Source of the DNA: Candidatus Korarchaeum sp. | GTDB lineage: Archaea > Korarchaeota > Korarchaeia > Korarchaeales > Korarchaeaceae | Direction: 5' to 3' | Length of the DNA stretch: 64,000 bases | Assembly (NCBI GenBank): GCA_020833055.1 | Contig: JAJHQZ010000005.1 | Location: 31,971-95,970, forward strand | Part shown: positions 1-64,000 of the stretch, piece by piece | Layout: each line of letters opens with the position of its first letter | Numbering within the stretch: the stretch's first letter is position 1 | Made by a program: the position numbers and the translations under genes | Notes under the pieces: generated by a model | The model's database searches: none | What the model saw: only the letters and a program-made list of their open reading frames with translations | What the model was told of the DNA's origin: nothing

Positions 1-485
1 GCGAACTGCTCATGCCTGTACCAACCCGCTAGGGATCTGCTGAGGTAAGCCCAAGATAGGGAGATCGAGAGAGCTGAGATCACCGCAGCCCCTCTCCCCC
101 AAAGCTCCTTAGCTGTTAAGTAGAGGGGAATTACGATGAGGGGGGCGAAGAAAGCGGGTATATAGACTACCACTGTATAGAGGTCTTTGAAGCCGAAGAG
201 GGAGACTAGCTTGTATATAGCTGCCCCAGTGTAATAGTGAAGGACTGGGAGTACTTCAGTGGGGTTGTAGCTCCATGGGTGCCAGGAGAGGGGATCGTAG
301 CTCGGCAGATGGCCCGTCTTGACTAAGTAATCAGTTATTCTATAGTGGAGGAGGGGATCATCAGCCGTTAAATTGGCCCCGTACTTGAAAGTAGGGAGGA
401 TCCTGATGAAGGCTCCGAGGGAATATGATAGTATTAAGGCCAAGATATCCGTGATTAGTCCCCTAATCCTTCCCTCATCCGCCAA
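1..485 (-). CDS. aglB: Oligosaccharyltransferase STT3/AglB-like, 5' part only
   Basis: The reverse strand from 485 down to the window edge is one open frame of about 161 codons, so the C-terminus lies outside the window. It begins with a TTG at 485-483, preceded by a GAGGTG ribosome site 7 nt upstream; no ATG is in frame. The protein starts with a membrane helix, then shows DDPLLHYR, the usual first acidic motif of STT3 proteins in the loop after helix 1, further helices, and SRSLAGWYRHEQF at the edge. STT3/AglB moves a lipid-linked glycan onto Asn of secreted proteins. The second motif reads GWYRHE instead of the common G-[FY]-x-D-x-[DE]. The promoter appears shared with the divergent gene at 552 through the AT-rich stretch at 517-530. 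The family call is firm; the exact subtype is not. Confidence 0.75.
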   Translation of the reverse strand, partial: MADEGRIRGLITDILALILSYSLGAFIRILPTFKYGANLTADDPLLHYRITDYLVKTGHLPSYDPLSWHPWSYNPTEVLPVLHYYTGAAIYKLVSLFGFKDLYTVVVYIPAFFAPLIVIPLYLTAKELWGRGAAVISALSISLSWAYLSRSLAGWYRHEQF

Positions 486-551
486 ACCGTTCCACCTCAG
501 ATGAGCTGATGTCCCCTTATAAAAAATTTACCGGGGCTGGCATCGAGATGG

Positions 552-1604
552 GTGGTCGTAAAAGCTTATAATATCGCTCCGATGATCTCCATTATGATAT
601 TCAGAGCTGTGACCCTCCACTTAAATGATCCCGAGCTCTATTCCTCCTATTCCGATTACCTAATGAAGCTATCCTCTAGGCTGAATTCACTCTCCTCTAG
701 AGTCGTGCTCCCCAGGGCTTACGATGAAGTGAGCCTGGATCTCAAGGCCGCTTATTCCGGAAAGGGGTCTAAGGCATTTGAAATAGCATGGGATCTACTC
801 AAAGGGGGTTACTTCACCTCAATATCCCTTAGCAGCGATCCCTCTGAGATCTACAGAGCCTCTGAATTCCTCTTCAGGATATCCGAGGAACTCGGGCCTG
901 AATATGCGACTATGTTCGCTCTAGGGTCAGGAGAGCCACCGGAAACACCCTATTTTCCACTGACTAAATCTGAAAATTTCGGATTGAGCTTCTCCCTCCT
1001 CTACCCATCGGATCTCTATGGGGCTTTAACTGAAGCTGAGGAGCCCGATTTAACTCTCAGGTATGCCCTCTCGAGAGTTTTCAAGGAGGCTGAGCGTAGG
1101 GTCGGAGAAGCGGTAGGGGAATTAGGTGAAGCTGTCCCTATAATAGGGATAGATTTCTCCCTGAGCCCTTGGATGGAGGAGAGCGTAGCTGAGGTAGTCA
1201 GCCTAGTCGCGAGATCCCCGTTCTTAGGGCCGGGAACGCCCTCGGCTCTCTTGGAGATAAATGAGGCCATATTGGAGTCATCTGAGGGGATGAGGAGGAT
1301 CGGCTTCAATGAGATTATGCTGCCGATGGCAGAGGATGACCTCCTGAAGGAGCTATCATTGAGGCTAGAGATGAGAGCTAGGGATCTGGCTCTGCTAACA
1401 CCTTATTGCTTGGCCGGTCTCGATATGGCCGTGCTACCCCTGAGCGTCGGGAGGGGAGATTTAGCTAAGCTGATAAGGGATGTGATAGCATCTAGCCGCG
1501 TTAAAGGTAGGACGATAGGGCTCAGGATAATCTTAGCTGATGCCGAACCAGGGGAGCAAATCGAGCTCAGGAGGTTCGGGAAGGTCCCTGTGATGATGCC
1601 CTAG
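552..1604 (+). CDS. DUF711 / UPF0210 (PFL-like) family protein
   Basis: This 350-residue protein matches the DUF711 (UPF0210) family of unknown function, which shares a fold with pyruvate formate-lyase-type proteins. Recognisable blocks are an N-terminal FRAVTLHL segment, GIDFSLSPWMEES near residue 200, GFNEIMLPMAEDD near 255 and a C-terminal AGLDMAVLPL block. The frame opens with GTG at 552, about 26 nt after a TATA-like box (517-524), which fits a leaderless start; the family alignment would also allow ATG at 582. The 3' end overlaps the convergent thioredoxin reductase by 38 nt. No active-site assignment is possible from sequence alone. Confidence 0.7.
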   Translation: MVVKAYNIAPMISIMIFRAVTLHLNDPELYSSYSDYLMKLSSRLNSLSSRVVLPRAYDEVSLDLKAAYSGKGSKAFEIAWDLLKGGYFTSISLSSDPSEIYRASEFLFRISEELGPEYATMFALGSGEPPETPYFPLTKSENFGLSFSLLYPSDLYGALTEAEEPDLTLRYALSRVFKEAERRVGEAVGELGEAVPIIGIDFSLSPWMEESVAEVVSLVARSPFLGPGTPSALLEINEAILESSEGMRRIGFNEIMLPMAEDDLLKELSLRLEMRARDLALLTPYCLAGLDMAVLPLSVGRGDLAKLIRDVIASSRVKGRTIGLRIILADAEPGEQIELRRFGKVPVMMP

Positions 1605-2556
1605 CGTAAGCCCCTCCGAATATCCTATCGTATATATCGACTGCAGCTCTCACCCCATCCCCAACTGCTTTAGCTATCTGCAATGGCTCCCCAGTGACAT
1701 CACCCACAGCATAAACGCCTGGGATGTTCGTCCTCTGCCAGCAATCGACCTTTATGAATCCCCTCTCATCAGTCTCCACTCCAGCCTCCCTAGCTATTTT
1801 GCTATTCGGTTCCACTCCTATCAGTATGAAGACGCCATCTGCTTCGATGAAGCTCTCCTCCCCGCTCTCCAAGTCCCTGACTCTAACTCCCTCAACCCTA
1901 CCCTCCCCAACTATAGCTGTCAGGACGCTATTGAATAGGAACTTGACGTTCCCCCTGCTCATCAAGTTATCAACTAACGCCCTCTCAGCCCTCATCGAGG
2001 ATCTCCTGTGTACTAAGATAACCTCTTTAGCGATCTTAGATAAATAGATGGATGATATTGCAGCCGTATTCCCACCTCCGACTACTATGACCCTCTTCCC
2101 CTTGAAGAGGGGTCCATCGCATACAGCGCAGTAGCTAACGCCCTTCCCGAAGAGCTCCTCCTCCCCAGGTATCCCAAGCTTCCTCTCCTCAGCTCCCGTA
2201 GCTATAATCAAAGCCCTAGCCTGGAACTCCTTGCCTGAGCTCGTATAAGCTCTCTTGATCTCCCCGGTTAACTCAAGCCTCACTACTTCCTCGGGTGAGA
2301 GTATCCTCGCCCCAGACTTGAGCGCTTGCTCACGAATCCTCCTCCCCAGCTCCTCCCCGCTTATCGATTCGAAGCCGGGGTAGTTCTCTATAACCGGATT
2401 TACATTGATCTTGCCACCAGGCAAGCTCTTCTCAATGACTAAAACCTTCAATCCGTATCTAGCTAGGTAGATAGCGGCTGTTAGTCCCCCGGGGCCTCCT
2501 CCAACGATTATAACGTCATTATCCCTCTCCACTCTCGCTTGAGGCATGAAGAACAT
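1567..2556 (-). CDS. trxB: Thioredoxin reductase (FAD/NAD(P)H)
   Basis: The 329-residue protein has the two-dinucleotide-fold layout of low-molecular-weight thioredoxin reductase. GGGPGG at residues 19-24 binds FAD, the redox-active CAVC (Cys143, Cys146) lies in the central domain, and the second Rossmann motif GGGNTA is at 160-165. The C-terminal FAD block ends in YAVGDV. It passes electrons from NAD(P)H to thioredoxin or glutaredoxin-like proteins in the cytoplasm. GGGNTA replaces the common GGGDSA, so cofactor preference is uncertain. The gene starts directly after the ASCH gene, as one two-gene unit. Its C-terminal tail (about 15 residues) lies in the region overlapping the DUF711 gene. 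Confidence 0.9.
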   Translation of the reverse strand: MFFMPQARVERDNDVIIVGGGPGGLTAAIYLARYGLKVLVIEKSLPGGKINVNPVIENYPGFESISGEELGRRIREQALKSGARILSPEEVVRLELTGEIKRAYTSSGKEFQARALIIATGAEERKLGIPGEEELFGKGVSYCAVCDGPLFKGKRVIVVGGGNTAAISSIYLSKIAKEVILVHRRSSMRAERALVDNLMSRGNVKFLFNSVLTAIVGEGRVEGVRVRDLESGEESFIEADGVFILIGVEPNSKIAREAGVETDERGFIKVDCWQRTNIPGVYAVGDVTGEPLQIAKAVGDGVRAAVDIYDRIFGGAYARASSQGPSRTS

Positions 2557-2871
2557 CTAATCCCTCCCGATCAGATCGAACCTTATCAACTTCAGTCTCC
2601 TATTAAAAATCTCATCCCCGTATATTGATATGAGCTCATTTATGAGATCATCAACGCTCTTGAATCCATCCTCCCTCGCTAGATCATCGTCAATCTCCCC
2701 TAAGCTGAGCTCCCTCACTTCCCTTATTATAGCTTCACCTATCCTCTCCTCCCCTGCCTCTAAGCAAACTAAATCTCCAGGATTGAGGCTCGTTTCCATT
2801 CTTATCGTGCTCCTCTTCCTCCCAGAGATTATCCAATCCTTATATTTCCCCTTGAACTTCAGGACCTTCAT
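2557..2871 (-). CDS. ASCH (PUA-like) domain protein
   Basis: This 104-residue protein fills the whole length of an ASCH domain, a PUA-like beta barrel thought to bind RNA or nucleotides. The typical start with LKFKGKYKDWIISGRKRSTIR (N-terminal 25 residues), the GDLVCLE turn and the hydrophobic ELSLGEI block are present. Its stop codon abuts the start of the thioredoxin reductase gene, so the two are probably co-transcribed from the 2.9 kb intergenic region. The physiological role is not known. A link between an RNA-binding fold and redox metabolism is suggested only by position. Confidence 0.7.
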   Translation of the reverse strand: MKVLKFKGKYKDWIISGRKRSTIRMETSLNPGDLVCLEAGEERIGEAIIREVRELSLGEIDDDLAREDGFKSVDDLINELISIYGDEIFNRRLKLIRFDLIGRD

Positions 2872-3213
2872 AATATTCCCCTCAAGATCGCTTACCCCTC
2901 AATTGAGGTCTTAGATTATACAGTTATCTCAGAAATACCGACCCTCCTTGAGACATATTAGAGTCCTGCTTGCGGTATGTAAGCTTTTTTGATCTTTTGA
3001 TGAGGAAAGAGGATATGTAATTCACCTTCTCAAAGAAATAAATATGAATAGAGATAGAAGCCCTATGACAACGCACTATCTCACGATCTAAGCTGCGATA
3101 ATGCTCAATGAGTAGTTCTAACTACCGATCGTGCGATTTAAATCGGTAGGAAAAGTTATAAAGTTCACTATAGGAGACCTCCAATCACCCCGCATCCCCT
3201 TAGGTGATCTATC
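2872..3213. other. Intergenic region with divergent promoters
   Basis: This 342-base stretch separates the ASCH-trxB unit from the permease gene. It is AT-rich, with no convincing reading frame, tRNA or long repeat. The only clear structure is the inverted repeat and TATA-like box at 3122-3162, described separately. A GGTGAT ribosome site at 3203-3208 precedes the permease start. Confidence 0.5.
3122..3162 (+). promoter_or_regulatory. Inverted repeat plus TATA box before APC permease
   Basis: CTACCGAT at 3122-3129 and ATCGGTAG at 3142-3149 form a perfect 8-bp inverted repeat with a 12-nt spacer. Immediately downstream is AAAAGTTATAAAG (3151-3163), which looks like a BRE followed by a TATA box. 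A dimeric regulator bound here would sit at the edge of the promoter of the permease gene at 3214. No regulator is encoded next to it. Confidence 0.5.
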
Positions 3214-4824
3214 ATGGGAGAGGTACCATCGATTTTTGTGAGGAGATCCTCCGGTCTAGTTAGAGAGGTCTACCCTAAGGATTCCTTCATATATAATGTC
3301 TACTTCACAGCTTACTTCACGGCTTTAGTTTTCGTCTATCTTATAGCGCTTTACGTAGTTCCAGCGGAAGCTCTCGTCCCAGGGCTGATATTATCGACAT
3401 TCCTCTTCACTTTCCAAGTCTTAGTTTACTCCCTGCTGTCCATCGCGATGCCCAGGAGTGGTGGAGATTACGTGATAATAAGTAGGGCATTGCATCCGTT
3501 CCTAGGGTTCATATCGAGCTGGAATTGGTTCATCTGGCTAGCTTTCTGGTTCGCTTTTGGAGGATACACCTTCTCCTCCGTAGCTTTATCCACGATGTTC
3601 CTCACCCTCGGGCTAGTGACAGGGAATCCATCTCTAGTCTCAATAGGGGATATGCTAGCTGAACCGATCCCAGCTCTCATCGTGGGAACGCTCATCATGC
3701 TCGTGTTCCTCGCTATGACATCCTTCGGCTTGGGTAGATTCATAAAGATCCAATTGATCACTTTCATCATAGGGTTCATAGGCGTATTAATCGGTGCTAT
3801 TTATTTAGCCCTCTGCGATCCCAGAACTTATGCGGAAACTCTCAATAGGCTTATATCTCAATATGCAGGTACTTCGGATCCCTACAATGCCATAATAAAT
3901 GCTGCTAAAGAGCTCGGATGGGGACCGGAGAGAGTATATGGCTATACTGCAGAGCACTTGATGAAAGTCCTTCCAGCAGCTTACTTAGCGGTCCCCTGGA
4001 CTATGGGGACAGTTTTCATAGCTGGAGAAGTTTCTCAGCCGAAGAGAGCACAATTAATCGGAGGGATAGGAGGATTGGCCTTCATAGGAGGATTAACTGT
4101 AATACTAGCATTCTTGCTCGAGAGAGCAATGGGAATAGAGTTCTTCTCAGCGTTCTCGTACCTATTCTACAACCCGCCTCAGGGTCTCTCGATACCAATA
4201 AAGCCCTACTTCAATACCTTAGCTTTCCTCATAATAGAGAACCCTCTCCTTAACATCTGGGCGAATTTGGGATTCATATTCCTCGGCTGGATGTACATGG
4301 CCCAGAATTTACTTAATGACAGCAGATTGCTCTTTGCATGGTCTTTCGATAGGTTAATACCCGAGAAGTTCGCTGAAGTGAGCGAGAGATTCAAGTCCCC
4401 GATATATGCGCTTCTCACAGTATTCATAATAGCTGAAGTATTCTCGTTCGCCATAATATTCGTTCCGGAGCTTCAAGTAATCTCTAGCATAATGGCCCTC
4501 TCCTTCTCAGTGATAATAATGTCTCTAGCAGCGATATTCTTCCCATACAGGAGGAGAGATCTCTTTGAGAGATCAGGGATAAGCTGGAGGGTCGCTGGAA
4601 TACCCTTAATCTCATTGCTCGGTCTAGCATCCCTCATCGTAAACTTGATCTCGAATTACTACTGGATAACGGATCCTAACTACGGGGCTGTAAACGATAT
4701 CTCTGTAACGGCAATGCTGCTCGTGATAGTCGTAGGGATCTTGATATACCTCCTAGGTATCTACAGGCTCAAGAGGAGAGGGATAGAGCCCTCTAAGATA
4801 TACACGGAGCTACCTCCAGTTTGA
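3214..4824 (+). CDS. APC-superfamily amino acid permease
   Basis: This 536-residue, very hydrophobic protein has about 12 to 14 predicted membrane helices. The N-terminal MPRSGGDYVIISR segment, near residue 80, is the unwound helix-1-type signature of amino acid/polyamine/organocation transporters. It should import an amino acid or amine by secondary transport at the cytoplasmic membrane. ATG 3214 has a GGTGAT ribosome site. The gene is followed after 45 nt by a formamidase-like gene, so the pair might handle an amide, although that gene has its own TATA-like box. The substrate cannot be deduced. Confidence 0.85.
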   Translation: MGEVPSIFVRRSSGLVREVYPKDSFIYNVYFTAYFTALVFVYLIALYVVPAEALVPGLILSTFLFTFQVLVYSLLSIAMPRSGGDYVIISRALHPFLGFISSWNWFIWLAFWFAFGGYTFSSVALSTMFLTLGLVTGNPSLVSIGDMLAEPIPALIVGTLIMLVFLAMTSFGLGRFIKIQLITFIIGFIGVLIGAIYLALCDPRTYAETLNRLISQYAGTSDPYNAIINAAKELGWGPERVYGYTAEHLMKVLPAAYLAVPWTMGTVFIAGEVSQPKRAQLIGGIGGLAFIGGLTVILAFLLERAMGIEFFSAFSYLFYNPPQGLSIPIKPYFNTLAFLIIENPLLNIWANLGFIFLGWMYMAQNLLNDSRLLFAWSFDRLIPEKFAEVSERFKSPIYALLTVFIIAEVFSFAIIFVPELQVISSIMALSFSVIIMSLAAIFFPYRRRDLFERSGISWRVAGIPLISLLGLASLIVNLISNYYWITDPNYGAVNDISVTAMLLVIVVGILIYLLGIYRLKRRGIEPSKIYTELPPV

Positions 4825-4869
4825 ATTATCCCCACCAACCTTTTTACTTTTCAAAGGGTGAGTGATCAT

Positions 4870-5772
4870 ATGAAGAGGGTAGGGAGGGAGAGTATCATAT
4901 ACTCATTCAGCCCGAAGCACGAGCCAGCTGAGGTCGCTTCACCAGGAGAATATGTATTATTCGAGACTGAGGATGCCTTCGGAGGGCAGGTCAAGGGGGA
5001 GGAGACCCCTCCAGATAAGCTGGACTGGTCGAGGGTCGATGGGGCGACGGGCCCTCTCTATATAGAGGGGGCCGATCCGGGGGACACGCTCGTCGTGGAT
5101 ATACTCGATATAAGGCTGCAGGAGAAGGGAGCGATCGCAGTAATACCTGGCTATGGGGGTCTATCACACCTCAGCTTCACGCCTAAGGCTAAGGTAGTCA
5201 AGATAGACGGGAGCTTCGTTTACTTCAACGGTATCAGGATACCGATAAAGCCCATGATAGGTACTATAGGCGTCGCGCCTGAGGGAGGGGAGATCCCAGC
5301 TGGGAACCCGGGTAGGCATGGCGGTAACATGGATGTTAGCGAGCTAGGGGTGGGGAGGAGGCTCTACCTCCCAGTCTTCACTAAGGGCGCTTTGCTCGCG
5401 CTCGGCGATCTCCACGCTGTTCAAGCGGATGGTGAGCTCTGTGTCTCAGCTATAGAGTCGCCCGGTGAGGTCCTGGTCAGGGTCGACTTGATAAAGGGGA
5501 GGATGCCGAAATGGCCGATCCTAGAGACACCAGAAAGTTTTCAAGTAATAACAGCAGGCAAAGATCTAGATGAAGCTGTCAGAGAGGCTGCAGAGGAGTC
5601 AGTAAGGGCGATAATGAGGGCTAAGGGGATCCCGTTCGAGGATGCGTATATGCTGGGGAGCCTGCTCGTGGAACTGAAGATAAATCAAGTGGTAGATCCA
5701 TTACTGGGGGCTAGAGCTAAGGTACCGAAGTGGCTGGTCTCAATACACGACTTCCTGTATCAAAGGGTTTAA
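4870..5772 (+). CDS. Acetamidase/formamidase family amidohydrolase
   Basis: This 300-residue protein belongs to the FmdA/AmdA family, which hydrolyses short amides such as formamide to the acid and ammonia. Characteristic blocks are GPLYIEGADPGDTLVVDI near residues 60-78, RHGGNMDV near 150 and GDLHAVQADGE near 180; the conserved His and Asp residues there form the metal site. ATG at 4870 is preferred: a TATA-like TTTTTACTT at 4841-4849 lies about 25 nt upstream, and GGTGAG stands before it. An in-frame GTG at 4858 would add four residues. The gene follows an amino acid/amine permease. The precise amide is unknown. Confidence 0.85.
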   Translation: MKRVGRESIIYSFSPKHEPAEVASPGEYVLFETEDAFGGQVKGEETPPDKLDWSRVDGATGPLYIEGADPGDTLVVDILDIRLQEKGAIAVIPGYGGLSHLSFTPKAKVVKIDGSFVYFNGIRIPIKPMIGTIGVAPEGGEIPAGNPGRHGGNMDVSELGVGRRLYLPVFTKGALLALGDLHAVQADGELCVSAIESPGEVLVRVDLIKGRMPKWPILETPESFQVITAGKDLDEAVREAAEESVRAIMRAKGIPFEDAYMLGSLLVELKINQVVDPLLGARAKVPKWLVSIHDFLYQRV

Positions 5773-5890
5773 CATAATCAAATATCTCAGCTCTGGGATC
5801 CTATATTTCCCTGAACTGGGCTCCTTAGAGAGGAGGTCTGCATCTAGAGATGAGCATCCAGCTTTAAAATATGTCATGTAACTCGGCTGG

Positions 5891-7210
5891 ATGATAGAAG
5901 TAAGGCCCTCTAAAGCTCAAGGTAGTGTCAGGGCCCCGCCATCTAAGAGCTATTCTCACCGAGCTCTAGCGGTCTCCCTACTCTGCGAGGGCCCATCTAG
6001 GGTGAGGAATATCTCGAGAGCTAGGGATGTAATAGCGACGCTAAACGCCATAAGGTCCTTCGGGGCGAAGATATCGGATGAGTTTACCGAAATAAAGATA
6101 GAGCCACCTCAGAGGCCCTCAGTCCCCGATGATGTGATCTATTGCGGGGGCTCCGGCACTACTATCAGGTTCTTCGTCCCTATCTCAACTCTAACAGAAG
6201 GGGGCTACACTGTGCTCACTGGGAACGATAGCTTGAGGAGGAGGCCTATGGGCCCTATCATAGATGCTATAAATAAACTGGGGGGATGGGCTATTAGCTC
6301 CAGGATGAACGGGCTCCCACCCCTAATAGTGAGGGGAGGAGGTCTCAAGGGAGGTGAGGTCGAGATAGATGGAAGCATAAGTTCGCAATTCTTCTCAGGG
6401 TTGATGATAGCATCCACACGCTTCGAGAGTGGTCTGAAGATAAGGCCGATCGGGGAGTTGGTCTCGAGGCCCTACCTGGAGATGACTGAGGAAGTCCTGA
6501 GGAGGAGCGGGTCCTGCGTTGAGTTGGATGAGGAGATAATAGTGGAGCCAGTGCCACCTAAGAGCCTGGAATTCGAAGTACCTGGAGATTATGGTCTAGC
6601 CGCTTTCCACATGTTGGCAGCTTCCGTCACTGGGGGGAGAGTGATCGTAGAGGGTTTAGATAACACTATGCCTCAAGCGGATTACACTGTGATAGATGTA
6701 CTCAAGAGCTTCGGCGTAGAAGTCCGGGAGGTCGGAAGTAGCGTTATTGTGGAGGGGAAGCCTAGATATGGAGCTAGGTTGAACTTAAAGGATTCACCAG
6801 ATATATTCCCGATAGCATGCGTTCTAGCTTCTTTCGTGAGCGAGGTCTCTGAGATAAGGGGGGTAGCTCACGCTAGAGTGAAGGAGAGCGATAGAGTAGC
6901 GAGTATGTCTTCAGAGCTCGAGAAAGTGGGTGTTGAGGTGAGGGAACTATACGATGGGCTCATCATAAGGGGAGGGAATCCTAAGGGAGGGGTGAAGCTA
7001 GACTCTCATGGAGATCACAGGATTTTCATGGCCCTCTTAGCTCTAGCTGCTGCAACTAGGGAAGGTTGCATAATAGAGGGTGAGGAATCTGTCGCCGATT
7101 CTTACCCAGGCTTCCTAGAGGACTCGATTAAGCTAGGCATAGATCTGAGGCCTATTGGCTTCAACACTACCCTCACAGGACTCTCAGGGGAGCGGGACTC
7201 CCTCTCCTGA
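5891..7210 (+). CDS. aroA: 3-phosphoshikimate 1-carboxyvinyltransferase (EPSP synthase)
   Basis: This 439-residue protein is a full-length EPSP synthase, which joins phosphoenolpyruvate to shikimate 3-phosphate in aromatic amino acid synthesis. Visible motifs are KSYSHRAL at residues 18-25 (phosphate-binding lysine), GGSGTTIRFF near 88, RPMGPI near 118, SSQFFSGL near 165 and the late ESDRV and HGDHRI blocks. ATG 5891 lies about 26 nt after an AT-rich TTTAAAATAT box, which suggests a leaderless transcript. No other shikimate genes are next to it, which is unusual because archaeal aro genes are often grouped. Confidence 0.95.
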   Translation: MIEVRPSKAQGSVRAPPSKSYSHRALAVSLLCEGPSRVRNISRARDVIATLNAIRSFGAKISDEFTEIKIEPPQRPSVPDDVIYCGGSGTTIRFFVPISTLTEGGYTVLTGNDSLRRRPMGPIIDAINKLGGWAISSRMNGLPPLIVRGGGLKGGEVEIDGSISSQFFSGLMIASTRFESGLKIRPIGELVSRPYLEMTEEVLRRSGSCVELDEEIIVEPVPPKSLEFEVPGDYGLAAFHMLAASVTGGRVIVEGLDNTMPQADYTVIDVLKSFGVEVREVGSSVIVEGKPRYGARLNLKDSPDIFPIACVLASFVSEVSEIRGVAHARVKESDRVASMSSELEKVGVEVRELYDGLIIRGGNPKGGVKLDSHGDHRIFMALLALAAATREGCIIEGEESVADSYPGFLEDSIKLGIDLRPIGFNTTLTGLSGERDSLS

Positions 7211-7315
7211 GTTCGGAGGGCCGCCCTGAGCCCTAGGTACCAGGCATATCCCGAAGTAGTGATTTATATTTTCTACATTTCATAAAATGGGAGAAATTTG
7301 TTGACCTCAACAGAT

Positions 7316-7642
7316 TCAACTGTACTCCCTCCAAGAGTAACCGCATTTCGTACACTTATATATCCTAGTGGGGGGCTCATCAGCTGCTCTCGTCTGTACT
7401 ATCTGGAAGTAAGCTTTATCATTACCACATTTAGGGCATCTTGCCTCAACAATAGGTGCAGATATTTTCTCAGATCCCTCATCTATTATCAAATCTCCGC
7501 TCTCCGATGTCACTTTCGTGACGACTTGAGAGTTCCCCTTAGGAGGGTTATCGCTCTCATATCCGCAGCTAGGGCAGTAATATGTCAACCTCTTACCGAC
7601 TTTTTTAGGTCTCAAGAGGGTTCCGCATTTAGGGCAGAACAT
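7316..7642 (-). CDS. tfs: Transcription elongation factor TFS
   Basis: The 108-residue protein has two zinc ribbons. The N-terminal one uses CPKC and CPSC (residues 3-6 and 23-26). The C-terminal one uses CPKC and CTKC and contains the acidic hairpin TRAADEPPTRIYKC, including the DE pair that enters the polymerase active site to stimulate transcript cleavage. This is archaeal TFS, homologous to TFIIS and Rpb9. It stands alone, divergent from the NYN-domain gene with a short shared promoter region. Confidence 0.95.
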   Translation of the reverse strand: MFCPKCGTLLRPKKVGKRLTYYCPSCGYESDNPPKGNSQVVTKVTSESGDLIIDEGSEKISAPIVEARCPKCGNDKAYFQIVQTRAADEPPTRIYKCTKCGYSWREYS

Positions 7643-7705
7643 ACAGACCCCCTCCTTCTTGAGCGTAGCCTATTTAAGTAAATTCATCCAGTCACACTAG
7701 AGAAA

Positions 7706-8209
7706 ATGAAGGTACTAAAGGGAGTCAAAAGGAAAAAGATGAAGCAATTAGCAGTAATAGTAGATGGACCGAATATGCTGAGGAAGGAATTGGGCACTGA
7801 TTTAGAGGAAATTAGGAAATTAGCTGAGAGAGAGGGGAGGATAAGATTAGCTATCGTTGTATTGGATAAGAAAGCCCCCGAGAAATTAGTTGAAGCTGTG
7901 ACGAATGCGGGCTTCAAACCTTTGATCTCCACGGGGAAAGTTGAGGTAGATTTCTCCATAGTTTGCATGGAGGCTATCAACGACGAGAAGATAGATATGA
8001 TAGTGATGGCAGCTAGGAGCGCTGCTTACATGCCCTTGATACATAAAGCGAAGGAATCTGGGAAGGAGGTCATGATAATAGGGGCGGAACCGGGTTTCAG
8101 TGTCGCATTGAAGAAAGCTTGCGATCAGTACATACTACTTCCATCCCCTCCCCCTGAGGACCTCACTGAGCCTAAGGGTGAGGATGAAGGAAGAGAGAGC
8201 GACGATTAA
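7706..8209 (+). CDS. NYN-domain (PIN-like) protein, TIGR00288 type
   Basis: The 167-residue protein carries an NYN fold, a PIN-like nuclease fold common in archaea. It begins with AVIVDGPNMLRKE near residues 16-28, including the first conserved Asp, and continues with acidic residues in EVDFSIVCMEA and KIDMIVMAARS. A short acidic tail (residues 148-167) follows. RNA cleavage is a plausible activity but is not demonstrated for this group. ATG 7706 is used here; ATG 7739 would remove a basic leader of 11 residues. The last 75 nt overlap the convergent DUF373 gene. Confidence 0.7.
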   Translation: MKVLKGVKRKKMKQLAVIVDGPNMLRKELGTDLEEIRKLAEREGRIRLAIVVLDKKAPEKLVEAVTNAGFKPLISTGKVEVDFSIVCMEAINDEKIDMIVMAARSAAYMPLIHKAKESGKEVMIIGAEPGFSVALKKACDQYILLPSPPPEDLTEPKGEDEGRESDD

Positions 8210-9214
8210 AGCACCCAGCAGATTTATCATTAAGCTCAGGAGCCCTATTATCCCCTCTAAGTACTGGCCTATTGAGTAGAAGGATATCCAGAATGATATT
8301 ACGAGGCCTGTCACCATTAGCCTCTCCAGGGAGTCCACCCTCCTCTCCGCAGCTCTCTCAATGGAGCTCCCTGAGAACATGATAGCTAGAGATAGAGCTA
8401 GGAAACTACTAGCCTCTTGTAGCAATCTCGCTACTATCAGTTCGATCGGGTAGCCTTGGGAGGCTAGAGATAGCGCCCTAGTGTAAGATAACGATATCGT
8501 GAGGAAGAGACCTATCAGCCCGATTACGAGCGAGAAGAAACCTACATGCCTACCGAAGTAATTTATCCATCTCTTCATAACTTCCCTCAGTGAGAAACCT
8601 TTCTCAAGGAAGAAGAGGCCGGCTAATATAGATATCCCTATGTATAAGTACTTCTGGAATTCTATTAACGAGAAGAGGCCGTATAAAATGAGAATAGCGC
8701 CGGGCAACCCGAGTACTATGGATCTGGAGGAAGGGGATCTCATCAGTTTCTCAAAGTACCTCTTTATCAGTATGTAAGTGTGCTCTATCTCCCTGCTCTG
8801 CTGGACTATTACCCTCCTCACGCTCCTTATCGGGGCGTACTTCATCAATATAGGGATCACTAATTCATCATCAGCCCCATCAGAGACTAAAACTATGCTA
8901 GTGGGCTTAAATACCCTCGCGACTTCATCCATCTGCCTATTTATCTCCTCATCAGCTCTGAGCTCTTTCCCCTCATCCCCAGTTATCGTAGCTATCTCGA
9001 TCCTGGATCCCGGGAATATGGACCTAGCTTCATCATACACCTTCACGGCCCCGAAGATAGCGTTAGCATCGGCTTCCGTGGGATCAGCGAGAGCTAGTTT
9101 AGATGCAGCTTCAAGATTGGCCTCTCTCCCGATCACTGGGCCCCTTATTCCGGCCTTGACCCCTAGGTCATTATCCCTATCTACGCAGACTATGAGTATC
9201 CTTTCCTCTTCCAT
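8135..9214 (-). CDS. DUF373 family membrane protein
   Basis: This 359-residue protein matches DUF373, an archaeal family of unknown function. A soluble N-terminal domain of about 150 residues opens with ILIVCVDRDNDLG and contains a PTEADANAIFGA segment typical of the family. About six hydrophobic segments follow to the C-terminus. ATG 9214 starts the gene 32 nt after the end of the coiled-coil gene on the same strand, so the two are likely co-transcribed. The C-terminus overlaps the NYN gene on the other strand. Confidence 0.75.
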   Translation of the reverse strand: MEEERILIVCVDRDNDLGVKAGIRGPVIGREANLEAASKLALADPTEADANAIFGAVKVYDEARSIFPGSRIEIATITGDEGKELRADEEINRQMDEVARVFKPTSIVLVSDGADDELVIPILMKYAPIRSVRRVIVQQSREIEHTYILIKRYFEKLMRSPSSRSIVLGLPGAILILYGLFSLIEFQKYLYIGISILAGLFFLEKGFSLREVMKRWINYFGRHVGFFSLVIGLIGLFLTISLSYTRALSLASQGYPIELIVARLLQEASSFLALSLAIMFSGSSIERAAERRVDSLERLMVTGLVISFWISFYSIGQYLEGIIGLLSLMINLLGALIVALSSFILTLRLSEVLRGRGWK

Positions 9215-9246
9215 CAGTACTCATATCACCCTCGAAAAATAAAAGC

Positions 9247-10149
9247 TCAGCTGGGAGGTCTCTCCAGGAGACCCATCTCTATGAGGAGCTTCAGCTCCTC
9301 TATAGAGAGCTTCTCTCCCCCTCTATATTTCTCCAATGCCTCTTCAGCTAACTTCTCCTTTATCTTCCTCTCAGCCTCCTTACTGCTAGCTAAAGTCGCC
9401 TCAAATCTCTTCTTTATCTCCTCCTGAATCCCAATCATATCTGCTCTCACTTTCTCGATCTCTTCATTCAATTTATCCACTTCCTCGCTCCTCTTCTTTA
9501 TTTCCTCAGTAAGCTCATCTATCTCCTTATTCATCTTCTCTAAAGTCTCCTTCCTGCTAGTTATCTCATCATAAACTCTATTTAGCTCCTCCTTTATCTT
9601 CCCGATCCTCTCTCCAGCGTCCCTGACGAAGAACCTCCATTTCTCCATCTCAGCCATTAGCTCGAGTATCTTCCTCTTTAGGGATTTAGCTCTATTAAGA
9701 TTCTGCAACATAGCTTCATACTGACTTATCTGCATCACTAAGTCTCTCTCCTGATCTCTGTTGAGTGGGGATGTCTCTATCCTCCTCTCCAATCTCGCTA
9801 TCTTCCTCCTCAAGACCCTCTCAGGCATCCCTACGGAACTTATGAGATACTTATACTCCTCCTTGAGCTTGATCACTTCATCCCTCACTTCCTTGAACCT
9901 CTCGAGGGCTTCCCTTCTCTCATTCCTTACTTTCTCAAGATCTTCCTGCATCTTCCTCTTTCTCTCAACAGCTTCCCTGAAGCCCTCCCTCTCCTTCCTC
10001 ACTTTATCTATTAACTCTGATCTCCTCGCTCTTAGTTGCTTTAACTCCTCAATTAACGACCTCTTCTCCTCTCTGAGCTTAGAGAGCACTTGCCTGAGCT
10101 CATTCTCCCTCTGCCTGAGGGATCTGATGGATTCATTCAGTACTGTCAT
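9247..10149 (-). CDS. Archaeal coiled-coil protein (COG1340-like)
   Basis: The 300-residue protein is almost entirely charged heptad repeat (Leu/Ile with Lys, Arg and Glu) from the N-terminus to about residue 265. A short region SIEELKLLIEMGLLERP closes the C-terminus. This resembles the COG1340 family of archaeal coiled-coil proteins, whose function is unknown. No enzyme motif is visible. It is the first gene of a unit with the DUF373 gene. Confidence 0.65.
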   Translation of the reverse strand: MTVLNESIRSLRQRENELRQVLSKLREEKRSLIEELKQLRARRSELIDKVRKEREGFREAVERKRKMQEDLEKVRNERREALERFKEVRDEVIKLKEEYKYLISSVGMPERVLRRKIARLERRIETSPLNRDQERDLVMQISQYEAMLQNLNRAKSLKRKILELMAEMEKWRFFVRDAGERIGKIKEELNRVYDEITSRKETLEKMNKEIDELTEEIKKRSEEVDKLNEEIEKVRADMIGIQEEIKKRFEATLASSKEAERKIKEKLAEEALEKYRGGEKLSIEELKLLIEMGLLERPPS

Positions 10150-10260
10150 GCGGTCTCCTCCTTGATGCTACGCAGATACGATATTGTCAAGCTACCCATC
10201 TACTTAAAAATTATTCGGTGGCATCTTATGAAAATGAAGCTAACGAGTATCAGCACTTAT

Positions 10261-10308
10261 ATTAAAAATAGATAAGAATATAACGCACAATTGAATTAAA
10301 AATAGATA
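10261..10308 (+). repeat. Two direct copies of a 14-nt AT-rich motif
   Basis: ATTAAAAATAGATA occurs at 10261-10274 and again at 10295-10308, a spacing of 34 nt. Both lie upstream of the HD-domain gene, whose TATA-like box TTTTTAATG begins near 10328. They may be duplicated promoter or regulator elements; AT-rich chance similarity is also possible. Confidence 0.35.
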
Positions 10309-10361
10309 GCGAGCTAGCTCATTGAAAGTTTTTAATGAACACGTATAATTGCTCGAGTTAG

Positions 10362-10880
10362 GTGTGGAAGTTGCTGGTGGACGATGGCATGAAGGTGCTG
10401 TGGTTAGCTAGGACGGGTTGGATGCAATCGGGCGTACCCGCGGCGATAGCCGAGACAGTAGCTCAGCACACGTTCATAGCTTCCCTCATAGCTTTAGATT
10501 TATTCCCAAAAATGAGAGCATCTGGGAAAGCTTTTAATGAAGCTAAAGTACTTAAGATGATAATTGTCCACGATATACATGAGGGGCTCTGCGGGGATCT
10601 GCCGAAGTGGGTCGGTGAGAGGGTAAACAAGAAATTGTTAGAAGAGGAAGCTATCTCAAATATGGAACTCCCTGAGGAGATCAAGATGATATTGAGGGAA
10701 TATACGCTCATGAAATCCGATGAAGCTAAGATAGCTAGGTTAGCTGATCTCATGGCTACTTGGAGGATGGCGATATACTACAAACAGCTGGGCTACGATG
10801 TTGATGATATACTGAAGAGCTCCCAGATGGAATCGATGAAGTTAGCTAAGGAGCTGGGGCTAGTGGTAGAGGACATTTAG
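10362..10880 (+). CDS. HD-domain phosphohydrolase (YfbR/HDDC2-like)
   Basis: This 172-residue protein has the HD-domain residues of 5'-deoxynucleotidases: the first His in AETVAQHTFIAS near residue 33, the HD pair in IIVHDIHEGLCGD near 66-76, and the late Asp in KIARLADLMA near 125. Such enzymes dephosphorylate deoxynucleoside 5'-monophosphates with a divalent metal. The GTG start at 10362 lies about 27 nt after a TATA-like box, which fits a leaderless transcript. It converges with moaA with a 4-nt overlap. The substrate is inferred from the family only. Confidence 0.8.
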   Translation: MWKLLVDDGMKVLWLARTGWMQSGVPAAIAETVAQHTFIASLIALDLFPKMRASGKAFNEAKVLKMIIVHDIHEGLCGDLPKWVGERVNKKLLEEEAISNMELPEEIKMILREYTLMKSDEAKIARLADLMATWRMAIYYKQLGYDVDDILKSSQMESMKLAKELGLVVEDI

Positions 10881-11809
10881 ACTTCAAGGACATCCTCGTA
10901 TTTAGGTGAAGATCCGGGAAGCTTATGGAGAGGTTCCCTCAACCTAACTGATTCCTTGAACCTCTCGAAGATCTCCTCATCGCTCCCCCCGCTCCTCATG
11001 ACGCTTATGAAATCCACTAGAGTATCCTCCCTAGATATGCAGGTCTTGAAGAAACCTTCGGCTGTCACCCTGAGTCTAGTGCATCCCATACAGAGAGATG
11101 GATTCCCGCTACCCTTGACGATCTCCACAGTGACACCATCGAGCTCGAAGATAGGCCTATTTTGGAAATCCCTTATCTCCTTCCTGAGAGCTATCTCATC
11201 GAGCTCCCTCTCGAAATCATCGAGTGGGAAGTAGTACTCGCTAGTGGGATCGAGGAGTTCTATCAACTGGACCTTGAGCCCCTTCCTCCTCCCAAATTCC
11301 ACTACATCCCAAAGCTCCCCCTCATTTATCCCCTTGAGAGCAGTGAAGTTCAATTTGATTGGCTTCAATCCCCATAGAAGGGCCTCATCTATGCCCTTGA
11401 TCACTCTCTCCAGGCCATCCACACCAGTTATCCTCTCATAAACGTCTCTCTTTAAGGAATGGAGGCTGATATTTATCCTATCGAGCCCCGCTTCCCTCAA
11501 GCCCCTAGCTCTCTCTACTAAGAAGTAACCGTTCGTTACTAAGCTGACTTCCTCCGCTCCAGAGGACTTGAGCTCACTCACTATTCCCTCGAGGTCCCTC
11601 CTCATTAGGGGCTCCCCTCCAGTCAACTTTACCCTCTTAACACCGTGCTTCGAGAGGATCTTCATCAATCTCCCTATCTCCTCTGGCCTCATCTCCTCTC
11701 CCCTAACGTAATGCCCCTCTCTGTGACAGAAGAAGCAATTGTAATTGCAAGAATTCGTGACGGATATCCTCAGGTCGGTGACGGGCCTCCCCCACCTATC
11801 TATCAACAA
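10877..11809 (-). CDS. moaA: GTP 3',8-cyclase MoaA
   Basis: The 310-residue radical SAM enzyme starts molybdopterin synthesis from GTP. The N-terminal cluster motif CNYNCFFC lies near residues 18-25, followed by KLTGGEPLMRRDL. A C-terminal Cys set (CMGCTRLR and a later Cys in FFKTC) binds the second 4Fe-4S cluster that holds GTP. It overlaps the moaC gene by 14 nt, the last step of the unit etfB-etfA-thiolase-moaDE-moaC-moaA. The usual C-terminal GG is replaced by DVLEV, as in many archaeal MoaA proteins. Confidence 0.93.
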   Translation of the reverse strand: MLIDRWGRPVTDLRISVTNSCNYNCFFCHREGHYVRGEEMRPEEIGRLMKILSKHGVKRVKLTGGEPLMRRDLEGIVSELKSSGAEEVSLVTNGYFLVERARGLREAGLDRINISLHSLKRDVYERITGVDGLERVIKGIDEALLWGLKPIKLNFTALKGINEGELWDVVEFGRRKGLKVQLIELLDPTSEYYFPLDDFERELDEIALRKEIRDFQNRPIFELDGVTVEIVKGSGNPSLCMGCTRLRVTAEGFFKTCISREDTLVDFISVMRSGGSDEEIFERFKESVRLREPLHKLPGSSPKYEDVLEV

Positions 11810-12233
11810 CGGATTTCACCTTCCTCTCCACGGATATCTCCTCTATTCTAGTGTGGGGGTAGTTCCCGCTCTCATCCTTCTCCAGATACTTGACCATATC
11901 CCATATATTGAGGAGGGCCGAGGAGACAGCAGCGAGTGCTTCCATCTCCACCCCTGTCTGAGCTATGGCTTTAACCCTCACGCTGACTTCGATGTAATCA
12001 TCGCCCAGTCTGAAGTCGACATCAGTTGAAGTTACTTGTATCGGGTGGCATAGCATTATGATCTTAGGGGTTTCCTTAACGGATTGGACAGCTGCAACTC
12101 TAGCTACAGTCAATACATCGCCTTTCTTCACTTCCCCAGACCTTATCTTATCTATAGTCTCCTTCCTTAGCCTTATCCTCCCCTTAGCTACCGCTTCCCT
12201 ATACGCTAGAGGCTTGTCCGTTATATCTATCAT
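11796..12233 (-). CDS. moaC: Cyclic pyranopterin monophosphate synthase MoaC
   Basis: The 145-residue protein matches MoaC, which with MoaA makes cyclic pyranopterin monophosphate. Typical blocks are MIDITDKPLAYREAVAKG at the N-terminus, KIIMLCHPIQVTSTDV near residue 58 with the catalytic region, and GVEMEALAAVSSALLNIWDM near 95. It lies between the moaD-moaE fusion (24 nt gap) and moaA (14 nt overlap). Confidence 0.95.
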   Translation of the reverse strand: MIDITDKPLAYREAVAKGRIRLRKETIDKIRSGEVKKGDVLTVARVAAVQSVKETPKIIMLCHPIQVTSTDVDFRLGDDYIEVSVRVKAIAQTGVEMEALAAVSSALLNIWDMVKYLEKDESGNYPHTRIEEISVERKVKSVVDR

Positions 12234-12257
12234 CGAACCCCCCTCCGGCTCTGGTAA

Positions 12258-12875
12258 TTAAACCCACCTCTCCCTCCCATCTGAGAATATCTCCTTCTTC
12301 CATATAGCGACGCTCCTCTTGACTTCATCCACTATCCACTCCGCAGCTTCGAAAGCTTCCTTCCTGTGTGCGGACTTAGTCAGGACGAAGAGCGATATAT
12401 CGCCCGCCGGCACTTCGCCCACTCTGTGTATTATGAGAGCATCCCTCAATCCGAACTTCCTTATAGCTTCTTCCCTGATCCTAATTAGCTCCCTCTCAGC
12501 TATCTCCGGGTAACAATCGTAGAATATCTTATCGACTCGGCCTCCATCAGATTCCCTCCTCACTATCCCGAGGAACGCGACTAAAGCTCCCACATCCCCG
12601 TATCCAGCTTCGAGGAAGAGCTCTGGTGTTATCCTCTCCCTGACTATCCCCGCGCTCCCACCTGAGAAGCTCGGGAATATGGCTATGAGGTCCTCCCCGC
12701 GGACTCTAGTTGAGAGATCCCTCTTTAGCTCATGATTCACAGCTATATTTATCCCTTCGATCTCTCCTATCCCTAATCTCTCCAATAAATCCCTTAAGCT
12801 TCCATCGAATTCCAATTCCTTTTCTCTGAATCCCAAAATATCTGAAAGCCTTCCATAAACTTTCACTAGGACCAT
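12258..12875 (-). CDS. MoaD-MoaE fusion (molybdopterin synthase)
   Basis: One 205-residue protein contains both subunits of molybdopterin synthase. Residues 1-73 are MoaD, a ubiquitin-like protein, ending in the typical FPSFSGG (Gly72-Gly73). Residues 74-205 are MoaE, with HRKEAFEAAEWIVDEVK and IWKKE carrying the conserved catalytic lysines. Free MoaD must expose its C-terminal GG to become a thiocarboxylate sulfur donor, so the fusion presumably needs cleavage after Gly73 to be active. Similar fusions are known (mycobacterial MoaX). It starts at the end of the thiolase gene. A JAMM-type protease encoded at 59184-59609 could be the processor. Confidence 0.9.
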   Translation of the reverse strand: MVLVKVYGRLSDILGFREKELEFDGSLRDLLERLGIGEIEGINIAVNHELKRDLSTRVRGEDLIAIFPSFSGGSAGIVRERITPELFLEAGYGDVGALVAFLGIVRRESDGGRVDKIFYDCYPEIAERELIRIREEAIRKFGLRDALIIHRVGEVPAGDISLFVLTKSAHRKEAFEAAEWIVDEVKRSVAIWKKEIFSDGRERWV

Positions 12876-14051
12876 TCATCTCACCAGCTCTATCGCTATG
12901 CTCTGGGCCCCCCCTCCCCCGTGGCATATCGTAGCTAAGCCCCTCCTCTTACCCCTCACCCTAAGAGCGTTAAGCAAAGTGACCACTATCCTAGCCCCGC
13001 TAGCACCCAAAGGATGGCCCAGAGCTACAGCACCTCCGAAAGGATTCAGTCTCTCCAGGGGTATCCCAAGCCCCTTAGCGACTACTAGAGTCGCTAATGC
13101 GAAGGCTTCATTATGCTCTATTATATCGAAATCATCTATCCCCATCCCTATCCTACTCAGTAACTTCTTCGTCGAGATTATAGGGGCCTCTATGAAATCC
13201 CTCGGCTCTAAAGAGGCCGAGGAAAAGCCTATTATCCTAGCTATCGGCTCCAGGCCTCTCTCCTCCACGACCTCCCCATGAGCTAGGACCAGAGCAGCAG
13301 CTCCATCGCTCAATTGAGAAGCATTAGCAGCTGTTATAACTCCATCCGGTCTGAAAGCTGGTCTGAGCTTAGCTATCTTCTCGATACTAGTATCGGGCCT
13401 TATACCCTCGTCTCTCTCTAGGGGGACATCCCTCACTCTCTCTATCTCCCTAGCGAAGTACCCTCTCTCAGTCGCTTCCTCAGCTTTCATATGACTGGAG
13501 ACCGCGAACTCATCGCACTCCTCCCTAGATATCCCCCATTTCCTCGCAGTTTCTTCAGCTTCCTCCCCCATCAGGAGGCCTGTATGGGGGTCCGTGAGTC
13601 CGTCATAGACCATTAAATCTATCAACTTCTCCCCGGTGAAGGAGAACTTCACCCCCCATCTCCACTGAGGAGGTAACGCGTAGGGAGCGTTGCTCATGCT
13701 CTCCATCCCCCCGGCTACTACTACTCTGTTCTCCCCGAGAGCTATGCTCTGAGCTGCGAGAGTTATCGCCTTCATCCCGGAGGCACATACTTTATTCACA
13801 GTGAACCCGGGGACTTCCTTGGGGATACCAGCTATTATAGCTGCTTGCCTAGCTGGGTTCTGACCTACCATCGCTTGTAAAACGTTCCCCATTATGACTT
13901 CATCTACATCACTGGGCTCCAACCCGCTCCTCCTTACAGCAGCTTCTATAGCTACAGCACCTAACTGAGGAGCGGTCATCTTAGATAAGGCACCTCCGAA
14001 CTTCCCTATCGGTGTCCTAGCGAAACTGACGATGAATACATCGCTCAACAT
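12876..14051 (-). CDS. Thiolase (acetyl-CoA acyltransferase)
   Basis: The 391-residue protein is a complete type I thiolase. The nucleophilic Cys89 is in NKVCASGMKA, the conserved NEAFA block lies near residue 316, and the C-terminal CHGGGGAQ has the second catalytic Cys; an HPLGASGAR block carries the active-site His. Unlike the many archaeal SCP2-like thiolases that need a DUF35 partner, this one is of the AtoB/FadA type. It should cleave or form acetoacetyl-CoA or longer 3-ketoacyl-CoA. It lies 4 nt from etfA and directly before moaDE. The facing acyl-CoA dehydrogenase suggests a role in acyl-CoA oxidation. Confidence 0.92.
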   Translation of the reverse strand: MLSDVFIVSFARTPIGKFGGALSKMTAPQLGAVAIEAAVRRSGLEPSDVDEVIMGNVLQAMVGQNPARQAAIIAGIPKEVPGFTVNKVCASGMKAITLAAQSIALGENRVVVAGGMESMSNAPYALPPQWRWGVKFSFTGEKLIDLMVYDGLTDPHTGLLMGEEAEETARKWGISREECDEFAVSSHMKAEEATERGYFAREIERVRDVPLERDEGIRPDTSIEKIAKLRPAFRPDGVITAANASQLSDGAAALVLAHGEVVEERGLEPIARIIGFSSASLEPRDFIEAPIISTKKLLSRIGMGIDDFDIIEHNEAFALATLVVAKGLGIPLERLNPFGGAVALGHPLGASGARIVVTLLNALRVRGKRRGLATICHGGGGAQSIAIELVR

Positions 14052-14055
14052 ATTA

Positions 14056-14961
14056 TCACCCGAGCCCCCTCAACTTCTTTATGAGTGCTGGGAGAAACTC
14101 ATATAGGTCCCTCACTATGCAGTAATCGGAGTTCTCGAATATCGGAGCACTTGGATCATTATTTACGGCAACTATCACTTTAGAATCAATTATACCCGCT
14201 GAGAACTGCTGCTGCCCTGATGCTCCCACTACGAACAGGAGCTTAGGAGCTATCCTGACTCCGCTTATCCCGATCCAAGATTCCTCGGGCATCCACTTCA
14301 GGTCAGCTGCTAGGGGCCTCGTGGATCCCACTACACCATTGAAAAGTTCAGCTAGTTCGTAAGCGAGCTTCAGATCCTCTTTCCTCTTGAAACCCCTCCC
14401 CGCAGCAACCACTACATCTGCTTTATCCAGAGGTATCCCTAACTTCGGCTTAGGCCTCCTCTCCAATACTTCGTAAGATCTCGCGGTCTCGGACTTACAA
14501 TGCAAGGTCTCGTGAGTTGAATCAGTATCTAGTGGCTTGAATTTGCCCTTCTGAACGCTGATAACAGCCGGTAAGGTGAGCTCCTCCACGGATATAGCTT
14601 TCCCACCGTAAGTCATCCTCTCGACAATGAGCTTTCCATCGCTCAAGCTGAGGGATGAGACTTCAGTGGCGACAGCTCTCTCTAGCTTCTGCGCTACCTG
14701 CCCTATTAACTCCCTCCCCCTCTTATCGCTCGAAAGTATTAGTAAATCGTAATCCTCAGCTAGGGACGTTATGACGCTGAGGAGCCCTTGTTGGTCCTCG
14801 GAGCTCACATCACATATTATAACTCTCTTAACTCCCTTGACCTCCCCCTCCCTATCCGCCTGATCCGAAGTCAGGAGGAGGGAGACTTCCCCGACCCCGC
14901 TCCCAGCTGATATCAACTCCTTAGCTAACTCGAAGTAATGACTGAACACTAAGACTTTCAT
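14056..14961 (-). CDS. etfA: Electron transfer flavoprotein alpha subunit
   Basis: The 301-residue protein has the C-terminal FAD-binding domain of ETF alpha: ADVVVAAGRGFK near residue 180, GSTRPL near 212, VGASGQQQFSAGI near 245 and NNDPSAPIF near 267. The N-terminal half is the variable partner-binding domain. With ETF beta it carries electrons between acyl-CoA dehydrogenases and other redox proteins. It overlaps etfB by 4 nt. Whether this ETF is of the bifurcating type cannot be settled by eye. Confidence 0.9.
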   Translation of the reverse strand: MKVLVFSHYFELAKELISAGSGVGEVSLLLTSDQADREGEVKGVKRVIICDVSSEDQQGLLSVITSLAEDYDLLILSSDKRGRELIGQVAQKLERAVATEVSSLSLSDGKLIVERMTYGGKAISVEELTLPAVISVQKGKFKPLDTDSTHETLHCKSETARSYEVLERRPKPKLGIPLDKADVVVAAGRGFKRKEDLKLAYELAELFNGVVGSTRPLAADLKWMPEESWIGISGVRIAPKLLFVVGASGQQQFSAGIIDSKVIVAVNNDPSAPIFENSDYCIVRDLYEFLPALIKKLRGLG

Positions 14962-15737
14962 CCTCTCACCTCTAGAAGTCCCTCGCTCTTCAAAGCATCT
15001 ATAAGCTTCTCTATAGCTTCCTCAAGCTCTCCCTCAATGAAAATCCTCTTCCTCTCAACTCTCAAGGCTTTGATCTCCTTAACCTTGACCTTGGGCTCCA
15101 CAGTCGCCTGAACCTCCTTCTGCACTATAGGTTTCTTCGATGCTCTCATTATGTGGAGGACAGTCGGTATCCTGGGTTGGTTTATCTCCTGAGTCACAGA
15201 TATAACGGCGGGTAGCTTCAGGGATACGACTTCATCATAATCCTCTAAGCTCCTAGTGACTTTTATCTCCTCTCCATTGACCTCTATACTCGTAGCATAA
15301 GAGAGGTAGGGCCAACCGAGCTCCGCAGCTACTCTAGCTGGCAGGACCCCTGAGAAATTATCCTCACTACCCTCACCAGCTAATACTAATTGGTATTTCC
15401 CCCTTATCTCCTCCGAAAGCAACTTAGCTGCTGAGTAAGTATCCATGTACTGATTGCTGAGGAGGAGCAATGCTTCATCGATCCCCATCGCTAGGAGCCT
15501 CGTTAAAGCTTCTCTCGCTTCCTTCAACCTCCTCCCAGAGGAACCGAAGCATGAGAGCATTATAGCAACAGCCTTTCCCCCGACTCTCTCCTTTATCCTG
15601 ACAGCCTCCTCAGCGGCATTGAGCTCTATATCCCCTGCTTTCGTCGGGGCTTCATCTAAGTATATCTTCCCGGTCCTACTATCGATAGCCAGTTGCTGGA
15701 CGTCCAGGGACTGTTTGACGAGCACAGCTATATCCAT
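14958..15737 (-). CDS. etfB: Electron transfer flavoprotein beta subunit
   Basis: The 259-residue protein matches ETF beta, starting with the family signature MDIAVLVKQSLDVQ, then ELNAAEEAVRIKE near residue 38 and the GEGSEDNFSGVLPARVAAELGWP stretch near 120-142 (in pieces: GEGSEDN, ARVAAELGWP). ATG 15737 opens the leftward unit etfB-etfA-thiolase-moaDE-moaC-moaA. It faces the acyl-CoA dehydrogenase gene across a 145-nt region, which is likely to hold promoters for both directions. Confidence 0.9.
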   Translation of the reverse strand: MDIAVLVKQSLDVQQLAIDSRTGKIYLDEAPTKAGDIELNAAEEAVRIKERVGGKAVAIMLSCFGSSGRRLKEAREALTRLLAMGIDEALLLLSNQYMDTYSAAKLLSEEIRGKYQLVLAGEGSEDNFSGVLPARVAAELGWPYLSYATSIEVNGEEIKVTRSLEDYDEVVSLKLPAVISVTQEINQPRIPTVLHIMRASKKPIVQKEVQATVEPKVKVKEIKALRVERKRIFIEGELEEAIEKLIDALKSEGLLEVRG

Positions 15738-15882
15738 AGGGACACCTAAATCCGATGCGAGTGTTTAAGAAAAAGTTTGGCCTCAATGAGCGGAGCCCCG
15801 CTGGGGGAACCCTCGGCTAGCTAGGGCCCCTTACAGCTAAACTTTTTAATTTTTAGGTGCGCTGTCCGTGGGTGATAGTTAA

Positions 15883-17085
15883 GTGGACTTCTCATTCACT
15901 GAGGAGGAAGAGGTATTCAGGAAAACCCTGAGGGAGCTTTTATCTGAGGTCTTAGCTCCCAGGGCTAGGGAGATAGATAGGAACTGCAGGATACCGAGGG
16001 AAGTGATAAGCGCACTAGCTGAGAGCGGCATTCTGCTCCTGACAGTGAAGCCTGAGTACGGGGGGCAGGGAGCTAGTTGGGTGATGGGTGCGATAGCTAC
16101 TGAGGAGATAGCTAGAGCGGATCCAAGTGTAGCTACTGCTGTCTTCCACTTAGTTGAGGCCTCCTGGGGGAAGATAGTCGAGAGGTACGCAAGACCCGAG
16201 CTCGCTAAGGAGGTCCTCAGTAGGGCAGCTAAGGGGGAGGGGTTCGTGGGCATCTGCTCAACGGAGCCCCAGAGTGGGAGCGATGTAGCTGGGTTCAGGA
16301 CTCTAGCGAAGAAGGAGGGGGATCACTGGGTCCTCAATGGTGAGAAGACTTATATAAGCGGTATAGTTGAAGCGAAGGAAGTAGATGGCGGCTATGTTAC
16401 TATCGTGAAGACGAAGCCTGAAGCTGGATCTAAGGGGATAAGCCTCTTCTACTTACCGATAAACGCTCAGGGCATAGAGACGGGTCTCTTCGATGACATG
16501 GGGAGGTGCGGTATAAGCACGGGTTGGATCAGGTTGAACAACGTAAAGCTACCTGAGGATCATCTGATAGGGAGAGTCAACGAGGGGTTCGAGATAGCTA
16601 TGGAAGGTTTCAATAGAGCTAGGGTATTCGTCTCAGCGGGATGCACCGGTTCAGCTATGGCTATGTTCGAGTACACTAAGGATTACGTTAAGAACAGAGT
16701 GGTTTTCGGGAGGACCCTAGCTTCATTCGAGGGCATCCAGTTCCCACTAGTAGATTACTACTCTAAGATAGAGGCGGCCAGGCTCGTCACATACAAGGCA
16801 GCTTGGATGGTCGATCAATACGATCAAGGAAATGCCACCCTGAGGGATGTTGGCTTCTGGGCTGCTATGGCGAAGTTACTCGCGCCCGAGATCGCTGTTG
16901 ATGCTATAAAGGAGTTCATGAAAGCTACTGGAGCTTACGGATATACGAAGGAAACGCCGCTGGAGATGGCTATGAGAGGAGTCATGAGTTATTACGTCGG
17001 TGCTGAGGGAGGACAGAACATAATGAGGCTCATACTAGCTAGGTTCATCTTCGGATCTGAGCACCTACCTTATAAGCAGAGATGA
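15883..17085 (+). CDS. Acyl-CoA dehydrogenase
   Basis: The 400-residue protein has the standard three-domain dehydrogenase layout. FSFTEEEEVFRKTLRELL opens the N-terminal helical domain, GICSTEPQSGSDV near residue 125 is the FAD/substrate block, and the C-terminal helical domain ends in AEGGQNIMRLILAR. Aligning this with the usual YEGT-x-x-IQR-x-x-IAR places Glu375 at the catalytic base, so the active site looks intact. It oxidises an acyl-CoA and should pass electrons to the ETF encoded divergently. The start GTG 15883 has GGGTGAT at 15870-15876 and a TATA-like box at 15843-15850. Chain length is unknown. Confidence 0.9.
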   Translation: MDFSFTEEEEVFRKTLRELLSEVLAPRAREIDRNCRIPREVISALAESGILLLTVKPEYGGQGASWVMGAIATEEIARADPSVATAVFHLVEASWGKIVERYARPELAKEVLSRAAKGEGFVGICSTEPQSGSDVAGFRTLAKKEGDHWVLNGEKTYISGIVEAKEVDGGYVTIVKTKPEAGSKGISLFYLPINAQGIETGLFDDMGRCGISTGWIRLNNVKLPEDHLIGRVNEGFEIAMEGFNRARVFVSAGCTGSAMAMFEYTKDYVKNRVVFGRTLASFEGIQFPLVDYYSKIEAARLVTYKAAWMVDQYDQGNATLRDVGFWAAMAKLLAPEIAVDAIKEFMKATGAYGYTKETPLEMAMRGVMSYYVGAEGGQNIMRLILARFIFGSEHLPYKQR

Positions 17086-17106
17086 TCCTTTTTAAGGGAC
17101 CCCACC

Positions 17107-18267
17107 TTGACTCTCTTCAAGTGCCCCAAGTGCGGCGCCATATCTAGCTCCGATTGGATCTGTAAATGCGGCTTCCTAATGGAGATAGTACCTGAGAAAT
17201 TGATCTGGTCAGTCGATGAGAGGGAGCCATCTATATGGAGGTATAAAAGCCTTCTACCTCATGCAGAGAGTATAGTTAGTTTGGGAGAAGGCCTAACTGA
17301 CTTGAGGAGAGTGGATGGAGTCCTCGTCAAGGACGAGACTAAGAACCCCACTGGATCGTACGTAGACAGAGGGTCCTCCGTGATGATCAGCTCCTCTAAT
17401 TTAATTATGAGCGAGCTCGAGTACTTGCAAGACGTCACTATCTCCCTAGCATCTTACTTGATCGCTTCTGGGAGGGAAGTGAGAGTTATCATCGATCCGG
17501 AGGGAGTAGATGTTAGCGAGCTCCTCTATCTCTCTCAGTTAGATATACCGATATCTTTCAGTGCCGGGGGAGCTAGAGCCTCTTATGAGAACCCATTTAT
17601 GATAGAGGGATTCAAAACGATAGCTTATGAGCTCTACGAGTTCAAGGGTAAATTCGATGGCATAGTAATACCTTCGGAATCCGGTATCTTAGCGTACGGG
17701 GTAATCAAGGGATTCAGGGAGCTGGAGGAGATGGGGTTGATGAAAGTACCTCAGATATACTTAGTCCATTATAGTGGTATCGGAGGGGAATTCGTAGAAT
17801 TTCTGAAGTCGCTAGGAGCTAAGACCATGAGCCTAGATACTAAGGATACGATGGAGTCCCTCGTGAAGTTAGCGAGATTGGGTATATATGTGAAACCTAT
17901 CTCAGCTATGGCTTACTCAGCGGCCTCTAGACTCGGGAGTGAGTATATAGCTCTGTTAACGGGGAGCTCGAGGAGATGGAAGAACCCAAGTTCATTCACT
18001 CCCCTCACTGGACTCCAGAGGAGGATCTTAGATGTCATGGGGGACAGGGAGATGACTGCTTATCAAATATGGAGGCTCGTCGGAGGAGCTACTTTGCAAG
18101 GCGTTTATAAGGCCCTCTCAAAGCTCTCTAGGATGGGCTTAGTCTCCTCTGAGAGGAAGTTATATAAGAGGAGGATGAAGAGAGTTTACAAGCTCAGATC
18201 ATCGGGAGGAGGTGATGTAAATAGATCTGAGGGAGAAGGAGATTTTATTAAAGGAATCTTTAGTTAA
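17107..18267 (+). CDS. Threonine-synthase-like pseudoenzyme fused to winged helix
   Basis: The 386-residue protein follows the layout of the intact threonine synthase in this window: an N-terminal zinc ribbon (CPKC then CKC, residues 6-21), then the PLP-enzyme fold. The lysine that binds PLP is lost: NPTGSYVDRG has Val86 where threonine synthase has Lys in NPTGSFKDRG. The STGN loop and the GNAGN phosphate loop are also not recognisable (SESGI instead). After residue 290 comes a winged-helix domain (LQRRILDVMGDREMTAYQIW, then GVYKALSKLSRMGLVSS). It cannot be a normal PLP enzyme. I infer a DNA-binding regulator that keeps the fold as a sensor. TTG 17107 starts it 22 nt after the dehydrogenase gene. 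Confidence 0.7.
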   Translation: MTLFKCPKCGAISSSDWICKCGFLMEIVPEKLIWSVDEREPSIWRYKSLLPHAESIVSLGEGLTDLRRVDGVLVKDETKNPTGSYVDRGSSVMISSSNLIMSELEYLQDVTISLASYLIASGREVRVIIDPEGVDVSELLYLSQLDIPISFSAGGARASYENPFMIEGFKTIAYELYEFKGKFDGIVIPSESGILAYGVIKGFRELEEMGLMKVPQIYLVHYSGIGGEFVEFLKSLGAKTMSLDTKDTMESLVKLARLGIYVKPISAMAYSAASRLGSEYIALLTGSSRRWKNPSSFTPLTGLQRRILDVMGDREMTAYQIWRLVGGATLQGVYKALSKLSRMGLVSSERKLYKRRMKRVYKLRSSGGGDVNRSEGEGDFIKGIFS

Positions 18268-18286
18268 TCTAGATGAAGAAAGCTTC

Positions 18287-18862
18287 ATGAATTACTTAGA
18301 GGAACTCATCTCCTCTGGAGAGGATCCATGGAGGATAATACTCGGTCCTATGAGCGAGGCTATGAAGGAGATAGGGAGATTATTCGAGGAAGGCGAGTAC
18401 TTCATAGCGGAGATGCTGAGGGCAGCATCTATATTCAAGAAGGCTCTAGATAAGCTGGGAATAGGGGCCGAGGGGGGAGGTAGCTTAGGGACTGTCGTCA
18501 TAGGGACAGTTAAGGGGGACGTTCATGACATAGGGAAGAGTCTAGTGGCAACTATGCTGAGGGCTGCTGGCTTCAAGGTAATAGATCTTGGGGTTGATGT
18601 AGATGCTGATACATTCATAAGGGCTGTCAGGGAGCATAGAGCCGATATACTGGCAATGAGCTCCCTCTTAACGACGACCCGGGATTACGTGAGTGTCGTG
18701 ATAAGGAGGTTGGAGGAGGAGGGGTTGAGGGAGAGGGTGAAAGTGCTTATAGGGGGTCTTTCCACATCGAGAGAGTTCGCTAAATCGATAGGGGCTGATG
18801 GGTGGGCTGAAAATGCTATAGAGGCAGTTGAAGTCGCTAAAAACCTCTTGAAAGATTTATGA
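18287..18862 (+). CDS. Corrinoid (B12-binding) protein of methyltransferase type
   Basis: This protein matches methyltransferase corrinoid proteins (MtaC/MtbC/MttC-like). An N-terminal helical cap (GPMSEAMKEIGRLFEEGEYFIAEML, read in pieces) precedes the cobalamin domain with the DVHDIGK motif, whose His is the lower cobalt ligand, followed by the SSLLTTT and GGLSTS loops. ATG 18287 gives 191 residues. However, the first helix of the cap continues upstream in frame to 18221 (codons for LREKEILLKESLVNLDEESF), directly after a strong GGAGGTGAT at 18208-18216. No ATG, GTG or TTG lies in that part. Initiation at a rare codon (ATA 18221 or CTG 18227) is possible. No methyltransferase gene is adjacent. 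Confidence 0.85.
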   Translation: MNYLEELISSGEDPWRIILGPMSEAMKEIGRLFEEGEYFIAEMLRAASIFKKALDKLGIGAEGGGSLGTVVIGTVKGDVHDIGKSLVATMLRAAGFKVIDLGVDVDADTFIRAVREHRADILAMSSLLTTTRDYVSVVIRRLEEEGLRERVKVLIGGLSTSREFAKSIGADGWAENAIEAVEVAKNLLKDL

Positions 18863-18900
18863 AGAGATCCCCCTATTCTCTTAGCTCACTATCTCGGGAG

Positions 18901-19974
18901 CTAAAGAGTGAGATCAGGGGACTTGAGCTTTAGAGGAATTAGTGCGATGAAGTAGAGGAGGGAGAGGAGGGGTATCGCGTAGTTAAGGAAGTCCATGATG
19001 AGGGAGTATGCTACATAGAATATGGCGTGCGATAAAGAGCTCGCCGCTATGGGGAGGGATATAGATAGGCCCCTAGGACTTCCAGTGAGCTCAGTAGCTA
19101 GTTTGTTCCTGGAGGAGTAATAGAGAGGCTGGATCGGAATGAGGAGGAGGGATACTAGGAACATTCCATCTTCAAGGAGTGTGGAGAGGGCTAAGTGTAC
19201 TAAGAGGAGTACGCTCGAGCAGAGGAATGATATGATCCCACTCAATCTATCGACTAATTTCCCTATCAATGGCCCAAGTATTATATCTAATAACATCGAT
19301 ATAGAGAGCAGCAATCCAATTACTGAGCTAGATCTCCCGAAAAATTCATAGAGTTTTATCTCTATTAAGGTGTATGTGAGCGGTGTTACGAAGCCCTCTA
19401 AGATCAGGATGGGCGTGAGGAGGCCGATGATACTTGAGTCCAGCTCCAATTTCACGACGCTCTCCTCTCCACTAATACCATTGGGAGCTATCAATGAGGA
19501 GATTAAGCATATTATAGAGGATATAAGCAGCAGATTCTCAATACTCAGATTATTAATGAGTACTCCGCCTATGATGAGTCCTAATATAATCCCGAGCCCT
19601 GAGATAGTATAGTAAGTCCCGGATGCCTCGCCTTCCTCCATCTCGCTGAAGAGGGATTCCAATATCAATGGCTCATAGCATGATAAGAGGCTTAGGAGGC
19701 CTATCGTGAGGAAGTGATTAGTATTATTGAGAGCGGAGTACAGTAGGAGAGATGAGGGAAGGGCTATCGATATCGAGATGAACCTCCTGTATCTGATGAG
19801 GCTGAAGATAAGGGTCCCGAGGAAATTAACTATCGCTCCTAAGCTTATAGCGAGGAAATAACCATCCATACCATAGAGATCGTAGATCTCCAGCATCAGG
19901 TAGATATAACTCAGGCCCCAAGCTAGATCGAGCGAGAACGTCATGACTAGGAAGCGTATGTTCTCCATAGTCAT
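18901..19974 (-). CDS. MFS-type membrane transporter
   Basis: This 357-residue protein has about 10 to 12 hydrophobic helices and a loop PLIGKLVDRLSG near residue 240, which resembles the conserved D-R loop of major facilitator proteins between helices 2 and 3 or 8 and 9. An acidic central loop (around residues 165-175) divides two halves. It should be a secondary transporter of the cytoplasmic membrane with unknown substrate. The gene stands alone between the corrinoid gene (convergent) and the peroxiredoxin gene (same strand, 160 nt away). Confidence 0.6.
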   Translation of the reverse strand: MTMENIRFLVMTFSLDLAWGLSYIYLMLEIYDLYGMDGYFLAISLGAIVNFLGTLIFSLIRYRRFISISIALPSSLLLYSALNNTNHFLTIGLLSLLSCYEPLILESLFSEMEEGEASGTYYTISGLGIILGLIIGGVLINNLSIENLLLISSIICLISSLIAPNGISGEESVVKLELDSSIIGLLTPILILEGFVTPLTYTLIEIKLYEFFGRSSSVIGLLLSISMLLDIILGPLIGKLVDRLSGIISFLCSSVLLLVHLALSTLLEDGMFLVSLLLIPIQPLYYSSRNKLATELTGSPRGLSISLPIAASSLSHAIFYVAYSLIMDFLNYAIPLLSLLYFIALIPLKLKSPDLTL

Positions 19975-20135
19975 TTACAACCCCCCGGGTAAGAATTTTC
20001 TCGATAAATGATTGTGAGGAACTATCCTAATTTATGAGGCGATTGTGTGACAATAAACTTACTATATGGACGCAGTACTCCCAAAAAAGAGAGGTTAATT
20101 GTAAATATAAACTTTTCGCTATAGAGAGGGGAGGC

Positions 20136-20813
20136 TCAGACCTTCTTATAGCAGAACCACCAATCGTAGCACTCTATCTCCTTCGCCTTAGCGAGCTCTA
20201 TCCTCTGCTTCGCAGTCTCGACATCACTTGCGGGTCTTACTATCACTTTATCTCCTATTAACTCATTGTTCGGCCAGTTCGCGGGTGTGGCGACTTCGTA
20301 CTTATCGGATGTCTGCAGAGCCTTCAAGGCCCTCAAGATCTCATCTATGTTCCTCCCTATCTCCTGCGGGTAGTAGAGTATCAGCCTTATGAACCCATGG
20401 GGATCCACTATGAAGACAGCTCTCACGGTATTGGTCCCCTTACTCGGATGTATCAATCCCAGCTTTCCAGCAACTCTGCCAAGGTCGTCCGCGATCACTG
20501 GGAACTCTATCTTAACCCCTAGTTTCTCCTCTATCCATTCAACCCATTTTATGTGACTGAATACCTGATCTATACTGAGCCCTATGAGCTCGGCATTGAG
20601 CTTCCTGAACTCATCATACCTCTTCTGGAAGGCAACGAACTCCGTAGTGCATACAGGTGTGAAATCAGCTGGATGGCTGAACAAGATGAACCACTTGCCC
20701 TTGTAATGATCTGGTAGCTTGAAGGATCCGTGCGTAGTCTTGACCTCGATCTCCGGGAACTTCTCCCCCAACAGCGGGATCCTCCCCTCCTCCATGATCT
20801 CACTGCTAATCAT
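20136..20813 (-). CDS. Peroxiredoxin, Prx6-type archaeal thiol peroxidase
   Basis: The protein reduces peroxides. The peroxidatic Cys lies in [10 protein letters not shown] (residue 55 from the first ATG), and the C-terminus has two cysteines in ECYDWWFC, spaced six apart as in the Aeropyrum thioredoxin peroxidase (Cys50, Cys207, Cys213). The long C-terminal arm and 219-225 residue size fit that archaeal Prx6 group, which form large rings. The first ATG is 20813; a TATA-like CTTTTTAAAG at about 20829-20838 suggests transcription starting near 20807, so ATG 20795 (starting [10 protein letters not shown]) may be the real start. The thioredoxin reductase in this window could supply electrons. 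Confidence 0.93.
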
Positions 20814-20929
20814 TGAGTTAGTACTTTAAAAAGATTTCGTTCACAAAAAGAACCATTGGGAGCGAGATATATATTGTACAAGTGGCTTCATCAGTTGAAT
20901 AACTTCATTTTTTGAGACATTTATCTAAA

Positions 20930-20954
20930 ATTAATTGTAATATATTCAATTAAT
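20930..20954. promoter_or_regulatory. Inverted repeat between peroxiredoxin and ABC operon
   Basis: ATTAATTG at 20930-20937 and CAATTAAT at 20947-20954 form a perfect 8-bp inverted repeat with a 9-nt spacer in the divergent intergenic region. It lies about 50 nt before the probable TATA box of the ABC transporter operon (CCTATAAAG, 21000-21008). A regulator site is possible, but the region is AT-rich. Confidence 0.35.
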
Positions 20955-21059
20955 CGATACAATTATTGAAGTGATGGAGGGGAAACTGAGGATCGTATAC
21001 CTATAAAGTCCCTTGAGTTACCCCAGGGGATTCGTATAACCTCGGACAACCTCGTTGAA

Positions 21060-22571
21060 ATGGTTAATATAACGAAGAGATTCCACGACGTAGTAGCGAA
21101 TAATAGAGTTCATTTCGATCTTAGGGGAGGAGAAATACATGCTTTGTTAGGAGAAAACGGGGCCGGTAAGACGACGCTGATGAATATACTCTACGGATTA
21201 TATCGCCCCGATGAAGGCGAGATTTACGTGAGGGGTAAGAGAGTCAATATAAGAAGCCCGAGGGATGCAATAAGGTTAGGCATAGGTATGGTTCATCAAC
21301 ACTTCCTCTTCGTCGAGGACCAGACCGTCGCTGAGAATCTAGCGCTTAGTTGCTCTAGAAGTTTCATAAATCCAGTGAAGGATTTGGAGGAGGGATTGAA
21401 GTATATAGAGGGGTACGGGATAAAGTTAGATCTGGGATCGTACATATGGCAGCTCTCACTGGGAGAGCAACAGAAGGTTGAGATAGCCAAGATATTGCTC
21501 TCAGGAGCTGATATAATAATATTGGACGAACCCACATCAGTCCTCACACCGAGGGAAGTGAGCGAGCTCTTCGAATGTTTGAAAAAGATGAAATCGGATG
21601 GTAAAGGCATTATCTTCATAACTCATAAGCTCAATGAGGTCTTCTCAATAGCAGATAGAGTCACCGTGATGAGGAACGGTAGTGTTGTCGCTACTCTACC
21701 GATAGAGAGAGCAACTAAGGAGGAACTAGCTAAAATGATGGTAGGGAGGGAGATATCATTCGGATCTACGAGGTCCGAAGCAGTTAAGGGAGATCTCGTG
21801 CTTGAAGTAAAGGAGCTTTCCGTTATTGGTGATAGGGGAAGGGAGAGCGTTAAAGGAGTGTCCTTCAATATTAGGAGCGGTGAGATATTCGGAATAGGGG
21901 GAGTCTCTGGGAACGGTCAGAGCGAGTTAGTAGAGTCTATAGTCGGATTGAGGAAAGTTAGGAAGGGTAAGATATTATTTATGGGAAGGGATATCACGAA
22001 TAAGTCCCCTAGGGAGATCTCTGAGCTCGGAGTAGCTTATATACCGGAAGATAGGGTGAAGTTCGGGATAGTTCATAGCATGAGTGTAGCGGAGAACGCT
22101 GTACTCAAGAGATATCATAAGGAGCCCTTCAGCTCGAGGAGGATCTTGAAGTATGAGAGGATAATTGAATTCGCTGAGAATTTAGTTGAGGAATTCGGTA
22201 TAATGACACCTTCAGTCCATACACCAGCTAAAAACCTCTCAGGAGGGAATATACAGAGGCTCGTGGCTGGGAGGGAACTCTCTGGGGAGCCTAGGCTAAT
22301 AGTAGCTTCTAATCCGACTCATGGCCTCGATATATCTGCAACTGAGTATATAAGGAATCTCCTCATCGCTCACAGGGATAATGGGTCAGCTATATTACTC
22401 GTATCGACAGATCTAGAAGAGCTCCTAGAACTGAGCGATAGAGTGGCTATAATGTTTGATGGGAGGTTCTCCGGTATCTTTAAGCCAGGGGAGATCTCAT
22501 CAGAGGAACTGGGCCTTATGATGTCGGGGGGAATGTCCCTTGAAGTTGGTCAAGAGGGTCGAGGTCTCTAA
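21060..22571 (+). CDS. BMP-type ABC importer, double ATPase subunit
   Basis: The 503-residue protein has two ABC ATPase domains. The first has GENGAGKTTLM (about residues 31-41), the signature LSLGEQQK and Walker B IIILDEPTSVL. The second has GGVSGNGQSELVE in place of a strict Walker A, LSGGNIQ as its signature and a degenerate Walker B (LIVASNPTHGLD), as is normal for importers of simple sugars and nucleosides. It overlaps the first permease by 32 nt. ATG 21060 is the only usual start in frame; TATA-like CCTATAAAG at 21000 lies upstream. The partner binding protein at 24731 is of the BMP family, so nucleosides or related compounds are likely cargo. Confidence 0.92.
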   Translation: MVNITKRFHDVVANNRVHFDLRGGEIHALLGENGAGKTTLMNILYGLYRPDEGEIYVRGKRVNIRSPRDAIRLGIGMVHQHFLFVEDQTVAENLALSCSRSFINPVKDLEEGLKYIEGYGIKLDLGSYIWQLSLGEQQKVEIAKILLSGADIIILDEPTSVLTPREVSELFECLKKMKSDGKGIIFITHKLNEVFSIADRVTVMRNGSVVATLPIERATKEELAKMMVGREISFGSTRSEAVKGDLVLEVKELSVIGDRGRESVKGVSFNIRSGEIFGIGGVSGNGQSELVESIVGLRKVRKGKILFMGRDITNKSPREISELGVAYIPEDRVKFGIVHSMSVAENAVLKRYHKEPFSSRRILKYERIIEFAENLVEEFGIMTPSVHTPAKNLSGGNIQRLVAGRELSGEPRLIVASNPTHGLDISATEYIRNLLIAHRDNGSAILLVSTDLEELLELSDRVAIMFDGRFSGIFKPGEISSEELGLMMSGGMSLEVGQEGRGL

Positions 22572-23604
22572 GAAGCTTTTAATAACTGTGAGGATCTGTT
22601 CTATAGCTATTGCCTTGATATTATCTTCCATACTCCTCTTAATGCAGGGGATCGATCCATATTACTTCTTCTCCGGTCTTCTGTCCAATGTCTTCGGGAC
22701 AAGGGTGGGCCTGACAGAGTCAATAGTCAGGATGATACCCCTACTCCTCATAAGCTCAGGGCTATCTCTATCGTTTAAGGCGGGTTTCTGGAATATAGGA
22801 GCTGAGGGGCAGCTATTAGCAGGAGCTATGCTCGGCTACCTGGTGGCATCGAACTTAGATTTCCCGAGTTGTATTCAAATCCCCCTTCTCTTCATCTCAG
22901 GCTGTCTCGCTGGAGCAGCATGGGGGATCATTCCAGCTCTCCTTAAAGCTAAGCTCAATATGAATGATGTAATATCGACGCTCATGCTCTACTACGTGAT
23001 CTACTGGGTCTTCCAGCACATGATACATGGTCCATGGAAGGCTGTAGAGACAGTAGGTGAGTTAACTTACGGGGGATTCGCTCATACGAGAGTGATACCA
23101 GCTAACTCCCAGCTACCGGTTATAGAGGGGACTAGGATACATTGGCCTACCCTTCTCATAGCCCTGGCCTCAGCTTTCCTTATCTATTTCCTCCTAAAAC
23201 GGACGACTTGGGGCTTCGAGATAAGGGCGATAGGAGATAATCCAGAGGCTAGCAGAGCGGCTGGGATAAGTAGCACCAAGGTCTTGATAATAGTAGCAAT
23301 AATAAGCGGGGGCCTCTCCGGAATAGCGGGAATAGGAGAGCTTTGCGGAATCCAAAAGAGGTTCACTCCGGAGTTCCTCTCAGGTTACGGTTTCTCCGCA
23401 ATAATAACTGCTTGGTTAAGTGGGACTAATCCTCTCAGCTTGATAATAGCTAATTTCCTTTATGGAGGTCTCTTAGTAGGCGGGAATTATGCCATGATAT
23501 CTTACAAGCTCCCCATAGGGTTCATAAACATGTTCAATGGGACTATATTACTATCAGTCCTAGCTGGCGATTTCATGGTGAGATATGAGCTCAGGAGGGA
23601 TTGA
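22540..23604 (+). CDS. BMP-type ABC importer, first permease
   Basis: The 354-residue membrane protein has about 9 or 10 helices and matches the larger permease of BMP-linked nucleoside/sugar importers. Family blocks include SFKAGFWNIGAEGQL near residue 78 and IRAIGDNPEASRAAGIS near 228, the cytoplasmic coupling loop for the ATPase. TTG 22540 gives a 32-nt overlap with the ATPase gene. The second permease starts right after its stop codon. Confidence 0.9.
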   Translation: MKLVKRVEVSKKLLITVRICSIAIALILSSILLLMQGIDPYYFFSGLLSNVFGTRVGLTESIVRMIPLLLISSGLSLSFKAGFWNIGAEGQLLAGAMLGYLVASNLDFPSCIQIPLLFISGCLAGAAWGIIPALLKAKLNMNDVISTLMLYYVIYWVFQHMIHGPWKAVETVGELTYGGFAHTRVIPANSQLPVIEGTRIHWPTLLIALASAFLIYFLLKRTTWGFEIRAIGDNPEASRAAGISSTKVLIIVAIISGGLSGIAGIGELCGIQKRFTPEFLSGYGFSAIITAWLSGTNPLSLIIANFLYGGLLVGGNYAMISYKLPIGFINMFNGTILLSVLAGDFMVRYELRRD

Positions 23605-23605
23605 G

Positions 23606-24532
23606 ATGGAGTTAGTAATAATAGAGAACATACTCTGGATAGGATTCAGGTCAGCTGTTCCCCTCCTTCTAGCGACCCTCGGAGAGATATACGCTGAAAG
23701 GTCCGGAGTACTAAACTTAGGTGTGGAGGGGATGATGGCCTTAGGAGCTGCTTCCTCCTTCATAGTGACGATCCAAACTGGGAGCCAGCTGTTGGGTATA
23801 CTGTCTGGTCTCTCAGCTGCTATGTCACTCGCTCTAATACACTGTTTTATCAGCATAACTCTGAAGTCCAATCAGGTAGTTTCTGGATTAGCTCTCTCTA
23901 TGCTAGGTCTCGGAATAAGCAGCCTTATCGGGAGGAAATACATCGGAGCTCAATTACCACCTGAAGCCAGGTTACTTCCTAAGCCCCTCGATCCTCTCTC
24001 TAAGCTCCCTCTGATCGGCAAGCCTCTATTCGATCAAGACCCGATGTTTTATATGAGCCTCTTACTCACAGCGCTCCTCTGGTTCATACTCTTCCGCACG
24101 AGATACGGCATCATAGTGAGATCAGCCGGGGGAAATCCTGCAGCTGTCGATGCTGCCGGTATATCGGTAACGAGAGTGAGGTATGCTTCAACGATACTGG
24201 GAGGCGCATTATCAGGGCTAGCTGGGGCTTATCTCTCGATATCGTACAATCCAGTCTGGATAGAGAACATAACAGCCGGCAGGGGGTGGATAGCCATAGC
24301 TCTCGTCATATTCTCCCTCTGGGATCCAGCTAAAGCTTTACTGACATCATTCTTATTCGGATCAATAGAGGCATCTAGCTACACTCTACAGGCCTTAGGT
24401 TACAGCCAATGGCTCCTGAGCGCTTTACCATATCTCATGACTCTCATAATATTGATGATAGGGTCCTCTAGTAAGTTCAGGAGGAGGATGGGGGCACCTC
24501 GCTACCTGGGGGTCCCGTATGAGAGGGAGTGA
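23606..24532 (+). CDS. BMP-type ABC importer, second permease
   Basis: The 308-residue membrane protein is the smaller permease of the same importer. It shows YAERSGVLNLGVEGMM near residue 28 and RSAGGNPAAVDAAGIS near 180, both typical for this subunit. ATG 23606 is chosen because AGGAGGGATTGAG precedes it just after the first permease's TGA; the frame is also open from ATG 23585, which would add seven residues. It ends 3 nt before a GC-rich double hairpin. Confidence 0.9.
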   Translation: MELVIIENILWIGFRSAVPLLLATLGEIYAERSGVLNLGVEGMMALGAASSFIVTIQTGSQLLGILSGLSAAMSLALIHCFISITLKSNQVVSGLALSMLGLGISSLIGRKYIGAQLPPEARLLPKPLDPLSKLPLIGKPLFDQDPMFYMSLLLTALLWFILFRTRYGIIVRSAGGNPAAVDAAGISVTRVRYASTILGGALSGLAGAYLSISYNPVWIENITAGRGWIAIALVIFSLWDPAKALLTSFLFGSIEASSYTLQALGYSQWLLSALPYLMTLIILMIGSSSKFRRRMGAPRYLGVPYERE

Positions 24533-24535
24533 GAT

Positions 24536-24600
24536 GGGGAGGCCAACCCCCCATGAGGCTTGAAAAGCCCGGCCTCCCCAGGCCGCCGCCCACGGCGGCC
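24536..24600 (+). terminator. GC-rich double hairpin after permease gene
   Basis: GGGGAGGCC (24536-24544) pairs with GGCCTCCCC (24571-24579), enclosing an inner 5-bp hairpin (GGCTT/AAGCC, 24557-24569). One base later GGCCGCCG (24581-24588) pairs with CGGCGGCC (24593-24600) around a 4-nt loop. Both stems are perfect. The position, between the permeases and the independently promoted binding-protein gene, suggests a terminator, an mRNA 3'-end stabiliser or a separate structured RNA. No U-tract follows directly, so a bacterial-style terminator is unlikely. Confidence 0.5.
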
Positions 24601-24730
24601 TACCGACTTAGAATTTCATCCTTAAAAATCTTTCGTTCGCTCAGCTGGAAGTAGTGCCCCAGTTGAAAGTATAGCAAAATTCTTATAATATGGTGTTTCG
24701 GCGTGACATAGCCCCCCATGAGGTGATCTC

Positions 24731-26023
24731 ATGTCGTATAGGTGGCTCGCACTCTCCCTCATCTTCCTATTAGTGGGTGTCGTAGGGGGATACTCCCTAG
24801 CCCCCAAGGGGACTACGCAAACGGTCACGCAGACAGTGACGCAGACGGTGAAGGAGACATCGACGGTCACTCAGGAGAAGAAAGTTAAGGCAGCATTCAT
24901 ATACATAGGGCCAATAGGGGATTACGGATGGTCCCATGCCCATCATCAGGCTAAGGAAATAGTGGATAAGAAGTACGACTGGCTTGAGACAACTCAAGTG
25001 GAATCCGTAACCCCTGCAGCATCAGCAGGTGTGATGGAGCAACTCATCTCCCAGGGATATAACGTTATATTCACGACGAGTTTCGATTTCATGGATCCGA
25101 CGCTTGAGGAGGCTAAGAAGCACCCAGATATCATATTCTGGCACTGCTCAGGTTATAAGAGGAACGCTAACATGGGGACTTATTTCACGGATCTCTATCA
25201 AGCTTACTATCTGAATGGGCTCATGGCCGGCGCTCTCACTAAGACGAAGAAGATAGGTTATGTAGCTGCTCACCTAATACCGGAGGTCGTCAGGCACATA
25301 AACGCTTTCGCTATAGGAGTGAATGAAGTCTGCCCTGACTGCAAGGTCTATGTCAGGGAAATAGGAGCTTGGGTGGATCCGACGAAGGCGAGGCAAGCTG
25401 CAGAGGCCTTGATATCGGAGGGAGTAGATGTGCTAGCTTTCACAGAGGATACCCCTACGGTAGTGCAAGTGGCTGAGGAGCACTTCATGAGAGGCGAGAG
25501 GGTCCTCGCGTTCGGTCACTACAGCCCGATGAAGGAATACGGGAAGGACGTATGCGTAAGCGGACAGATAGCTCACTGGGAAGTCATATATGATGATATA
25601 CTCTCGAAGATATATGCAGGCTCTTACACTAACGAGAACTTAGATAACGTCGATTACTGGTGGAAACTGAAGGAGGGATCCGTTGAGCTCGGTTGCGCTT
25701 ATAATGAGCCCGTGAACCCGAAGTTCGTCGATGAACTGAGATCAGTGAGAGTGAAGGAGGATGTTCAGTTGCCTAATGGTACTGTGCTGAAGGATCCCGA
25801 TGTTTACACATTGATCTTCGCTAGGTTAGCTCAAATGGGCGCTATCTGGACGGGGAAGGGATGGAGATACGTGAATGACGAGACCTTCGATCCGTTCACG
25901 GGGCCAATATACGATAACAAGGGTAAGCTCAGAGTACTGCCGGGTCAGAGGATAGGGCACGATGAACTCTGGTCGATGCAATGGTGGGTTAAAAATATCG
26001 TGGGCCCCGAACTCGGGGGCTAA
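24731..26023 (+). CDS. BMP-family ABC substrate-binding protein
   Basis: The 430-residue protein has an N-terminal membrane anchor (residues 4-23) followed by a Thr/Gln/Val-rich linker of the kind used by archaeal surface binding proteins. The BMP domain begins at KVKAAFIYIGPIGDYGWS and continues through NVIFTTSFDFMDPTLEEAKKHPD (in pieces) and GYVAAHLIPEVVRHINAFA. It should capture the ligand outside the cell for the ABC importer encoded upstream. It has its own TATA-like TCTTATAATA (24680-24689) and GAGGTGATCTC before ATG, so it can be made in excess of the membrane parts. It contains tandem ACGCAGACNGT-type codon repeats only in the linker. Confidence 0.9.
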   Translation: MSYRWLALSLIFLLVGVVGGYSLAPKGTTQTVTQTVTQTVKETSTVTQEKKVKAAFIYIGPIGDYGWSHAHHQAKEIVDKKYDWLETTQVESVTPAASAGVMEQLISQGYNVIFTTSFDFMDPTLEEAKKHPDIIFWHCSGYKRNANMGTYFTDLYQAYYLNGLMAGALTKTKKIGYVAAHLIPEVVRHINAFAIGVNEVCPDCKVYVREIGAWVDPTKARQAAEALISEGVDVLAFTEDTPTVVQVAEEHFMRGERVLAFGHYSPMKEYGKDVCVSGQIAHWEVIYDDILSKIYAGSYTNENLDNVDYWWKLKEGSVELGCAYNEPVNPKFVDELRSVRVKEDVQLPNGTVLKDPDVYTLIFARLAQMGAIWTGKGWRYVNDETFDPFTGPIYDNKGKLRVLPGQRIGHDELWSMQWWVKNIVGPELGG

Positions 26024-26901
26024 TCCTCTTTTATTTTCATCCTCATCCACTTGATGCGTTTTATCGCCTCAAAACCAGCCGCTTCGAAAGCCCCCCTGTA
26101 CTTGCACCACGTCTGGATCCTCACTTTAGTCGCTCCCATATCGTATGCTATCGATAGGGCCATCTCAGCTGAATCGAAAATCTGGCCCAGACTAGCCCTC
26201 TCAGGTCCCCATATCAGAGCATATAAGTAGTTATCATCAGCTGTCGGCCTGAAAAGCCCCAAGACGAATTCCCAAAGGCCGACCCTGACCTTGAAGACCT
26301 TGGGGGGTGGGAGGCCCACAGCTTCTCTACCCCAGAGGAGTTCCCAAAGGAGAGAAGATGGTCTCGTCTGTCCTGCTAACATCTGGACAGCTACTGGAAG
26401 CTCCCTTCTCCCTATCTCCTCTATCTTAGGTTGCTCAGGGGCCGGTCTGGTTCTAGCTTCCATGAGCACTTGCGACTCTATCTCCGAGAATCCGAGGGAC
26501 TCGAAGAAGGGAATAGCTTCATCATATGGTATTGTGTCGAGAGAATAGAATCCCATCTCCCTCGCTAATTTGCTGCACTCTTCAACGAGCCTCCTACCGA
26601 CTCCCACACCCCTCTCCCCTTCCTTAACCCAGACCATCTGCAAGTAAGCGTGATCCCCCACGGGGCACTTCAACCTCTCTGGAACTATCTCAGCTTCTCC
26701 TATCAAATTATCATCCCTCAGGGCTATCAATATCCTCCCATCCACTGATAGTAAGGCATCTACATACCAACTGAAGACTTCGGGATCCCCCCAGTAACCG
26801 CAGTCCCTCATCCTCATGCTGAATGGCATCTCTCTCCACTTAGGGCAGTGGATAGAGATAACGTCCTCCAGAAACTTGCGATCGAACTTGACTATCCTCA
26901 A
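26020..26901 (-). CDS. GNAT-family N-acetyltransferase, two-domain
   Basis: The 293-residue protein carries a GNAT domain in its N-terminal half: LQMVWVKEGERGVGVGRRLVEE (about residues 88-109) includes the acetyl-CoA phosphate loop, followed by FYSLDTIPYDEAIPFFESLGF. The C-terminal 140 residues look like a second, degenerate GNAT-like unit ending in AAGFEAIKRIKWMRMK. It presumably acetylates a protein or small molecule. It overlaps the sirtuin gene by 4 nt and is the last of four overlapping genes (28944-30608 leftward), which suggests a writer/eraser pair. The substrate is unknown. Confidence 0.75.
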   Translation of the reverse strand: MRIVKFDRKFLEDVISIHCPKWREMPFSMRMRDCGYWGDPEVFSWYVDALLSVDGRILIALRDDNLIGEAEIVPERLKCPVGDHAYLQMVWVKEGERGVGVGRRLVEECSKLAREMGFYSLDTIPYDEAIPFFESLGFSEIESQVLMEARTRPAPEQPKIEEIGRRELPVAVQMLAGQTRPSSLLWELLWGREAVGLPPPKVFKVRVGLWEFVLGLFRPTADDNYLYALIWGPERASLGQIFDSAEMALSIAYDMGATKVRIQTWCKYRGAFEAAGFEAIKRIKWMRMKIKED

Positions 26902-27650
26902 GAGATCCCCTCCAGTATCTCGTTGAGGGCGATCAATACTCTACTAGCCCCCTCCCTCATCCTGAACTTAGCTAAGCTACTTAAATTGGTTTCCTCAGGA
27001 TTTATCTCGACTAAAGTAGCTCTGTTCCGGAGGGCTATAATCGGCAGAGTCGCTGCTGGCATCACGAGCCCGCTGGTCCCTATTATAAGCAACAGACTGG
27101 CCGATCTCATCATATCCTCAGCTCTCATCCACTCATCCCTGGGTAGCGGCTCATAGAACCAGACTACATCGGGCCTCATTATGGAGCCGCATCTATCGCA
27201 CTCAGGCGGCACCCTCCCCGGCAGGTTCCCGAAGCCCAGATAGACCTTATTACTGCAAGAAGTACATCTAATCCTCCAAATAGAACCGTGAAGTTCCACT
27301 AAGTTCTTAGAGCCAGCTCTCTGGTGGAGACCATCTACATTCTGAGTTACCACGCCCCTCAATATACCCTTATCTTCCCAGAGGGCGAGTATCTCATGAG
27401 CTGGCGTCGGTCGAGCTCTCGCGATTATGGACATCCTCCATAAATACCAGTCCCAGACTAACTTGGGATCCCTGAAGAAAGCCTGAGGGGTCGCGAGTTC
27501 CTCCGGATTATATCTCTCCCAGAGCCCTCCCTTCCCCCTGAAAGTCGGTATCCCTGCTTCAGCTGATATACCAGCTCCTGTGAAAGCTACGACTTTGCCT
27601 GAGTTCCTCCTTATGAGCTCAGCTACAGATCTGAGCTCATGGGAGTCCAT
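26898..27650 (-). CDS. Sirtuin (NAD-dependent protein deacylase), class III-like
   Basis: The 250-residue protein has all sirtuin motifs: GAGISAEAGIPTFRG (residues 25-39), TQNVDGLH (102-109), catalytic His121 in ELHGS, and a Cys4 zinc site (CTSC and CDRC). Tyr69 and Arg72 form the Y-x-x-R pair that in SIRT5/CobB-type enzymes recognises succinyl or malonyl lysine. It removes acyl groups from lysines with NAD. It overlaps the radical SAM gene by 14 nt and the GNAT gene by 4 nt, so it is made with both. Deacetylase rather than desuccinylase activity remains possible. Confidence 0.92.
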   Translation of the reverse strand: MDSHELRSVAELIRRNSGKVVAFTGAGISAEAGIPTFRGKGGLWERYNPEELATPQAFFRDPKLVWDWYLWRMSIIARARPTPAHEILALWEDKGILRGVVTQNVDGLHQRAGSKNLVELHGSIWRIRCTSCSNKVYLGFGNLPGRVPPECDRCGSIMRPDVVWFYEPLPRDEWMRAEDMMRSASLLLIIGTSGLVMPAATLPIIALRNRATLVEINPEETNLSSLAKFRMREGASRVLIALNEILEGIS

Positions 27651-28947
27651 GGGGCTCGACCTCAGGGGGCTTCGATGGGTAGCTCCTCACTTCAGCCTCT
27701 AAGGGGCACCCTCCCCTGCAGAAAGAGAGCAGGGGGCAGCTCTTACAGGCATCCCCTATATAAGATGCCTCCCTTATGCTCAAGCACTCCTTCGAGTACC
27801 ATATATCCATCCATCTATCCCTCAAGATGTTCCCGAGCTTTAAGTAATGGCTCTGGCAAGGTATAACAGTGCCATCGGGCTCTACAGCGAGATTGATGCT
27901 GCAGGCGGAGCAGAACTTCAGCCCCAGCCCCATGCTCATTGGATCCATCTCGCAGTACCTCGTAACCCCGTACCAAGTGAAATCGAGATCTAGCTCTATA
28001 GCTAGTTCCTTAGCTTCAGTTATTATGTTAATCATCTCCTCGAAACTCGGCTCCATATCGAGAGTAGCTCTCCCGCTGTAAATGACTCTATTGAGGGAGT
28101 AACCGTGGACCCCCAGTTCCGCAGCGAATCTAATAGTATCCAGTATAGTCGGTGAGTTCATCTTCAGGAGGGTCGAGTTGACGCTCACGTAGACTCCAGT
28201 ATTCACCATGCTCTTTATCCCACTGACCGTCCTCTCCCAGCTCCCCCTCACTCTAGTGATTGAGTCATGGACCTCAGGATCCTTCGACTCCAGAGTTATT
28301 TGAGCGTAATCCAAACCAGCTTCCGCTAATCTCCTAGAGAGGTCATCACTCAGCAAAGTCCCATTCGTCACGATCCCGGATACCATACCTAGCCTCTGGG
28401 CCTCAGAGACTAGATCGACGAGATCCTCCCTCAATGTGGGCTCTCCACCTGTGAAAGTGACTTGAGGTACCCCTAGCTCATGAAATACCCTCAAAACTCT
28501 CTTCCAATCTTCAGTGCTCAGCTCCTCCGTTTCCCTGGGGCTAGATGAGTAACAGTGGACGCAATAGTTATTGCACTTGTAAGTGAGGATTAGATCTACT
28601 CTGAGGGGAGCTGACATTGCAGTGACATCGGGGAGTTGGTACTTGAATCCCAGATCTGTGACAGGGTCTCCGTAGCCATCTATGAACATCCTTATCTTCT
28701 CAGTTATCTCATCGAAATGCCTCCTCACTTCACTCTCCTTCATCCCTCTGTAGTATTTCTTGAGTTCTTTAACAGCTTGCTTCCAGTCCCCTCCCGAGAG
28801 GAATGCCTTGATCATAATCGCTGCTGTGTGATTGAGATAAGCTACTCTACTTGCATCCACAATGAGGGAGCCCATTCCATAAGGATCTATCCTAAGCTGA
28901 ATCTTATGGCCCCTGTAATTGAAGGTCAATAGCTCTCTCTCGCTCAT
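27637..28947 (-). CDS. Radical SAM/SPASM enzyme with PqqD-like N-terminal domain
   Basis: The 436-residue protein begins with about 95 residues resembling PqqD-type peptide-recognition domains (LNHTAAIMIKAFLSGG, then a helical KELKKYY region). The radical SAM core has CNNYCVHC (Cys125, Cys129, Cys132) and TFTGGEPTLRED. A C-terminal SPASM region with CSAC, a PC, KEC and ACKSCPLLSFCRGGC would bind auxiliary 4Fe-4S clusters. Such enzymes modify ribosomal peptides. ATG 28947 overlaps the preceding stop by 4 nt and has GGAGGTGG before it; the frame upstream of this ATG is only a shadow of the Cys-rich tail. The likely substrate is that tail. It is not MoaA or PqqE by context. Confidence 0.85.
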   Translation of the reverse strand: MSERELLTFNYRGHKIQLRIDPYGMGSLIVDASRVAYLNHTAAIMIKAFLSGGDWKQAVKELKKYYRGMKESEVRRHFDEITEKIRMFIDGYGDPVTDLGFKYQLPDVTAMSAPLRVDLILTYKCNNYCVHCYSSSPRETEELSTEDWKRVLRVFHELGVPQVTFTGGEPTLREDLVDLVSEAQRLGMVSGIVTNGTLLSDDLSRRLAEAGLDYAQITLESKDPEVHDSITRVRGSWERTVSGIKSMVNTGVYVSVNSTLLKMNSPTILDTIRFAAELGVHGYSLNRVIYSGRATLDMEPSFEEMINIITEAKELAIELDLDFTWYGVTRYCEMDPMSMGLGLKFCSACSINLAVEPDGTVIPCQSHYLKLGNILRDRWMDIWYSKECLSIREASYIGDACKSCPLLSFCRGGCPLEAEVRSYPSKPPEVEPHGLP

Positions 28948-30608
28948 CCCACGCCACCTCCAGCGCAAGCACAAGCGCAGCTGACGCAAGCGCATGCGCA
29001 AGCGCAACTGACGCATACGCAGGATAGTACATGCCTCCTGCTGCTCCCTCTAGGTCTCTCAGGCGTTATTGTCCTCGCTATCTTGTTGGAGAAGTCCTCC
29101 ATGTTCCTCACGATAGAGGAGGAGAAGCCCTCTATGGATCTAGCTATAGAATCAGCCGCTCTCTCTATACTCACGACAGGAGCCTCCACTCCGGATCTAG
29201 CTTCGGGCCGTCCTCCAATATCCTTAGGGCCGATAGGCTCCCTAGGATGAGGTATGTAGATAGTGCCCCCCCTGGGGATCCAGATCCAAGTGTCCTCCAA
29301 TGTCCAAGTACCCCCTAAGGGACGGGAAATTTGATCAGGAGATAAGCCCTCTTTCAAGTATCTCTTCAGATTCCTCTCGAAGTTCTCATCCGTGAGTAAC
29401 CATGGGAGATTTTCCCTCAAGATCTCTAGCCTCTTATCCATTGGAGCTCGAGAGATCTCCCTCCAAATGGAATTGACTAGCTTCTCATAATGAGCTATTG
29501 TACCGAGCCTGGAGTAACCAGCTATCTCCCTATTGACTCTCCTATGTAAGCTCTTAATCACGTTCACTAGACAATCTTCAGAGGGCGTGCCTCCGTCCAA
29601 GCAATCGAGGAAGATCTTCTCGTAGGCCCTCAATTGGGAGGGAGAGTTGTTCAACTTCTCAATATCCAATGGCTCTACGCTCTTCACCCTAATGAGCCCC
29701 TTATTCGATAACTCCAGAGCTATAGTAGCCAATATCCTCCCGTAACTTATCTCCCTCCCCTCCAACTTCTTCAGATAAGCGACCTCAGGGGGTCTCAAGT
29801 TCTTATTCACTCCGAGGCTCTCAACAGAGACTTCAGGGGGCTTATAGACGGACTTCTCGATGAGGGACTTCACTGTACTCGCTATGAAGAATATCGAGAA
29901 GACGACAGCCCCTAAGAATATGAGGCCGATCACAGCAGGGAGGAGACCCTCGCTCTCAGATCCCTTAACGTAAGATCTCACATATTCCTTAGGGAATGAG
30001 ACACCTACATCGAACTTATAGCTAGGTGGCAGGTCATGTCTCTCCCAGTAAAGTGCTAGTCTACCATCCTCAAGTAGTATGAGATTATCGTAATCCGGTC
30101 GATTCCTGACCTTATTACTATTATCTACTCCGGGTGGGAGGATTATCCAGAGCCTCAGGGATCTCACTCTAGCATCGAACCAAGATGGGATGAACTCGAG
30201 CCCAACGTTCCCCGGATTCATCGAATCCTCGTAAATGAAATCCTTGAGCACTACCTCCAAATGGTAAGTTCTAGATTCCCCTGCATTTATTGGAGTTGTT
30301 GGATGCATTTTCACAGCATAATAAGACTCCTCGATGACTTTCTCATACTCTACTTCCCTAGTCTCTCCATCCCTCATTTCTAGGGCCTTCATTACATCGA
30401 ATCTAGAGTTAGGCATCCCTATGGCGACGTATCTAGCTACAGTCCCGGAGGTCACGTGGATCGTCAAGTTGTAAGATAGAAGTACATCCCCAGACTCCTC
30501 TATCTCAAGTACCACTGACTCATCTTCCACTTCATAGCTTACCTGGGCCGATGCTATTATCGGAGCGATCATCAGGAGTAACAACACCACTAAGCATAGG
30601 TAACGCAT
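28944..30608 (-). CDS. DUF2207-like membrane protein with Cys-Ala tail
   Basis: The 554-residue protein has a signal peptide (residues 1-21), an outside domain of about 200 residues typical of DUF2207, one clear membrane helix (222-244), and a cytoplasmic domain with PPEVAYLKKLEGREISYGRI, also DUF2207-like. Near the C-terminus, after SSRRHVLS, residues 530-548 hold nine cysteines, nearly all separated by single Ala or Val residues, ending in GGGVG. The reading frame was checked codon by codon and the Cys codons vary (TGC, TGT). The stop overlaps the start of a radical SAM/SPASM gene. I infer that the tail is modified or metallated. ATG 30608 lies 26 nt from a TATA box shared with the opposite gene. 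Confidence 0.8.
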   Translation of the reverse strand: MRYLCLVVLLLLMIAPIIASAQVSYEVEDESVVLEIEESGDVLLSYNLTIHVTSGTVARYVAIGMPNSRFDVMKALEMRDGETREVEYEKVIEESYYAVKMHPTTPINAGESRTYHLEVVLKDFIYEDSMNPGNVGLEFIPSWFDARVRSLRLWIILPPGVDNSNKVRNRPDYDNLILLEDGRLALYWERHDLPPSYKFDVGVSFPKEYVRSYVKGSESEGLLPAVIGLIFLGAVVFSIFFIASTVKSLIEKSVYKPPEVSVESLGVNKNLRPPEVAYLKKLEGREISYGRILATIALELSNKGLIRVKSVEPLDIEKLNNSPSQLRAYEKIFLDCLDGGTPSEDCLVNVIKSLHRRVNREIAGYSRLGTIAHYEKLVNSIWREISRAPMDKRLEILRENLPWLLTDENFERNLKRYLKEGLSPDQISRPLGGTWTLEDTWIWIPRGGTIYIPHPREPIGPKDIGGRPEARSGVEAPVVSIERAADSIARSIEGFSSSIVRNMEDFSNKIARTITPERPRGSSRRHVLSCVCVSCACACACVSCACACAGGGVG

Positions 30609-30630
30609 CGCGGCTACTACTCCTCCTCAC

Positions 30631-30638
30631 TATATATA
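30631..30638. promoter_or_regulatory. Bidirectional symmetric TATA box
   Basis: TATATATA at 30631-30638 is its own reverse complement. Its centre is 26.5 nt from ATG 30608 on the minus strand and 26.5 nt from ATG 30661 on the plus strand. That is the archaeal TATA-to-start distance, so both genes are probably transcribed leaderless from one box. Confidence 0.65.
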
Positions 30639-30660
30639 CTTGAAAGACACACTCTATGCG

Positions 30661-31335
30661 ATGCGTATAGCGAGAGATATCGAACTACTAGAGGATAAAT
30701 TGAGGATATTAGCCCGCGGTGAGGAAATAAAGCCTGAGATCAGAAGCCTCAATGAGTTAAAATCTGTCTTGATGAATCCCGGATACTTGGAAAAAGATGA
30801 TATAGCTTATATGATGTACAGGGACCTCCCCCCTCTGAGGGACAGCCCGATAAGGTTGGATGTGACAGTTATACCTCCTTGGAATGTGGGAGGTGAGCTC
30901 GCTAAAACGAAAGGTCACTATCATCTCCCTTTGGACGGGAAGCTCCTACCTGAGGTCTATTACGTCAATTCTGGGAGGGCCATCTTCTTACTGCAGAGGA
31001 GGGGGGCTTCTATATACGAAGTAGAGGACTTCATAGTGATAGAGGCTGGAGCAGGGCACTATATCATAGTACCGCCGGGATACGGGCACGTGAGCGTTAA
31101 CGCGGGAGCGGATACACTCGTGATGAGCAACTTGATCCATAGGAGGGTGATACCCGATTACGGGCCTTATGAGGAGATGAGGGGCGCAGCGTATTACGTG
31201 ACATCGGACGGGATCGTCAGGAACCCGAGGTATGTGAGGGCTCCCGAACCTAGGTATGAGGAGAGCCTCGAATACAGCTCTTTGGACGATATAATGAACG
31301 ATAAGGAGATCTTAGAGGAACTAAAGGATCCTTAA
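30661..31335 (+). CDS. pgiA: Cupin-type glucose-6-phosphate isomerase
   Basis: The protein (224 residues) is the archaeal cupin phosphoglucose isomerase, which interconverts glucose 6-phosphate and fructose 6-phosphate with a metal ion. The metal motif TKGHYH is followed by PEVYYV, and a later GHVSVN supplies another His. Its fold is unrelated to bacterial Pgi. ATG 30661 is preferred over the in-frame TTG 30640 because the TATA box at 30631-30638 overlaps the region before the TTG and is correctly spaced for ATG 30661. The C-terminus overlaps the aIF2 gamma gene by 4 nt on the other strand. Confidence 0.9.
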   Translation: MRIARDIELLEDKLRILARGEEIKPEIRSLNELKSVLMNPGYLEKDDIAYMMYRDLPPLRDSPIRLDVTVIPPWNVGGELAKTKGHYHLPLDGKLLPEVYYVNSGRAIFLLQRRGASIYEVEDFIVIEAGAGHYIIVPPGYGHVSVNAGADTLVMSNLIHRRVIPDYGPYEEMRGAAYYVTSDGIVRNPRYVRAPEPRYEESLEYSSLDDIMNDKEILEELKDP

Positions 31336-32576
31336 TGTACTCTGTACTCGACCCCACCCTTCACGTGACCGAAGCCTATCAATCTCCACCTATTCCCCAC
31401 TCTAGCTGAGATAGCTACTCTCTGATCCAACTCCGCTACAGCGGGGATCCTCACGAGTAGCTTCATGATGTCATGGTTTATCTCCTTAAGGACAGCCGGG
31501 ACAGTGGCTGTACCTATATTCAATTGGATGAAATCCCCGACCTTGGGCTTAGTCACAGAGATCTCCTCCTTCATCCCCACTATCTTATCGAAGAACTTCG
31601 CCTCTATATCGAGCTCAGACCAGACTGGTGGTAATTCATTAGGCAAGCCCACGACACTCCCCACCATATTATCGGCTTTCGTCAGAGCTGGATCTAGGAG
31701 GGTTCCCACGCCTATCAGCCCGCCCGGATAGGCTTCTTCTAGGGGGGTGTCCTCGCTCTTCAGGCTCACTATCTTAGTAGTCAGGGGGATGAACTTACCT
31801 CCCCTGTAGGCCCCGGGCCTTATCTCTATCTCATCCCCCAATCTGAGCCTACCTTGAATTATAGTACCTCCGAGGACACCTCCTACTAGTTTCTCAGGCC
31901 TAGTACCGGGTCTATTGACATCGAACGATCTCGCTACGTACATCTTGGGGGTCTTAGTAGGATCCCTCTGCGGGGGAGTGAACCTCCTCACCATCTCCCT
32001 TATCAAGAAGTCTATATTAACACCGTGAAGGGCAGATACAGGTATTACCGGTGGTATTTCATCTAAATTAGCCTCAAGGAATCTCAGAATCTGCTCATAA
32101 TTTCTTATGGCATCTTCCTCACTCACTAACTCTATCTTCGTTTGGACCACTATTATCTGCTTCACCCCCATTATCTTCAGGGCCATCAGATGCTCCCTAG
32201 TCTGTGGCTGTGGCACAGGCTCGTTGGATGCTATTACGAAGAGAGCAGCATCCATCAAAGTCGAACCGGCTAGCATAGTTGCCATCAATGTATCATGGCC
32301 AGGGCAGTCTACTAGAGATATCTTCCTGAGCAGTATGGTCTCACTACCATCGATAGGGCACCTCTTAGAAGTAGTATAGCACCTAGGCTCATCGCAAGAG
32401 GGGCACTTCCTGAGATCAGCATTAGCATAACCTAACTTTATAGTTATCCCCCTCCTCAATTCCTCGCTGTGTCTCTCTGGCCATATCCCAGTTAGAGCTT
32501 GGACTAGAGTGGACTTGCCATGGTCTACGTGACCGGCCGTCCCTACGTTCATCTCCGGTTGGAGGACTTCCCTCAT
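31332..32576 (-). CDS. eif2g: Translation initiation factor aIF2 subunit gamma
   Basis: The 414-residue GTPase delivers initiator Met-tRNA to the ribosome. It shows GHVDHGKST (residues 15-23), RGITIKLGYA, the zinc knuckle with Cys58, Cys61, Cys66 and Cys73, and DCPGHD (90-95), followed by two beta-barrel domains. The guanine-recognition motif is TKIE (146-149) rather than the usual NKIE/NKVD. It follows the eS6 gene by 9 nt, as in several archaea. Confidence 0.96.
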   Translation of the reverse strand: MREVLQPEMNVGTAGHVDHGKSTLVQALTGIWPERHSEELRRGITIKLGYANADLRKCPSCDEPRCYTTSKRCPIDGSETILLRKISLVDCPGHDTLMATMLAGSTLMDAALFVIASNEPVPQPQTREHLMALKIMGVKQIIVVQTKIELVSEEDAIRNYEQILRFLEANLDEIPPVIPVSALHGVNIDFLIREMVRRFTPPQRDPTKTPKMYVARSFDVNRPGTRPEKLVGGVLGGTIIQGRLRLGDEIEIRPGAYRGGKFIPLTTKIVSLKSEDTPLEEAYPGGLIGVGTLLDPALTKADNMVGSVVGLPNELPPVWSELDIEAKFFDKIVGMKEEISVTKPKVGDFIQLNIGTATVPAVLKEINHDIMKLLVRIPAVAELDQRVAISARVGNRWRLIGFGHVKGGVEYRVH

Positions 32577-32585
32577 CCGATCACC

Positions 32586-33005
32586 TTAAGAAGCCTCACC
32601 CTTCCCTAAGATCTCCTCTAGGGATTTATCCCCCTTCTTAATAACTTTGAGGTTTATCTGCCTCATTGCATCTGAGATAATGCTCCCTCTAACTAGCTTA
32701 GCCCTCCTCTCCCCTTCTCTCTTCGGGTGGAAGCCGGGCGGGGATGATAGGAGGAGCCTCTTCCTCCCCATAGTAGGTAAGGAGGGGTGCATCGGGAAGC
32801 CGTCCTTATCAGTCCCGCCAGTTATCTTGAGGGTGTATCCAGGTAAGCCGAAGGGATCGCCAGGTATCTCCTCACCTATCCTCCTGCCTATGAAATACCT
32901 GAGGCTCTCCTTTGGCAGCTTGAGGTGGAAGGTCTTCCCAGTACTCGGGTCCCCTATATCGAGCACTAAGAATTCCTCAACGATACCCTTCTTCCTGCTA
33001 GACAT
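32586..33005 (-). CDS. rps6e: Ribosomal protein eS6
   Basis: The 139-residue protein is ribosomal protein eS6 of the small subunit. DPSTGKTFHLKL near residue 19, GLPGYTLKITGGTDKDGFPM near 53-72 and the basic GFHPKREGERRAKLVRG near 90 are diagnostic. It is first in a two-gene unit with aIF2 gamma. A TATA-like AATATATAAGC (33035-33045) lies about 30 nt before the ATG, giving a very short leader. Confidence 0.96.
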   Translation of the reverse strand: MSSRKKGIVEEFLVLDIGDPSTGKTFHLKLPKESLRYFIGRRIGEEIPGDPFGLPGYTLKITGGTDKDGFPMHPSLPTMGRKRLLLSSPPGFHPKREGERRAKLVRGSIISDAMRQINLKVIKKGDKSLEEILGKGEAS

Positions 33006-33212
33006 ATTGCATCACTACCGTGAGGACCGAGGGGAATATATAAGCTTCAACTCGCTATTACTCAGCGACCGGGTCCTCGTGCAGGAGGCGAGCGGATCAA
33101 CCCTCCCGTAACTATGCGGTCTGTCGAATGGCTTCTCTCGAGATATATTCAGAGGCCTCAAGCCCTAAAAAGATTATAACTAATTAGAGCGGGAGCCTCA
33201 AAGGATCCCAAA

Positions 33213-35000
33213 TCACTCCTTCTCAGCTCTTCCCGAGTACTTTATCCAAATTATCCTCTTGTAAAGCTCTTTCTCCTCATCGCTCATCTTACTGAAGTAT
33301 ATCTCCCTCGATCTCTCATCCTCGAACTCACTGACCTCTGTATAGAGGACCCTACCCTCCTTAACGTTCCTACCGACTACGCCTCCTCTTATAGATATAG
33401 CGACCCTCTGCCCCTTCCTCGCCTCCGGTAACCTGTTGCCCTCATGCTGTATATCTAATATAATACCGACCCTCTTCCCGCTCTCGCTTATTAGTGGATA
33501 ACCCGGCCTTATCGAGCCCGAGAGGACCTCGACACCTACTATAGCAGGATCGCTCCTCCTGAAAATGAAATTAGGCAAAATTAAGATCTCTGCTGGGAAA
33601 ATAGCATGAGAAAGAACTCTTTCCTCCTCTTTTCTCCTCAAATCCTCTAAATAAGACTTGAATTTCTCTATTAGAGTGTAAATTATCAAGTCCTCGAAGA
33701 TAGCGACCCCCCTAGATAACGCTTCCCTCTTTATCTCCTCACTGACCCTGACGTTGAAAGCGAGTATAGCTGAGTACCTCTCATCGCTCCCCCTGATGAC
33801 AGAAGCTTCGAATACGTCTGCTTTCGTCACCTCCCCTATATCGGCCCTCCTTATCGGTATCCCCTCCCTCCCTAGTTGAGATATCAGGGCTTCCAAAGTC
33901 CCCAAGGCATCGGCCTTGACTATCACACCTATCCTATCTGTTTTTATCACGATCCTCTCGACTTCCTCCTGCACCTCCCTCTTCATCTCCTCGAGCATCC
34001 CAGGATCCCTCACTACGTATATCGGGGAGCCAGCCAGTACGTCCTCTAGATCCGGAGCTGATATCATGACACCAGCTGCTGCTGATACTTCATCTATGCT
34101 CCTGAACTTCTTCGTCATTCTCATCTCTTGTAGGGGCTCTGGGACCAATAAGCTCCTCACTTTAGTCACTATAGGTCCTTTACTTCCAGCTACTACTATC
34201 GTATCACCTTTCTTAATAGTCCCATCGTATATTATAGCTGTCAAGACCGTCCCGAGGCCCGGGTGCTGCTTGACTTCCAGTACAGTTCCCCTCCCCTCGT
34301 CACTAGTCACCTCTAGCCTGTCCAACATATACCTCTGGACCAATCCGAAGAGTACCGTGAGGAGATCGGGGACCCCCTCACCAGTCACAGCGCTCGTAGG
34401 AACTATCGCGAAAGTCTTCGTGAAATCCCTTATCCTATCGTACCTCTCGGCATTTATCCCATGTTCCATCAACTGATCTACTACTCTGTAAAGCCTCCTC
34501 TCGAGTTCAGCTATCACTGAAGGGGACTGCTCCCTCTCCGAGATTATGAAAGGCCTCCCCTCTCGAGGTCTCCATCCGTATATCGTATCTATCTTATTGA
34601 GAGCGATTACGAATGGGACCCTCCTCTCCCTGAGTATGTTTATGGACTCGACTGTCTGAGGCTGGACCCCCCCGTTTATGTCTATCACTAGTATCGCTAT
34701 ATCAGCTACAGACCCCCCTCTCTTCCTGAGGTTAGAGAAAGCCTCGTGCCCTGGTAGATCTATGAAGAGGAGCCCCCCCGTTTTTATCTCGAATCTCAAG
34801 TTCAGAGCTTCCATGACTGGCTTGCACACCTCGTATATCACATCGACCGGTATCTCGGATGCACCCACGTGCTGAGTGATCGAACCGGGTTCCTTACTCG
34901 CTACTCTAGTCTTCCTTATGTAATCCAGCAGGGTAGTCTTCCCAGAATCTACATGCCCCAAGACGGAGACGAGGGGCTGCCTATACCTCTTATCTGGCAA
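33213..35000 (-). CDS. infB: Translation initiation factor aIF5B (IF2-type)
   Basis: The 595-residue GTPase helps join ribosomal subunits. VLGHVDSGKTTLLD (residues 13-26) is the P-loop, DLPGHEAF the G3 motif and NKID the G4 motif; the remainder matches archaeal IF2/eIF5B with an LSGSIRPGYPL domain IV. It lacks the long N-terminal extension of bacteria, as usual in archaea. The start is TTG at 35000. It lies 10 nt downstream of the eL24 gene and ends a unit rpl7ae-rps28e-rpl24e-infB. The ndk gene often found between eL24 and infB is absent. Confidence 0.96.
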   Translation of the reverse strand: MPDKRYRQPLVSVLGHVDSGKTTLLDYIRKTRVASKEPGSITQHVGASEIPVDVIYEVCKPVMEALNLRFEIKTGGLLFIDLPGHEAFSNLRKRGGSVADIAILVIDINGGVQPQTVESINILRERRVPFVIALNKIDTIYGWRPREGRPFIISEREQSPSVIAELERRLYRVVDQLMEHGINAERYDRIRDFTKTFAIVPTSAVTGEGVPDLLTVLFGLVQRYMLDRLEVTSDEGRGTVLEVKQHPGLGTVLTAIIYDGTIKKGDTIVVAGSKGPIVTKVRSLLVPEPLQEMRMTKKFRSIDEVSAAAGVMISAPDLEDVLAGSPIYVVRDPGMLEEMKREVQEEVERIVIKTDRIGVIVKADALGTLEALISQLGREGIPIRRADIGEVTKADVFEASVIRGSDERYSAILAFNVRVSEEIKREALSRGVAIFEDLIIYTLIEKFKSYLEDLRRKEEERVLSHAIFPAEILILPNFIFRRSDPAIVGVEVLSGSIRPGYPLISESGKRVGIILDIQHEGNRLPEARKGQRVAISIRGGVVGRNVKEGRVLYTEVSEFEDERSREIYFSKMSDEEKELYKRIIWIKYSGRAEKE

Positions 35001-35010
35001 TAGATCACCA

Positions 35011-35190
35011 TCACTTCTCAGCCTTTCTTATCCATCCCAATTTCTTGGGATTCCTCCCCATCATGTAACTCTTCCTGCACTTAGATGAGCAGAAGTAGAG
35101 GATAGTACCATCTGCCTTAACGTACATCCATCCGAAACCCGGCTCTATGTCCCTGCCGCAGAAAGAGCATTTCTTGAGGAGGACTGCCAT
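35011..35190 (-). CDS. rpl24e: Ribosomal protein eL24
   Basis: A 59-residue reading frame on the minus strand begins [18 protein letters not shown] and ends [10 protein letters not shown]. It has the eL24 zinc finger: Cys8, Cys11, Cys34 and Cys38 (CSFC and CSSKC), followed by the basic [13 protein letters not shown]. It lies 5 nt after the eS28 gene and 10 nt before infB, the usual archaeal order. The gene is short but the match over its whole length is clear. Confidence 0.95.
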
Positions 35191-35195
35191 CTAAT

Positions 35196-35420
35196 TCACC
35201 TCGGCTTCAACTTCCTGGCCTCTATCTCCGTCTCCCTGAGTATCAAGATATCCCCTACTCTAACGGGTCCCTTCACATTCCTAGTTAGGACCCTCCCCTT
35301 GTCCCTCCCAGCTAATATCTTAGCTCTGACTTGGATGACCTCCCCCGCGACGCCCGTCCTGCCTATTATCTCGACGACTTCAGCGGGGAAACCCTTATCC
35401 TCTTGCGACATTGAGCTCAC
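35196..35420 (-). CDS. rps28e: Ribosomal protein eS28
   Basis: The 74-residue protein is eS28 of the small subunit: [39 protein letters not shown] and the C-terminal ETEIEARKL are all family hallmarks. The first ATG is 35420; the ATG three codons later is an equally possible start. It sits between the L7Ae and eL24 genes. Confidence 0.96.
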
Positions 35421-35458
35421 CCTCGATCAAAAAATACTCAGGAAGATTTAAAGGTACC

Positions 35459-35842
35459 TTAAGCCCCCCTCATCTCCTTGAACTTCTCCTTCAGGGCCTC
35501 TAATAAGCTCTTAGCTTGACCGGCATCTACTACTGCCACAGAAGATGCAGCTACTTCGAGTCCGGCAGCCTTACCCAACTCCTCCTTTGATGGGACGTAA
35601 GCGTAAGGTATCCCCTTGTCCTCGCAGAGGAGGGGGAGATGCGCGACTATCTCAGGAGGGTTGACGTCCTCTGCTATGACGACGAATAGGGCCTCACCTC
35701 TCTCAACTGCTTTCGTAGTCTCATTGACTCCCTTCCTCAGCTTACCGCCAGTGCTCCTGGACATCTGGACTAACTCGAGTATCTTAGGTACTAGGTCCCT
35801 AGGGACCTCGAACTTCACATAAGAGGGTTTGTCCTTACTCAT
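35459..35842 (-). CDS. rpl7ae: Ribosomal protein L7Ae
   Basis: The 127-residue protein binds kink-turns in 23S rRNA, and in archaea also in C/D and H/ACA guide RNAs. [35 protein letters not shown] and [13 protein letters not shown] are diagnostic. It opens the unit rpl7ae-rps28e-rpl24e-infB. The C/D-box-like RNA at 44931-44995 would be one of its clients. Confidence 0.96.
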
Positions 35843-35867
35843 CCTTCATTCCCCCAGTCGGTGTGAC

Positions 35868-36950
35868 TTAAACGTATAAAAATCTTCCCCTGATCTTGAG
35901 CATCGAGGAGAGTGGTTCTAACAAGACGTAAGGTCTCCTGAGCCTCAACTGATCTGGGGTAGATGATCCCGTCAAGAATGTAGCTAGCTTCATCTCGAAT
36001 TTGAAGCTCCTAATCTTCCTAGAGACCCCCTCCGCTCCCGATTCGACAGCAGCTTTGAAGAAAGGTCTCGCGGCTCCAGCAGCATTAGCCCCTAGAGCTA
36101 TGCATTTAGCAGCATCTAAACCGGATCTAACGCCCCCAGAACCTATAACAGTTAAGCCGGAGCTAGATGCCTCAATTATAGAGATAGGAGTCGGTATTCC
36201 CCATTCAGAGAACCTGATAGATGCTTCCCTCTCAATTGAATCGCTTGATGCTCTCTTACCCTCTATAAGAGCCCAACTCGTACCTCCATGGCCCGCGACA
36301 TCTACGTACTCGATCCCTATCCTCCTCAATGTTAGCGAGAGCTCGTAAGATATACCGCTACCTACTTCCTTCACTAAGACTGGGACATCTAGCTCCCTCA
36401 CTAGATCCCTTAAGGAGATCAGGGAATCTGAGAAGTTCTTATCACCCTCAGGTTGTATTATCTCCTGCAATGGGTTGAGATGTATAGCTATAGCATCGGC
36501 ATCTATCATATCGACTGCTGCTTTAGCGTTATCAACACCACCCTCCCCTGAGATGTGAGAGATACCTAAGTTAGCGATCACAGGGACGTCTCGAGCTATC
36601 TCCCTCACGATCCTATAAGTCTCGATTACGGAATCATCCTTTAAAGCTGCCCTCTGACTTCCGACACCTATAGCCACTCCCTCAGATTGAGCAGCTCTAG
36701 CTAATGCCTCATTTATCTTTAGAGATGCCTCATGCCCTCCAGTCATCCCCTCTATCAATAGCGGGGCCTCTAACTCGTAACCCAGGAACCTCCAGTTGAG
36801 ATCTATCTCCTCGAAGGAGGAATCGGGTAGTGCGTTATGTATCAACCTGACGAAATCGAACCACCGGTAACTGCTACTGAGATCGATATCATCGCTCAAC
36901 GCTATCTCTATATGCTCGACCTTCCTCTTATTAGTGAGATCCTCTCTCAC
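35868..36950 (-). CDS. fni: Isopentenyl-diphosphate isomerase type 2
   Basis: The 360-residue FMN enzyme interconverts isopentenyl and dimethylallyl diphosphate for archaeal lipid synthesis. RKVEHIEIAL at the N-terminus, MTGGH near residue 70, VGSQRAAL near 97, QEIIQPEGDKNF near 155 and the GSGGVRSGLDAAK phosphate loop near 265 match the family. It overlaps the MEMO-family gene by 4 nt and is the last gene of rpoN-rps2-memo-fni. The mevalonate and isopentenyl phosphate kinase genes often found between memo and this gene are missing here. Confidence 0.95.
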   Translation of the reverse strand: MREDLTNKRKVEHIEIALSDDIDLSSSYRWFDFVRLIHNALPDSSFEEIDLNWRFLGYELEAPLLIEGMTGGHEASLKINEALARAAQSEGVAIGVGSQRAALKDDSVIETYRIVREIARDVPVIANLGISHISGEGGVDNAKAAVDMIDADAIAIHLNPLQEIIQPEGDKNFSDSLISLRDLVRELDVPVLVKEVGSGISYELSLTLRRIGIEYVDVAGHGGTSWALIEGKRASSDSIEREASIRFSEWGIPTPISIIEASSSGLTVIGSGGVRSGLDAAKCIALGANAAGAARPFFKAAVESGAEGVSRKIRSFKFEMKLATFLTGSSTPDQLRLRRPYVLLEPLSSMLKIRGRFLYV

Positions 36951-37804
36951 GACTTGAACACCACTGAGGCATAACCCACTACGAAGGACTTATCACCGCT
37001 CGTCTCAGCGCTAGTGGAGTACCTCACTAATTCTCCCTTAGAGACTCCCTTGAGCTTCGCGAAAGATATAGCTACTGAAACAGGGCCGGGCCCGCACATA
37101 CTCACATCGAACTCCCGTATTATCCTGAAGAGAGAGTGGACATCCATATTGAGTATCGCATCTATGGCAGCTCTATCCCTCCTTACGGCCTCCCCCTCGG
37201 GTAGGTAGTGGGACATGTCTGAGGAAGCTATGACTAAGACGTCCCTCCCCAGTCTCTCTGTGGCGAGAGCTATGGACCTCCCTAGATCGATAGAGGGCTC
37301 GGGTTCCTGTATCGCCATCACTATGGGGAGTATCTTGAGGGAAGTCCCGTAAATAGATTGGAGGAACGGTACTTGCACTTCGACAGAATGCTCCCATGTA
37401 TGAGCTAGATCATCGAAATCAAGATCACTGAAGTAACTCGAGATTACTTCAGCTAACTCCAAATCAACTTCCACTCTCCCCAACGGTGTCTCCCAGAACT
37501 TAGATTTCGTGACTGAGAAAGCGGACCCCAGGCCAGTGTGATTCGGTCCTATTATGATGAAGGTATCTGGGATACCGTCCTTAGCTATTATCGAGTATGC
37601 TGAAGCAGCAGTCCTCCCGGAGTAGATGTAGCCAGCGTGAGGGACGATGAGGGAGGCTACCCTCCTCTCCCCAGCCGGGTTGGGTGATGGTATCCCCTCA
37701 GATCCCGCCCCTCTGAAGAGGGAATCGAGGAGCTTGAGGAGGTCATCGCTCCTCGATGGGTAGAATGAGCCAGCTACAGCGGGTTTCCTCAGCCCCAACT
37801 TCAT
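36947..37804 (-). CDS. MEMO1 family (AmmeMemoRadiSam B-type) protein
   Basis: The 285-residue protein belongs to the MEMO family, related to extradiol dioxygenases. [11 protein letters not shown] at the start, [23 protein letters not shown] and [10 protein letters not shown] carry the conserved His residues near the metal pocket. The role in archaea is unknown; its constant place beside rps2 and mevalonate-pathway genes has suggested a link to isoprenoid synthesis. It overlaps both rps2 and fni by 4 nt. Confidence 0.9.
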
Positions 37805-38454
37805 CTCACTCCCATTATCCTAGTGGCGAATTCCTCATATCCCTCGGGGAGATCTCCATCTGGCGGTATAACTTTCCTGTTCCTGAGGACTTCCCTCGTC
37901 AAGAGCCAGTAGACGAGAGCTAGCGACCTCCTCCCCTTATTGTTGACTGGTATAGCTAAGTCTATGTTCTCGAGCATGTTATCAGCGTCCACTAGAGCTA
38001 CTACGGGGATGCCCATCTTAACTGACTCTATGTGTATCTGTCTATCTACTCTAGGGTCGGAGAGGAGCACTACATCGGGCTCGAGGTGGAGAGGGGCTTG
38101 GGGATTGGTCAAGGTACCTGGGAGTATCCTCCCAGTTATGTACATAGCGCCAGTGTACTCCGCGAACTTCCTGACTGGCTTAAACCCGTATATCCTAGCT
38201 GAAACTGCTAGGACTCTATTAGGCTCGAATCTCGCTAGGAACTTACCCGCTACCCTTATCCTCTCATCTATCTTCCTTATGTCTATTATGCAGAGTCCAT
38301 CGGCCCTGACCCTATATATGAACTTCTCCATGTCCTTAGTCCTTATCCCCGTCCCTACGTGCACTCCCGAGAGGAGGTACTTCTGCTTAGGTATCAGGAG
38401 GTCCTTATCCTCGACTGGAGGGACGTTAGCTAAGCTAGTATCATCGTATCCCAT
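37801..38454 (-). CDS. rps2: Ribosomal protein uS2
   Basis: The 217-residue protein is archaeal uS2. [23 protein letters not shown] (in pieces [19 protein letters not shown]), [13 protein letters not shown]-like [37 protein letters not shown]-type blocks and [14 protein letters not shown] are diagnostic. It starts 4 nt after rpoN ends and overlaps the MEMO gene by 4 nt. Confidence 0.96.
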
Positions 38455-38458
38455 GGGA

Positions 38459-38668
38459 TCACCTCTCTATCAATTGCGAGAAGGAGAGCTCTAGATCTGA
38501 GAGCTCTATATGGGAGAGGAACATCCTCCTGCAACAATATCTCCTTATATTCATGGAATCCAGCACCTCTCCTGGATCCTCTCCAGCCATAACCCTCCGG
38601 GAGAACTCCTCCCATTTATCACCTATCACGCTGCCGCACGTGAAACATCTTATCGGGAACATACTCAC
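38459..38668 (-). CDS. rpoN: RNA polymerase subunit RpoN (Rpb10)
   Basis: The 69-residue protein is Rpo10/Rpo[20 protein letters not shown] near the N-terminus gives CxxC, and [15 protein letters not shown] the second metal-binding CC pair, with the typical C-terminal hydrophobic helix. It begins the leftward unit rpoN-rps2-memo-fni, divergent from rfcS. Confidence 0.96.
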
Positions 38669-38727
38669 CGAGCGCTTGGGATCGATTGAGTTATTTAAAT
38701 TATCATGTACCGGATCATGAGGGGACT

Positions 38728-39723
38728 ATGACGTTCGAGTTGTGGGTAGAGAAGTACAGGCCGAAAACATTAGATGATGTAGTTGGGCAAGATGATGTTA
38801 TAAGAGCCCTCAAGGGATTTGTTGAGAAGAGATCAATGCCTCATTTACTCTTCGCTGGCCCTGCTGGTACTGGAAAGACGACAACTGCTTTAGCTCTCGC
38901 TAACGATCTCTATAAATCAGAGGAGCTCGTGGCGGCTAATTACTTGGAGCTGAATGCTAGTGATGAGAGGGGGATAGATACGATAAGGACTAAGATAAAG
39001 GATTTCGCTAAGACAGCTCCGTTCGGAGAAGTCCCATTCAAGATAATACACTTAGATGAAGCGGATAACTTAACTGCAGATGCCCAACAGGCCCTCAGGA
39101 GGATTATGGAGATGTACTCAGCTACTACGAGGTTCATATTCGCTTGCAATTATTCCTCGAAGATAATAGAACCGATACAATCGAGATGCGCTGTCTTCAG
39201 ATTCGGACCGATACCGGAGGAAGCTATAAAGAACAGATTGATAATGATAGCTGAGAGAGAGGGGCTGAAGTACACTGAAGATGGGATATCAGCGATAATA
39301 TACGTTGCGGAAGGGGACTTGAGGAAGGCGATAAACTTACTCCAGACAGCATCTGCTATGGCGAGTACAATCGATTCCAAGGTAGTTTACAGAGTAGCGG
39401 GTCTAGCGCACCCAGAGGAAGTCAGGGCTATGATAAACTCAGCCCTGAAGGGGAAGTTCCTATCCGCTAGGGAGGCTCTGAGGAACTTGATGATAAACTA
39501 CGGGATGTCAGCGCAGGACGTCATAAGGCAACTCAATAGGGAGATAATGGCGAGCAAATCCCTATCTGATAGGGAAAAGGCTATGCTCATGATATTCCTC
39601 AGTGATGTTGACTTCAGAGTCACTGAAGGAGCTCATGGAGATGTCCAATTAGCTGCGATGCTCGCTAAATTAGTTGAGGTTGGTGAATCCCATGAGAGAA
39701 GTGCCGTGGGTAGAGAAACATAG
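38728..39723 (+). CDS. rfcS: Replication factor C small subunit
   Basis: The 331-residue AAA+ clamp-loader subunit has WVEKYRPKTLDDVVGQ at the start, AGPAGTGKTTTALALA (P-loop), HLDEADNLT (Walker B) and the SRC motif in IQSRCAVFRF with the arginine finger. ATG 38728 is chosen because the RFC N-terminus begins there and a TATA-like TTATTTAAATT (38691-38701) lies about 30 nt before it. The frame is open further upstream by 14 codons, which overlap the rpoN promoter. rfcL follows with a 32-nt overlap. Confidence 0.96.
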   Translation: MTFELWVEKYRPKTLDDVVGQDDVIRALKGFVEKRSMPHLLFAGPAGTGKTTTALALANDLYKSEELVAANYLELNASDERGIDTIRTKIKDFAKTAPFGEVPFKIIHLDEADNLTADAQQALRRIMEMYSATTRFIFACNYSSKIIEPIQSRCAVFRFGPIPEEAIKNRLIMIAEREGLKYTEDGISAIIYVAEGDLRKAINLLQTASAMASTIDSKVVYRVAGLAHPEEVRAMINSALKGKFLSAREALRNLMINYGMSAQDVIRQLNREIMASKSLSDREKAMLMIFLSDVDFRVTEGAHGDVQLAAMLAKLVEVGESHERSAVGRET

Positions 39724-40945
39724 GCCCAAGACTCTAGATGAGATAAGGGGGCAGAAGGAAGCTATAGATGAGATAAGGAACTGGATCAAGGACGTGAAGG
39801 AGGGGAAGAGAGTGAAGCCCCTCCTAATAGTGGGACCTCCGGGGACTGGAAAGACATCAGCAGCGCATGCTATCGCAAATGAGCTCAATTACGATGCTAT
39901 AGAGGTGAATGCGAGCGATTTGAGGGATAGGACTCATTTGCAATACATAGTCGAGAGCTCCAGTGCTGTCAGTTTGCTCAGCGGTACTAGGAAGTTAATA
40001 ATACTAGATGAGATAGATGCCCTCCCCGGGGAGGGGCACGCGATAGCTTCGTTAGTCAAAGAACTCATATCTAAGGGGAACGTCCCCATCGTAATGACTG
40101 CTAACGACCCTTACGAGAGGCACTTATATGAGATAAGGAACCTCTCGACGATGGTGAAGTTCTCCAGGATCAGGTGGCAGAGTGTAGTTAGCGTCCTTAA
40201 GGATATATGCAGGAAGGAAGGGCTGAACGTCCCGGAGGAAGTCCTGAATAAGATAGCTAGGTCTTGTCAGGGGGATCTCAGAGCGGCTATAAACGATCTC
40301 GAGGGACTCGTTAAGGGTTCCAATGAGCTCATCAAACATATTGGCGAGAAATATGGGAAGAGGGATATAGAGACGGATGTATTCAAAGTACTAAGCTCTA
40401 TATTCTACGGTGAGAATTGCTACCCAGCTTACCTCTCCTCACTCAATCTAGATATGGATCCAGATATGCTCTTCAGGTGGGTAGAGGAGAACGTGGCTCA
40501 CGTTTACAGCGGGAGGTCCTTAGCTAGGGCTTATGAGATGCTCTCACTCGCGGATCTTATGAGGGGGAGGATAATAAGGACTAACAACTGGAGGTTCTTA
40601 GCTTATTATACTCAATTGATGACATTCGGAGTGTGCGCGGTGAAGGAGGGGAGGCCGGAAGGTGAGAAGATAAGACCCCCATCCTTAATAAAGCAGCTCT
40701 CAGCGACTAAAGAGATTAGAACTAAGACGAAGGAATTCCTAGAGAAGATAGCTAAGAGAATTCATGTATCTACGAATGTAGTGAGGATGGAGTTGATACC
40801 TATACTCATAGCGGATGCTAAATCCGGGGGGAAGCTCATAAAGGAGCTAGGGAGGGAGCTTGGGATTAGGGAGAGCGATATGAGGGAGATACTCTCAGAT
40901 ATCGAGGAAATATACAAGTTAGAATTCGGGGGGAAGGGGACTTAG
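39692..40945 (+). CDS. rfcL: Replication factor C large subunit
   Basis: The 417-residue protein is the large clamp-loader subunit: VPWVEKHRPKTLDEIRGQ, VGPPGTGKTSAAHAIA, ILDEIDALPG and a C-terminal helical collar. ATG 39692 gives the family N-terminus and is preceded by GGTGAATCCC. Together with RfcS it loads PCNA on DNA. It overlaps rfcS by 32 nt and converges with the Orc1/Cdc6 gene with 27 nt overlap. The short tail lacks an obvious PCNA-binding QxxhxxFF box. Confidence 0.95.
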   Translation: MREVPWVEKHRPKTLDEIRGQKEAIDEIRNWIKDVKEGKRVKPLLIVGPPGTGKTSAAHAIANELNYDAIEVNASDLRDRTHLQYIVESSSAVSLLSGTRKLIILDEIDALPGEGHAIASLVKELISKGNVPIVMTANDPYERHLYEIRNLSTMVKFSRIRWQSVVSVLKDICRKEGLNVPEEVLNKIARSCQGDLRAAINDLEGLVKGSNELIKHIGEKYGKRDIETDVFKVLSSIFYGENCYPAYLSSLNLDMDPDMLFRWVEENVAHVYSGRSLARAYEMLSLADLMRGRIIRTNNWRFLAYYTQLMTFGVCAVKEGRPEGEKIRPPSLIKQLSATKEIRTKTKEFLEKIAKRIHVSTNVVRMELIPILIADAKSGGKLIKELGRELGIRESDMREILSDIEEIYKLEFGGKGT

Positions 40946-42088
40946 ATCCTCTCTCAATATCTCCTTGAGCTTCTCCGCTAATCTCTCAGCCGGGATCGAG
41001 CCCAGTGAGATTAGAGTAGATTGGCCCTTCATACCCTCACCGCTACGCTTCGTCTCCACGAACCCCATGTTCTTGAGGTCCCTCACTCTCTTCCAAACAG
41101 CTGTATACTTATAGGGGATGACGCCCAGCTCCTCGCATATCAACTTATACTCCTCCATGAGATCGCCCATCTTTATCCATCCCCTCGTGGTCATAGCTAA
41201 TCTCTTAGCTGCAGCTAAGAGCAGTAGCTTATCGTGTATATCCAGCGGCATCAGGGAGTCCTCTGTTATCCCAACTACGCCCATCCTCGCAGCAGCCTCA
41301 CTAACTAAATCGGGGGTTATCAAGCTCATCCCCCTCTCTTCAGCGAGTCTCGCAGCTGAGAAGAGTATTTTCAACGCTATCCTAGCGTTCCCAGTGTGTT
41401 TAGAGAGCTCAACTACTTTCTCTATCACATCGGAGTCATAGCTCCCATCGTATAACGCTTCAGAGGCTCTGTAAGCTAATATATCCCTCAGTTGTGAGGC
41501 GTTATACTTCTCTAAAGTGAGCTTGAGTATAATGAAGCTCTTTATGGAATCATCTAATGTGTATGGAGGATCCCATCTAGCTATAGCGACTAGAGTTGGG
41601 CTCTTAACTGCTCCTCCCTCATGAAGCCTGAGGAGAGTGTACAATAGGGTCTCCCCATCCCTCAAGTACTCTATCTCATCCAATATTACGAGGAGGGGTC
41701 TCTCCTCTCTGCTCATTATCTTCTCCAGAATTAGGACCATTTCCTCATAACTGAGCCCTCTCTCAGGCACTCCAGGGATTATGGAAGCTATTATCTTTTG
41801 GAGAGCGGATGGAGGGGAGCGATAAGTCCTGCAATTTATGTGAACTGTCTCAATACCGAGATTTGATAGCTTATTTGCTGATAACTTAGCTACAGAAGTC
41901 TTGCCCACTCCTGGCTCCCCTTTCAGTAGAGCGAGGCCCTCATTTAGCTCATATCCAGATGAGAGGGTATTATAGAGGATATCAACTTCCCTCTCTCTAT
42001 GAGGTAGCTTACTGGGGGTATATGAGTCAGAGAAGAGCTTGGGATCTCTCACTATGGGTATGGTCACACCCAAGTTGAGGGAGTTCAT
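40919..42088 (-). CDS. Orc1/Cdc6 family initiator, divergent
   Basis: The 389-residue AAA+ protein matches archaeal Orc1/Cdc6. SDSYTPSKLPHREREVDIL near residue 20, KGEPGVGKTSVAKL (P-loop), LLVILDEIEYL (Walker B) and a C-terminal winged helix (KYTAVWKRVRDLKNMGFVETK) are present. The sensor 1 region reads IARWDPPYTLDDSIKSF; the usual Asn and the Arg finger of R-V-x-S are not visible. It may bind origins without normal ATP cycling. Just upstream, GAAACGAAA on its own strand (42097-42105) resembles the core of origin recognition boxes. Confidence 0.88.
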   Translation of the reverse strand: MNSLNLGVTIPIVRDPKLFSDSYTPSKLPHREREVDILYNTLSSGYELNEGLALLKGEPGVGKTSVAKLSANKLSNLGIETVHINCRTYRSPPSALQKIIASIIPGVPERGLSYEEMVLILEKIMSREERPLLVILDEIEYLRDGETLLYTLLRLHEGGAVKSPTLVAIARWDPPYTLDDSIKSFIILKLTLEKYNASQLRDILAYRASEALYDGSYDSDVIEKVVELSKHTGNARIALKILFSAARLAEERGMSLITPDLVSEAAARMGVVGITEDSLMPLDIHDKLLLLAAAKRLAMTTRGWIKMGDLMEEYKLICEELGVIPYKYTAVWKRVRDLKNMGFVETKRSGEGMKGQSTLISLGSIPAERLAEKLKEILREDLSPLPPEF

Positions 42089-42140
42089 TGAAATAATTTC
42101 GTTTCGGTACTACATAATAGGAGAGGGGTATGTGAAAGTA

Positions 42141-43148
42141 TTACTCCCTCCTGATCCGCACTACATAGAGGGCTATCTCAACTATCACGATCAAAGCTGA
42201 TAATATAAGAACGATACTATCTAAACTGACTGGCAGCTTGGGGATCTCATTAGCTAAACTCAATGCATAATCCAAACTCTTACTGATGGAGTAGGGGGCT
42301 CTAGTGGAGTACAAGTAAAATAAGTCGAAGAGCTCTCTAGCCTTAGCTTTCCCGCTCTCATCTAGAGGGATCAAAGCCTGCTTCCTCAGGTCCGATATGC
42401 TCTTCCTCAAGGAGTTTATCTTCTCGGCCTCTTCCTTCGTCAGATTCACGACACCTATGAAGAACCAGCCGCTGTATCCCGTTGCCCCCCTAGTATCTAC
42501 TAATGGATTCCTTATGATCCAGGAAGCTACTACCCTCATTCCATCGCTCGAGTTGACTGTGTACACTGAGTTAGGCGTGGGTCTGACAATGCTTATCACG
42601 TAATCCTTGGGGAGCACTACTGATACATTCAGGAGATCTACTTCCCTCACGTATATCTTCGATAGATTGCACATATCCTCCCTAGTTGAGTAGATGATAC
42701 CCTTCCTCCCCTCACTTATCTTAGGAGCCCCTTTCTTAGCCTCTAGCTCTACTGTGAGCGTTAAGCTCACTCTCTTCGTGTGATTCCCCTCTCTTTCCCT
42801 CGTTATCTTAGCTTCCATCTTAGTGGGGTAGAATTCGAAGTCCCCTGCTATGAATGGGCCATTCACGTTCTCCTTCACATGATTGATGAAACCCTTCGTG
42901 TAATTCTCCTCCCCTCCCGGGTATTTTGAGAGTAAATTCTCGATGTCGTTTGCCATCATCCCGTACCAACTGTAATTGAGAGTGAGCGTCGCTTTTGATT
43001 CCGTTTGGAAGAAAACCCTGAGCTCAGTAGTGATATAATAGGGCTTATCGGATAGGATATCTGCATTAGCTGAGATTAGAGGAGCTAGCAACATCATAAT
43101 AGCGAGAGAGGTCATGATTACTCCCCTAACTCTTTCCATCGAAATCAC
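42141..43148 (-). CDS. Secreted, membrane-anchored protein of unknown family
   Basis: I do not recognise this 335-residue protein. It has an N-terminal signal sequence (about residues 8-28), an extracellular region of about 270 residues with many N-glycosylation sequons (NYS, NYT, NHT, NLS, NVS, NSS, NLT), and a C-terminal membrane helix (about 309-329) followed by a short basic tail. That layout is a surface protein held by its C-terminus. The sequon density fits the presence of the STT3-like gene. It is divergent from the AAA+ ATPase gene at 43243. Confidence 0.6.
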   Translation of the reverse strand: MISMERVRGVIMTSLAIMMLLAPLISANADILSDKPYYITTELRVFFQTESKATLTLNYSWYGMMANDIENLLSKYPGGEENYTKGFINHVKENVNGPFIAGDFEFYPTKMEAKITREREGNHTKRVSLTLTVELEAKKGAPKISEGRKGIIYSTREDMCNLSKIYVREVDLLNVSVVLPKDYVISIVRPTPNSVYTVNSSDGMRVVASWIIRNPLVDTRGATGYSGWFFIGVVNLTKEEAEKINSLRKSISDLRKQALIPLDESGKAKARELFDLFYLYSTRAPYSISKSLDYALSLANEIPKLPVSLDSIVLILSALIVIVEIALYVVRIRRE

Positions 43149-43242
43149 CTTACCCTGGAGTCGTATAGCATTTTTTACTGGATAGAAGCATATATAAATT
43201 CAATACGTCACTCAACTTGGGGAAGTGAGAGAGGGTAAATAG

Positions 43243-44385
43243 ATGCCTGATGAGAGCGACATCAAAGTGATCGAGGCTGGCTATCTGAGATGGATGCTTA
43301 GAGCAAATCCTTTCGCTTACTTAAGCAGTGAGAGTCTTGAAGAAGTCAAGCAAGTTCATGTGGATACTGATATCGATGAGAAATTGGCTGATATCCTCGA
43401 TAAAGTCATCAAGGATAAGGAGAAGAAGTTGATCTTCTTAGTCGGGGAGTTCGGGACCGGGAAGACTCACAGATTGAGGCTCATGGGTGAGATATTGGAG
43501 GAAGCTTCCACATTCTACGTTAAGATAGATGTCGATGACTTCAGTACAGCTATATACAGGATCGCTCACGTGATCAAGAGCGGGATACCGATTAAAATAT
43601 TGAAGAGGAGGATCCCCAAGGATCCCGATCAATTGATAGAGATTATAGTGGATGAACTCAATAGTTACGATCTAGCGGTCCTTTTATTGGATGAAGTGGA
43701 GAATGTTGTCGTATTCGGGACGAGGAAGGATGCTGATCTCTTCTCTAAAGCTATTTCTAGGATCTTCCAAGGCCTCAATGGGGGTAAAGCGATAGTCATA
43801 GGATGCATCCCCCCGGCTTACGATATAATGAAGAGGCTCTTAGAAGTCCCCCATGAGAGAATAGAGATGAAGAAACTCAGCCCAATTGAAGCGGGCAGGA
43901 TCCTTAAGAAGAGATTAGAATATTATAGGGCTATAATGAATAGAGAAGCTAGGGACTTTGGTTTAGAGGAACCGTTCACAGAGGATCTAGTCGTCAAGAT
44001 GAATGAGATGGCTGAGGGCAACCCTAGGAAGTTGATGAAACTCGCTAGGAATGTCTTAGCAGTCCTGACTAAAGAACTGAGGGAAAGTGGGAAATTGAGC
44101 AAGGAGAAAGTCCTCCAAATAGTTAAATCAGCGGGCGAGGGTAAGGAGACCCCATCGGAAGTCGATACTCTCGAGGAGAAAGTGCCAGATGATTTGAAGG
44201 ATGAATTCGATGCTTTAAGGAGGAAGTTCCCACCAGGGACTTCTTTCTCATTGATAGAGGCCTCGAGAGTCTGGGGCTTGAAGCTGATTGAAGCTAATGC
44301 CCTGATATCGGAACTCATGAGGGAGGGGCTAGTCTATAAGACTGAGACGGGTAGATACTCGATCAAAGGAGGTAAAATTCAATAG
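43243..44385 (+). CDS. AAA+ ATPase with C-terminal winged helix
   Basis: The 380-residue protein has a P-loop GEFGTGKTHRLRL near residues 68-80 and Walker B LAVLLLDEVENVV near 140. The region after it, with GNPRKLMKLARNVL near 270, resembles the lid of Orc/ExeA-type AAA+ ATPases, and the last 70 residues form a winged helix (FSLIEASRVWGLKLIEANALI). A role in DNA binding or as a switch is inferred. ATG 43243 follows GAGGGTAAATAG. It faces the glycoprotein gene at 42141 divergently. Confidence 0.65.
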   Translation: MPDESDIKVIEAGYLRWMLRANPFAYLSSESLEEVKQVHVDTDIDEKLADILDKVIKDKEKKLIFLVGEFGTGKTHRLRLMGEILEEASTFYVKIDVDDFSTAIYRIAHVIKSGIPIKILKRRIPKDPDQLIEIIVDELNSYDLAVLLLDEVENVVVFGTRKDADLFSKAISRIFQGLNGGKAIVIGCIPPAYDIMKRLLEVPHERIEMKKLSPIEAGRILKKRLEYYRAIMNREARDFGLEEPFTEDLVVKMNEMAEGNPRKLMKLARNVLAVLTKELRESGKLSKEKVLQIVKSAGEGKETPSEVDTLEEKVPDDLKDEFDALRRKFPPGTSFSLIEASRVWGLKLIEANALISELMREGLVYKTETGRYSIKGGKIQ

Positions 44386-44456
44386 CTTCTACTCGTAATT
44401 TTTATATTCAAGCGTAAAATAATCCAATAACAGAAGGAACATACGATGAGGCAGTT

Positions 44457-44819
44457 TCATTTTTTCCTCTCGAGAGATTCTAAGAGCCTCCTCCAGAACT
44501 CGAGAGTCTGCTTGAGATCGAGCCCTTCGAAAGGCTCCTCGTATAAGAACTCGAGGATCGCGTTCTTCAGCTTAGTTACTTCAGAGCTCTCATGCGAGAT
44601 CAATTTACTCAGGACGTCTCCCTCCTCATAACCCCTATCTATCTCCTCCAATAACGCGAGGAGGTGCTTCCTGAGGATGGGATCCTCTAGTTCGGATATA
44701 GATCTCTTCATCCCCTCGATCTTACTCCTATCTACTTCCCCAGTAACCTTCAATCTCCTTATTACTTCTGTCAGGTCCCTCAAAATCCTCTCATTCATAC
44801 TAGTGCCACTCGGATTCAA
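44457..44819 (-). CDS. Small helical protein, unknown
   Basis: The 120-residue protein is highly charged and predicted to be all helical, with no cysteines and no known motif. ATG 44819 is used; ATG 44798, seven codons later (MNERILRDL), is a plausible alternative. It stands alone, convergent with the AAA+ ATPase gene. Regular spacing of Leu, Ile and Val with Glu and Lys suggests a coiled-coil or helical-bundle partner protein. Confidence 0.5.
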   Translation of the reverse strand: MNPSGTSMNERILRDLTEVIRRLKVTGEVDRSKIEGMKRSISELEDPILRKHLLALLEEIDRGYEEGDVLSKLISHESSEVTKLKNAILEFLYEEPFEGLDLKQTLEFWRRLLESLERKK

Positions 44820-44930
44820 GCTTAAAAATATTCGCGAGTCCCTCCGGATGGCTTCATCTCATAGTCGAGTCGCTCTGAGTTAGGTGCGATAGTCAGCCCA
44901 ACCTTTAAATTATCTCCCAGAGATCCCTAA

Positions 44931-44995
44931 TGGGCGGTGGATGAGGTAAACGGCCCGCTGATCTATGAAGACGATCTTGAGTACTGACCCGCCCT
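44931..44995 (+). ncRNA. C/D-box-like guide sRNA
   Basis: The short segment starts with GGGCGG and ends with CCGCCC, forming a terminal stem. Inside, in order, are a box C-like GGATGA (44938-44943), CTGA (44958-44961, D'), a C'-like TATGA (44964-44968) and CTGA (44983-44986, D). Guide regions are about 13 nt (GGTAAACGGCCCG) and about 15 nt (ending GATCTTGAGTA). A TATA-like TTTAAATT at 44904-44911 lies about 25 nt upstream of the first base. Such RNAs direct 2'-O-methylation with L7Ae, Nop5 and fibrillarin. Box C is imperfect, so this stays a candidate. Confidence 0.55.
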
Positions 44996-45033
44996 CTGCC
45001 CCGCGCCACACTCTTTGAGAGTGCTCAAGCTAA

Positions 45034-46677
45034 TTACCTCGAGATCCAGTAAAATGAGTTCATCATTATCGCTTCATCCACGGACTCCCTGCTGAGCGGT
45101 AGCTCATCAACAGGTCTCACTTGTAAGCTCTCTAGAGTCCCGGGGAGGCTCATCACACACTCACCTGGAGTTAAGGAAAGCACCTTATCCACTATATTCT
45201 TCTCCCTCAAGAGAGTCCTCAGGAACTTCAGATCGCTTGGAGACTCGACCTTATGTATTATCTTAATTCCCGTATTCCTAATGGCTCCTTCAGGTATCTC
45301 AGAGAGGCTCTGGGAGACTAATATCAATGCGACCCCGAATTTCCTGAGCTCCGCGAAGAGCCTACTGATCAATTCCATACCTATCTGATCCTTATAGTAT
45401 GGGATCAGTTTCTCAGCTTCCTCAAGGACCACTATTAGCCTAGGATACTTGGACTTAGCTTCCTCCCTTATATAATAATCCTTTATCCTCTTCAAAGTGA
45501 AGAAAGCTATCAACCGCTTCTGGAGATCGCTCTCTATATCCCCTAGTTCTAGAAGCGTGGGGACTTCCTCGAAACCTGTTGAGAGTATGTTATCGCACTT
45601 GAAGATGACCTCCCCGCCACCGGAGATTAATGGCTCTAACTTCCTCACGAGAGAAGCTCTGCTCTCCTCTTCAGGCTGAGAACTCGTTGAGAAACCCTTA
45701 ATCTCCATCAATAGATCGTACATATTCGGTGGGTTCCTCTCACTCGATATATCGCTCAACCTCCTCAAAGCCTTCAGGAGCAAGTAGAACTGAGAAGGCG
45801 TGAGATCTAAGAGTGAAGATAATGTCTCGGCCACTAGGAATATCTCCTTCTCCCCTTTAGGTATCGAGATCAGTGGATTTATGCATATCTGCGGATAGCC
45901 AGGCCTATTGCAGAATATCCTACCTCCTATCCCGAAGATCAAGTTCCGATACTCCCAGTGAGAATCAAGCACTAAAGATGGTATTCCAAGGTTCCAAGCT
46001 TCGTAGATAATTCTCTTGACAGTAGTAGTCTTTCCAGATCCTGTCTGCCCGATCACTAAGATGTGCTTAGTTAACTCACTCACTGGAATTCCTATGACCC
46101 TGCCCCTCCTCTCCCCGATCTCTAATATGAGCTCATCCCTCTCAGAACTCCTCCCTAGTCCTATAGATACTGCTTCACTCTCATCGCAGATCTCAATTAT
46201 CTCCTTAGCTAAATCTGGATCCAGATACCTCTCGAGAATCTCTATCTTGAAACCCTCAGATGTACTGTTTATAGCAGAGGCTCCCGCCCTTATTATTTCT
46301 TTATCTTTCCCTATGAGGAGCATTTTGTATGAAATTTTTCCTGGACTTCTCCCTATTAAGCTACTGCTCCTCCCAACTGATATCAGAAATATGATCCTCA
46401 ATCCCATCCCTTCTGCAATATCTTTCAGCCTATTCAAGTTTATATTTGCATCTTTATCATAAACAGAGAGCCTAGCTGGGACGACTAGTGAGCCCTTGCG
46501 GAGTGGGATTCTCCTCATCCTGATTAGCGTCATCAGCGCTATCGCTGTGAGGATCGCGATCAAGTATGGTGACAAATTTACTAAAATTTTTACTATATTT
46601 CCGTAACTTTTATAAAATAATAGAACCATTAGGGCAGTGAGTAGGAAATAAACATCTAGATCTTCCTTCTTGATCAT
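45034..46677 (-). CDS. Membrane-anchored HerA/VirB4-like ATPase
   Basis: The 547-residue protein begins with two membrane helices (about residues 8-22 and 32-53), then a middle domain, then a HerA/FtsK-type motor ATPase. The P-loop VIGQTGSGKTTTVKRI is near residue 213, Walker B LIVVLEEAEKLIPY near 415, and a sensor-like VSQSLSEIP follows. Such ATPases pump DNA or protein. The membrane anchor distinguishes it from the soluble HerA of NurA-HerA end resection, and no nurA is beside it. Its ATG overlaps the stop of a 44-residue coiled-coil gene, which itself overlaps a TFB-like gene. Confidence 0.75.
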   Translation of the reverse strand: MIKKEDLDVYFLLTALMVLLFYKSYGNIVKILVNLSPYLIAILTAIALMTLIRMRRIPLRKGSLVVPARLSVYDKDANINLNRLKDIAEGMGLRIIFLISVGRSSSLIGRSPGKISYKMLLIGKDKEIIRAGASAINSTSEGFKIEILERYLDPDLAKEIIEICDESEAVSIGLGRSSERDELILEIGERRGRVIGIPVSELTKHILVIGQTGSGKTTTVKRIIYEAWNLGIPSLVLDSHWEYRNLIFGIGGRIFCNRPGYPQICINPLISIPKGEKEIFLVAETLSSLLDLTPSQFYLLLKALRRLSDISSERNPPNMYDLLMEIKGFSTSSQPEEESRASLVRKLEPLISGGGEVIFKCDNILSTGFEEVPTLLELGDIESDLQKRLIAFFTLKRIKDYYIREEAKSKYPRLIVVLEEAEKLIPYYKDQIGMELISRLFAELRKFGVALILVSQSLSEIPEGAIRNTGIKIIHKVESPSDLKFLRTLLREKNIVDKVLSLTPGECVMSLPGTLESLQVRPVDELPLSRESVDEAIMMNSFYWISR

Positions 46678-46808
46678 CTCCTTCCCTCTATCCTCGAGAT
46701 CCTCTCCTCAATCAACTCTATCCTCCTCACCACTTCCTCGAGTTTGAAGAATAGATACTCTATCTGGTTCTTCAGAGTCTCTATCTCAAAGAAGAACTCT
46801 TCATCCAT
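46674..46808 (-). CDS. 44-residue coiled-coil protein
   Basis: A short frame starts at ATG 46808 inside the end of the TFB-like gene (8-nt overlap) and stops with TGA overlapping the ATG of the HerA-like gene. The protein is one amphipathic helix with Ile/Leu/Val and Phe at heptad spacing (ETLKNQIEYLFFKLEEVVRR in the middle). Exact start/stop coupling to both neighbours argues that it is real. It may hold the ATPase or TFB-like partner in a complex. No family is recognised. Confidence 0.6.
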   Translation of the reverse strand: MDEEFFFEIETLKNQIEYLFFKLEEVVRRIELIEERISRIEGRR

Positions 46809-47403
46809 CTTCTATCAACCCCTTCACTCTATAGACTGAGCTCTCACTCACTCCCAAGCTTAGAGCTATCTCTCTCATCGAAATCCGAAGACCGATCCTC
46901 CTAGCTGCGAAGTAAATAGCTACAGCGACTATTTGAATGGGATTACGACCTAATACGAGCTCCCTCTTCCTCAAGATTCTCACCATTTCCTTCTTAGCGT
47001 TTACCATGAGCCTCTCCCTCACTAAGGGCGGTAGATCTCTCCCCACTTTCATCAAGGCATAGTTGAGGTAGGAGTCCCATTCGACTCCGCTCCCCATTCT
47101 CATACTGCTAAGGGATCTGAGTAGAGCCCTACGCGATACTTTGACACCCACTTCCTCTATTATCTTCCTGAATGGTATCGCGAATCCATAAATCCTACTG
47201 GCTAAAGCCACACTAGCTATAATCGTCGATACACAAGCTCTCTTCCCGCTCATCTTATATCTCTTGAATAATTCGTTTGCGAGCTTTTCAACTTCCTCTG
47301 GGAGCCCCAGCCCTCTGACTACTTCTTCGATAGTTTTATTCTTCCTCTCGAGGAGCTTCCCGTACCTCTCGAACTCGGTCTCCGAGAACTCCACTTCCTC
47401 CAT
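46801..47403 (-). CDS. TFB-like protein lacking the zinc ribbon
   Basis: The 200-residue protein contains two cyclin-like repeats of TFB/TFIIB. The first runs about residues 33-115 (ANELFKRYKMSGKR, ASVALASRIYG), the second about 120-198 (NPIQIVAVAIYFAARR, IALSLGVSESSVYRV). The N-terminal zinc ribbon and B-finger that recruit polymerase and open the start site are absent; there are no CxxC motifs. It could bind TBP-promoter complexes without recruiting polymerase normally. It is the first gene of the unit with the coiled-coil and HerA-like genes, an unusual pairing. A promoter with AAATATTAATATTT lies at about 47421-47434. Confidence 0.75.
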   Translation of the reverse strand: MEEVEFSETEFERYGKLLERKNKTIEEVVRGLGLPEEVEKLANELFKRYKMSGKRACVSTIIASVALASRIYGFAIPFRKIIEEVGVKVSRRALLRSLSSMRMGSGVEWDSYLNYALMKVGRDLPPLVRERLMVNAKKEMVRILRKRELVLGRNPIQIVAVAIYFAARRIGLRISMREIALSLGVSESSVYRVKGLIEDG

Positions 47404-47470
47404 CGAGCTACCATACTATGTTCACAAATATTAATATTTTCCTTCAGAAAATAAAAAAATAGTTTCATAA

Positions 47471-47803
47471 TTAAGAGAACTTTACCGTTAAGTAGACCTC
47501 CTCACCCTGGCTCAATCTGAATGGTGGAGCCCTCGAGTAAGTCAGCTTCATCAGGAGCCCATGGAAAGATATCTCAATAGTTCTAGAGGAATCATCAACC
47601 TTATAGACGATCCCTTTCATTATTATATCTCCCTCACCTTCCTCTCCCAGTGTTAACTCTGCTTCCATTCCTTCCTTCAAGTTGATGAGGCCCTTAGGGA
47701 ACTCTAGGATCGCTTCGAATGATTTATCTAGAGATTCGAAACTCAATATATCTATATCGAATATAGGATCACTCCTGATGGAGCTCAACCTGACTTTACT
47801 CAA
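47471..47803 (-). CDS. rpoG: RNA polymerase subunit RpoG/Rpo8 (Rpb8-like)
   Basis: The protein ends with GIVYKVDDSSRTIEISFHGLLMKL, close to the C-terminal strand set of eukaryal Rpb8 (SFGGLLMRL). The rest is beta-rich as expected for an OB fold. Archaeal Rpb8 homologues are reported from Crenarchaeota and Korarchaeota. I prefer TTG 47803 (110 residues): AGGTGA (47811-47816) stands 7 nt before it and a TATA-like CTTTTTAAT lies just upstream (47836-47844). The frame is also open to ATG 47884, which would overlap the divergent gene and run through the promoter. Confidence 0.75.
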   Translation of the reverse strand: MSKVRLSSIRSDPIFDIDILSFESLDKSFEAILEFPKGLINLKEGMEAELTLGEEGEGDIIMKGIVYKVDDSSRTIEISFHGLLMKLTYSRAPPFRLSQGEEVYLTVKFS

Positions 47804-47835
47804 GCAACTTTCACCTAAGCTCCGCTGAACATTCA

Positions 47836-47844
47836 GATTAAAAA
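47836..47844. promoter_or_regulatory. Shared TATA-like box for rpoG and divergent gene
   Basis: ATTAAAAAG (plus strand), read as CTTTTTAAT on the minus strand, lies 24 nt before ATG 47864 and about 37 nt before TTG 47803. It can serve a leaderless transcript rightward and a short-leader transcript leftward. Confidence 0.45.
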
Positions 47845-47863
47845 GCGATTCGCTGATGATAGT

Positions 47864-48130
47864 ATGATCGATCGGGTGCTCCAACTTAATTCTAAGTTGA
47901 GGTACCTCTCTAGGCAGGTCATATTCGGAGGTCCCGATGATGAGATACTGGAAGAGCTGAGAGATCTATTCAGGGAATTATATGAGGAGATAGGTAGGCC
48001 GGATAGGTTGAAGATCTTAGAGGAATCCCTAGAGGTAGATCTGAGAGTTGGGCTGAAGTACGCCCTCTCCAATCTAACGGAAGATATAGCGGAGTTCTTA
48101 TATAGGGAGATAATGAAACTTAGCCCTTAG
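47864..48130 (+). CDS. Small acidic helical protein, unknown
   Basis: The 88-residue protein is helical, with a run GGPDDEILEELRDLFRELYEEIGRP near residues 22-46 (quoted in family-free terms: acidic helix). No known domain is recognised. ATG 47864 lies at the distance of a leaderless start from the TATA-like box at 47836. It converges with the PRC-barrel gene with 11 nt overlap. Divergent pairing with rpoG is the only functional hint. Confidence 0.5.
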   Translation: MIDRVLQLNSKLRYLSRQVIFGGPDDEILEELRDLFRELYEEIGRPDRLKILEESLEVDLRVGLKYALSNLTEDIAEFLYREIMKLSP

Positions 48131-48401
48131 TGGCTATGTAGACTTTCAAGAGCCTCTCATCTACTACTATCATTTCCCTGATATATTTGACAGTAGAATA
48201 AGGTATGAGTACATTTCCTTTCCTGTCCTTCTTAAGTTTCTGTAATAATGCATCAGCAGCTCCCCTGTTACTCCTGATTATTATCGAGATAACCTTCCCG
48301 GATATCTCATCAACGACTAGGTCGGTGACCTCACCTAGCAAGAGCCCCTGATCCGTTATGACAGGCTTATTAGCTAATCTAGCGATCGAGTACCTCGCCA
48401 T
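48120..48401 (-). CDS. PRC-barrel domain protein
   Basis: The 93-residue protein is a single PRC-barrel: MARYSIARLANKPVITDQG, LLGEVTDLVVDEISGKVISIII and the late NVLIPYSTVKYI strand are typical of the short archaeal versions. These bind RNA, proteins or cytochromes in other systems; no role is known here. ATG 48401 has GGTGGGAGAG before it. An upstream in-frame ATG (48443) would lie within the tRNA-Val gene and is rejected. Confidence 0.75.
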   Translation of the reverse strand: MARYSIARLANKPVITDQGLLLGEVTDLVVDEISGKVISIIIRSNRGAADALLQKLKKDRKGNVLIPYSTVKYIREMIVVDERLLKVYIATKG

Positions 48402-48418
48402 CTCTCCCACCTTTTTAG

Positions 48419-48491
48419 TGGGCCGGGTGGGATTCGAACCCACGACCTCCGCCTCGTCAAGGCGGCGTCATAGCCACTAGACCACCGGCCC
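48419..48491 (-). tRNA. tRNA-Val (GAC)
   Basis: The minus strand folds into a complete cloverleaf: acceptor GGGCCGG/CCGGCCC with discriminator A, anticodon stem CCGCC/GGCGG around loop TTGACGA, and T arm GTGGG-TTCGAAT-CCCAC. The anticodon is GAC. The 3' CCA is not encoded. It is nearly identical to the tRNA-Val(CAC) at 53240-53312, and both share TCCTTAAGCAG in their 5' flank. Confidence 0.95.
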
Positions 48492-48607
48492 CCTGCTTAA
48501 GGATCTTACCTAAATAAAAGTTTCCTCGGCATAGTTGTAGAGAATAGAGTATATTTTAAGTTGTAGAAGGGGATCTTCATAGCATAAAGAACTCTGAAAG
48601 CTCACGC

Positions 48608-48669
48608 ATACTCAATATAATTTAAAATTTATGCGACTCTTCATAAATTTTTTGTCAATACTCAATATA
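48608..48669 (+). repeat. Two direct copies of ATACTCAATATA
   Basis: ATACTCAATATA is found at 48608-48619 and 48658-48669, 50 nt apart, in the AT-rich spacer behind the Fap7-like gene. CGCATA (48605-48610) is also inverted by TATGCG shortly after. No gene or RNA is apparent between 48492 and 48680. Confidence 0.35.
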
Positions 48670-48680
48670 CCTAGGTCCGC

Positions 48681-49232
48681 TCATATCTCCTCTAATATTG
48701 AGAGGAAATCCTGGGACCAATTGAACCTCCCAATTCCCCTCCTAATACCTGTCAAGGCATCGAAAATCTCCTCATCATTTCCCTCACATCCATCTATCTC
48801 GATTATCTTACTAGCATCTGCTATCTGCAAGGCATCGAAGAGAGGACCATCTATAGCTTCATACTCCAAGTTCTCCCTTATCTTCTTCTCAGGGTACCCC
48901 CTCTCCCTCAGCCTCCCGAGGAGTATAGATGGTCTGCATCTCACAGCTATCACTAAGGAGACTCTTTCCTTAGGGACAGCATGAGGGCTTATCGTCTCAA
49001 TTACGATAGTGCCCTCCATCTTAGATATCTCCTCCCTGATCCTCTCCTCGTCTATTATATAGGATCCCCTCTCCTCATCCCTGCCCAAGATGTAACCCTT
49101 CTCCAATGAGAGCTCCCCCACATTCAAATATCCGCATCCCAATCTCTCAGCTATGAGTTTAGCTATCCTAGTCTTCCCAGAGCCCGGAGCGCCTATGACT
49201 ACGATCAATCCCGAAATATTTATATTCCCCAT
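48681..49232 (-). CDS. Fap7/AK6-like nucleotide kinase
   Basis: The 183-residue protein has the P-loop VIGAPGSGKTRIAKLI near the N-terminus, then YLNVGELSLEKGYILGRDEERGSYIID-type segments (in pieces LNVGELSLEKG and GRDEERGS) that match the AK6/Fap7 adenylate kinase-like group. Fap7 works in small-subunit maturation with uS11. ATG 49232 has AGGTGAAGGG before it; a longer frame from 49307 would lie inside tRNA-Glu. The TATA box of that tRNA lies within its first codons. Confidence 0.75.
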   Translation of the reverse strand: MGNINISGLIVVIGAPGSGKTRIAKLIAERLGCGYLNVGELSLEKGYILGRDEERGSYIIDEERIREEISKMEGTIVIETISPHAVPKERVSLVIAVRCRPSILLGRLRERGYPEKKIRENLEYEAIDGPLFDALQIADASKIIEIDGCEGNDEEIFDALTGIRRGIGRFNWSQDFLSILEEI

Positions 49233-49247
49233 ATGCCCTTCACCTAG

Positions 49248-49322
49248 GCTCCGGTGGTGTAGCCCGGTCAAGCATAGGGGCCTCTCGAGCCCCAGACCCG
49301 GGTTCAAATCCCGGCCGGAGCA
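49248..49322 (+). tRNA. tRNA-Glu (CTC)
   Basis: The sequence folds as a cloverleaf: acceptor GCTCCGG/CCGGAGC with discriminator A, anticodon stem GGGGC/GCCCC around loop CTCTCGA (anticodon CTC), and T arm CCGGG-TTCAAAT-CCCGG. A box AATATTTATATT at about 49215-49226 lies 25 nt upstream. CCA is not encoded. Confidence 0.95.
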
Positions 49323-49340
49323 TTAACAATTTTTGAATTT

Positions 49341-49718
49341 TTAGTAGGGTAATTTCCCGAAGAGCGTAGTGACGGGATCGAATGAAGCTAGGGAAACTAG
49401 AGCAGTCCAGAGCAAATAGGCCACGAGCGCGGCGAATAACAACCGTATAGGTTGCTTATTATAAGCTGGTATCAGTAAGAAGAGCGCTTGGATCAATACG
49501 AGCGTCAGGTAGAAGTTGCTCAAGATGAAATCGAGCGGTTGCATCCAGACTATCATCACCCAGACCCCTAGTTCGGCTATGAATAATGAGATGGGGAAAG
49601 TGAATAGAGCGAGCAATGAACCGTAAATTGCCTCCTCTATTGCGGCTTTTAAAGATGGAGAGACTTTCCTTCTCCTCCTAGCGGCAGGAACTCTTCTCCA
49701 ACTCCTCCCTGATAGCAT
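49341..49718 (-). CDS. Small membrane protein, unknown
   Basis: The 125-residue protein has a very basic N-terminus (five Arg and one Lys in residues 12-18) and three or four hydrophobic helices (about 28-58, 65-84 and 89-112). The last residues FDPVTTLFGKLPY look like a membrane-border tail. No family is recognised. It starts 4 nt after the pyrH stop on the same strand, so it is likely co-transcribed with UMP kinase. Confidence 0.55.
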   Translation of the reverse strand: MLSGRSWRRVPAARRRRKVSPSLKAAIEEAIYGSLLALFTFPISLFIAELGVWVMIVWMQPLDFILSNFYLTLVLIQALFLLIPAYNKQPIRLLFAALVAYLLWTALVSLASFDPVTTLFGKLPY

Positions 49719-49722
49719 GCTT

Positions 49723-50403
49723 TCACCTCACTAAGCTACCCACTCTCTTCCCCTCCAAGAGGTCGATTAAAGCCATCGGTTCATCAGCACTTAAAATTAT
49801 CGTCTTTATAGACGATCTCCTGAGGATCTTTATTGATGTAATGTCGAGCAACTCATATCTCCCCGGATCATATGATTTCTCCATCAATAACTTCTCGAGT
49901 GAATCGTAGTCGAGTTCTTCTATCCTCCTGGCCTCTGGATTCCTCCTAGGGTCCTCTTCATATACACCATCTACTCCAGTCATCTTCACGAGAGTATCGT
50001 AATTCAACCTCTCAGCTATTATAGCAGCTACAGCATCCGTAGAGTAACCCGGATGGATACCGCCTGAGACTGGTATCTTATTGATAGAGGAAGCTAAGGC
50101 CGCTTCCTCGTAGCTCTCAACGACCTTAGGGTAAGCTAGATCACCTAAAGCTGATATAGTGAGGAGAGCGTGCAATCTAGTCACGAGTATCCCAGCGTAA
50201 TCCTGCATGTATTTGCTTCCTCCAGCATTTCTAACGGCTTCTATGTATTTTCTAGCGATCTCACTCCCTCCTGTCACTATAGCTAAGCTCACTCCTCTTT
50301 TACGGACCTCCTTAATCGACCCAATTACACTATTGAACCTACTGGGGTCCTCGAATATCCCCTCGAATACCCTGCCCCCTAGGAGTAGGACTATACCCCT
50401 CAA
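49723..50403 (-). CDS. pyrH: UMP kinase, archaeal type
   Basis: The 226-residue protein belongs to the amino acid kinase fold. It shows VTGGSEIARKYIEAVRNAG, VSGGIHPGYSTDAVAA and KMTGVDGVYEEDPRRNPEAR-type segments (pieces TGVDGVYEEDP and RNPEAR) of archaeal UMP kinases. It phosphorylates UMP with ATP in pyrimidine synthesis. Taw1 lies 9 nt upstream on the same strand. Confidence 0.92.
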   Translation of the reverse strand: MRGIVLLLGGRVFEGIFEDPSRFNSVIGSIKEVRKRGVSLAIVTGGSEIARKYIEAVRNAGGSKYMQDYAGILVTRLHALLTISALGDLAYPKVVESYEEAALASSINKIPVSGGIHPGYSTDAVAAIIAERLNYDTLVKMTGVDGVYEEDPRRNPEARRIEELDYDSLEKLLMEKSYDPGRYELLDITSIKILRRSSIKTIILSADEPMALIDLLEGKRVGSLVR

Positions 50404-50412
50404 AATAACACC

Positions 50413-51390
50413 TCAGTAGAACCTGATAGCCCTCTCCAATCTGGAGAGCAGCACTATTCCACTCTCCTCGGACTCATCCAATATCCTATAGCCAGTGAGA
50501 TCCGAGAGCCTCTCAGCGAACTCCCTGACCTCATGGTGCCAGGGCATGTTCCACTTGTTGAGCCTCCTCCTCGAGTACCCCACCCACTCGTAAGCTTTGG
50601 GCTCTACGTAAGTAGGCTGATACCTCTTTATCAATTCTGAGAATTCCTCCAAGGCCCTCTCATCCATATTGAGCCCCTTAATGAGGGGTATCCTAATTAC
50701 AGTCGGGCATGAGAGTGATTGTAGGAGCTCTAGCGTCTTTATAAGCCTGTTCCATGCATCCGGCCATATAGGCCTAGTTATCTCAGCGTATAACTTCTCA
50801 TTAGGAGCGGGGACTGTCACATATAGTTGAGTGGGCTCTCTCTCCAACCCCTCTATCCTCTCAGGCATGGTACCGTTGGTGACTATGAAAGTGGTCATCC
50901 CCCTCTTGTGGAAGGCATCGACTAGCCCCCCTATGAATGGGTAGAGTGTCGGTTCCCCGGTCAGAGATATAGCTGCGTGCTTCGGTTCCTCAGCTTCCCT
51001 AACCCAATCTCTATTGAAGACCCTGACACCCTTATATCCCTGCACTAGCATCCTGTGGACCCTCACGCTCTCCTCAGCTATCTCCTCAGGATCGTCCCAC
51101 TTACCCTCGGGGACCTCGACCCATCTCTGAGACATAGGCACATCGCTAGCGTTCAACCTCCAGCAGTAAACGCACTGCATATTGCAGAATGAAGCTGTAG
51201 GGGTCATCTGGATGCATCTCCAAGTAGGTATACCGAAGAATTTATTCTTGTAGCAAGTCCTCCCCTCCATTATAGATTTCCTAAACCAATAGCAGGGCTT
51301 AACAGCAGAATGATTGAGGACGAATTTATAGCCCTGCTTCTCCATCAACTTCCTCACGTGGGGAGGGGTGCTCACGCTCAGGGCCAGCAT
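50413..51390 (-). CDS. taw1: tRNA 4-demethylwyosine synthase Taw1
   Basis: The 325-residue radical SAM enzyme builds the tricyclic base of wyosine on tRNA-Phe using pyruvate. KPCYWFRKSIMEGRTCYKNKFFGI-type segments (KPCYWF and CYKNKFFG) provide the second cluster cysteines; CNMQCVYCWR near residue 72 is the SAM cluster motif and SLTGEPTLYPFIGGL follows. It is specific for archaea and eukaryotes. The gene is divergent from the translin-like gene. Confidence 0.95.
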   Translation of the reverse strand: MLALSVSTPPHVRKLMEKQGYKFVLNHSAVKPCYWFRKSIMEGRTCYKNKFFGIPTWRCIQMTPTASFCNMQCVYCWRLNASDVPMSQRWVEVPEGKWDDPEEIAEESVRVHRMLVQGYKGVRVFNRDWVREAEEPKHAAISLTGEPTLYPFIGGLVDAFHKRGMTTFIVTNGTMPERIEGLEREPTQLYVTVPAPNEKLYAEITRPIWPDAWNRLIKTLELLQSLSCPTVIRIPLIKGLNMDERALEEFSELIKRYQPTYVEPKAYEWVGYSRRRLNKWNMPWHHEVREFAERLSDLTGYRILDESEESGIVLLSRLERAIRFY

Positions 51391-51427
51391 CTTTTATCAT
51401 GTCATGTGACATGCTACTGATAAAAAG

Positions 51428-52036
51428 ATGTTGAGGGAGCAACTTAGGCTAGCGATCAGGGAGATGGAGGAGCTCAATGAGATGAGGGAGGAGGCAGTAA
51501 GAAACTCGAGGAGATTGATATCGATAGCTAGGAACTCCATACTGGAGTCTAGGAAGTTCAGGGACCTCAAGAACGTTGAGAAGAGGTTATTAGAGTCATT
51601 GAAGGATGTGAGAGAGTTCATAGGGGAGCTTAAGTCTAAGTATGGCTTCTCTGAGTCGATAGTGAGCGTAATACAGGATGCGATTCAGGAGTTAGTTGAG
51701 GGGATAGTCCTCTGCAAGATATTGATGGGTGATGAGGTGCCGAATCACATAGAACTGGGCGTTGGGGCTAGGGAATACTTACTGGGGGTGAGCGATGTAG
51801 TGGGGGAGCTCAGGAGGATAGCCCTCCATTACCTGAAGGAGGGGAACGTTAGAGGAGCTGAGGAACTCATAAAGATCATGGAGGAGATATATGAGGAGAT
51901 AAATTCTGTCATCTTCCCGGATTCTCTGATACCATTGAGGAGGAAGGCTGATGAGGCTAGGATCATGATAGAGAAAACTATATCCGAAGTTATATTCGTT
52001 AAAGCGAGCAGGAGGGGTGAAATTGAAGGTAGCTAG
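51428..52036 (+). CDS. Translin/TRAX family protein
   Basis: The 202-residue all-helical protein matches the archaeal translin family, with MREEAVRNSRRLISIARNSI near residue 18 and QELVEGIVLCKILMG near 88, where translin has its conserved helix. Archaeal homologues form octamers that can bind or cleave RNA. Two of the acidic residues of the TRAX active site region appear replaced or are hard to place, so nuclease activity is uncertain. It overlaps the riboflavin kinase gene by 20 nt. Confidence 0.75.
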   Translation: MLREQLRLAIREMEELNEMREEAVRNSRRLISIARNSILESRKFRDLKNVEKRLLESLKDVREFIGELKSKYGFSESIVSVIQDAIQELVEGIVLCKILMGDEVPNHIELGVGAREYLLGVSDVVGELRRIALHYLKEGNVRGAEELIKIMEEIYEEINSVIFPDSLIPLRRKADEARIMIEKTISEVIFVKASRRGEIEGS

Positions 52037-52694
52037 AATGGATCCCTTCGTAACTCATCTAATAGTATCTCTAGCTTTACTTGGGGCGACTAAGAGACCC
52101 GTTAAGGTCACGGAACTCGGGGAGCATATGGGGGTCTCGAGGGCGACGTTATCTAGATGGGTTTCGAGGGCTGAGGAGCTCGGATTCGTCAAAGTATCAT
52201 CAAAGAAAGTGCAATATATCTTGTTGTCAGATAAAGCCCTAGACTTCCTCTTATCTTTGAAGGGTACATTGGAGGGCGTGGAATGGGGGGAGGTCGTGAT
52301 AATGGGGGAAGTGTTCTCGGGGATGGGTGAAGGGGCTTATTACATGTCCAGGAAGGGGTATTCACTAGCTTTCTCCAAGATGATAGGTTATGAGCCTTAT
52401 CCCGGGACCCTGAACTTGAGAGTGAGTGTCGAGGATACGAGGAAGGTAGATGATTGGAGGAGGAGAGTAGTGCCCAAATTGATACAGGGGTTCTCGGAAG
52501 AGGGGAGGACTTTCGGGGAGGTGGAAGTATATCCAGTGAAGATAAATAGCGAGATAGAAGCTTACTCAATATTCCCGAGGAGGAGGCATTACGGTCCAGA
52601 TGTCTTAGAGATAATTCATAAAGAGAATCTCAGGGAGCTCCTTGGTTTAAAGGATGGTGATTTCATAGCAGTAACGCTTAAAAATTGGTCTTAA
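52017..52694 (+). CDS. rbkR: CTP-dependent riboflavin kinase with N-terminal HTH
   Basis: The 225-residue protein combines an N-terminal winged helix (VTELGEHMGVSRATLSRWVSR, residues about 32-52) with a CTP-dependent riboflavin kinase domain (GEGAYYMSRKGY, YEPYPGTLNLRV). RbkR proteins make FMN and regulate vitamin genes. GTG 52017 gives the longest frame; AGGAGGGG stands directly there, so TTG 52023 or ATG 52038 are equally good starts. It is co-transcribed with the translin-like gene. Confidence 0.9.
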   Translation: MKLKVARMDPFVTHLIVSLALLGATKRPVKVTELGEHMGVSRATLSRWVSRAEELGFVKVSSKKVQYILLSDKALDFLLSLKGTLEGVEWGEVVIMGEVFSGMGEGAYYMSRKGYSLAFSKMIGYEPYPGTLNLRVSVEDTRKVDDWRRRVVPKLIQGFSEEGRTFGEVEVYPVKINSEIEAYSIFPRRRHYGPDVLEIIHKENLRELLGLKDGDFIAVTLKNWS

Positions 52695-53239
52695 ATTTCA
52701 CCAAGAGTCCTCTGAGATCTCCGTAGTGGTTACAACTGAAAGCCTCCCTCTCAAAGCGGTGATTAGTAGAAAAAGATTATGAACTACCCTTTGCTTATTT
52801 ACATAATCATGACACGAGCCCCATTGGGATAGGGGTAATGGGCTGGAGACCCAGCCCGCGCTGAACCCTCAAAGGGGATGTAGCCCCGAACTTCCTCGCG
52901 TTCATAGCGGGGAGGAGGTCAGATGAGGCTAGACTGAGCTCAAAGTGTGTGAAGAGGGATTTCGAGTATATGGAGGACCTATTGAGATCATCGTGAGAAT
53001 TTAAAGTGAAGTGGTATTCTTAGATCTCTCACGAAAGATTTTAAATTTACATCAGGGAATTTTAAGGGATCATTCAGGATACAGAGAATATTTCTTAAAA
53101 ATATTTTAAGGTATTGAGCCCTTTCTTAATAATTCTTCACAATTGTTTATCATTAGGGTACATTCTCTGTGGGGGTTAGCTCAGTTATGTAGATAATAGA
53201 GAGCAAATGGTGGAATACTTGAAATTTTCTGTCGAGGAA
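52695..53239. other. Gene-free region between rbkR and tRNA-Val
   Basis: This 545-base stretch holds no convincing protein gene. Its centre (52831-52920) is a GC-rich, multi-hairpin block described separately. The flanks are AT-rich and show no TATA box with a following gene, no tRNA and no CRISPR-like repeats. Confidence 0.5.
52831..52920 (+). mobile_element. Structured IS200/IS605-type right-end relic
   Basis: Three hairpins stand in a row: GGGCTGG/CCAGCCC (52840-52857), GGGG/CCCC around ATGTAG (52874-52887) and CTTCCTCGC/GCGGGGAGG with a 7-nt loop (52891-52915), closing with AGGAGGTCA. This order, with ...GCCCCGAACTTCC... and a final GGAGGAGGTCA, is what I recall from right ends of archaeal IS200/IS605 elements, where it forms the RNA guide scaffold for TnpB. 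No tnpA or tnpB frame is next to it, so it is a remnant, a non-autonomous palindromic element or an isolated guide-like RNA. Confidence 0.55.
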
Positions 53240-53312
53240 TGGGCCGGGTGGGACTCGAACCCACGACCTCCGCCGTGTGAGGGCGGCGTCATAGCCACTA
53301 GACCACCGGCCC
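53240..53312 (-). tRNA. tRNA-Val (CAC)
   Basis: The minus strand gives a cloverleaf identical to tRNA-Val(GAC) except for the anticodon loop (CTCACAC, anticodon CAC) and one T-loop base. Acceptor GGGCCGG/CCGGCCC with discriminator A; CCA is not encoded. The 5' flank TCCTTAAGCAG is shared with the other copy, pointing to a duplication. Confidence 0.95.
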
Positions 53313-53365
53313 CCTGCTTAAGGACGCTCGAATTTTAAAAGTTTCCCTCATTTAAAAATAAGATA

Positions 53366-54454
53366 TCAAGAGAGCAATCCCCTCACAGCGTGGCCTGTAG
53401 GACATCTCACGACTCCCCTATAATATGGACAGAAGGAACAAGATGGGGAGTTGCCCCAACAATCATATTCATTGCTCTCTGAGATTTGGCACCCCTCCCA
53501 AGCCGGACAGTCATGACACGATGGATAATTGGAGAGTTTCACAAAAGATCTGAAGGTCACATAATCTTCTGAGAACCAGATCTCCCTTAAACTCCTCTCC
53601 CTCAAATTACCGAAGCTTATCTGCTTAACTTGGACTTCCTTTCCCTCAATCCAAGCCCTATAGTCGTGGAGCGCGAAGAGGCAGGGGGAGACATCCCCCT
53701 CGTAAGTTATAGCTAGGGAATCTCCCTCTACGAAGGGGCACCATCTATCGCTCCTGTAGTAGAAAGAGGGAGCCAATAGCTTCATGTTACTCGATGTAGC
53801 TAAGATCCAGGCCTCTCTCACGATATCTGAGATGTGATCCACCTCAACTCTACCATAAAGCTTTTCCTCACTCATCTTCTCACTCGTAGGGATGAGATTT
53901 GAGGTCAATATCCCCTTTATGCCTAGCTCGGAGGCCCATTTCACTAAGGAGGGGAGGGCCTCGTAAGTACCCTTCAGAAGGACTGTGGAGACCCAGACCC
54001 TCGCTCCCTCCTTAACTAGAGATCTCAAGGTATCATTTAGCTTCTCAAATTCAAATCCCCTCACTCTGGAGTATAACAAGGGATCTGAGGCCTCCAAACT
54101 TATGAAAACGTTCTTGAAGTTCTCAGATATGCACTTCAGCTTGCTCCCTATGATCGTGCCGTTAGTCACTAAATTGAGCTCGAAGTCCCTAGATGCCATG
54201 TTAGAGAATTCCTCGAATTTCGGATGGAAAGTGGGCTCCCCAAACCCATCGAACCATATGCTCTTAACCCCCATATCCTTGAGCTCGGAGAGTATTTTCT
54301 CAAAGAGGTTCGGATCCATGAAGCCCGATCTCTCGAACCACCTCCTGTAACAGATCGTGCAATTCAAGTTACACTCGTTAGTTAGCTCTATATGAGCCTC
54401 CTTAGGGGTTTCGAGATCCGGGATGAAGTAACCTCCTTTTACCCTTATCCTCAT
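53366..54454 (-). CDS. Radical SAM/SPASM protein, possible W-cofactor maturase
   Basis: The 362-residue enzyme has CNLNCTICYRRW near residue 27 (CxxxCxxC) and GFGEPTFHP near 70, followed by a Cys-rich C-terminus (CPAWEGC, then CSFCPYY and a late RCP) that would bind auxiliary clusters. This layout recalls the maturases found with tungsten aldehyde ferredoxin oxidoreductases, but no such oxidoreductase is encoded here, so the substrate is unknown. ATG 54454 lies about 28 nt after a TATA-like ATTTTTTATTT (minus strand, 54478-54488). A longer frame to 54523 would run through that box. Confidence 0.7.
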   Translation of the reverse strand: MRIRVKGGYFIPDLETPKEAHIELTNECNLNCTICYRRWFERSGFMDPNLFEKILSELKDMGVKSIWFDGFGEPTFHPKFEEFSNMASRDFELNLVTNGTIIGSKLKCISENFKNVFISLEASDPLLYSRVRGFEFEKLNDTLRSLVKEGARVWVSTVLLKGTYEALPSLVKWASELGIKGILTSNLIPTSEKMSEEKLYGRVEVDHISDIVREAWILATSSNMKLLAPSFYYRSDRWCPFVEGDSLAITYEGDVSPCLFALHDYRAWIEGKEVQVKQISFGNLRERSLREIWFSEDYVTFRSFVKLSNYPSCHDCPAWEGCQISESNEYDCWGNSPSCSFCPYYRGVVRCPTGHAVRGLLS

Positions 54455-54604
54455 CAAGGTGATCCGAGGGGAAGGAAATAAAAAATTCACGCAGATAGTT
54501 CCAAATTGTAGTGGGGAGGTCAATTCTGCTATTAATAGCTTCTTAGCTCACCTAACTTCAAAATCTCATACTAGATGGGGGAGCTATTTACCAGCATGCC
54601 CCAT

Positions 54605-55498
54605 TCAGAGGGCTGATGCTCCCCCAGCAGGAGAAGCCTCTAGAATCGTAGCAGGGACTCCTATCCTCTTAAATTCATCCCTCAGCACTCTGGAGACTCT
54701 AGGGCAATCCTCGCATAGTATGAGGATACTCGGGCCTGCTCCACTTATAGAAACACCGAGAGCTCCATTCTCAAGTGCCTTCCTCCTCAGTTCATCGAAC
54801 CCAGGGATCGATCGTGACCTGCACTCATCTATGAAGGAGTAATTCATCCCCTCCCCGAAGATCCTAGCATCGTTCAAAGCTATACCTAGCATGAGGTGGG
54901 AGAGGTGTAAGCAGTGCTTTGAGAACTTATCTAGGGGCACTTCCTTCGGTATCAAATTCCTCATGTACTCGGTCTTGTTCTCAGGGACGTCGATCCAAGG
55001 TATCGCCAATAGGAACTCGAAGTCCAGTTTGAACTTGAGTATCTCCCTCCCTATTACGACTAGCCCACCGAAAAGGGAAGGAGCGACGTTATCTGGATGT
55101 GCTGATCCAGAAGAAATTCTCTCACCCTCACTAGCTGCTTTAACTAACTCCTCATCCTTCAAAACGCCTCCTAGCAAGATATCTATAGCTCTCACGGTAG
55201 CGGCAGCGGAAGCGCCGCTGCTACCGAGCCCCCTCCTAGGGGGGACACCCTTCCATATCCTTATCTTAGCATCTAACCTCTGCTCAGCCAACTTCAGGGC
55301 TGCTCTAGCAGCCTCAGCTGCAGAGTTCCTCTCTCCCAGGGGTATTGAGTTTGAATAGGGCCCCCTGACATCCACGACCTCGGCCCTACCATCCCCTTTA
55401 ACGAGCTCCACCTCGACTATATCGTGGAAAGCATTCAGGGCCAGCCCAACTATATCGTAACCAGGTCCCAAGTTAGCGCTAGAGCAGAAAGCCCTCAC
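54605..55498 (-). CDS. thrB: Homoserine kinase
   Basis: The 297-residue GHMP kinase has SSANLGPGYDIVGLAL at the N-terminus, the ATP loop PPRRGLGSSGASAAATVRA near residue 87 and a C-terminal GVSISGAGPSILIL. It phosphorylates homoserine for threonine synthesis. The GTG start at 55498 overlaps the thrC stop by 4 nt, so the two enzymes of consecutive steps are co-translated. Confidence 0.95.
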   Translation of the reverse strand: MRAFCSSANLGPGYDIVGLALNAFHDIVEVELVKGDGRAEVVDVRGPYSNSIPLGERNSAAEAARAALKLAEQRLDAKIRIWKGVPPRRGLGSSGASAAATVRAIDILLGGVLKDEELVKAASEGERISSGSAHPDNVAPSLFGGLVVIGREILKFKLDFEFLLAIPWIDVPENKTEYMRNLIPKEVPLDKFSKHCLHLSHLMLGIALNDARIFGEGMNYSFIDECRSRSIPGFDELRRKALENGALGVSISGAGPSILILCEDCPRVSRVLRDEFKRIGVPATILEASPAGGASAL

Positions 55499-56673
55499 CC
55501 TCGTCCGATCACCCCCCTTATCTCCTCAACAGCTTCCTCCACGCTAGATACCTCAATAGGCCTCGGAGTTGGTATTATATCGGGGTCCTTCAGAGCGTGG
55601 CCCGTGGCTATTAGCACCACTCTCTCATCCTCACTTATCTCCCTCCCCACGAGGTTCAGGTAAGCCGCGTATGGAGCTGCTGATGCGGGTTCGACGCCTA
55701 TCCCCATCCTCCCCAGCATCATCTGGGCTTCCAATATCTCCTGATCACTCACATCAATCGCTATGCCACCGCTCTCCTCTAGAGCCAGTAATGCCTTAGG
55801 CCAGTTCACTGGTTTCCCTATCCTTATGGCAGTAGCTACTGTCTCGGGCCTCTCTAAGAACTCCATCCTCCCCTCCCTGAATGCCCTGACTATTGGGGAA
55901 GCCCCGCGAGCTTGCACTCCCACGAGTCTGGGGAGCCTATCGATTAACCCCAGGCTCTTGAGCTCCTTGAACCCCTTCCATAAAGCTGATATATTCCCAG
56001 CGTTACCCACCGGTAAGATTACCCAATCAGGGACGCCTAGCTCATCCGATATCTCATAAGCTAGGGTCTTCTGCCCCTCCAACCTCCAGGGATTGAATGA
56101 GTTGAGTGGGTAAAGTCCCAATTCCTTTCCAGATGCCTCTATTACCGCCTCTAGGGCTTCGTCGAAGGAGCCTCTTATCTCCACTATCGTAGCTCCGTGA
56201 AGGGAAGCTTGTGCGAGCTTCCCCTTAGCTACCTTTCCCTTAGGTAGGACTATGAAGCTCTTCAAACCTGCCCTAGCAGCATAAGCTGACATAGAAGCTG
56301 CAGTGTTTCCCGTAGAGGCGCAGATAACGCTCTTAACTCCTATCTCCTTCGCTATGCTTATAGCGACGGACATTCCCCTGTCCTTGAACGATCCAGTCGG
56401 ATTGGTCCCCTCGAACTTGACGAACAAGTTACTCTTGAGCTCTATGAGGGGAGTTCCCCCCTCCCCCATCGTCACCGGATACCTCACTCTGGGGAGGAGC
56501 TCCCTATACCTCCAAACACCGAACTTCCTGCTCCTGAAATCCTCCCAAGAGACCTCGACATCTATTAGCTTCGGTTCGAGCAACCCATTGCATGAGGGGC
56601 ACTTCATCAACCAGGGGTCCGGCTCATACGTGGCCCCGCAGCTCAAGCATATGAGCATGTAACTCTCGAGCAT
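55495..56673 (-). CDS. thrC: Threonine synthase
   Basis: The 392-residue PLP enzyme converts phosphohomoserine to threonine. An N-terminal zinc ribbon (CLSC and CPSC) precedes FEGTNPTGSFKDRGMS with the PLP lysine (Lys97), CASTGNTAAS and the GNAGN phosphate loop. All motifs are intact, unlike the lysine-less paralogue at 17107. ATG 56658 (five codons later) is also a possible start. It is followed directly by thrB. Confidence 0.95.
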   Translation of the reverse strand: MLESYMLICLSCGATYEPDPWLMKCPSCNGLLEPKLIDVEVSWEDFRSRKFGVWRYRELLPRVRYPVTMGEGGTPLIELKSNLFVKFEGTNPTGSFKDRGMSVAISIAKEIGVKSVICASTGNTAASMSAYAARAGLKSFIVLPKGKVAKGKLAQASLHGATIVEIRGSFDEALEAVIEASGKELGLYPLNSFNPWRLEGQKTLAYEISDELGVPDWVILPVGNAGNISALWKGFKELKSLGLIDRLPRLVGVQARGASPIVRAFREGRMEFLERPETVATAIRIGKPVNWPKALLALEESGGIAIDVSDQEILEAQMMLGRMGIGVEPASAAPYAAYLNLVGREISEDERVVLIATGHALKDPDIIPTPRPIEVSSVEEAVEEIRGVIGRG

Positions 56674-56733
56674 CGGGGGGAGCGAGTAAACTAGATTAAT
56701 AACTTACTCCTCAATAATCCCTGGGGTGTCACC

Positions 56734-58038
56734 TTGGACCCTATCGAGGCATACGAGAGGGTTAAATCATCGATATTGGAGCATCATAAGTGGTTCGATT
56801 CATCCCTTCCGATGATAGCGAGCGAGAACGTAACAAGCCCCGCTGTTAGGAAGGCCATGACCTCGGATTTCGGTCACAGGTACGCTGAGGGGTGGGTGGG
56901 GGAGAGAGTCTACGCGGGGACTAAGTACATAGATGAAGTAGAATCGATAGCTATTGAACTCTTTAAGAAGATCTTCAACGTTAAGTTCGCTGATGTAAGG
57001 CCGATAAGCGGTGTGATCGCAAATTTAGCTGTATATACTGCATTCACTAACCCGGGTGATGTAGCCATGGCCCTCCCGATAACGAAGGGAGGGCACATAA
57101 GCATGGGGCCCCTGAGGGGGAGCGAGGGTCAGTTCATAGGGGGGACCGCTGGAGCTGTCAGGGGGCTGGATGTCAAGTACTTAGCCTTCGATGATCACAA
57201 CATGAATGTAGATATTGATAAGAGCATAAAGAGGATAGAGGAGAACAAGCCCAAGTTAGTTATACTAGGGGGGAGCGTGATACTCTTCCCCCATCCCGTT
57301 AAGGAGCTCTCAGATGTATGCAAGTCAGTAGGGGCTCTTCTGCACTATGATGCAGCTCACGTAGCTGGCCTCATAGCTGGGAAGCAGTTCCAACAGCCTA
57401 TGGAGGAGGGAGCGGATGTGATGAGTATGAGCACTCATAAGACTTTCTTCGGACCTCAGCATGGAGCAGTAGTTACTAACGATGAGGAGAAATTCGAGAG
57501 GATAAAATTAGCCAACTTCCCCGGTCTACTGAGCAATCACCACTTGCACTCTGTAGCAGCGTTAGCGCTCGCTGCAGCTGAGATGTTAGCATTCGGGGAG
57601 GAGTACGCGAGAGCTGTAGTGAGGAATGCTAAAGCCCTAGCTCAGGCACTCCATGATGAGGGCTTCTCAGTGGTAGCTGAGCACTTGGGCTTCACACAAT
57701 CTCATCAAGTGCTCCTCGATGTTGACGCTCTTGGAGGAGGTTATAAATGCGAGAAGCTCTTAGAGGAGGCGAATATAATAGTCAATAGGAACTTACTGCC
57801 TTGGGACATAAAGAGGGGGAGGAGCTTCAAGGATCCCGGTGGCTTGAGGCTAGGTGTAGCTGAGTTGACGAGATTGGGCATGGGGGAGGAGGAGATGAGA
57901 GAAATAGCTAAGTTCTACAGGAAGGTCCTCTTGGATAAGGAAGACCCTAAGAAGGTAGCTGAGGAAGTGAGTGAGCTGAGGAAGAGGTTCAGGAACGTCA
58001 AGTATGCGTTCGAGGAGGGTCCGGCTTACGAGTATTGA
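56734..58038 (+). CDS. glyA: Serine hydroxymethyltransferase
   Basis: The 434-residue PLP enzyme interconverts serine and glycine with a folate or tetrahydromethanopterin one-carbon carrier. SLPMIASENVTSP near residue 24, HYDAAHVAGLIAG near 205 and the PLP lysine in MSMSTHKTFFGPQ near 230 are typical for archaeal SHMT. TTG 56734 is the start with GGGGTGTC before it. It is divergent from thrC, which links amino acid synthesis genes. Confidence 0.95.
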   Translation: MDPIEAYERVKSSILEHHKWFDSSLPMIASENVTSPAVRKAMTSDFGHRYAEGWVGERVYAGTKYIDEVESIAIELFKKIFNVKFADVRPISGVIANLAVYTAFTNPGDVAMALPITKGGHISMGPLRGSEGQFIGGTAGAVRGLDVKYLAFDDHNMNVDIDKSIKRIEENKPKLVILGGSVILFPHPVKELSDVCKSVGALLHYDAAHVAGLIAGKQFQQPMEEGADVMSMSTHKTFFGPQHGAVVTNDEEKFERIKLANFPGLLSNHHLHSVAALALAAAEMLAFGEEYARAVVRNAKALAQALHDEGFSVVAEHLGFTQSHQVLLDVDALGGGYKCEKLLEEANIIVNRNLLPWDIKRGRSFKDPGGLRLGVAELTRLGMGEEEMREIAKFYRKVLLDKEDPKKVAEEVSELRKRFRNVKYAFEEGPAYEY

Positions 58039-58045
58039 GGACCTA

Positions 58046-58780
58046 ATGAAGGATAAGAGGAGGGGGTCCCTAGAGATATTCGAGGATGCCCTCAATATCT
58101 TGATGGATATGGAAGACCCTTGCAATCACGCTCTAATGCTAGCTAGGGCCCATCCCGAGATGTCGGCTCTCGAGCATCTAGCTAGAGCTGCTTGCAGGGG
58201 CTCATTGATGAAGTTACGCGATTTCTTCGAGAGCTCTAAAGTGAGGCTCATCAAGACGTGCTCTAAGCATCTGAGTGAGCTGGGGGTCAGGATAGTAGCT
58301 ACGATAAGCAGGAGTTCCTCTGTCATAAACTGCATTAAAGAGTACGGCCCTGAGGAAGTGATAGTGAGCGAATCCCTCCCCGGGGGAGAGGGGATCGAGA
58401 CAGCCAGAATACTGAAGGAATCTGGATTCTCCGTGATACTGACTAGAGATTCCTTAATTCCTTGGATCTCCATGAGGAGGGGGGCTATTGGATTAGTCGG
58501 AGCTGATAGAGTGACTAGGACCCACTTGATAAATAAAGCCGGCACTCTGGCCCTAGCATCATCAGTAGGGACTGTAGCAGTAGCCGGCCTCCTGAAGCTG
58601 CACGATAGTTCCTATGAGATTAGGGAGGTCATAAAGGATAAGAGGGGGCTGAGATACATAGAGGCTAATTTCGATGAGACTCCGTTAGAGAGGTTCAAGT
58701 CCATAATATTCGAAGACATGACGCTCACGCATAAAGAAATAGGGAGGGCTTTCGATGAATTGAGAAAAATAATTGGTTAG
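58046..58780 (+). CDS. IF-2B-like (eIF2B alpha/MtnA superfamily) protein
   Basis: The 244-residue protein carries the C-terminal fold of eIF2B subunits and ribose-1,5-bisphosphate or methylthioribose-phosphate isomerases. VGADRVTRTHLINKAGTLALA near residue 165 is the hallmark NKxGT block; ESLPGGEGIETARIL lies before it. It is shorter than archaeal MtnA-type enzymes. It might act in nucleotide salvage or as a regulator. ATG 58046 is used; the longer frame from 58004 overlaps glyA by 35 nt. The end overlaps the next membrane protein gene by 4 nt. Confidence 0.75.
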   Translation: MKDKRRGSLEIFEDALNILMDMEDPCNHALMLARAHPEMSALEHLARAACRGSLMKLRDFFESSKVRLIKTCSKHLSELGVRIVATISRSSSVINCIKEYGPEEVIVSESLPGGEGIETARILKESGFSVILTRDSLIPWISMRRGAIGLVGADRVTRTHLINKAGTLALASSVGTVAVAGLLKLHDSSYEIREVIKDKRGLRYIEANFDETPLERFKSIIFEDMTLTHKEIGRAFDELRKIIG

Positions 58781-59133
58781 ATGAGCCCCGTGAAGGAGCC
58801 CATTCCCAAGAAGAATCCTATTAAGAGCATTATTATCCAAGCGACTAGGGATATGCCTGCTGCCTGAAGCCAGCCCACATTGAACCAAGATTTAAGTACC
58901 CAGATCCAGAGGATGAGGACTATTAACCCCTCTAGTACGCCCAAGGGGATTATGGAGAAGATGAAAGAGAGCAAGAATTCTATAATGGACCATACGAAGG
59001 CTAATGCTAGAACTGATATGATACCCTTCTCCTTCTCCCTAGGGAGCACTATCTTCTGGGCGAGCCATATCACTACCGCACTCACTACTAGTGTGACTAT
59101 GAAACTCAAGAGACCCGATATGGATAGATCCAT
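58777..59133 (-). CDS. Four-helix membrane protein, unknown
   Basis: The 118-residue protein is nearly all hydrophobic, with four predicted membrane helices (about 6-25, 38-62, 63-82 and 90-112) and a short basic loop KIVLPREKEKG. No family is recognised. It sits alone between the IF-2B-like gene (convergent, 4-nt overlap) and the JAMM protease gene (divergent). Confidence 0.55.
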   Translation of the reverse strand: MDLSISGLLSFIVTLVVSAVVIWLAQKIVLPREKEKGIISVLALAFVWSIIEFLLSFIFSIIPLGVLEGLIVLILWIWVLKSWFNVGWLQAAGISLVAWIIMLLIGFFLGMGSFTGLI

Positions 59134-59183
59134 AACGGGCTAAGGGGGTCGCTCACTTATAATACTTACTACCCAATATCAGG

Positions 59184-59609
59184 GTGGGGCCGCTGAGAGT
59201 GGAGATCCCTAGGCATATAATCGAGGAGATACTGAGGCACGCTATGGAGGAGATGCCGAGGGAGGCTTGCGGCCTGCTCATAGGGTATATAGAGGGCTCT
59301 AGAGTCGTAGTGAGGGGAGTTCATAGGGCTAGGAATATGAGTGAGTCGCACTCGCTCTACGAAGTTGATCCCCAAGATATCTATAGGGCTATGAAGGAGG
59401 CAGAATCCTCCGGTCTAGAGCTAATCGGAGTCTACCACAGCCATCCAATCGGGACGCCTACTCCCTCGAAGATAGATGAGGAGAGAGCTATTCCGGGCCT
59501 CATATACCTCATAGTCTCAGGGAGCGGGGACTTCAAAGCGTTCAAGTTAGCTAGGGGTAGATTTGAGGAGCTCGAGATATCCGACACACCTCCCGAAGGA
59601 CTGCACTGA
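59184..59609 (+). CDS. JAMM/MPN+ metalloprotease
   Basis: The 141-residue protein is a single JAMM domain with all catalytic residues: Glu27 in PREACG, His85 and His87 in YHSHP, Ser95 and Asp98 (H-x-H-x7-S-x2-D). Related archaeal enzymes (HvJAMM1) cleave ubiquitin-like SAMP/MoaD proteins after their terminal GG. GTG 59184 is about 25 nt after TTATAATA (59157-59164), so the transcript is probably leaderless. A MoaD-MoaE fusion encoded at 12258 is a logical substrate. Confidence 0.9.
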   Translation: MGPLRVEIPRHIIEEILRHAMEEMPREACGLLIGYIEGSRVVVRGVHRARNMSESHSLYEVDPQDIYRAMKEAESSGLELIGVYHSHPIGTPTPSKIDEERAIPGLIYLIVSGSGDFKAFKLARGRFEELEISDTPPEGLH

Positions 59610-59642
59610 AACTTTTATATCTTCTCAGGGTCCTCTATCTAG

Positions 59643-60623
59643 ATGAGCCTCCTCTACTCGCTAGCTAACTCAGAGCTCACCGGATCTAGACTTGAATCTA
59701 ACTTAGAGCTCATAGATAAAGTACTGTCCTGGGAGCTCACTGGGAAGGTCGCTGAGTTCATCAGAGCGTACTCCTCATACGGAAGCCCTCCTTCAGAGCT
59801 ATTGAACTCTGTGTTGAAATCTAGGAGTGAGATGCCCATAGATTCGATGCTAAATAATGTCTGCAGGGAGCTAGAGGAGAACAGGATGAAGTGCTACATA
59901 GCGGAGACTCGGGAAGATGCTGGAAAAATTGTAGGGGAAATAGTAGGAAGTGGGAAAGTAGTTTTCAAATCTTTCGCTCTCACGCTCGAAGAATGTAGCG
60001 TGGGTGAGCATTTAGTTAGGGGAGGCAATGAAGTTCACGATACGGAGTACCCGCTGCTGCTCAAGGAACTAAGAGGAGTGGATCTGAGAGGCTACAGGGA
60101 GAAGATAGAGAGGGCAGATTTTGGAATAACTGATGCAGTAGCTCTATCAGTGGATCCAGGGGCTCTCTTCCTCCTCCCAAGCAGCGGTTTGGAGAGGCTC
60201 ATCTCAATGGCGCCGCTGAAGCACATAGCTCTAGTAGGCGTGGATCAGCTGGCCCCTAGTTACGAGGAGGGTTTCAGGATCGTGGAGCTCGCGATGCTCA
60301 GTAAGGGTTACAATTACGCTGGAGTAGTCGGCGGCCCCAGTAAGACGGGCGATATAGAGAAGAAGGTAGTCTACGGCGCTCATGGGCCGAAGGAGGTCCA
60401 CGTCATAATTCTAGATGATGGGAGGAGGGAGCAAATGAGAGGTCCCTTCAAAGAAGCGTTATCTCTACCCTTACTCGGGAAAATACCGTGCCCCCAGCTC
60501 TGGCCATTCTGGAAGAGAATACTCGGGATGGATCGCTCTGAGGAGTTAGCGAAATACCTGATCGATAGAAGATTGACGGAATGCTTGGGTATGGACATAT
60601 CTCCCTTACTGAAGCTCCTCTAA
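59643..60623 (+). CDS. LUD-domain protein (LutB N-terminal-like)
   Basis: The 326-residue protein has the LUD fold found in LutB/LutC lactate-utilisation proteins: GKVVFKSFALTLEECSVGEHL near residue 100, NEVHDTEYPLLL near 128, and GPKEVHVIILDDGRREQMRG near 253. The Fe-S region normally following in LutB is missing; only Cys281 (KIPCPQLW) and Cys317 (TECLG) remain. It converges with a complete LutB-like gene at 60668. It may be a paralogous subunit. Confidence 0.75.
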   Translation: MSLLYSLANSELTGSRLESNLELIDKVLSWELTGKVAEFIRAYSSYGSPPSELLNSVLKSRSEMPIDSMLNNVCRELEENRMKCYIAETREDAGKIVGEIVGSGKVVFKSFALTLEECSVGEHLVRGGNEVHDTEYPLLLKELRGVDLRGYREKIERADFGITDAVALSVDPGALFLLPSSGLERLISMAPLKHIALVGVDQLAPSYEEGFRIVELAMLSKGYNYAGVVGGPSKTGDIEKKVVYGAHGPKEVHVIILDDGRREQMRGPFKEALSLPLLGKIPCPQLWPFWKRILGMDRSEELAKYLIDRRLTECLGMDISPLLKLL

Positions 60624-60667
60624 CTCGAGGCCTCAGTAGAATGCTTGAACGAGTTCAAATAGAGTGG

Positions 60668-61840
60668 CTAGGGAGCTTTAATGCTGTACCCCCTCCTCCT
60701 GATCTCCCTGAGTATCTTCTGCTGGTCTATCCGCATGGGGCAGGCTTCCTTACATCTACCGCAGAGGAGACATGCGAAGGAGTGCTTTACAGCCTCCTCT
60801 TTGTTCCCAGTTATGTACTCCAATATGACCCCTATCCCACCGGAGTAGACGGACTTCAATCCCCCCCAGTAACCTCCGACTATCCAGAAGACGGGACACA
60901 AGTACTGGCAGGCCCCGCACCTGAGGCAGAGTAAGGCCTCTCTCAAAACTGGATCCCGGGAGCTCTCAACTCTTCCATTATCTAAGAATATCACATGAAG
61001 CTCCCTAGGCCCGAACTCATCTTTCTGAGGTCCTCTCACTATGTTAACGTAAGATGATACCTTGTACCCGTTATACCTAGTTATGACTTCCACAGCCCTC
61101 CAGGCATCCAGCATCGTAGGCAAAACTTTCTCCATGCCAACGAGCATTATGTGCTTCCTAGGTAACGATATGGAGAGCCTCACATTAGATTCGTTCTCTA
61201 TTATGAAACCGCATCCCTCATCAGCAGCGAAGGCATTAACGCCGCTCATCCCTATATCCGCCTCGAAGTACTTCCTCCTCAGGAACTTCCTGACTAGAGA
61301 AACCATGCCCTCTATATCGTCCTTATCGACTTCCTCCCCCATGAAACCCCTCAGGAACTCAGCTACCCTCTCCCTAGTCAGGTGGATGGATACAGATGTG
61401 AAGTGCATGGATTTCGGCCCTATGAACTGAACTAAGAACTCACCCAAGTCCGTCTCATAGACTTCCTTTCCCCTACTCACTAAGTGCTCCCTGATACCCA
61501 CTTCCTCGCTCGTTATACTCTTACCCTTCACTATGACTTTGCCATCGCCCACTATCTCATCTACGATCCTCCTAGCTTCATCAGGCGTCCTAGCTAGGTA
61601 AGCGAAACCACCTTTCCTCTCTACGCTCTCCATAGCGATATGAGTGAGCTCCTCCATCCTCTCCAACGAGCTCTCCTTGATTTCCCTCACTTTATCAGCT
61701 AGATCCCTCAGATGAGGGTACTTTGAGAACACGCTCTTCCTCAGCTCCCAGTATGAGAGGTTAGCTCTATCCAGCGAGGCCCTCAAGAAACTATTGGAAC
61801 TAGCTTCTATCAATAGGGAGCTAACTTCCCTCAAGTTCAT
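60668..61840 (-). CDS. LutB-like iron-sulfur LUD protein
   Basis: The 390-residue protein joins a LUD domain (VIVKGKSITSEEVGIREHL, GPRELHVIFLDNG) with two 4Fe-4S motifs near the C-terminus: CLRCGACQYLCPV and CLLCGRCKEACPM. It is a redox subunit of lactate- or glycolate-type oxidation complexes. ATG 61840 has GGAGGTGATAGT before it and overlaps the CCG-domain gene by 4 nt; the frame further upstream overlaps that gene and is rejected. The electron acceptor is unknown. Confidence 0.85.
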   Translation of the reverse strand: MNLREVSSLLIEASSNSFLRASLDRANLSYWELRKSVFSKYPHLRDLADKVREIKESSLERMEELTHIAMESVERKGGFAYLARTPDEARRIVDEIVGDGKVIVKGKSITSEEVGIREHLVSRGKEVYETDLGEFLVQFIGPKSMHFTSVSIHLTRERVAEFLRGFMGEEVDKDDIEGMVSLVRKFLRRKYFEADIGMSGVNAFAADEGCGFIIENESNVRLSISLPRKHIMLVGMEKVLPTMLDAWRAVEVITRYNGYKVSSYVNIVRGPQKDEFGPRELHVIFLDNGRVESSRDPVLREALLCLRCGACQYLCPVFWIVGGYWGGLKSVYSGGIGVILEYITGNKEEAVKHSFACLLCGRCKEACPMRIDQQKILREIRRRGYSIKAP

Positions 61841-62763
61841 ACTATCACCTCCGCGAGATCTAGTACCTCTAAACCTCCGGAAACTCTCTTCAAGTTGAGG
61901 AGGCAGATGGGGCATGCTACTATTATCTTGCTAGCTCCAGTGGACTTCAGTTCCTCTAACCTCTTCTCAGCTATTTTAAAAGCTAAATTCGGGAAAATGG
62001 ATTCTATTGGTCCCCCACAGCACCCAGTGAATTTCCTAGAGAATTCAGGCTCCCTCAAAACAACTCCGGCCTTTCGCAATAGCTCCCTTATCTGCTCAGT
62101 AGAATCGCTCCATCTAGCTAGGTAGCAGGGATCGTGGATCGCTGCCTCTAGCTCCTTTCTCGCGGGCTCATATCCCTTCAGGAGTATCTCAGAGTAATGG
62201 AATACCTCGATATCTATGTATTCAGCTAGATGATACTTCAGCATGTAAGTGCTGTGGGGATCTACTGTTATCACTCTCTTAGCCCCAGTTTCCCTTATTT
62301 TCTCCGCTACTCTCATCATCTGCCTCTCGAATAGTTCATCGAGCCCCAGATCATGGTAGAGAACTCCATTGTAAGGCTCCTCCCTCAAGCATGCGAATTT
62401 GACACCGGATCCCCTCAAGGCACATGCTATATTCCTCAATATATTGAGGTACCTGTCCTTCTTTTTCATGAACCTAATCGGGGCTGATATATCGATTCCC
62501 ATAGAGAGGAAGGAAGAGTAGAGCCTCATTGAGAGGTCCAGGAAGCTGGGTCCGATGGATTCGAATCTCCTCAGGAGGTCTGAGAATAGCTCTATCCGAG
62601 GGGCCATCTGATACAAGCATCCAGTATAGAGGAGCACCTCTCCTCTCTCAGGTATATCCAGATCCCTCGCCCATTTTCCGCATTCCCTCTCACTCACACC
62701 CAATGGGTTGGAGGTCCTCTCAGCATTGCTCTCCAGGAGCTTCCTCAGTACCTCTAGCTCCAT
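61837..62763 (-). CDS. CCG-domain iron-sulfur protein (LutA/HdrB-like)
   Basis: The 308-residue protein carries one intact CCG motif set (IHDPCYLAR, FTGCCGG, ACPICLLNL) near the C-terminus, which binds a non-cubane 4Fe-4S cluster in HdrB-type proteins. The first copy is degenerate (TGCLYQ present, later Cys pair lost: VDPHS). It probably partners with the LutB-like protein. ATG 62763 lies just after a TATA-like TTTTAATTAT on the minus strand (62791-62800), so the leader is about six nt. A longer frame to 62835 crosses that box. Confidence 0.8.
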   Translation of the reverse strand: MELEVLRKLLESNAERTSNPLGVSERECGKWARDLDIPERGEVLLYTGCLYQMAPRIELFSDLLRRFESIGPSFLDLSMRLYSSFLSMGIDISAPIRFMKKKDRYLNILRNIACALRGSGVKFACLREEPYNGVLYHDLGLDELFERQMMRVAEKIRETGAKRVITVDPHSTYMLKYHLAEYIDIEVFHYSEILLKGYEPARKELEAAIHDPCYLARWSDSTEQIRELLRKAGVVLREPEFSRKFTGCCGGPIESIFPNLAFKIAEKRLEELKSTGASKIIVACPICLLNLKRVSGGLEVLDLAEVIV

Positions 62764-62884
62764 GCGAGCCTCGGATTGGCTGTCGTAGAAATAATTAAAA
62801 TTTGATCCTTCGGGATCTCCGCACAATCTTAGCACTCAAAATTGAGGAGTCGGCTCAAATAACTAAATCCCTTTCAGAGAAGAG

Positions 62885-63962
62885 TCAAGGGTCCTCTATC
62901 AAAACTTCCGGATCCTCTAGTCCAACTGAGAGCCTTATCAAGCTCCCATCTATCCCACTAGCCTCAATGAGGTCCTCAGTCAAGTTAGAGGAAGCTGATT
63001 CATAGGGGATGCTCGCTAGCGATATAGAGGCTCCGAAGCTCGTGGCTCTCTTTATCCTTGAGGTTCATCGAGAGCTTCCTCGCATCCCCATTTATCCTGA
63101 AGGAAATAATCCCACCGAATCCCTTGAGGAGCCTCTTAGCTATCTGATGATCTTTATGAGTCTCCAATCCGGGATATATCACCTCCCTCACCTTGAGATG
63201 ATCTTGGAGCCATCTAGCTAAAGTAAGAGCGGTCTCACAATGTCTCCTCATCCTGAGTTCAAGAGTTTTGATCCCCCTAATTATGAGGAATGCCCTGAAT
63301 GGATCCAGTATGCTCCCCAGGATCCTCCTCCATTCCCATAACTCTGATAATTCGTTACCGGATACTACTCCCCCCACGCTATCGTTCGTACCACTGAGGT
63401 ACTTTGTAGCGCTCTGTATGGATAGATCTGAGAAGAGAGAGGGTTTCAGCAGGACAGGAGTCGCGGATGTGTTATCTATGATGAATTCAGCGCCCTTATC
63501 TATGCAGGAATCTCTCAGCATCTCCAAATCAGGTACTCTGAGCAGAGGATTCGTTGTCGATTCGGTGAAAACTAAGCTCCCCGGCTTGATGCACTCCCCA
63601 AGATGATCGGTGCTGCATATCTCTATATCGAAGCCCATAGCCTTCAAGCGGAGAGCCAAACCTACTGTGGCCGAGTAGGAATCTAAATTAACCACGATCC
63701 TCTTCCTGTACCTGGATAGGAAGAGCGTTGAGATAGATGCCATCCCGCTGTTGAAAGCCAAGCAATCATCGTATCCATCGAGGGAGGCAACTATCCTCTC
63801 GAGCTCCTCGACAGTCGGGTTCTCTTCTCTCGAGTACTTCAGCTCCTTGCCCCTCCGGGAGATATTAGGTCTTCCTGAAGGTAGAGGATTCTGGAAAGTA
63901 GCTGTCATATATATTGGGACCTCGATAGGCGAGAAATCTGACATAGTAGGGGCGAGAATCAC
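62885..63962 (-). pseudogene. Cys/Met-metabolism PLP enzyme with frameshift
   Basis: The frame from ATG 63962 covers most of a cystathionine gamma-synthase/lyase-type enzyme, with the PLP lysine in SATKYLSGTND and TTNPLLRVPDL. It stops at 63000 after about 320 residues. In the +1 frame the missing C-terminus continues clearly: after GDARKLSMNLK follows IKRATSFGASISLASIP and ends with SLIRLSVGLEDPEVLIEDP at 62885. One extra base in AAGGAT near 63054-63059 explains it. A sequencing or assembly error, a real frameshift or recoding are all possible. Confidence 0.8.
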
Positions 63963-64000
63963 CGATTTAAAAGTTTAAATAATAAATGATTCCAATAGGA

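Follow-up and report, generated by a model that had tools for sequence, protein, structure and literature searches.

A radical SAM/SPASM enzyme as the proposed maturase of a conserved Cys-Ala tail on a korarchaeal membrane protein

We propose that two overlapping genes of Candidatus Korarchaeum sp. form a maturation system, in which a radical SAM/SPASM enzyme covalently modifies the cytoplasmic, Cys-rich tail of a membrane protein of the DUF2207 superfamily. We assign to this reading a probability of roughly 0.8. Both genes, like all features located below, are on the reverse strand (-) of the window (the whole stretch of DNA analyzed, 64,000 nucleotides). The membrane protein, the proposed substrate, is encoded at 28944..30608 (554 aa, ATG start, TGA stop) and the proposed tail maturase (436 aa) at 27637..28947, with the stop codon of the former and the start codon of the latter overlapping in the sequence ATGA (28944..28947). 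Together with this overlap, the proposal is supported by the architecture of the maturase, the association of Cys tails with adjacent maturase genes, the match between maturase clades and tail types, the invariance of the tail and its predicted cytoplasmic topology. The original prediction dealt with the membrane protein and its tail; the overlapping maturase gene, the tail-enzyme association, a second tail type, and the spread to Asgard archaea and Armatimonadota go beyond it.

Re-reading the open reading frame reproduced the tail exactly as first described: residues 530-548 (28965..29021) are CVCVSCACACACVSCACAC, with nine Cys among 19 residues (positions 530, 532, 535, 537, 539, 541, 544, 546, and 548). 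The tail is laid out as CV, two tandem nine-residue units (CVSCACACA CVSCACACA) and a terminal GGGVG (residues 550-554; 28947..28961), whose GGG is invariant in 76 homologues. Only three further Cys (5, 336, and 346) are found in the 554-aa protein. The probability of at least nine Cys in 19 residues by chance is ~6e-16 at the Cys frequency of the protein body and ~4e-11 at a Cys frequency of 2%; in the 269 stop-to-stop frames of 60 aa or longer in the window, the runner-up 19-residue stretch has five. Comparison of 21 loci of the host phylum shows no variation at 21 of the 23 C-terminal residues, and the third positions of the tail codons differ in 57% of pairwise comparisons versus 3.7% for first and second positions. 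This contrast between fixed residues and variable codons leads us to infer strong selection on the tail peptide. A chance or slippage origin is ruled out by this amino acid invariance and codon variation; the argument against slippage originally drawn from codon variety holds, with TGC/TGT and GCN varying both within the gene and between genomes. Across 76 homologues from three phyla, the pattern CACA...CACACAGGG is fully invariant (C537, A538, C539, and A540, then C544 to G552). Overall identity of the homologues outside the host phylum is mostly 20-30%. In the same alignment mean conservation is 0.88 for the tail versus 0.46 for the body, values to be read knowing that the relatives were collected with a tail-including profile, which favors tail-bearing members.

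The AlphaFold2 (AF2) model of the membrane protein (mean pLDDT 81.6) begins with a helix at residues 2-20, within a signal peptide or first transmembrane helix (residues 1-21, MRYLCLVVLLLLMIAPIIASA; 30546..30608), followed by an extracytoplasmic beta domain (residues 24-206; 29991..30539), a transmembrane helix also indicated by sequence hydrophobicity (residues 222-252; 29853..29945), a cytoplasmic domain (273-427), a disordered segment, helices within 481-514 (29067..29168) and the disordered tail. These last helices are modeled confidently, are flanked by disorder and are seen in the alignment, and may constitute a leader-like recognition region. The predicted topology places the tail in the cytoplasm, on the enzyme's side, with or without cleavage of the signal peptide, in agreement with the placement first suggested. 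The ectodomain resembles yeast OST1 (Z 16.7, 178 residues, 2.8 A), with an OST1/ribophorin I-like fold, and also the N-domain of M1-aminopeptidases. We take this likeness of models to reflect a shared fold only; no link of the ectodomain to archaeal OST1 was found through Pfam. The OST1-like fold could nevertheless bear on archaeal proteins named OST1.

The description of the protein as DUF2207-like stands at the superfamily level. The window protein has no Pfam match, PF09972 and PF20990 included, and true DUF2207 membership by Pfam falls under threshold. The family profile, however, reaches two proteins that are DUF2207 by Pfam, one in genome G850 (locus L251, E 3.3e-16) and one in G583 (L253, E 5.9e-9). 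The likeness to DUF2207 (PF09972/PF20990) extends to the succession of signal peptide, beta ectodomain, transmembrane helix, cytoplasmic domain, and low-complexity C terminus, whereas the ordinary members sampled end in Gly-rich sequence and have no radical SAM neighbor.

The proposed maturase matches Radical_SAM (PF04055, E 6e-30), with the CX3CX2C cluster motif CNNYCVHC at residues 125-132 (28552..28575), also seen in the alignment, and SPASM (PF13186, E 6e-10), in a region with seven Cys conserved in the alignment (C332, C346, C364, C401, C404, C410, and C414; 27706..27954); it has no Cys beyond C414. In its AF2 model (pLDDT 90.9), residues 1-99 (28651..28947) form four strands and then three helices, the arrangement of an RRE/PqqD-like domain. 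Pfam PqqD is above cut-off in one homologue (L248, 3.6e-7) and weak in two others (L170 and L027, 0.014-0.016), and the window maturase itself has no Pfam PqqD match. Its best PDB relatives by sequence profile are SkfB, PqqE, and SuiB, which are peptide-modifying enzymes. The top structural match is SkfB (Z 29.7, 347 residues, 3.7 A), and like that of SuiB (Z 27.8, 376 residues, 3.7 A) it spans nearly the whole length of the maturase. Among the best 25 of 89 and of 96 NCBIfam matches, no named model is above cut-off; the nearest of these best 25 include the haem-pathway NirJ2 and AhbD, all far under their cut-offs. One point against the proposal is the nature of the substrate, as radical SAM/SPASM maturases do not usually act on membrane proteins of 554 aa.

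We searched 29 genomes of the host phylum. Wherever the CACA tail occurs, an orthologous maturase is also encoded, the one exception being G025 (91% complete, 210 contigs), in which the tail is present and the enzyme was not found; in G026 and G027 the maturase is non-adjacent, elsewhere in the genome, and G022, G023, G024, and G028 have neither tail nor maturase. Every complete korarchaeal orthologue is tailed, one of them (G017) with the second tail type, and among these no homologue with the same neighbors lacks a Cys tail. Searching the tail codon pattern in 394 archaeal genomes gave additional true cases in G360, G243, and G334, each with an adjoining maturase gene. Other matches were rejected, either as simple TG repeats (L137, L140, and L144) or as having no such C-terminal tail (L141, L142, L143, L145, L146, and L168). 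Members of the family were recovered by profile search from 74 of the 227 genomes in G360's phylum, which we call Asgard on account of the ESCRT-II family PF05871 (in 6/6 members tested, absent from 14 control genomes and two korarchaeal genomes tested), and from 52 of the 291 in the phylum that includes the Zipacnadia bacterium at L027, Armatimonadota by its tree label. At nearly all CACA loci of the Asgard phylum the protein terminates in a variant, for example CACACAGCACACACAGGGR or CACACACACACAGGGR. A scan with the maturase gave mostly ~30%-identical SPASM enzymes of methanotrophs; L027 alone of these matches was examined, and it was informative. In the phylum of G893 (locus L028, Acetobacter), the CACACAGG codon pattern had three matches in 398 genomes, all internal to other frames and none C-terminal, so that these sequences give no sign of the system.

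The presence of a Cys tail is closely associated with that of the enzyme. An adjacent maturase gene was found for 87 of 93 Cys-tailed homologues versus 0 of 26 complete Gly-tailed DUF2207 relatives, for most of which ~1.5 kb of flanking sequence was searched (Fisher P = 8e-21, only indicative, as the loci are related by descent and their independence is overstated). The Gly-tailed controls are PF09972 matches from Armatimonadota, mostly collected with this independent Pfam model. Three of the six Cys-tailed exceptions are short loci near contig ends (L198, L205, and L221), two have a maturase elsewhere in the genome (L022 and L023), and for the last, that of G025 (L021), none was found. Gly-tailed and Cys-tailed members coexist in some genomes, e.g., G586, G657, and G665. 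G025, in addition to its CACA-tailed protein, encodes a distant paralogue (L026, contig C183) with Gly-Ala repeats and no Cys up to the end of the locus (GAGAGGGAG).

The second tail type consists of (CHSA)n repeats ending in CVSGG or CVSGF. It is carried by Armatimonadota (L241-L245), by Asgard archaea (L247-L250 and L252) and by G017 (L175), of the korarchaeal family, and a maturase gene is near all these loci except L252, where the contig ends. (L251, the locus of the DUF2207 protein of G850, lies within the wider range L247-L252 also given for this tail type.) In the maturase tree, which carries a long-branch warning, ten CHSA-associated and 58 CACA-associated enzymes are split with 100/100 support, and each of the two clades contains both archaea and bacteria. 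Although G017 and its sister G021 fall within the family of the window genome, their enzyme is of the CHSA type; the tail of G017 is CHSA, and the membrane protein of G021 is cut by the contig end. Because of these two genomes, we conclude from the sequences that tail type tracks the enzyme, not the species. Short of biochemistry, the strongest argument that the tail is the enzyme's target, as it very probably is, lies in the correspondence of maturase clades to tail types across archaea and bacteria. Upstream of the CHSA-type maturase of G021 there is also an open reading frame (L176:3857-4786) rich in CPTGAKC/CPTGARC-like Cys repeats, with a C-terminal hydrophobic segment, which judging from its sequence is possibly a third substrate type.

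We suggest the following mechanism. The maturase would dock on the membrane protein through its PqqD-like RRE, perhaps at the helices within 481-514, and a SAM-derived radical would abstract an H atom from a tail residue. A Cys sulfur held near one of the SPASM Fe-S clusters would then bond to the carbon of a tail residue, yielding a thioether, and this step would be repeated along the tail or, in relatives, along the (CHSA)n repeats. The modified tail would remain as a permanent, membrane-anchored structure, possibly serving in metal or redox handling. By analogy with the enzyme class, we give thioether links about even odds as the product; two observations favor them, namely that conservation centers on Cys flanked by small residues and that the enzyme matched best by structure is a thioether former. 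The thioethers of the original prediction are kept as one candidate, with the chemistry still putative, while lipidation, also put forward there, is not upheld, given that no lipidation motif is seen and that the partner is a radical SAM protein. To our knowledge, the strict Cys-Ala alternation fits no known thioether pattern. The tail is probably uncleaved, since no peptidase gene recurs beside the pair.

Instead of thioethers, the maturase may introduce other cross-links (C-C bonds among them), epimerized residues or a cofactor-like structure, to which the methyltransferase present in many operons would add. We consider this a serious possibility, if well short of an even chance. Several reaction outcomes are known for the RRE-radical SAM/SPASM class (PMC8326336, PMC9062424), the C-C bond makers SuiB and PqqE are among the best structural matches, and a class I methyltransferase adjoins the pair in Asgard and Armatimonadota loci. 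The conserved residues are, however, Cys and Ala/Gly, whereas C-C cross-links typically involve aromatic or Lys/Arg partners, which are missing here; and SkfB, the top match, is a thioether enzyme.

It appears improbable that the tail serves unmodified as a site for metal or Fe-S binding while the neighboring enzyme acts elsewhere, for example on a cofactor. Soft metals would bind to nine Cys in 19 residues, His is added in the CHSA tails, and the tail is predicted to be cytoplasmic and, without ligand, disordered; but this does not explain the strict tie to an RRE-bearing radical SAM enzyme of peptide-modifying type, nor the matching clades of enzymes and tails, and the Ala spacers and the GGG are invariant, whereas ordinary metal sites allow spacer changes. 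Metal binding as such, suggested for the tail at the outset, may occur, though it would come second to modification. We think it quite unlikely, too, that maturation is followed by release of the tail as a true RiPP, with the membrane protein as a mere carrier. It is mainly in RiPP pathways that enzymes of this class have been described, and the C-terminal position of the tail resembles that of a RiPP core; against release, neighborhood clustering shows no recurrent peptidase or exporter gene beside the pair, the tail is predicted to lie on the cytoplasmic side, and the large two-domain carrier is itself conserved. Finally, a low-complexity tail without function, kept by drift or slippage, can be dismissed despite the frequency of Gly-rich tails among DUF2207 relatives, given residues that are invariant across two domains of life in spite of varied codons.

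Returning to covalent modification by the maturase, a role of the tail in metal or redox handling is a doubtful guess, made by analogy with Cys-tailed membrane proteins found beside MNIO enzymes (PMC12452194). More broadly, and tentatively, with the odds somewhat against us, we suggest that the tail may become a new membrane-anchored structure, a dense thioether ladder or a cofactor-like element, doing metal or redox work at the inner membrane face and occurring in Korarchaeota and Asgard archaea as well as in some bacteria; (CHSA)n would be its second flavor.

Maturation by RRE-radical SAM/SPASM enzymes is an established process; what seems to be new, within the literature searched, is the substrate together with the tail patterns and their distribution. 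That literature included few subscription papers, and in it we found nothing published on the tail, on the gene pair or on DUF2207 in combination with a radical SAM enzyme. SkfB (6efn), SuiB (5v1q), CteB (5why), and PqqE (6c8v) share the RRE-radical SAM-SPASM order, the fold and the adjacent substrate gene, but in place of a short peptide the proposed substrate here is the C-terminal tail of a membrane protein of 554 aa, and a peptidase is not recurrent. Sactipeptides and ranthipeptides likewise derive from Cys-rich substrates of radical SAM/SPASM enzymes; these are small leader-core precursors, unlike the full-length protein considered here, for which thioethers are putative. Membrane proteins of the TIGR04222 type have C-terminal Cys segments beside MNIO enzymes, for which modification has been proposed (PMC12452194), and are thus similar in combining a low-complexity Cys tail with an adjoining peptide-modifying iron enzyme. 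In that system the enzyme is an MNIO, the location is periplasmic and the Cys are scattered in Ser/Gly, whereas here we find a radical SAM enzyme, a tail predicted to be cytoplasmic and the CACA/CHSA pattern. The window membrane protein matches neither TIGR04222 nor any other NCBIfam model, and the four neighbors scanned (radical SAM, Sir2, GNAT, and cupin-type GPI) include no MNIO gene, and we reject a TIGR04222/MNIO-type identity. The CHSA tails recall TIGR04117 (Cys-Xaa-Xaa-Xaa repeat radical SAM target) in having Cys at every fourth residue and a radical SAM partner. A CHSA protein scores 13.3 bits (E 0.066) against this model, with a cut-off of 50, and the window protein does not match it; the model has 98 positions and is not a DUF2207-like membrane protein, and the CACA tails are unlike it. 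If our proposal is true, radical SAM maturation extends from small peptides to the C termini of full-length membrane proteins, is shown in Korarchaeota and Asgard archaea, and brings to light a low-complexity motif nearly invariant between archaea and bacteria. The system offers an initial functional foothold in one branch of the uncharacterized DUF2207 superfamily, and its two tail/enzyme flavors permit direct specificity swaps.

By clustering, the widely recurrent genes of the neighborhood are those of the membrane protein and the radical SAM enzyme, with the class I methyltransferase in many Asgard and Armatimonadota loci. This SAM-dependent enzyme adjoins the pair in L169, L170, L027, and L167, and is absent from the korarchaeal window. 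There, the maturase gene is overlapped by that of a Sir2-family protein (26898..27650), itself overlapped by that of a GNAT acetyltransferase (26020..26901), in an order also found in G010. The Sir2 and GNAT overlap arrangement downstream of the maturase is observed in the window and in L177, and a gene that clusters with this Sir2 gene is also near the Asgard locus L256. In Armatimonadota operons, a second SPASM protein directly precedes the membrane protein (L027:7101-8588, with equivalents in L262 and L265); its radical SAM domain looks degenerate (Radical_SAM only at E 0.21), and from its sequence it is possibly a catalytically dead partner. A small membrane protein with a zinc-ribbon-like CxxC...CxxC end adjoins the system in three loci (L027:5372-5851, L167:2467-2832, and L261).
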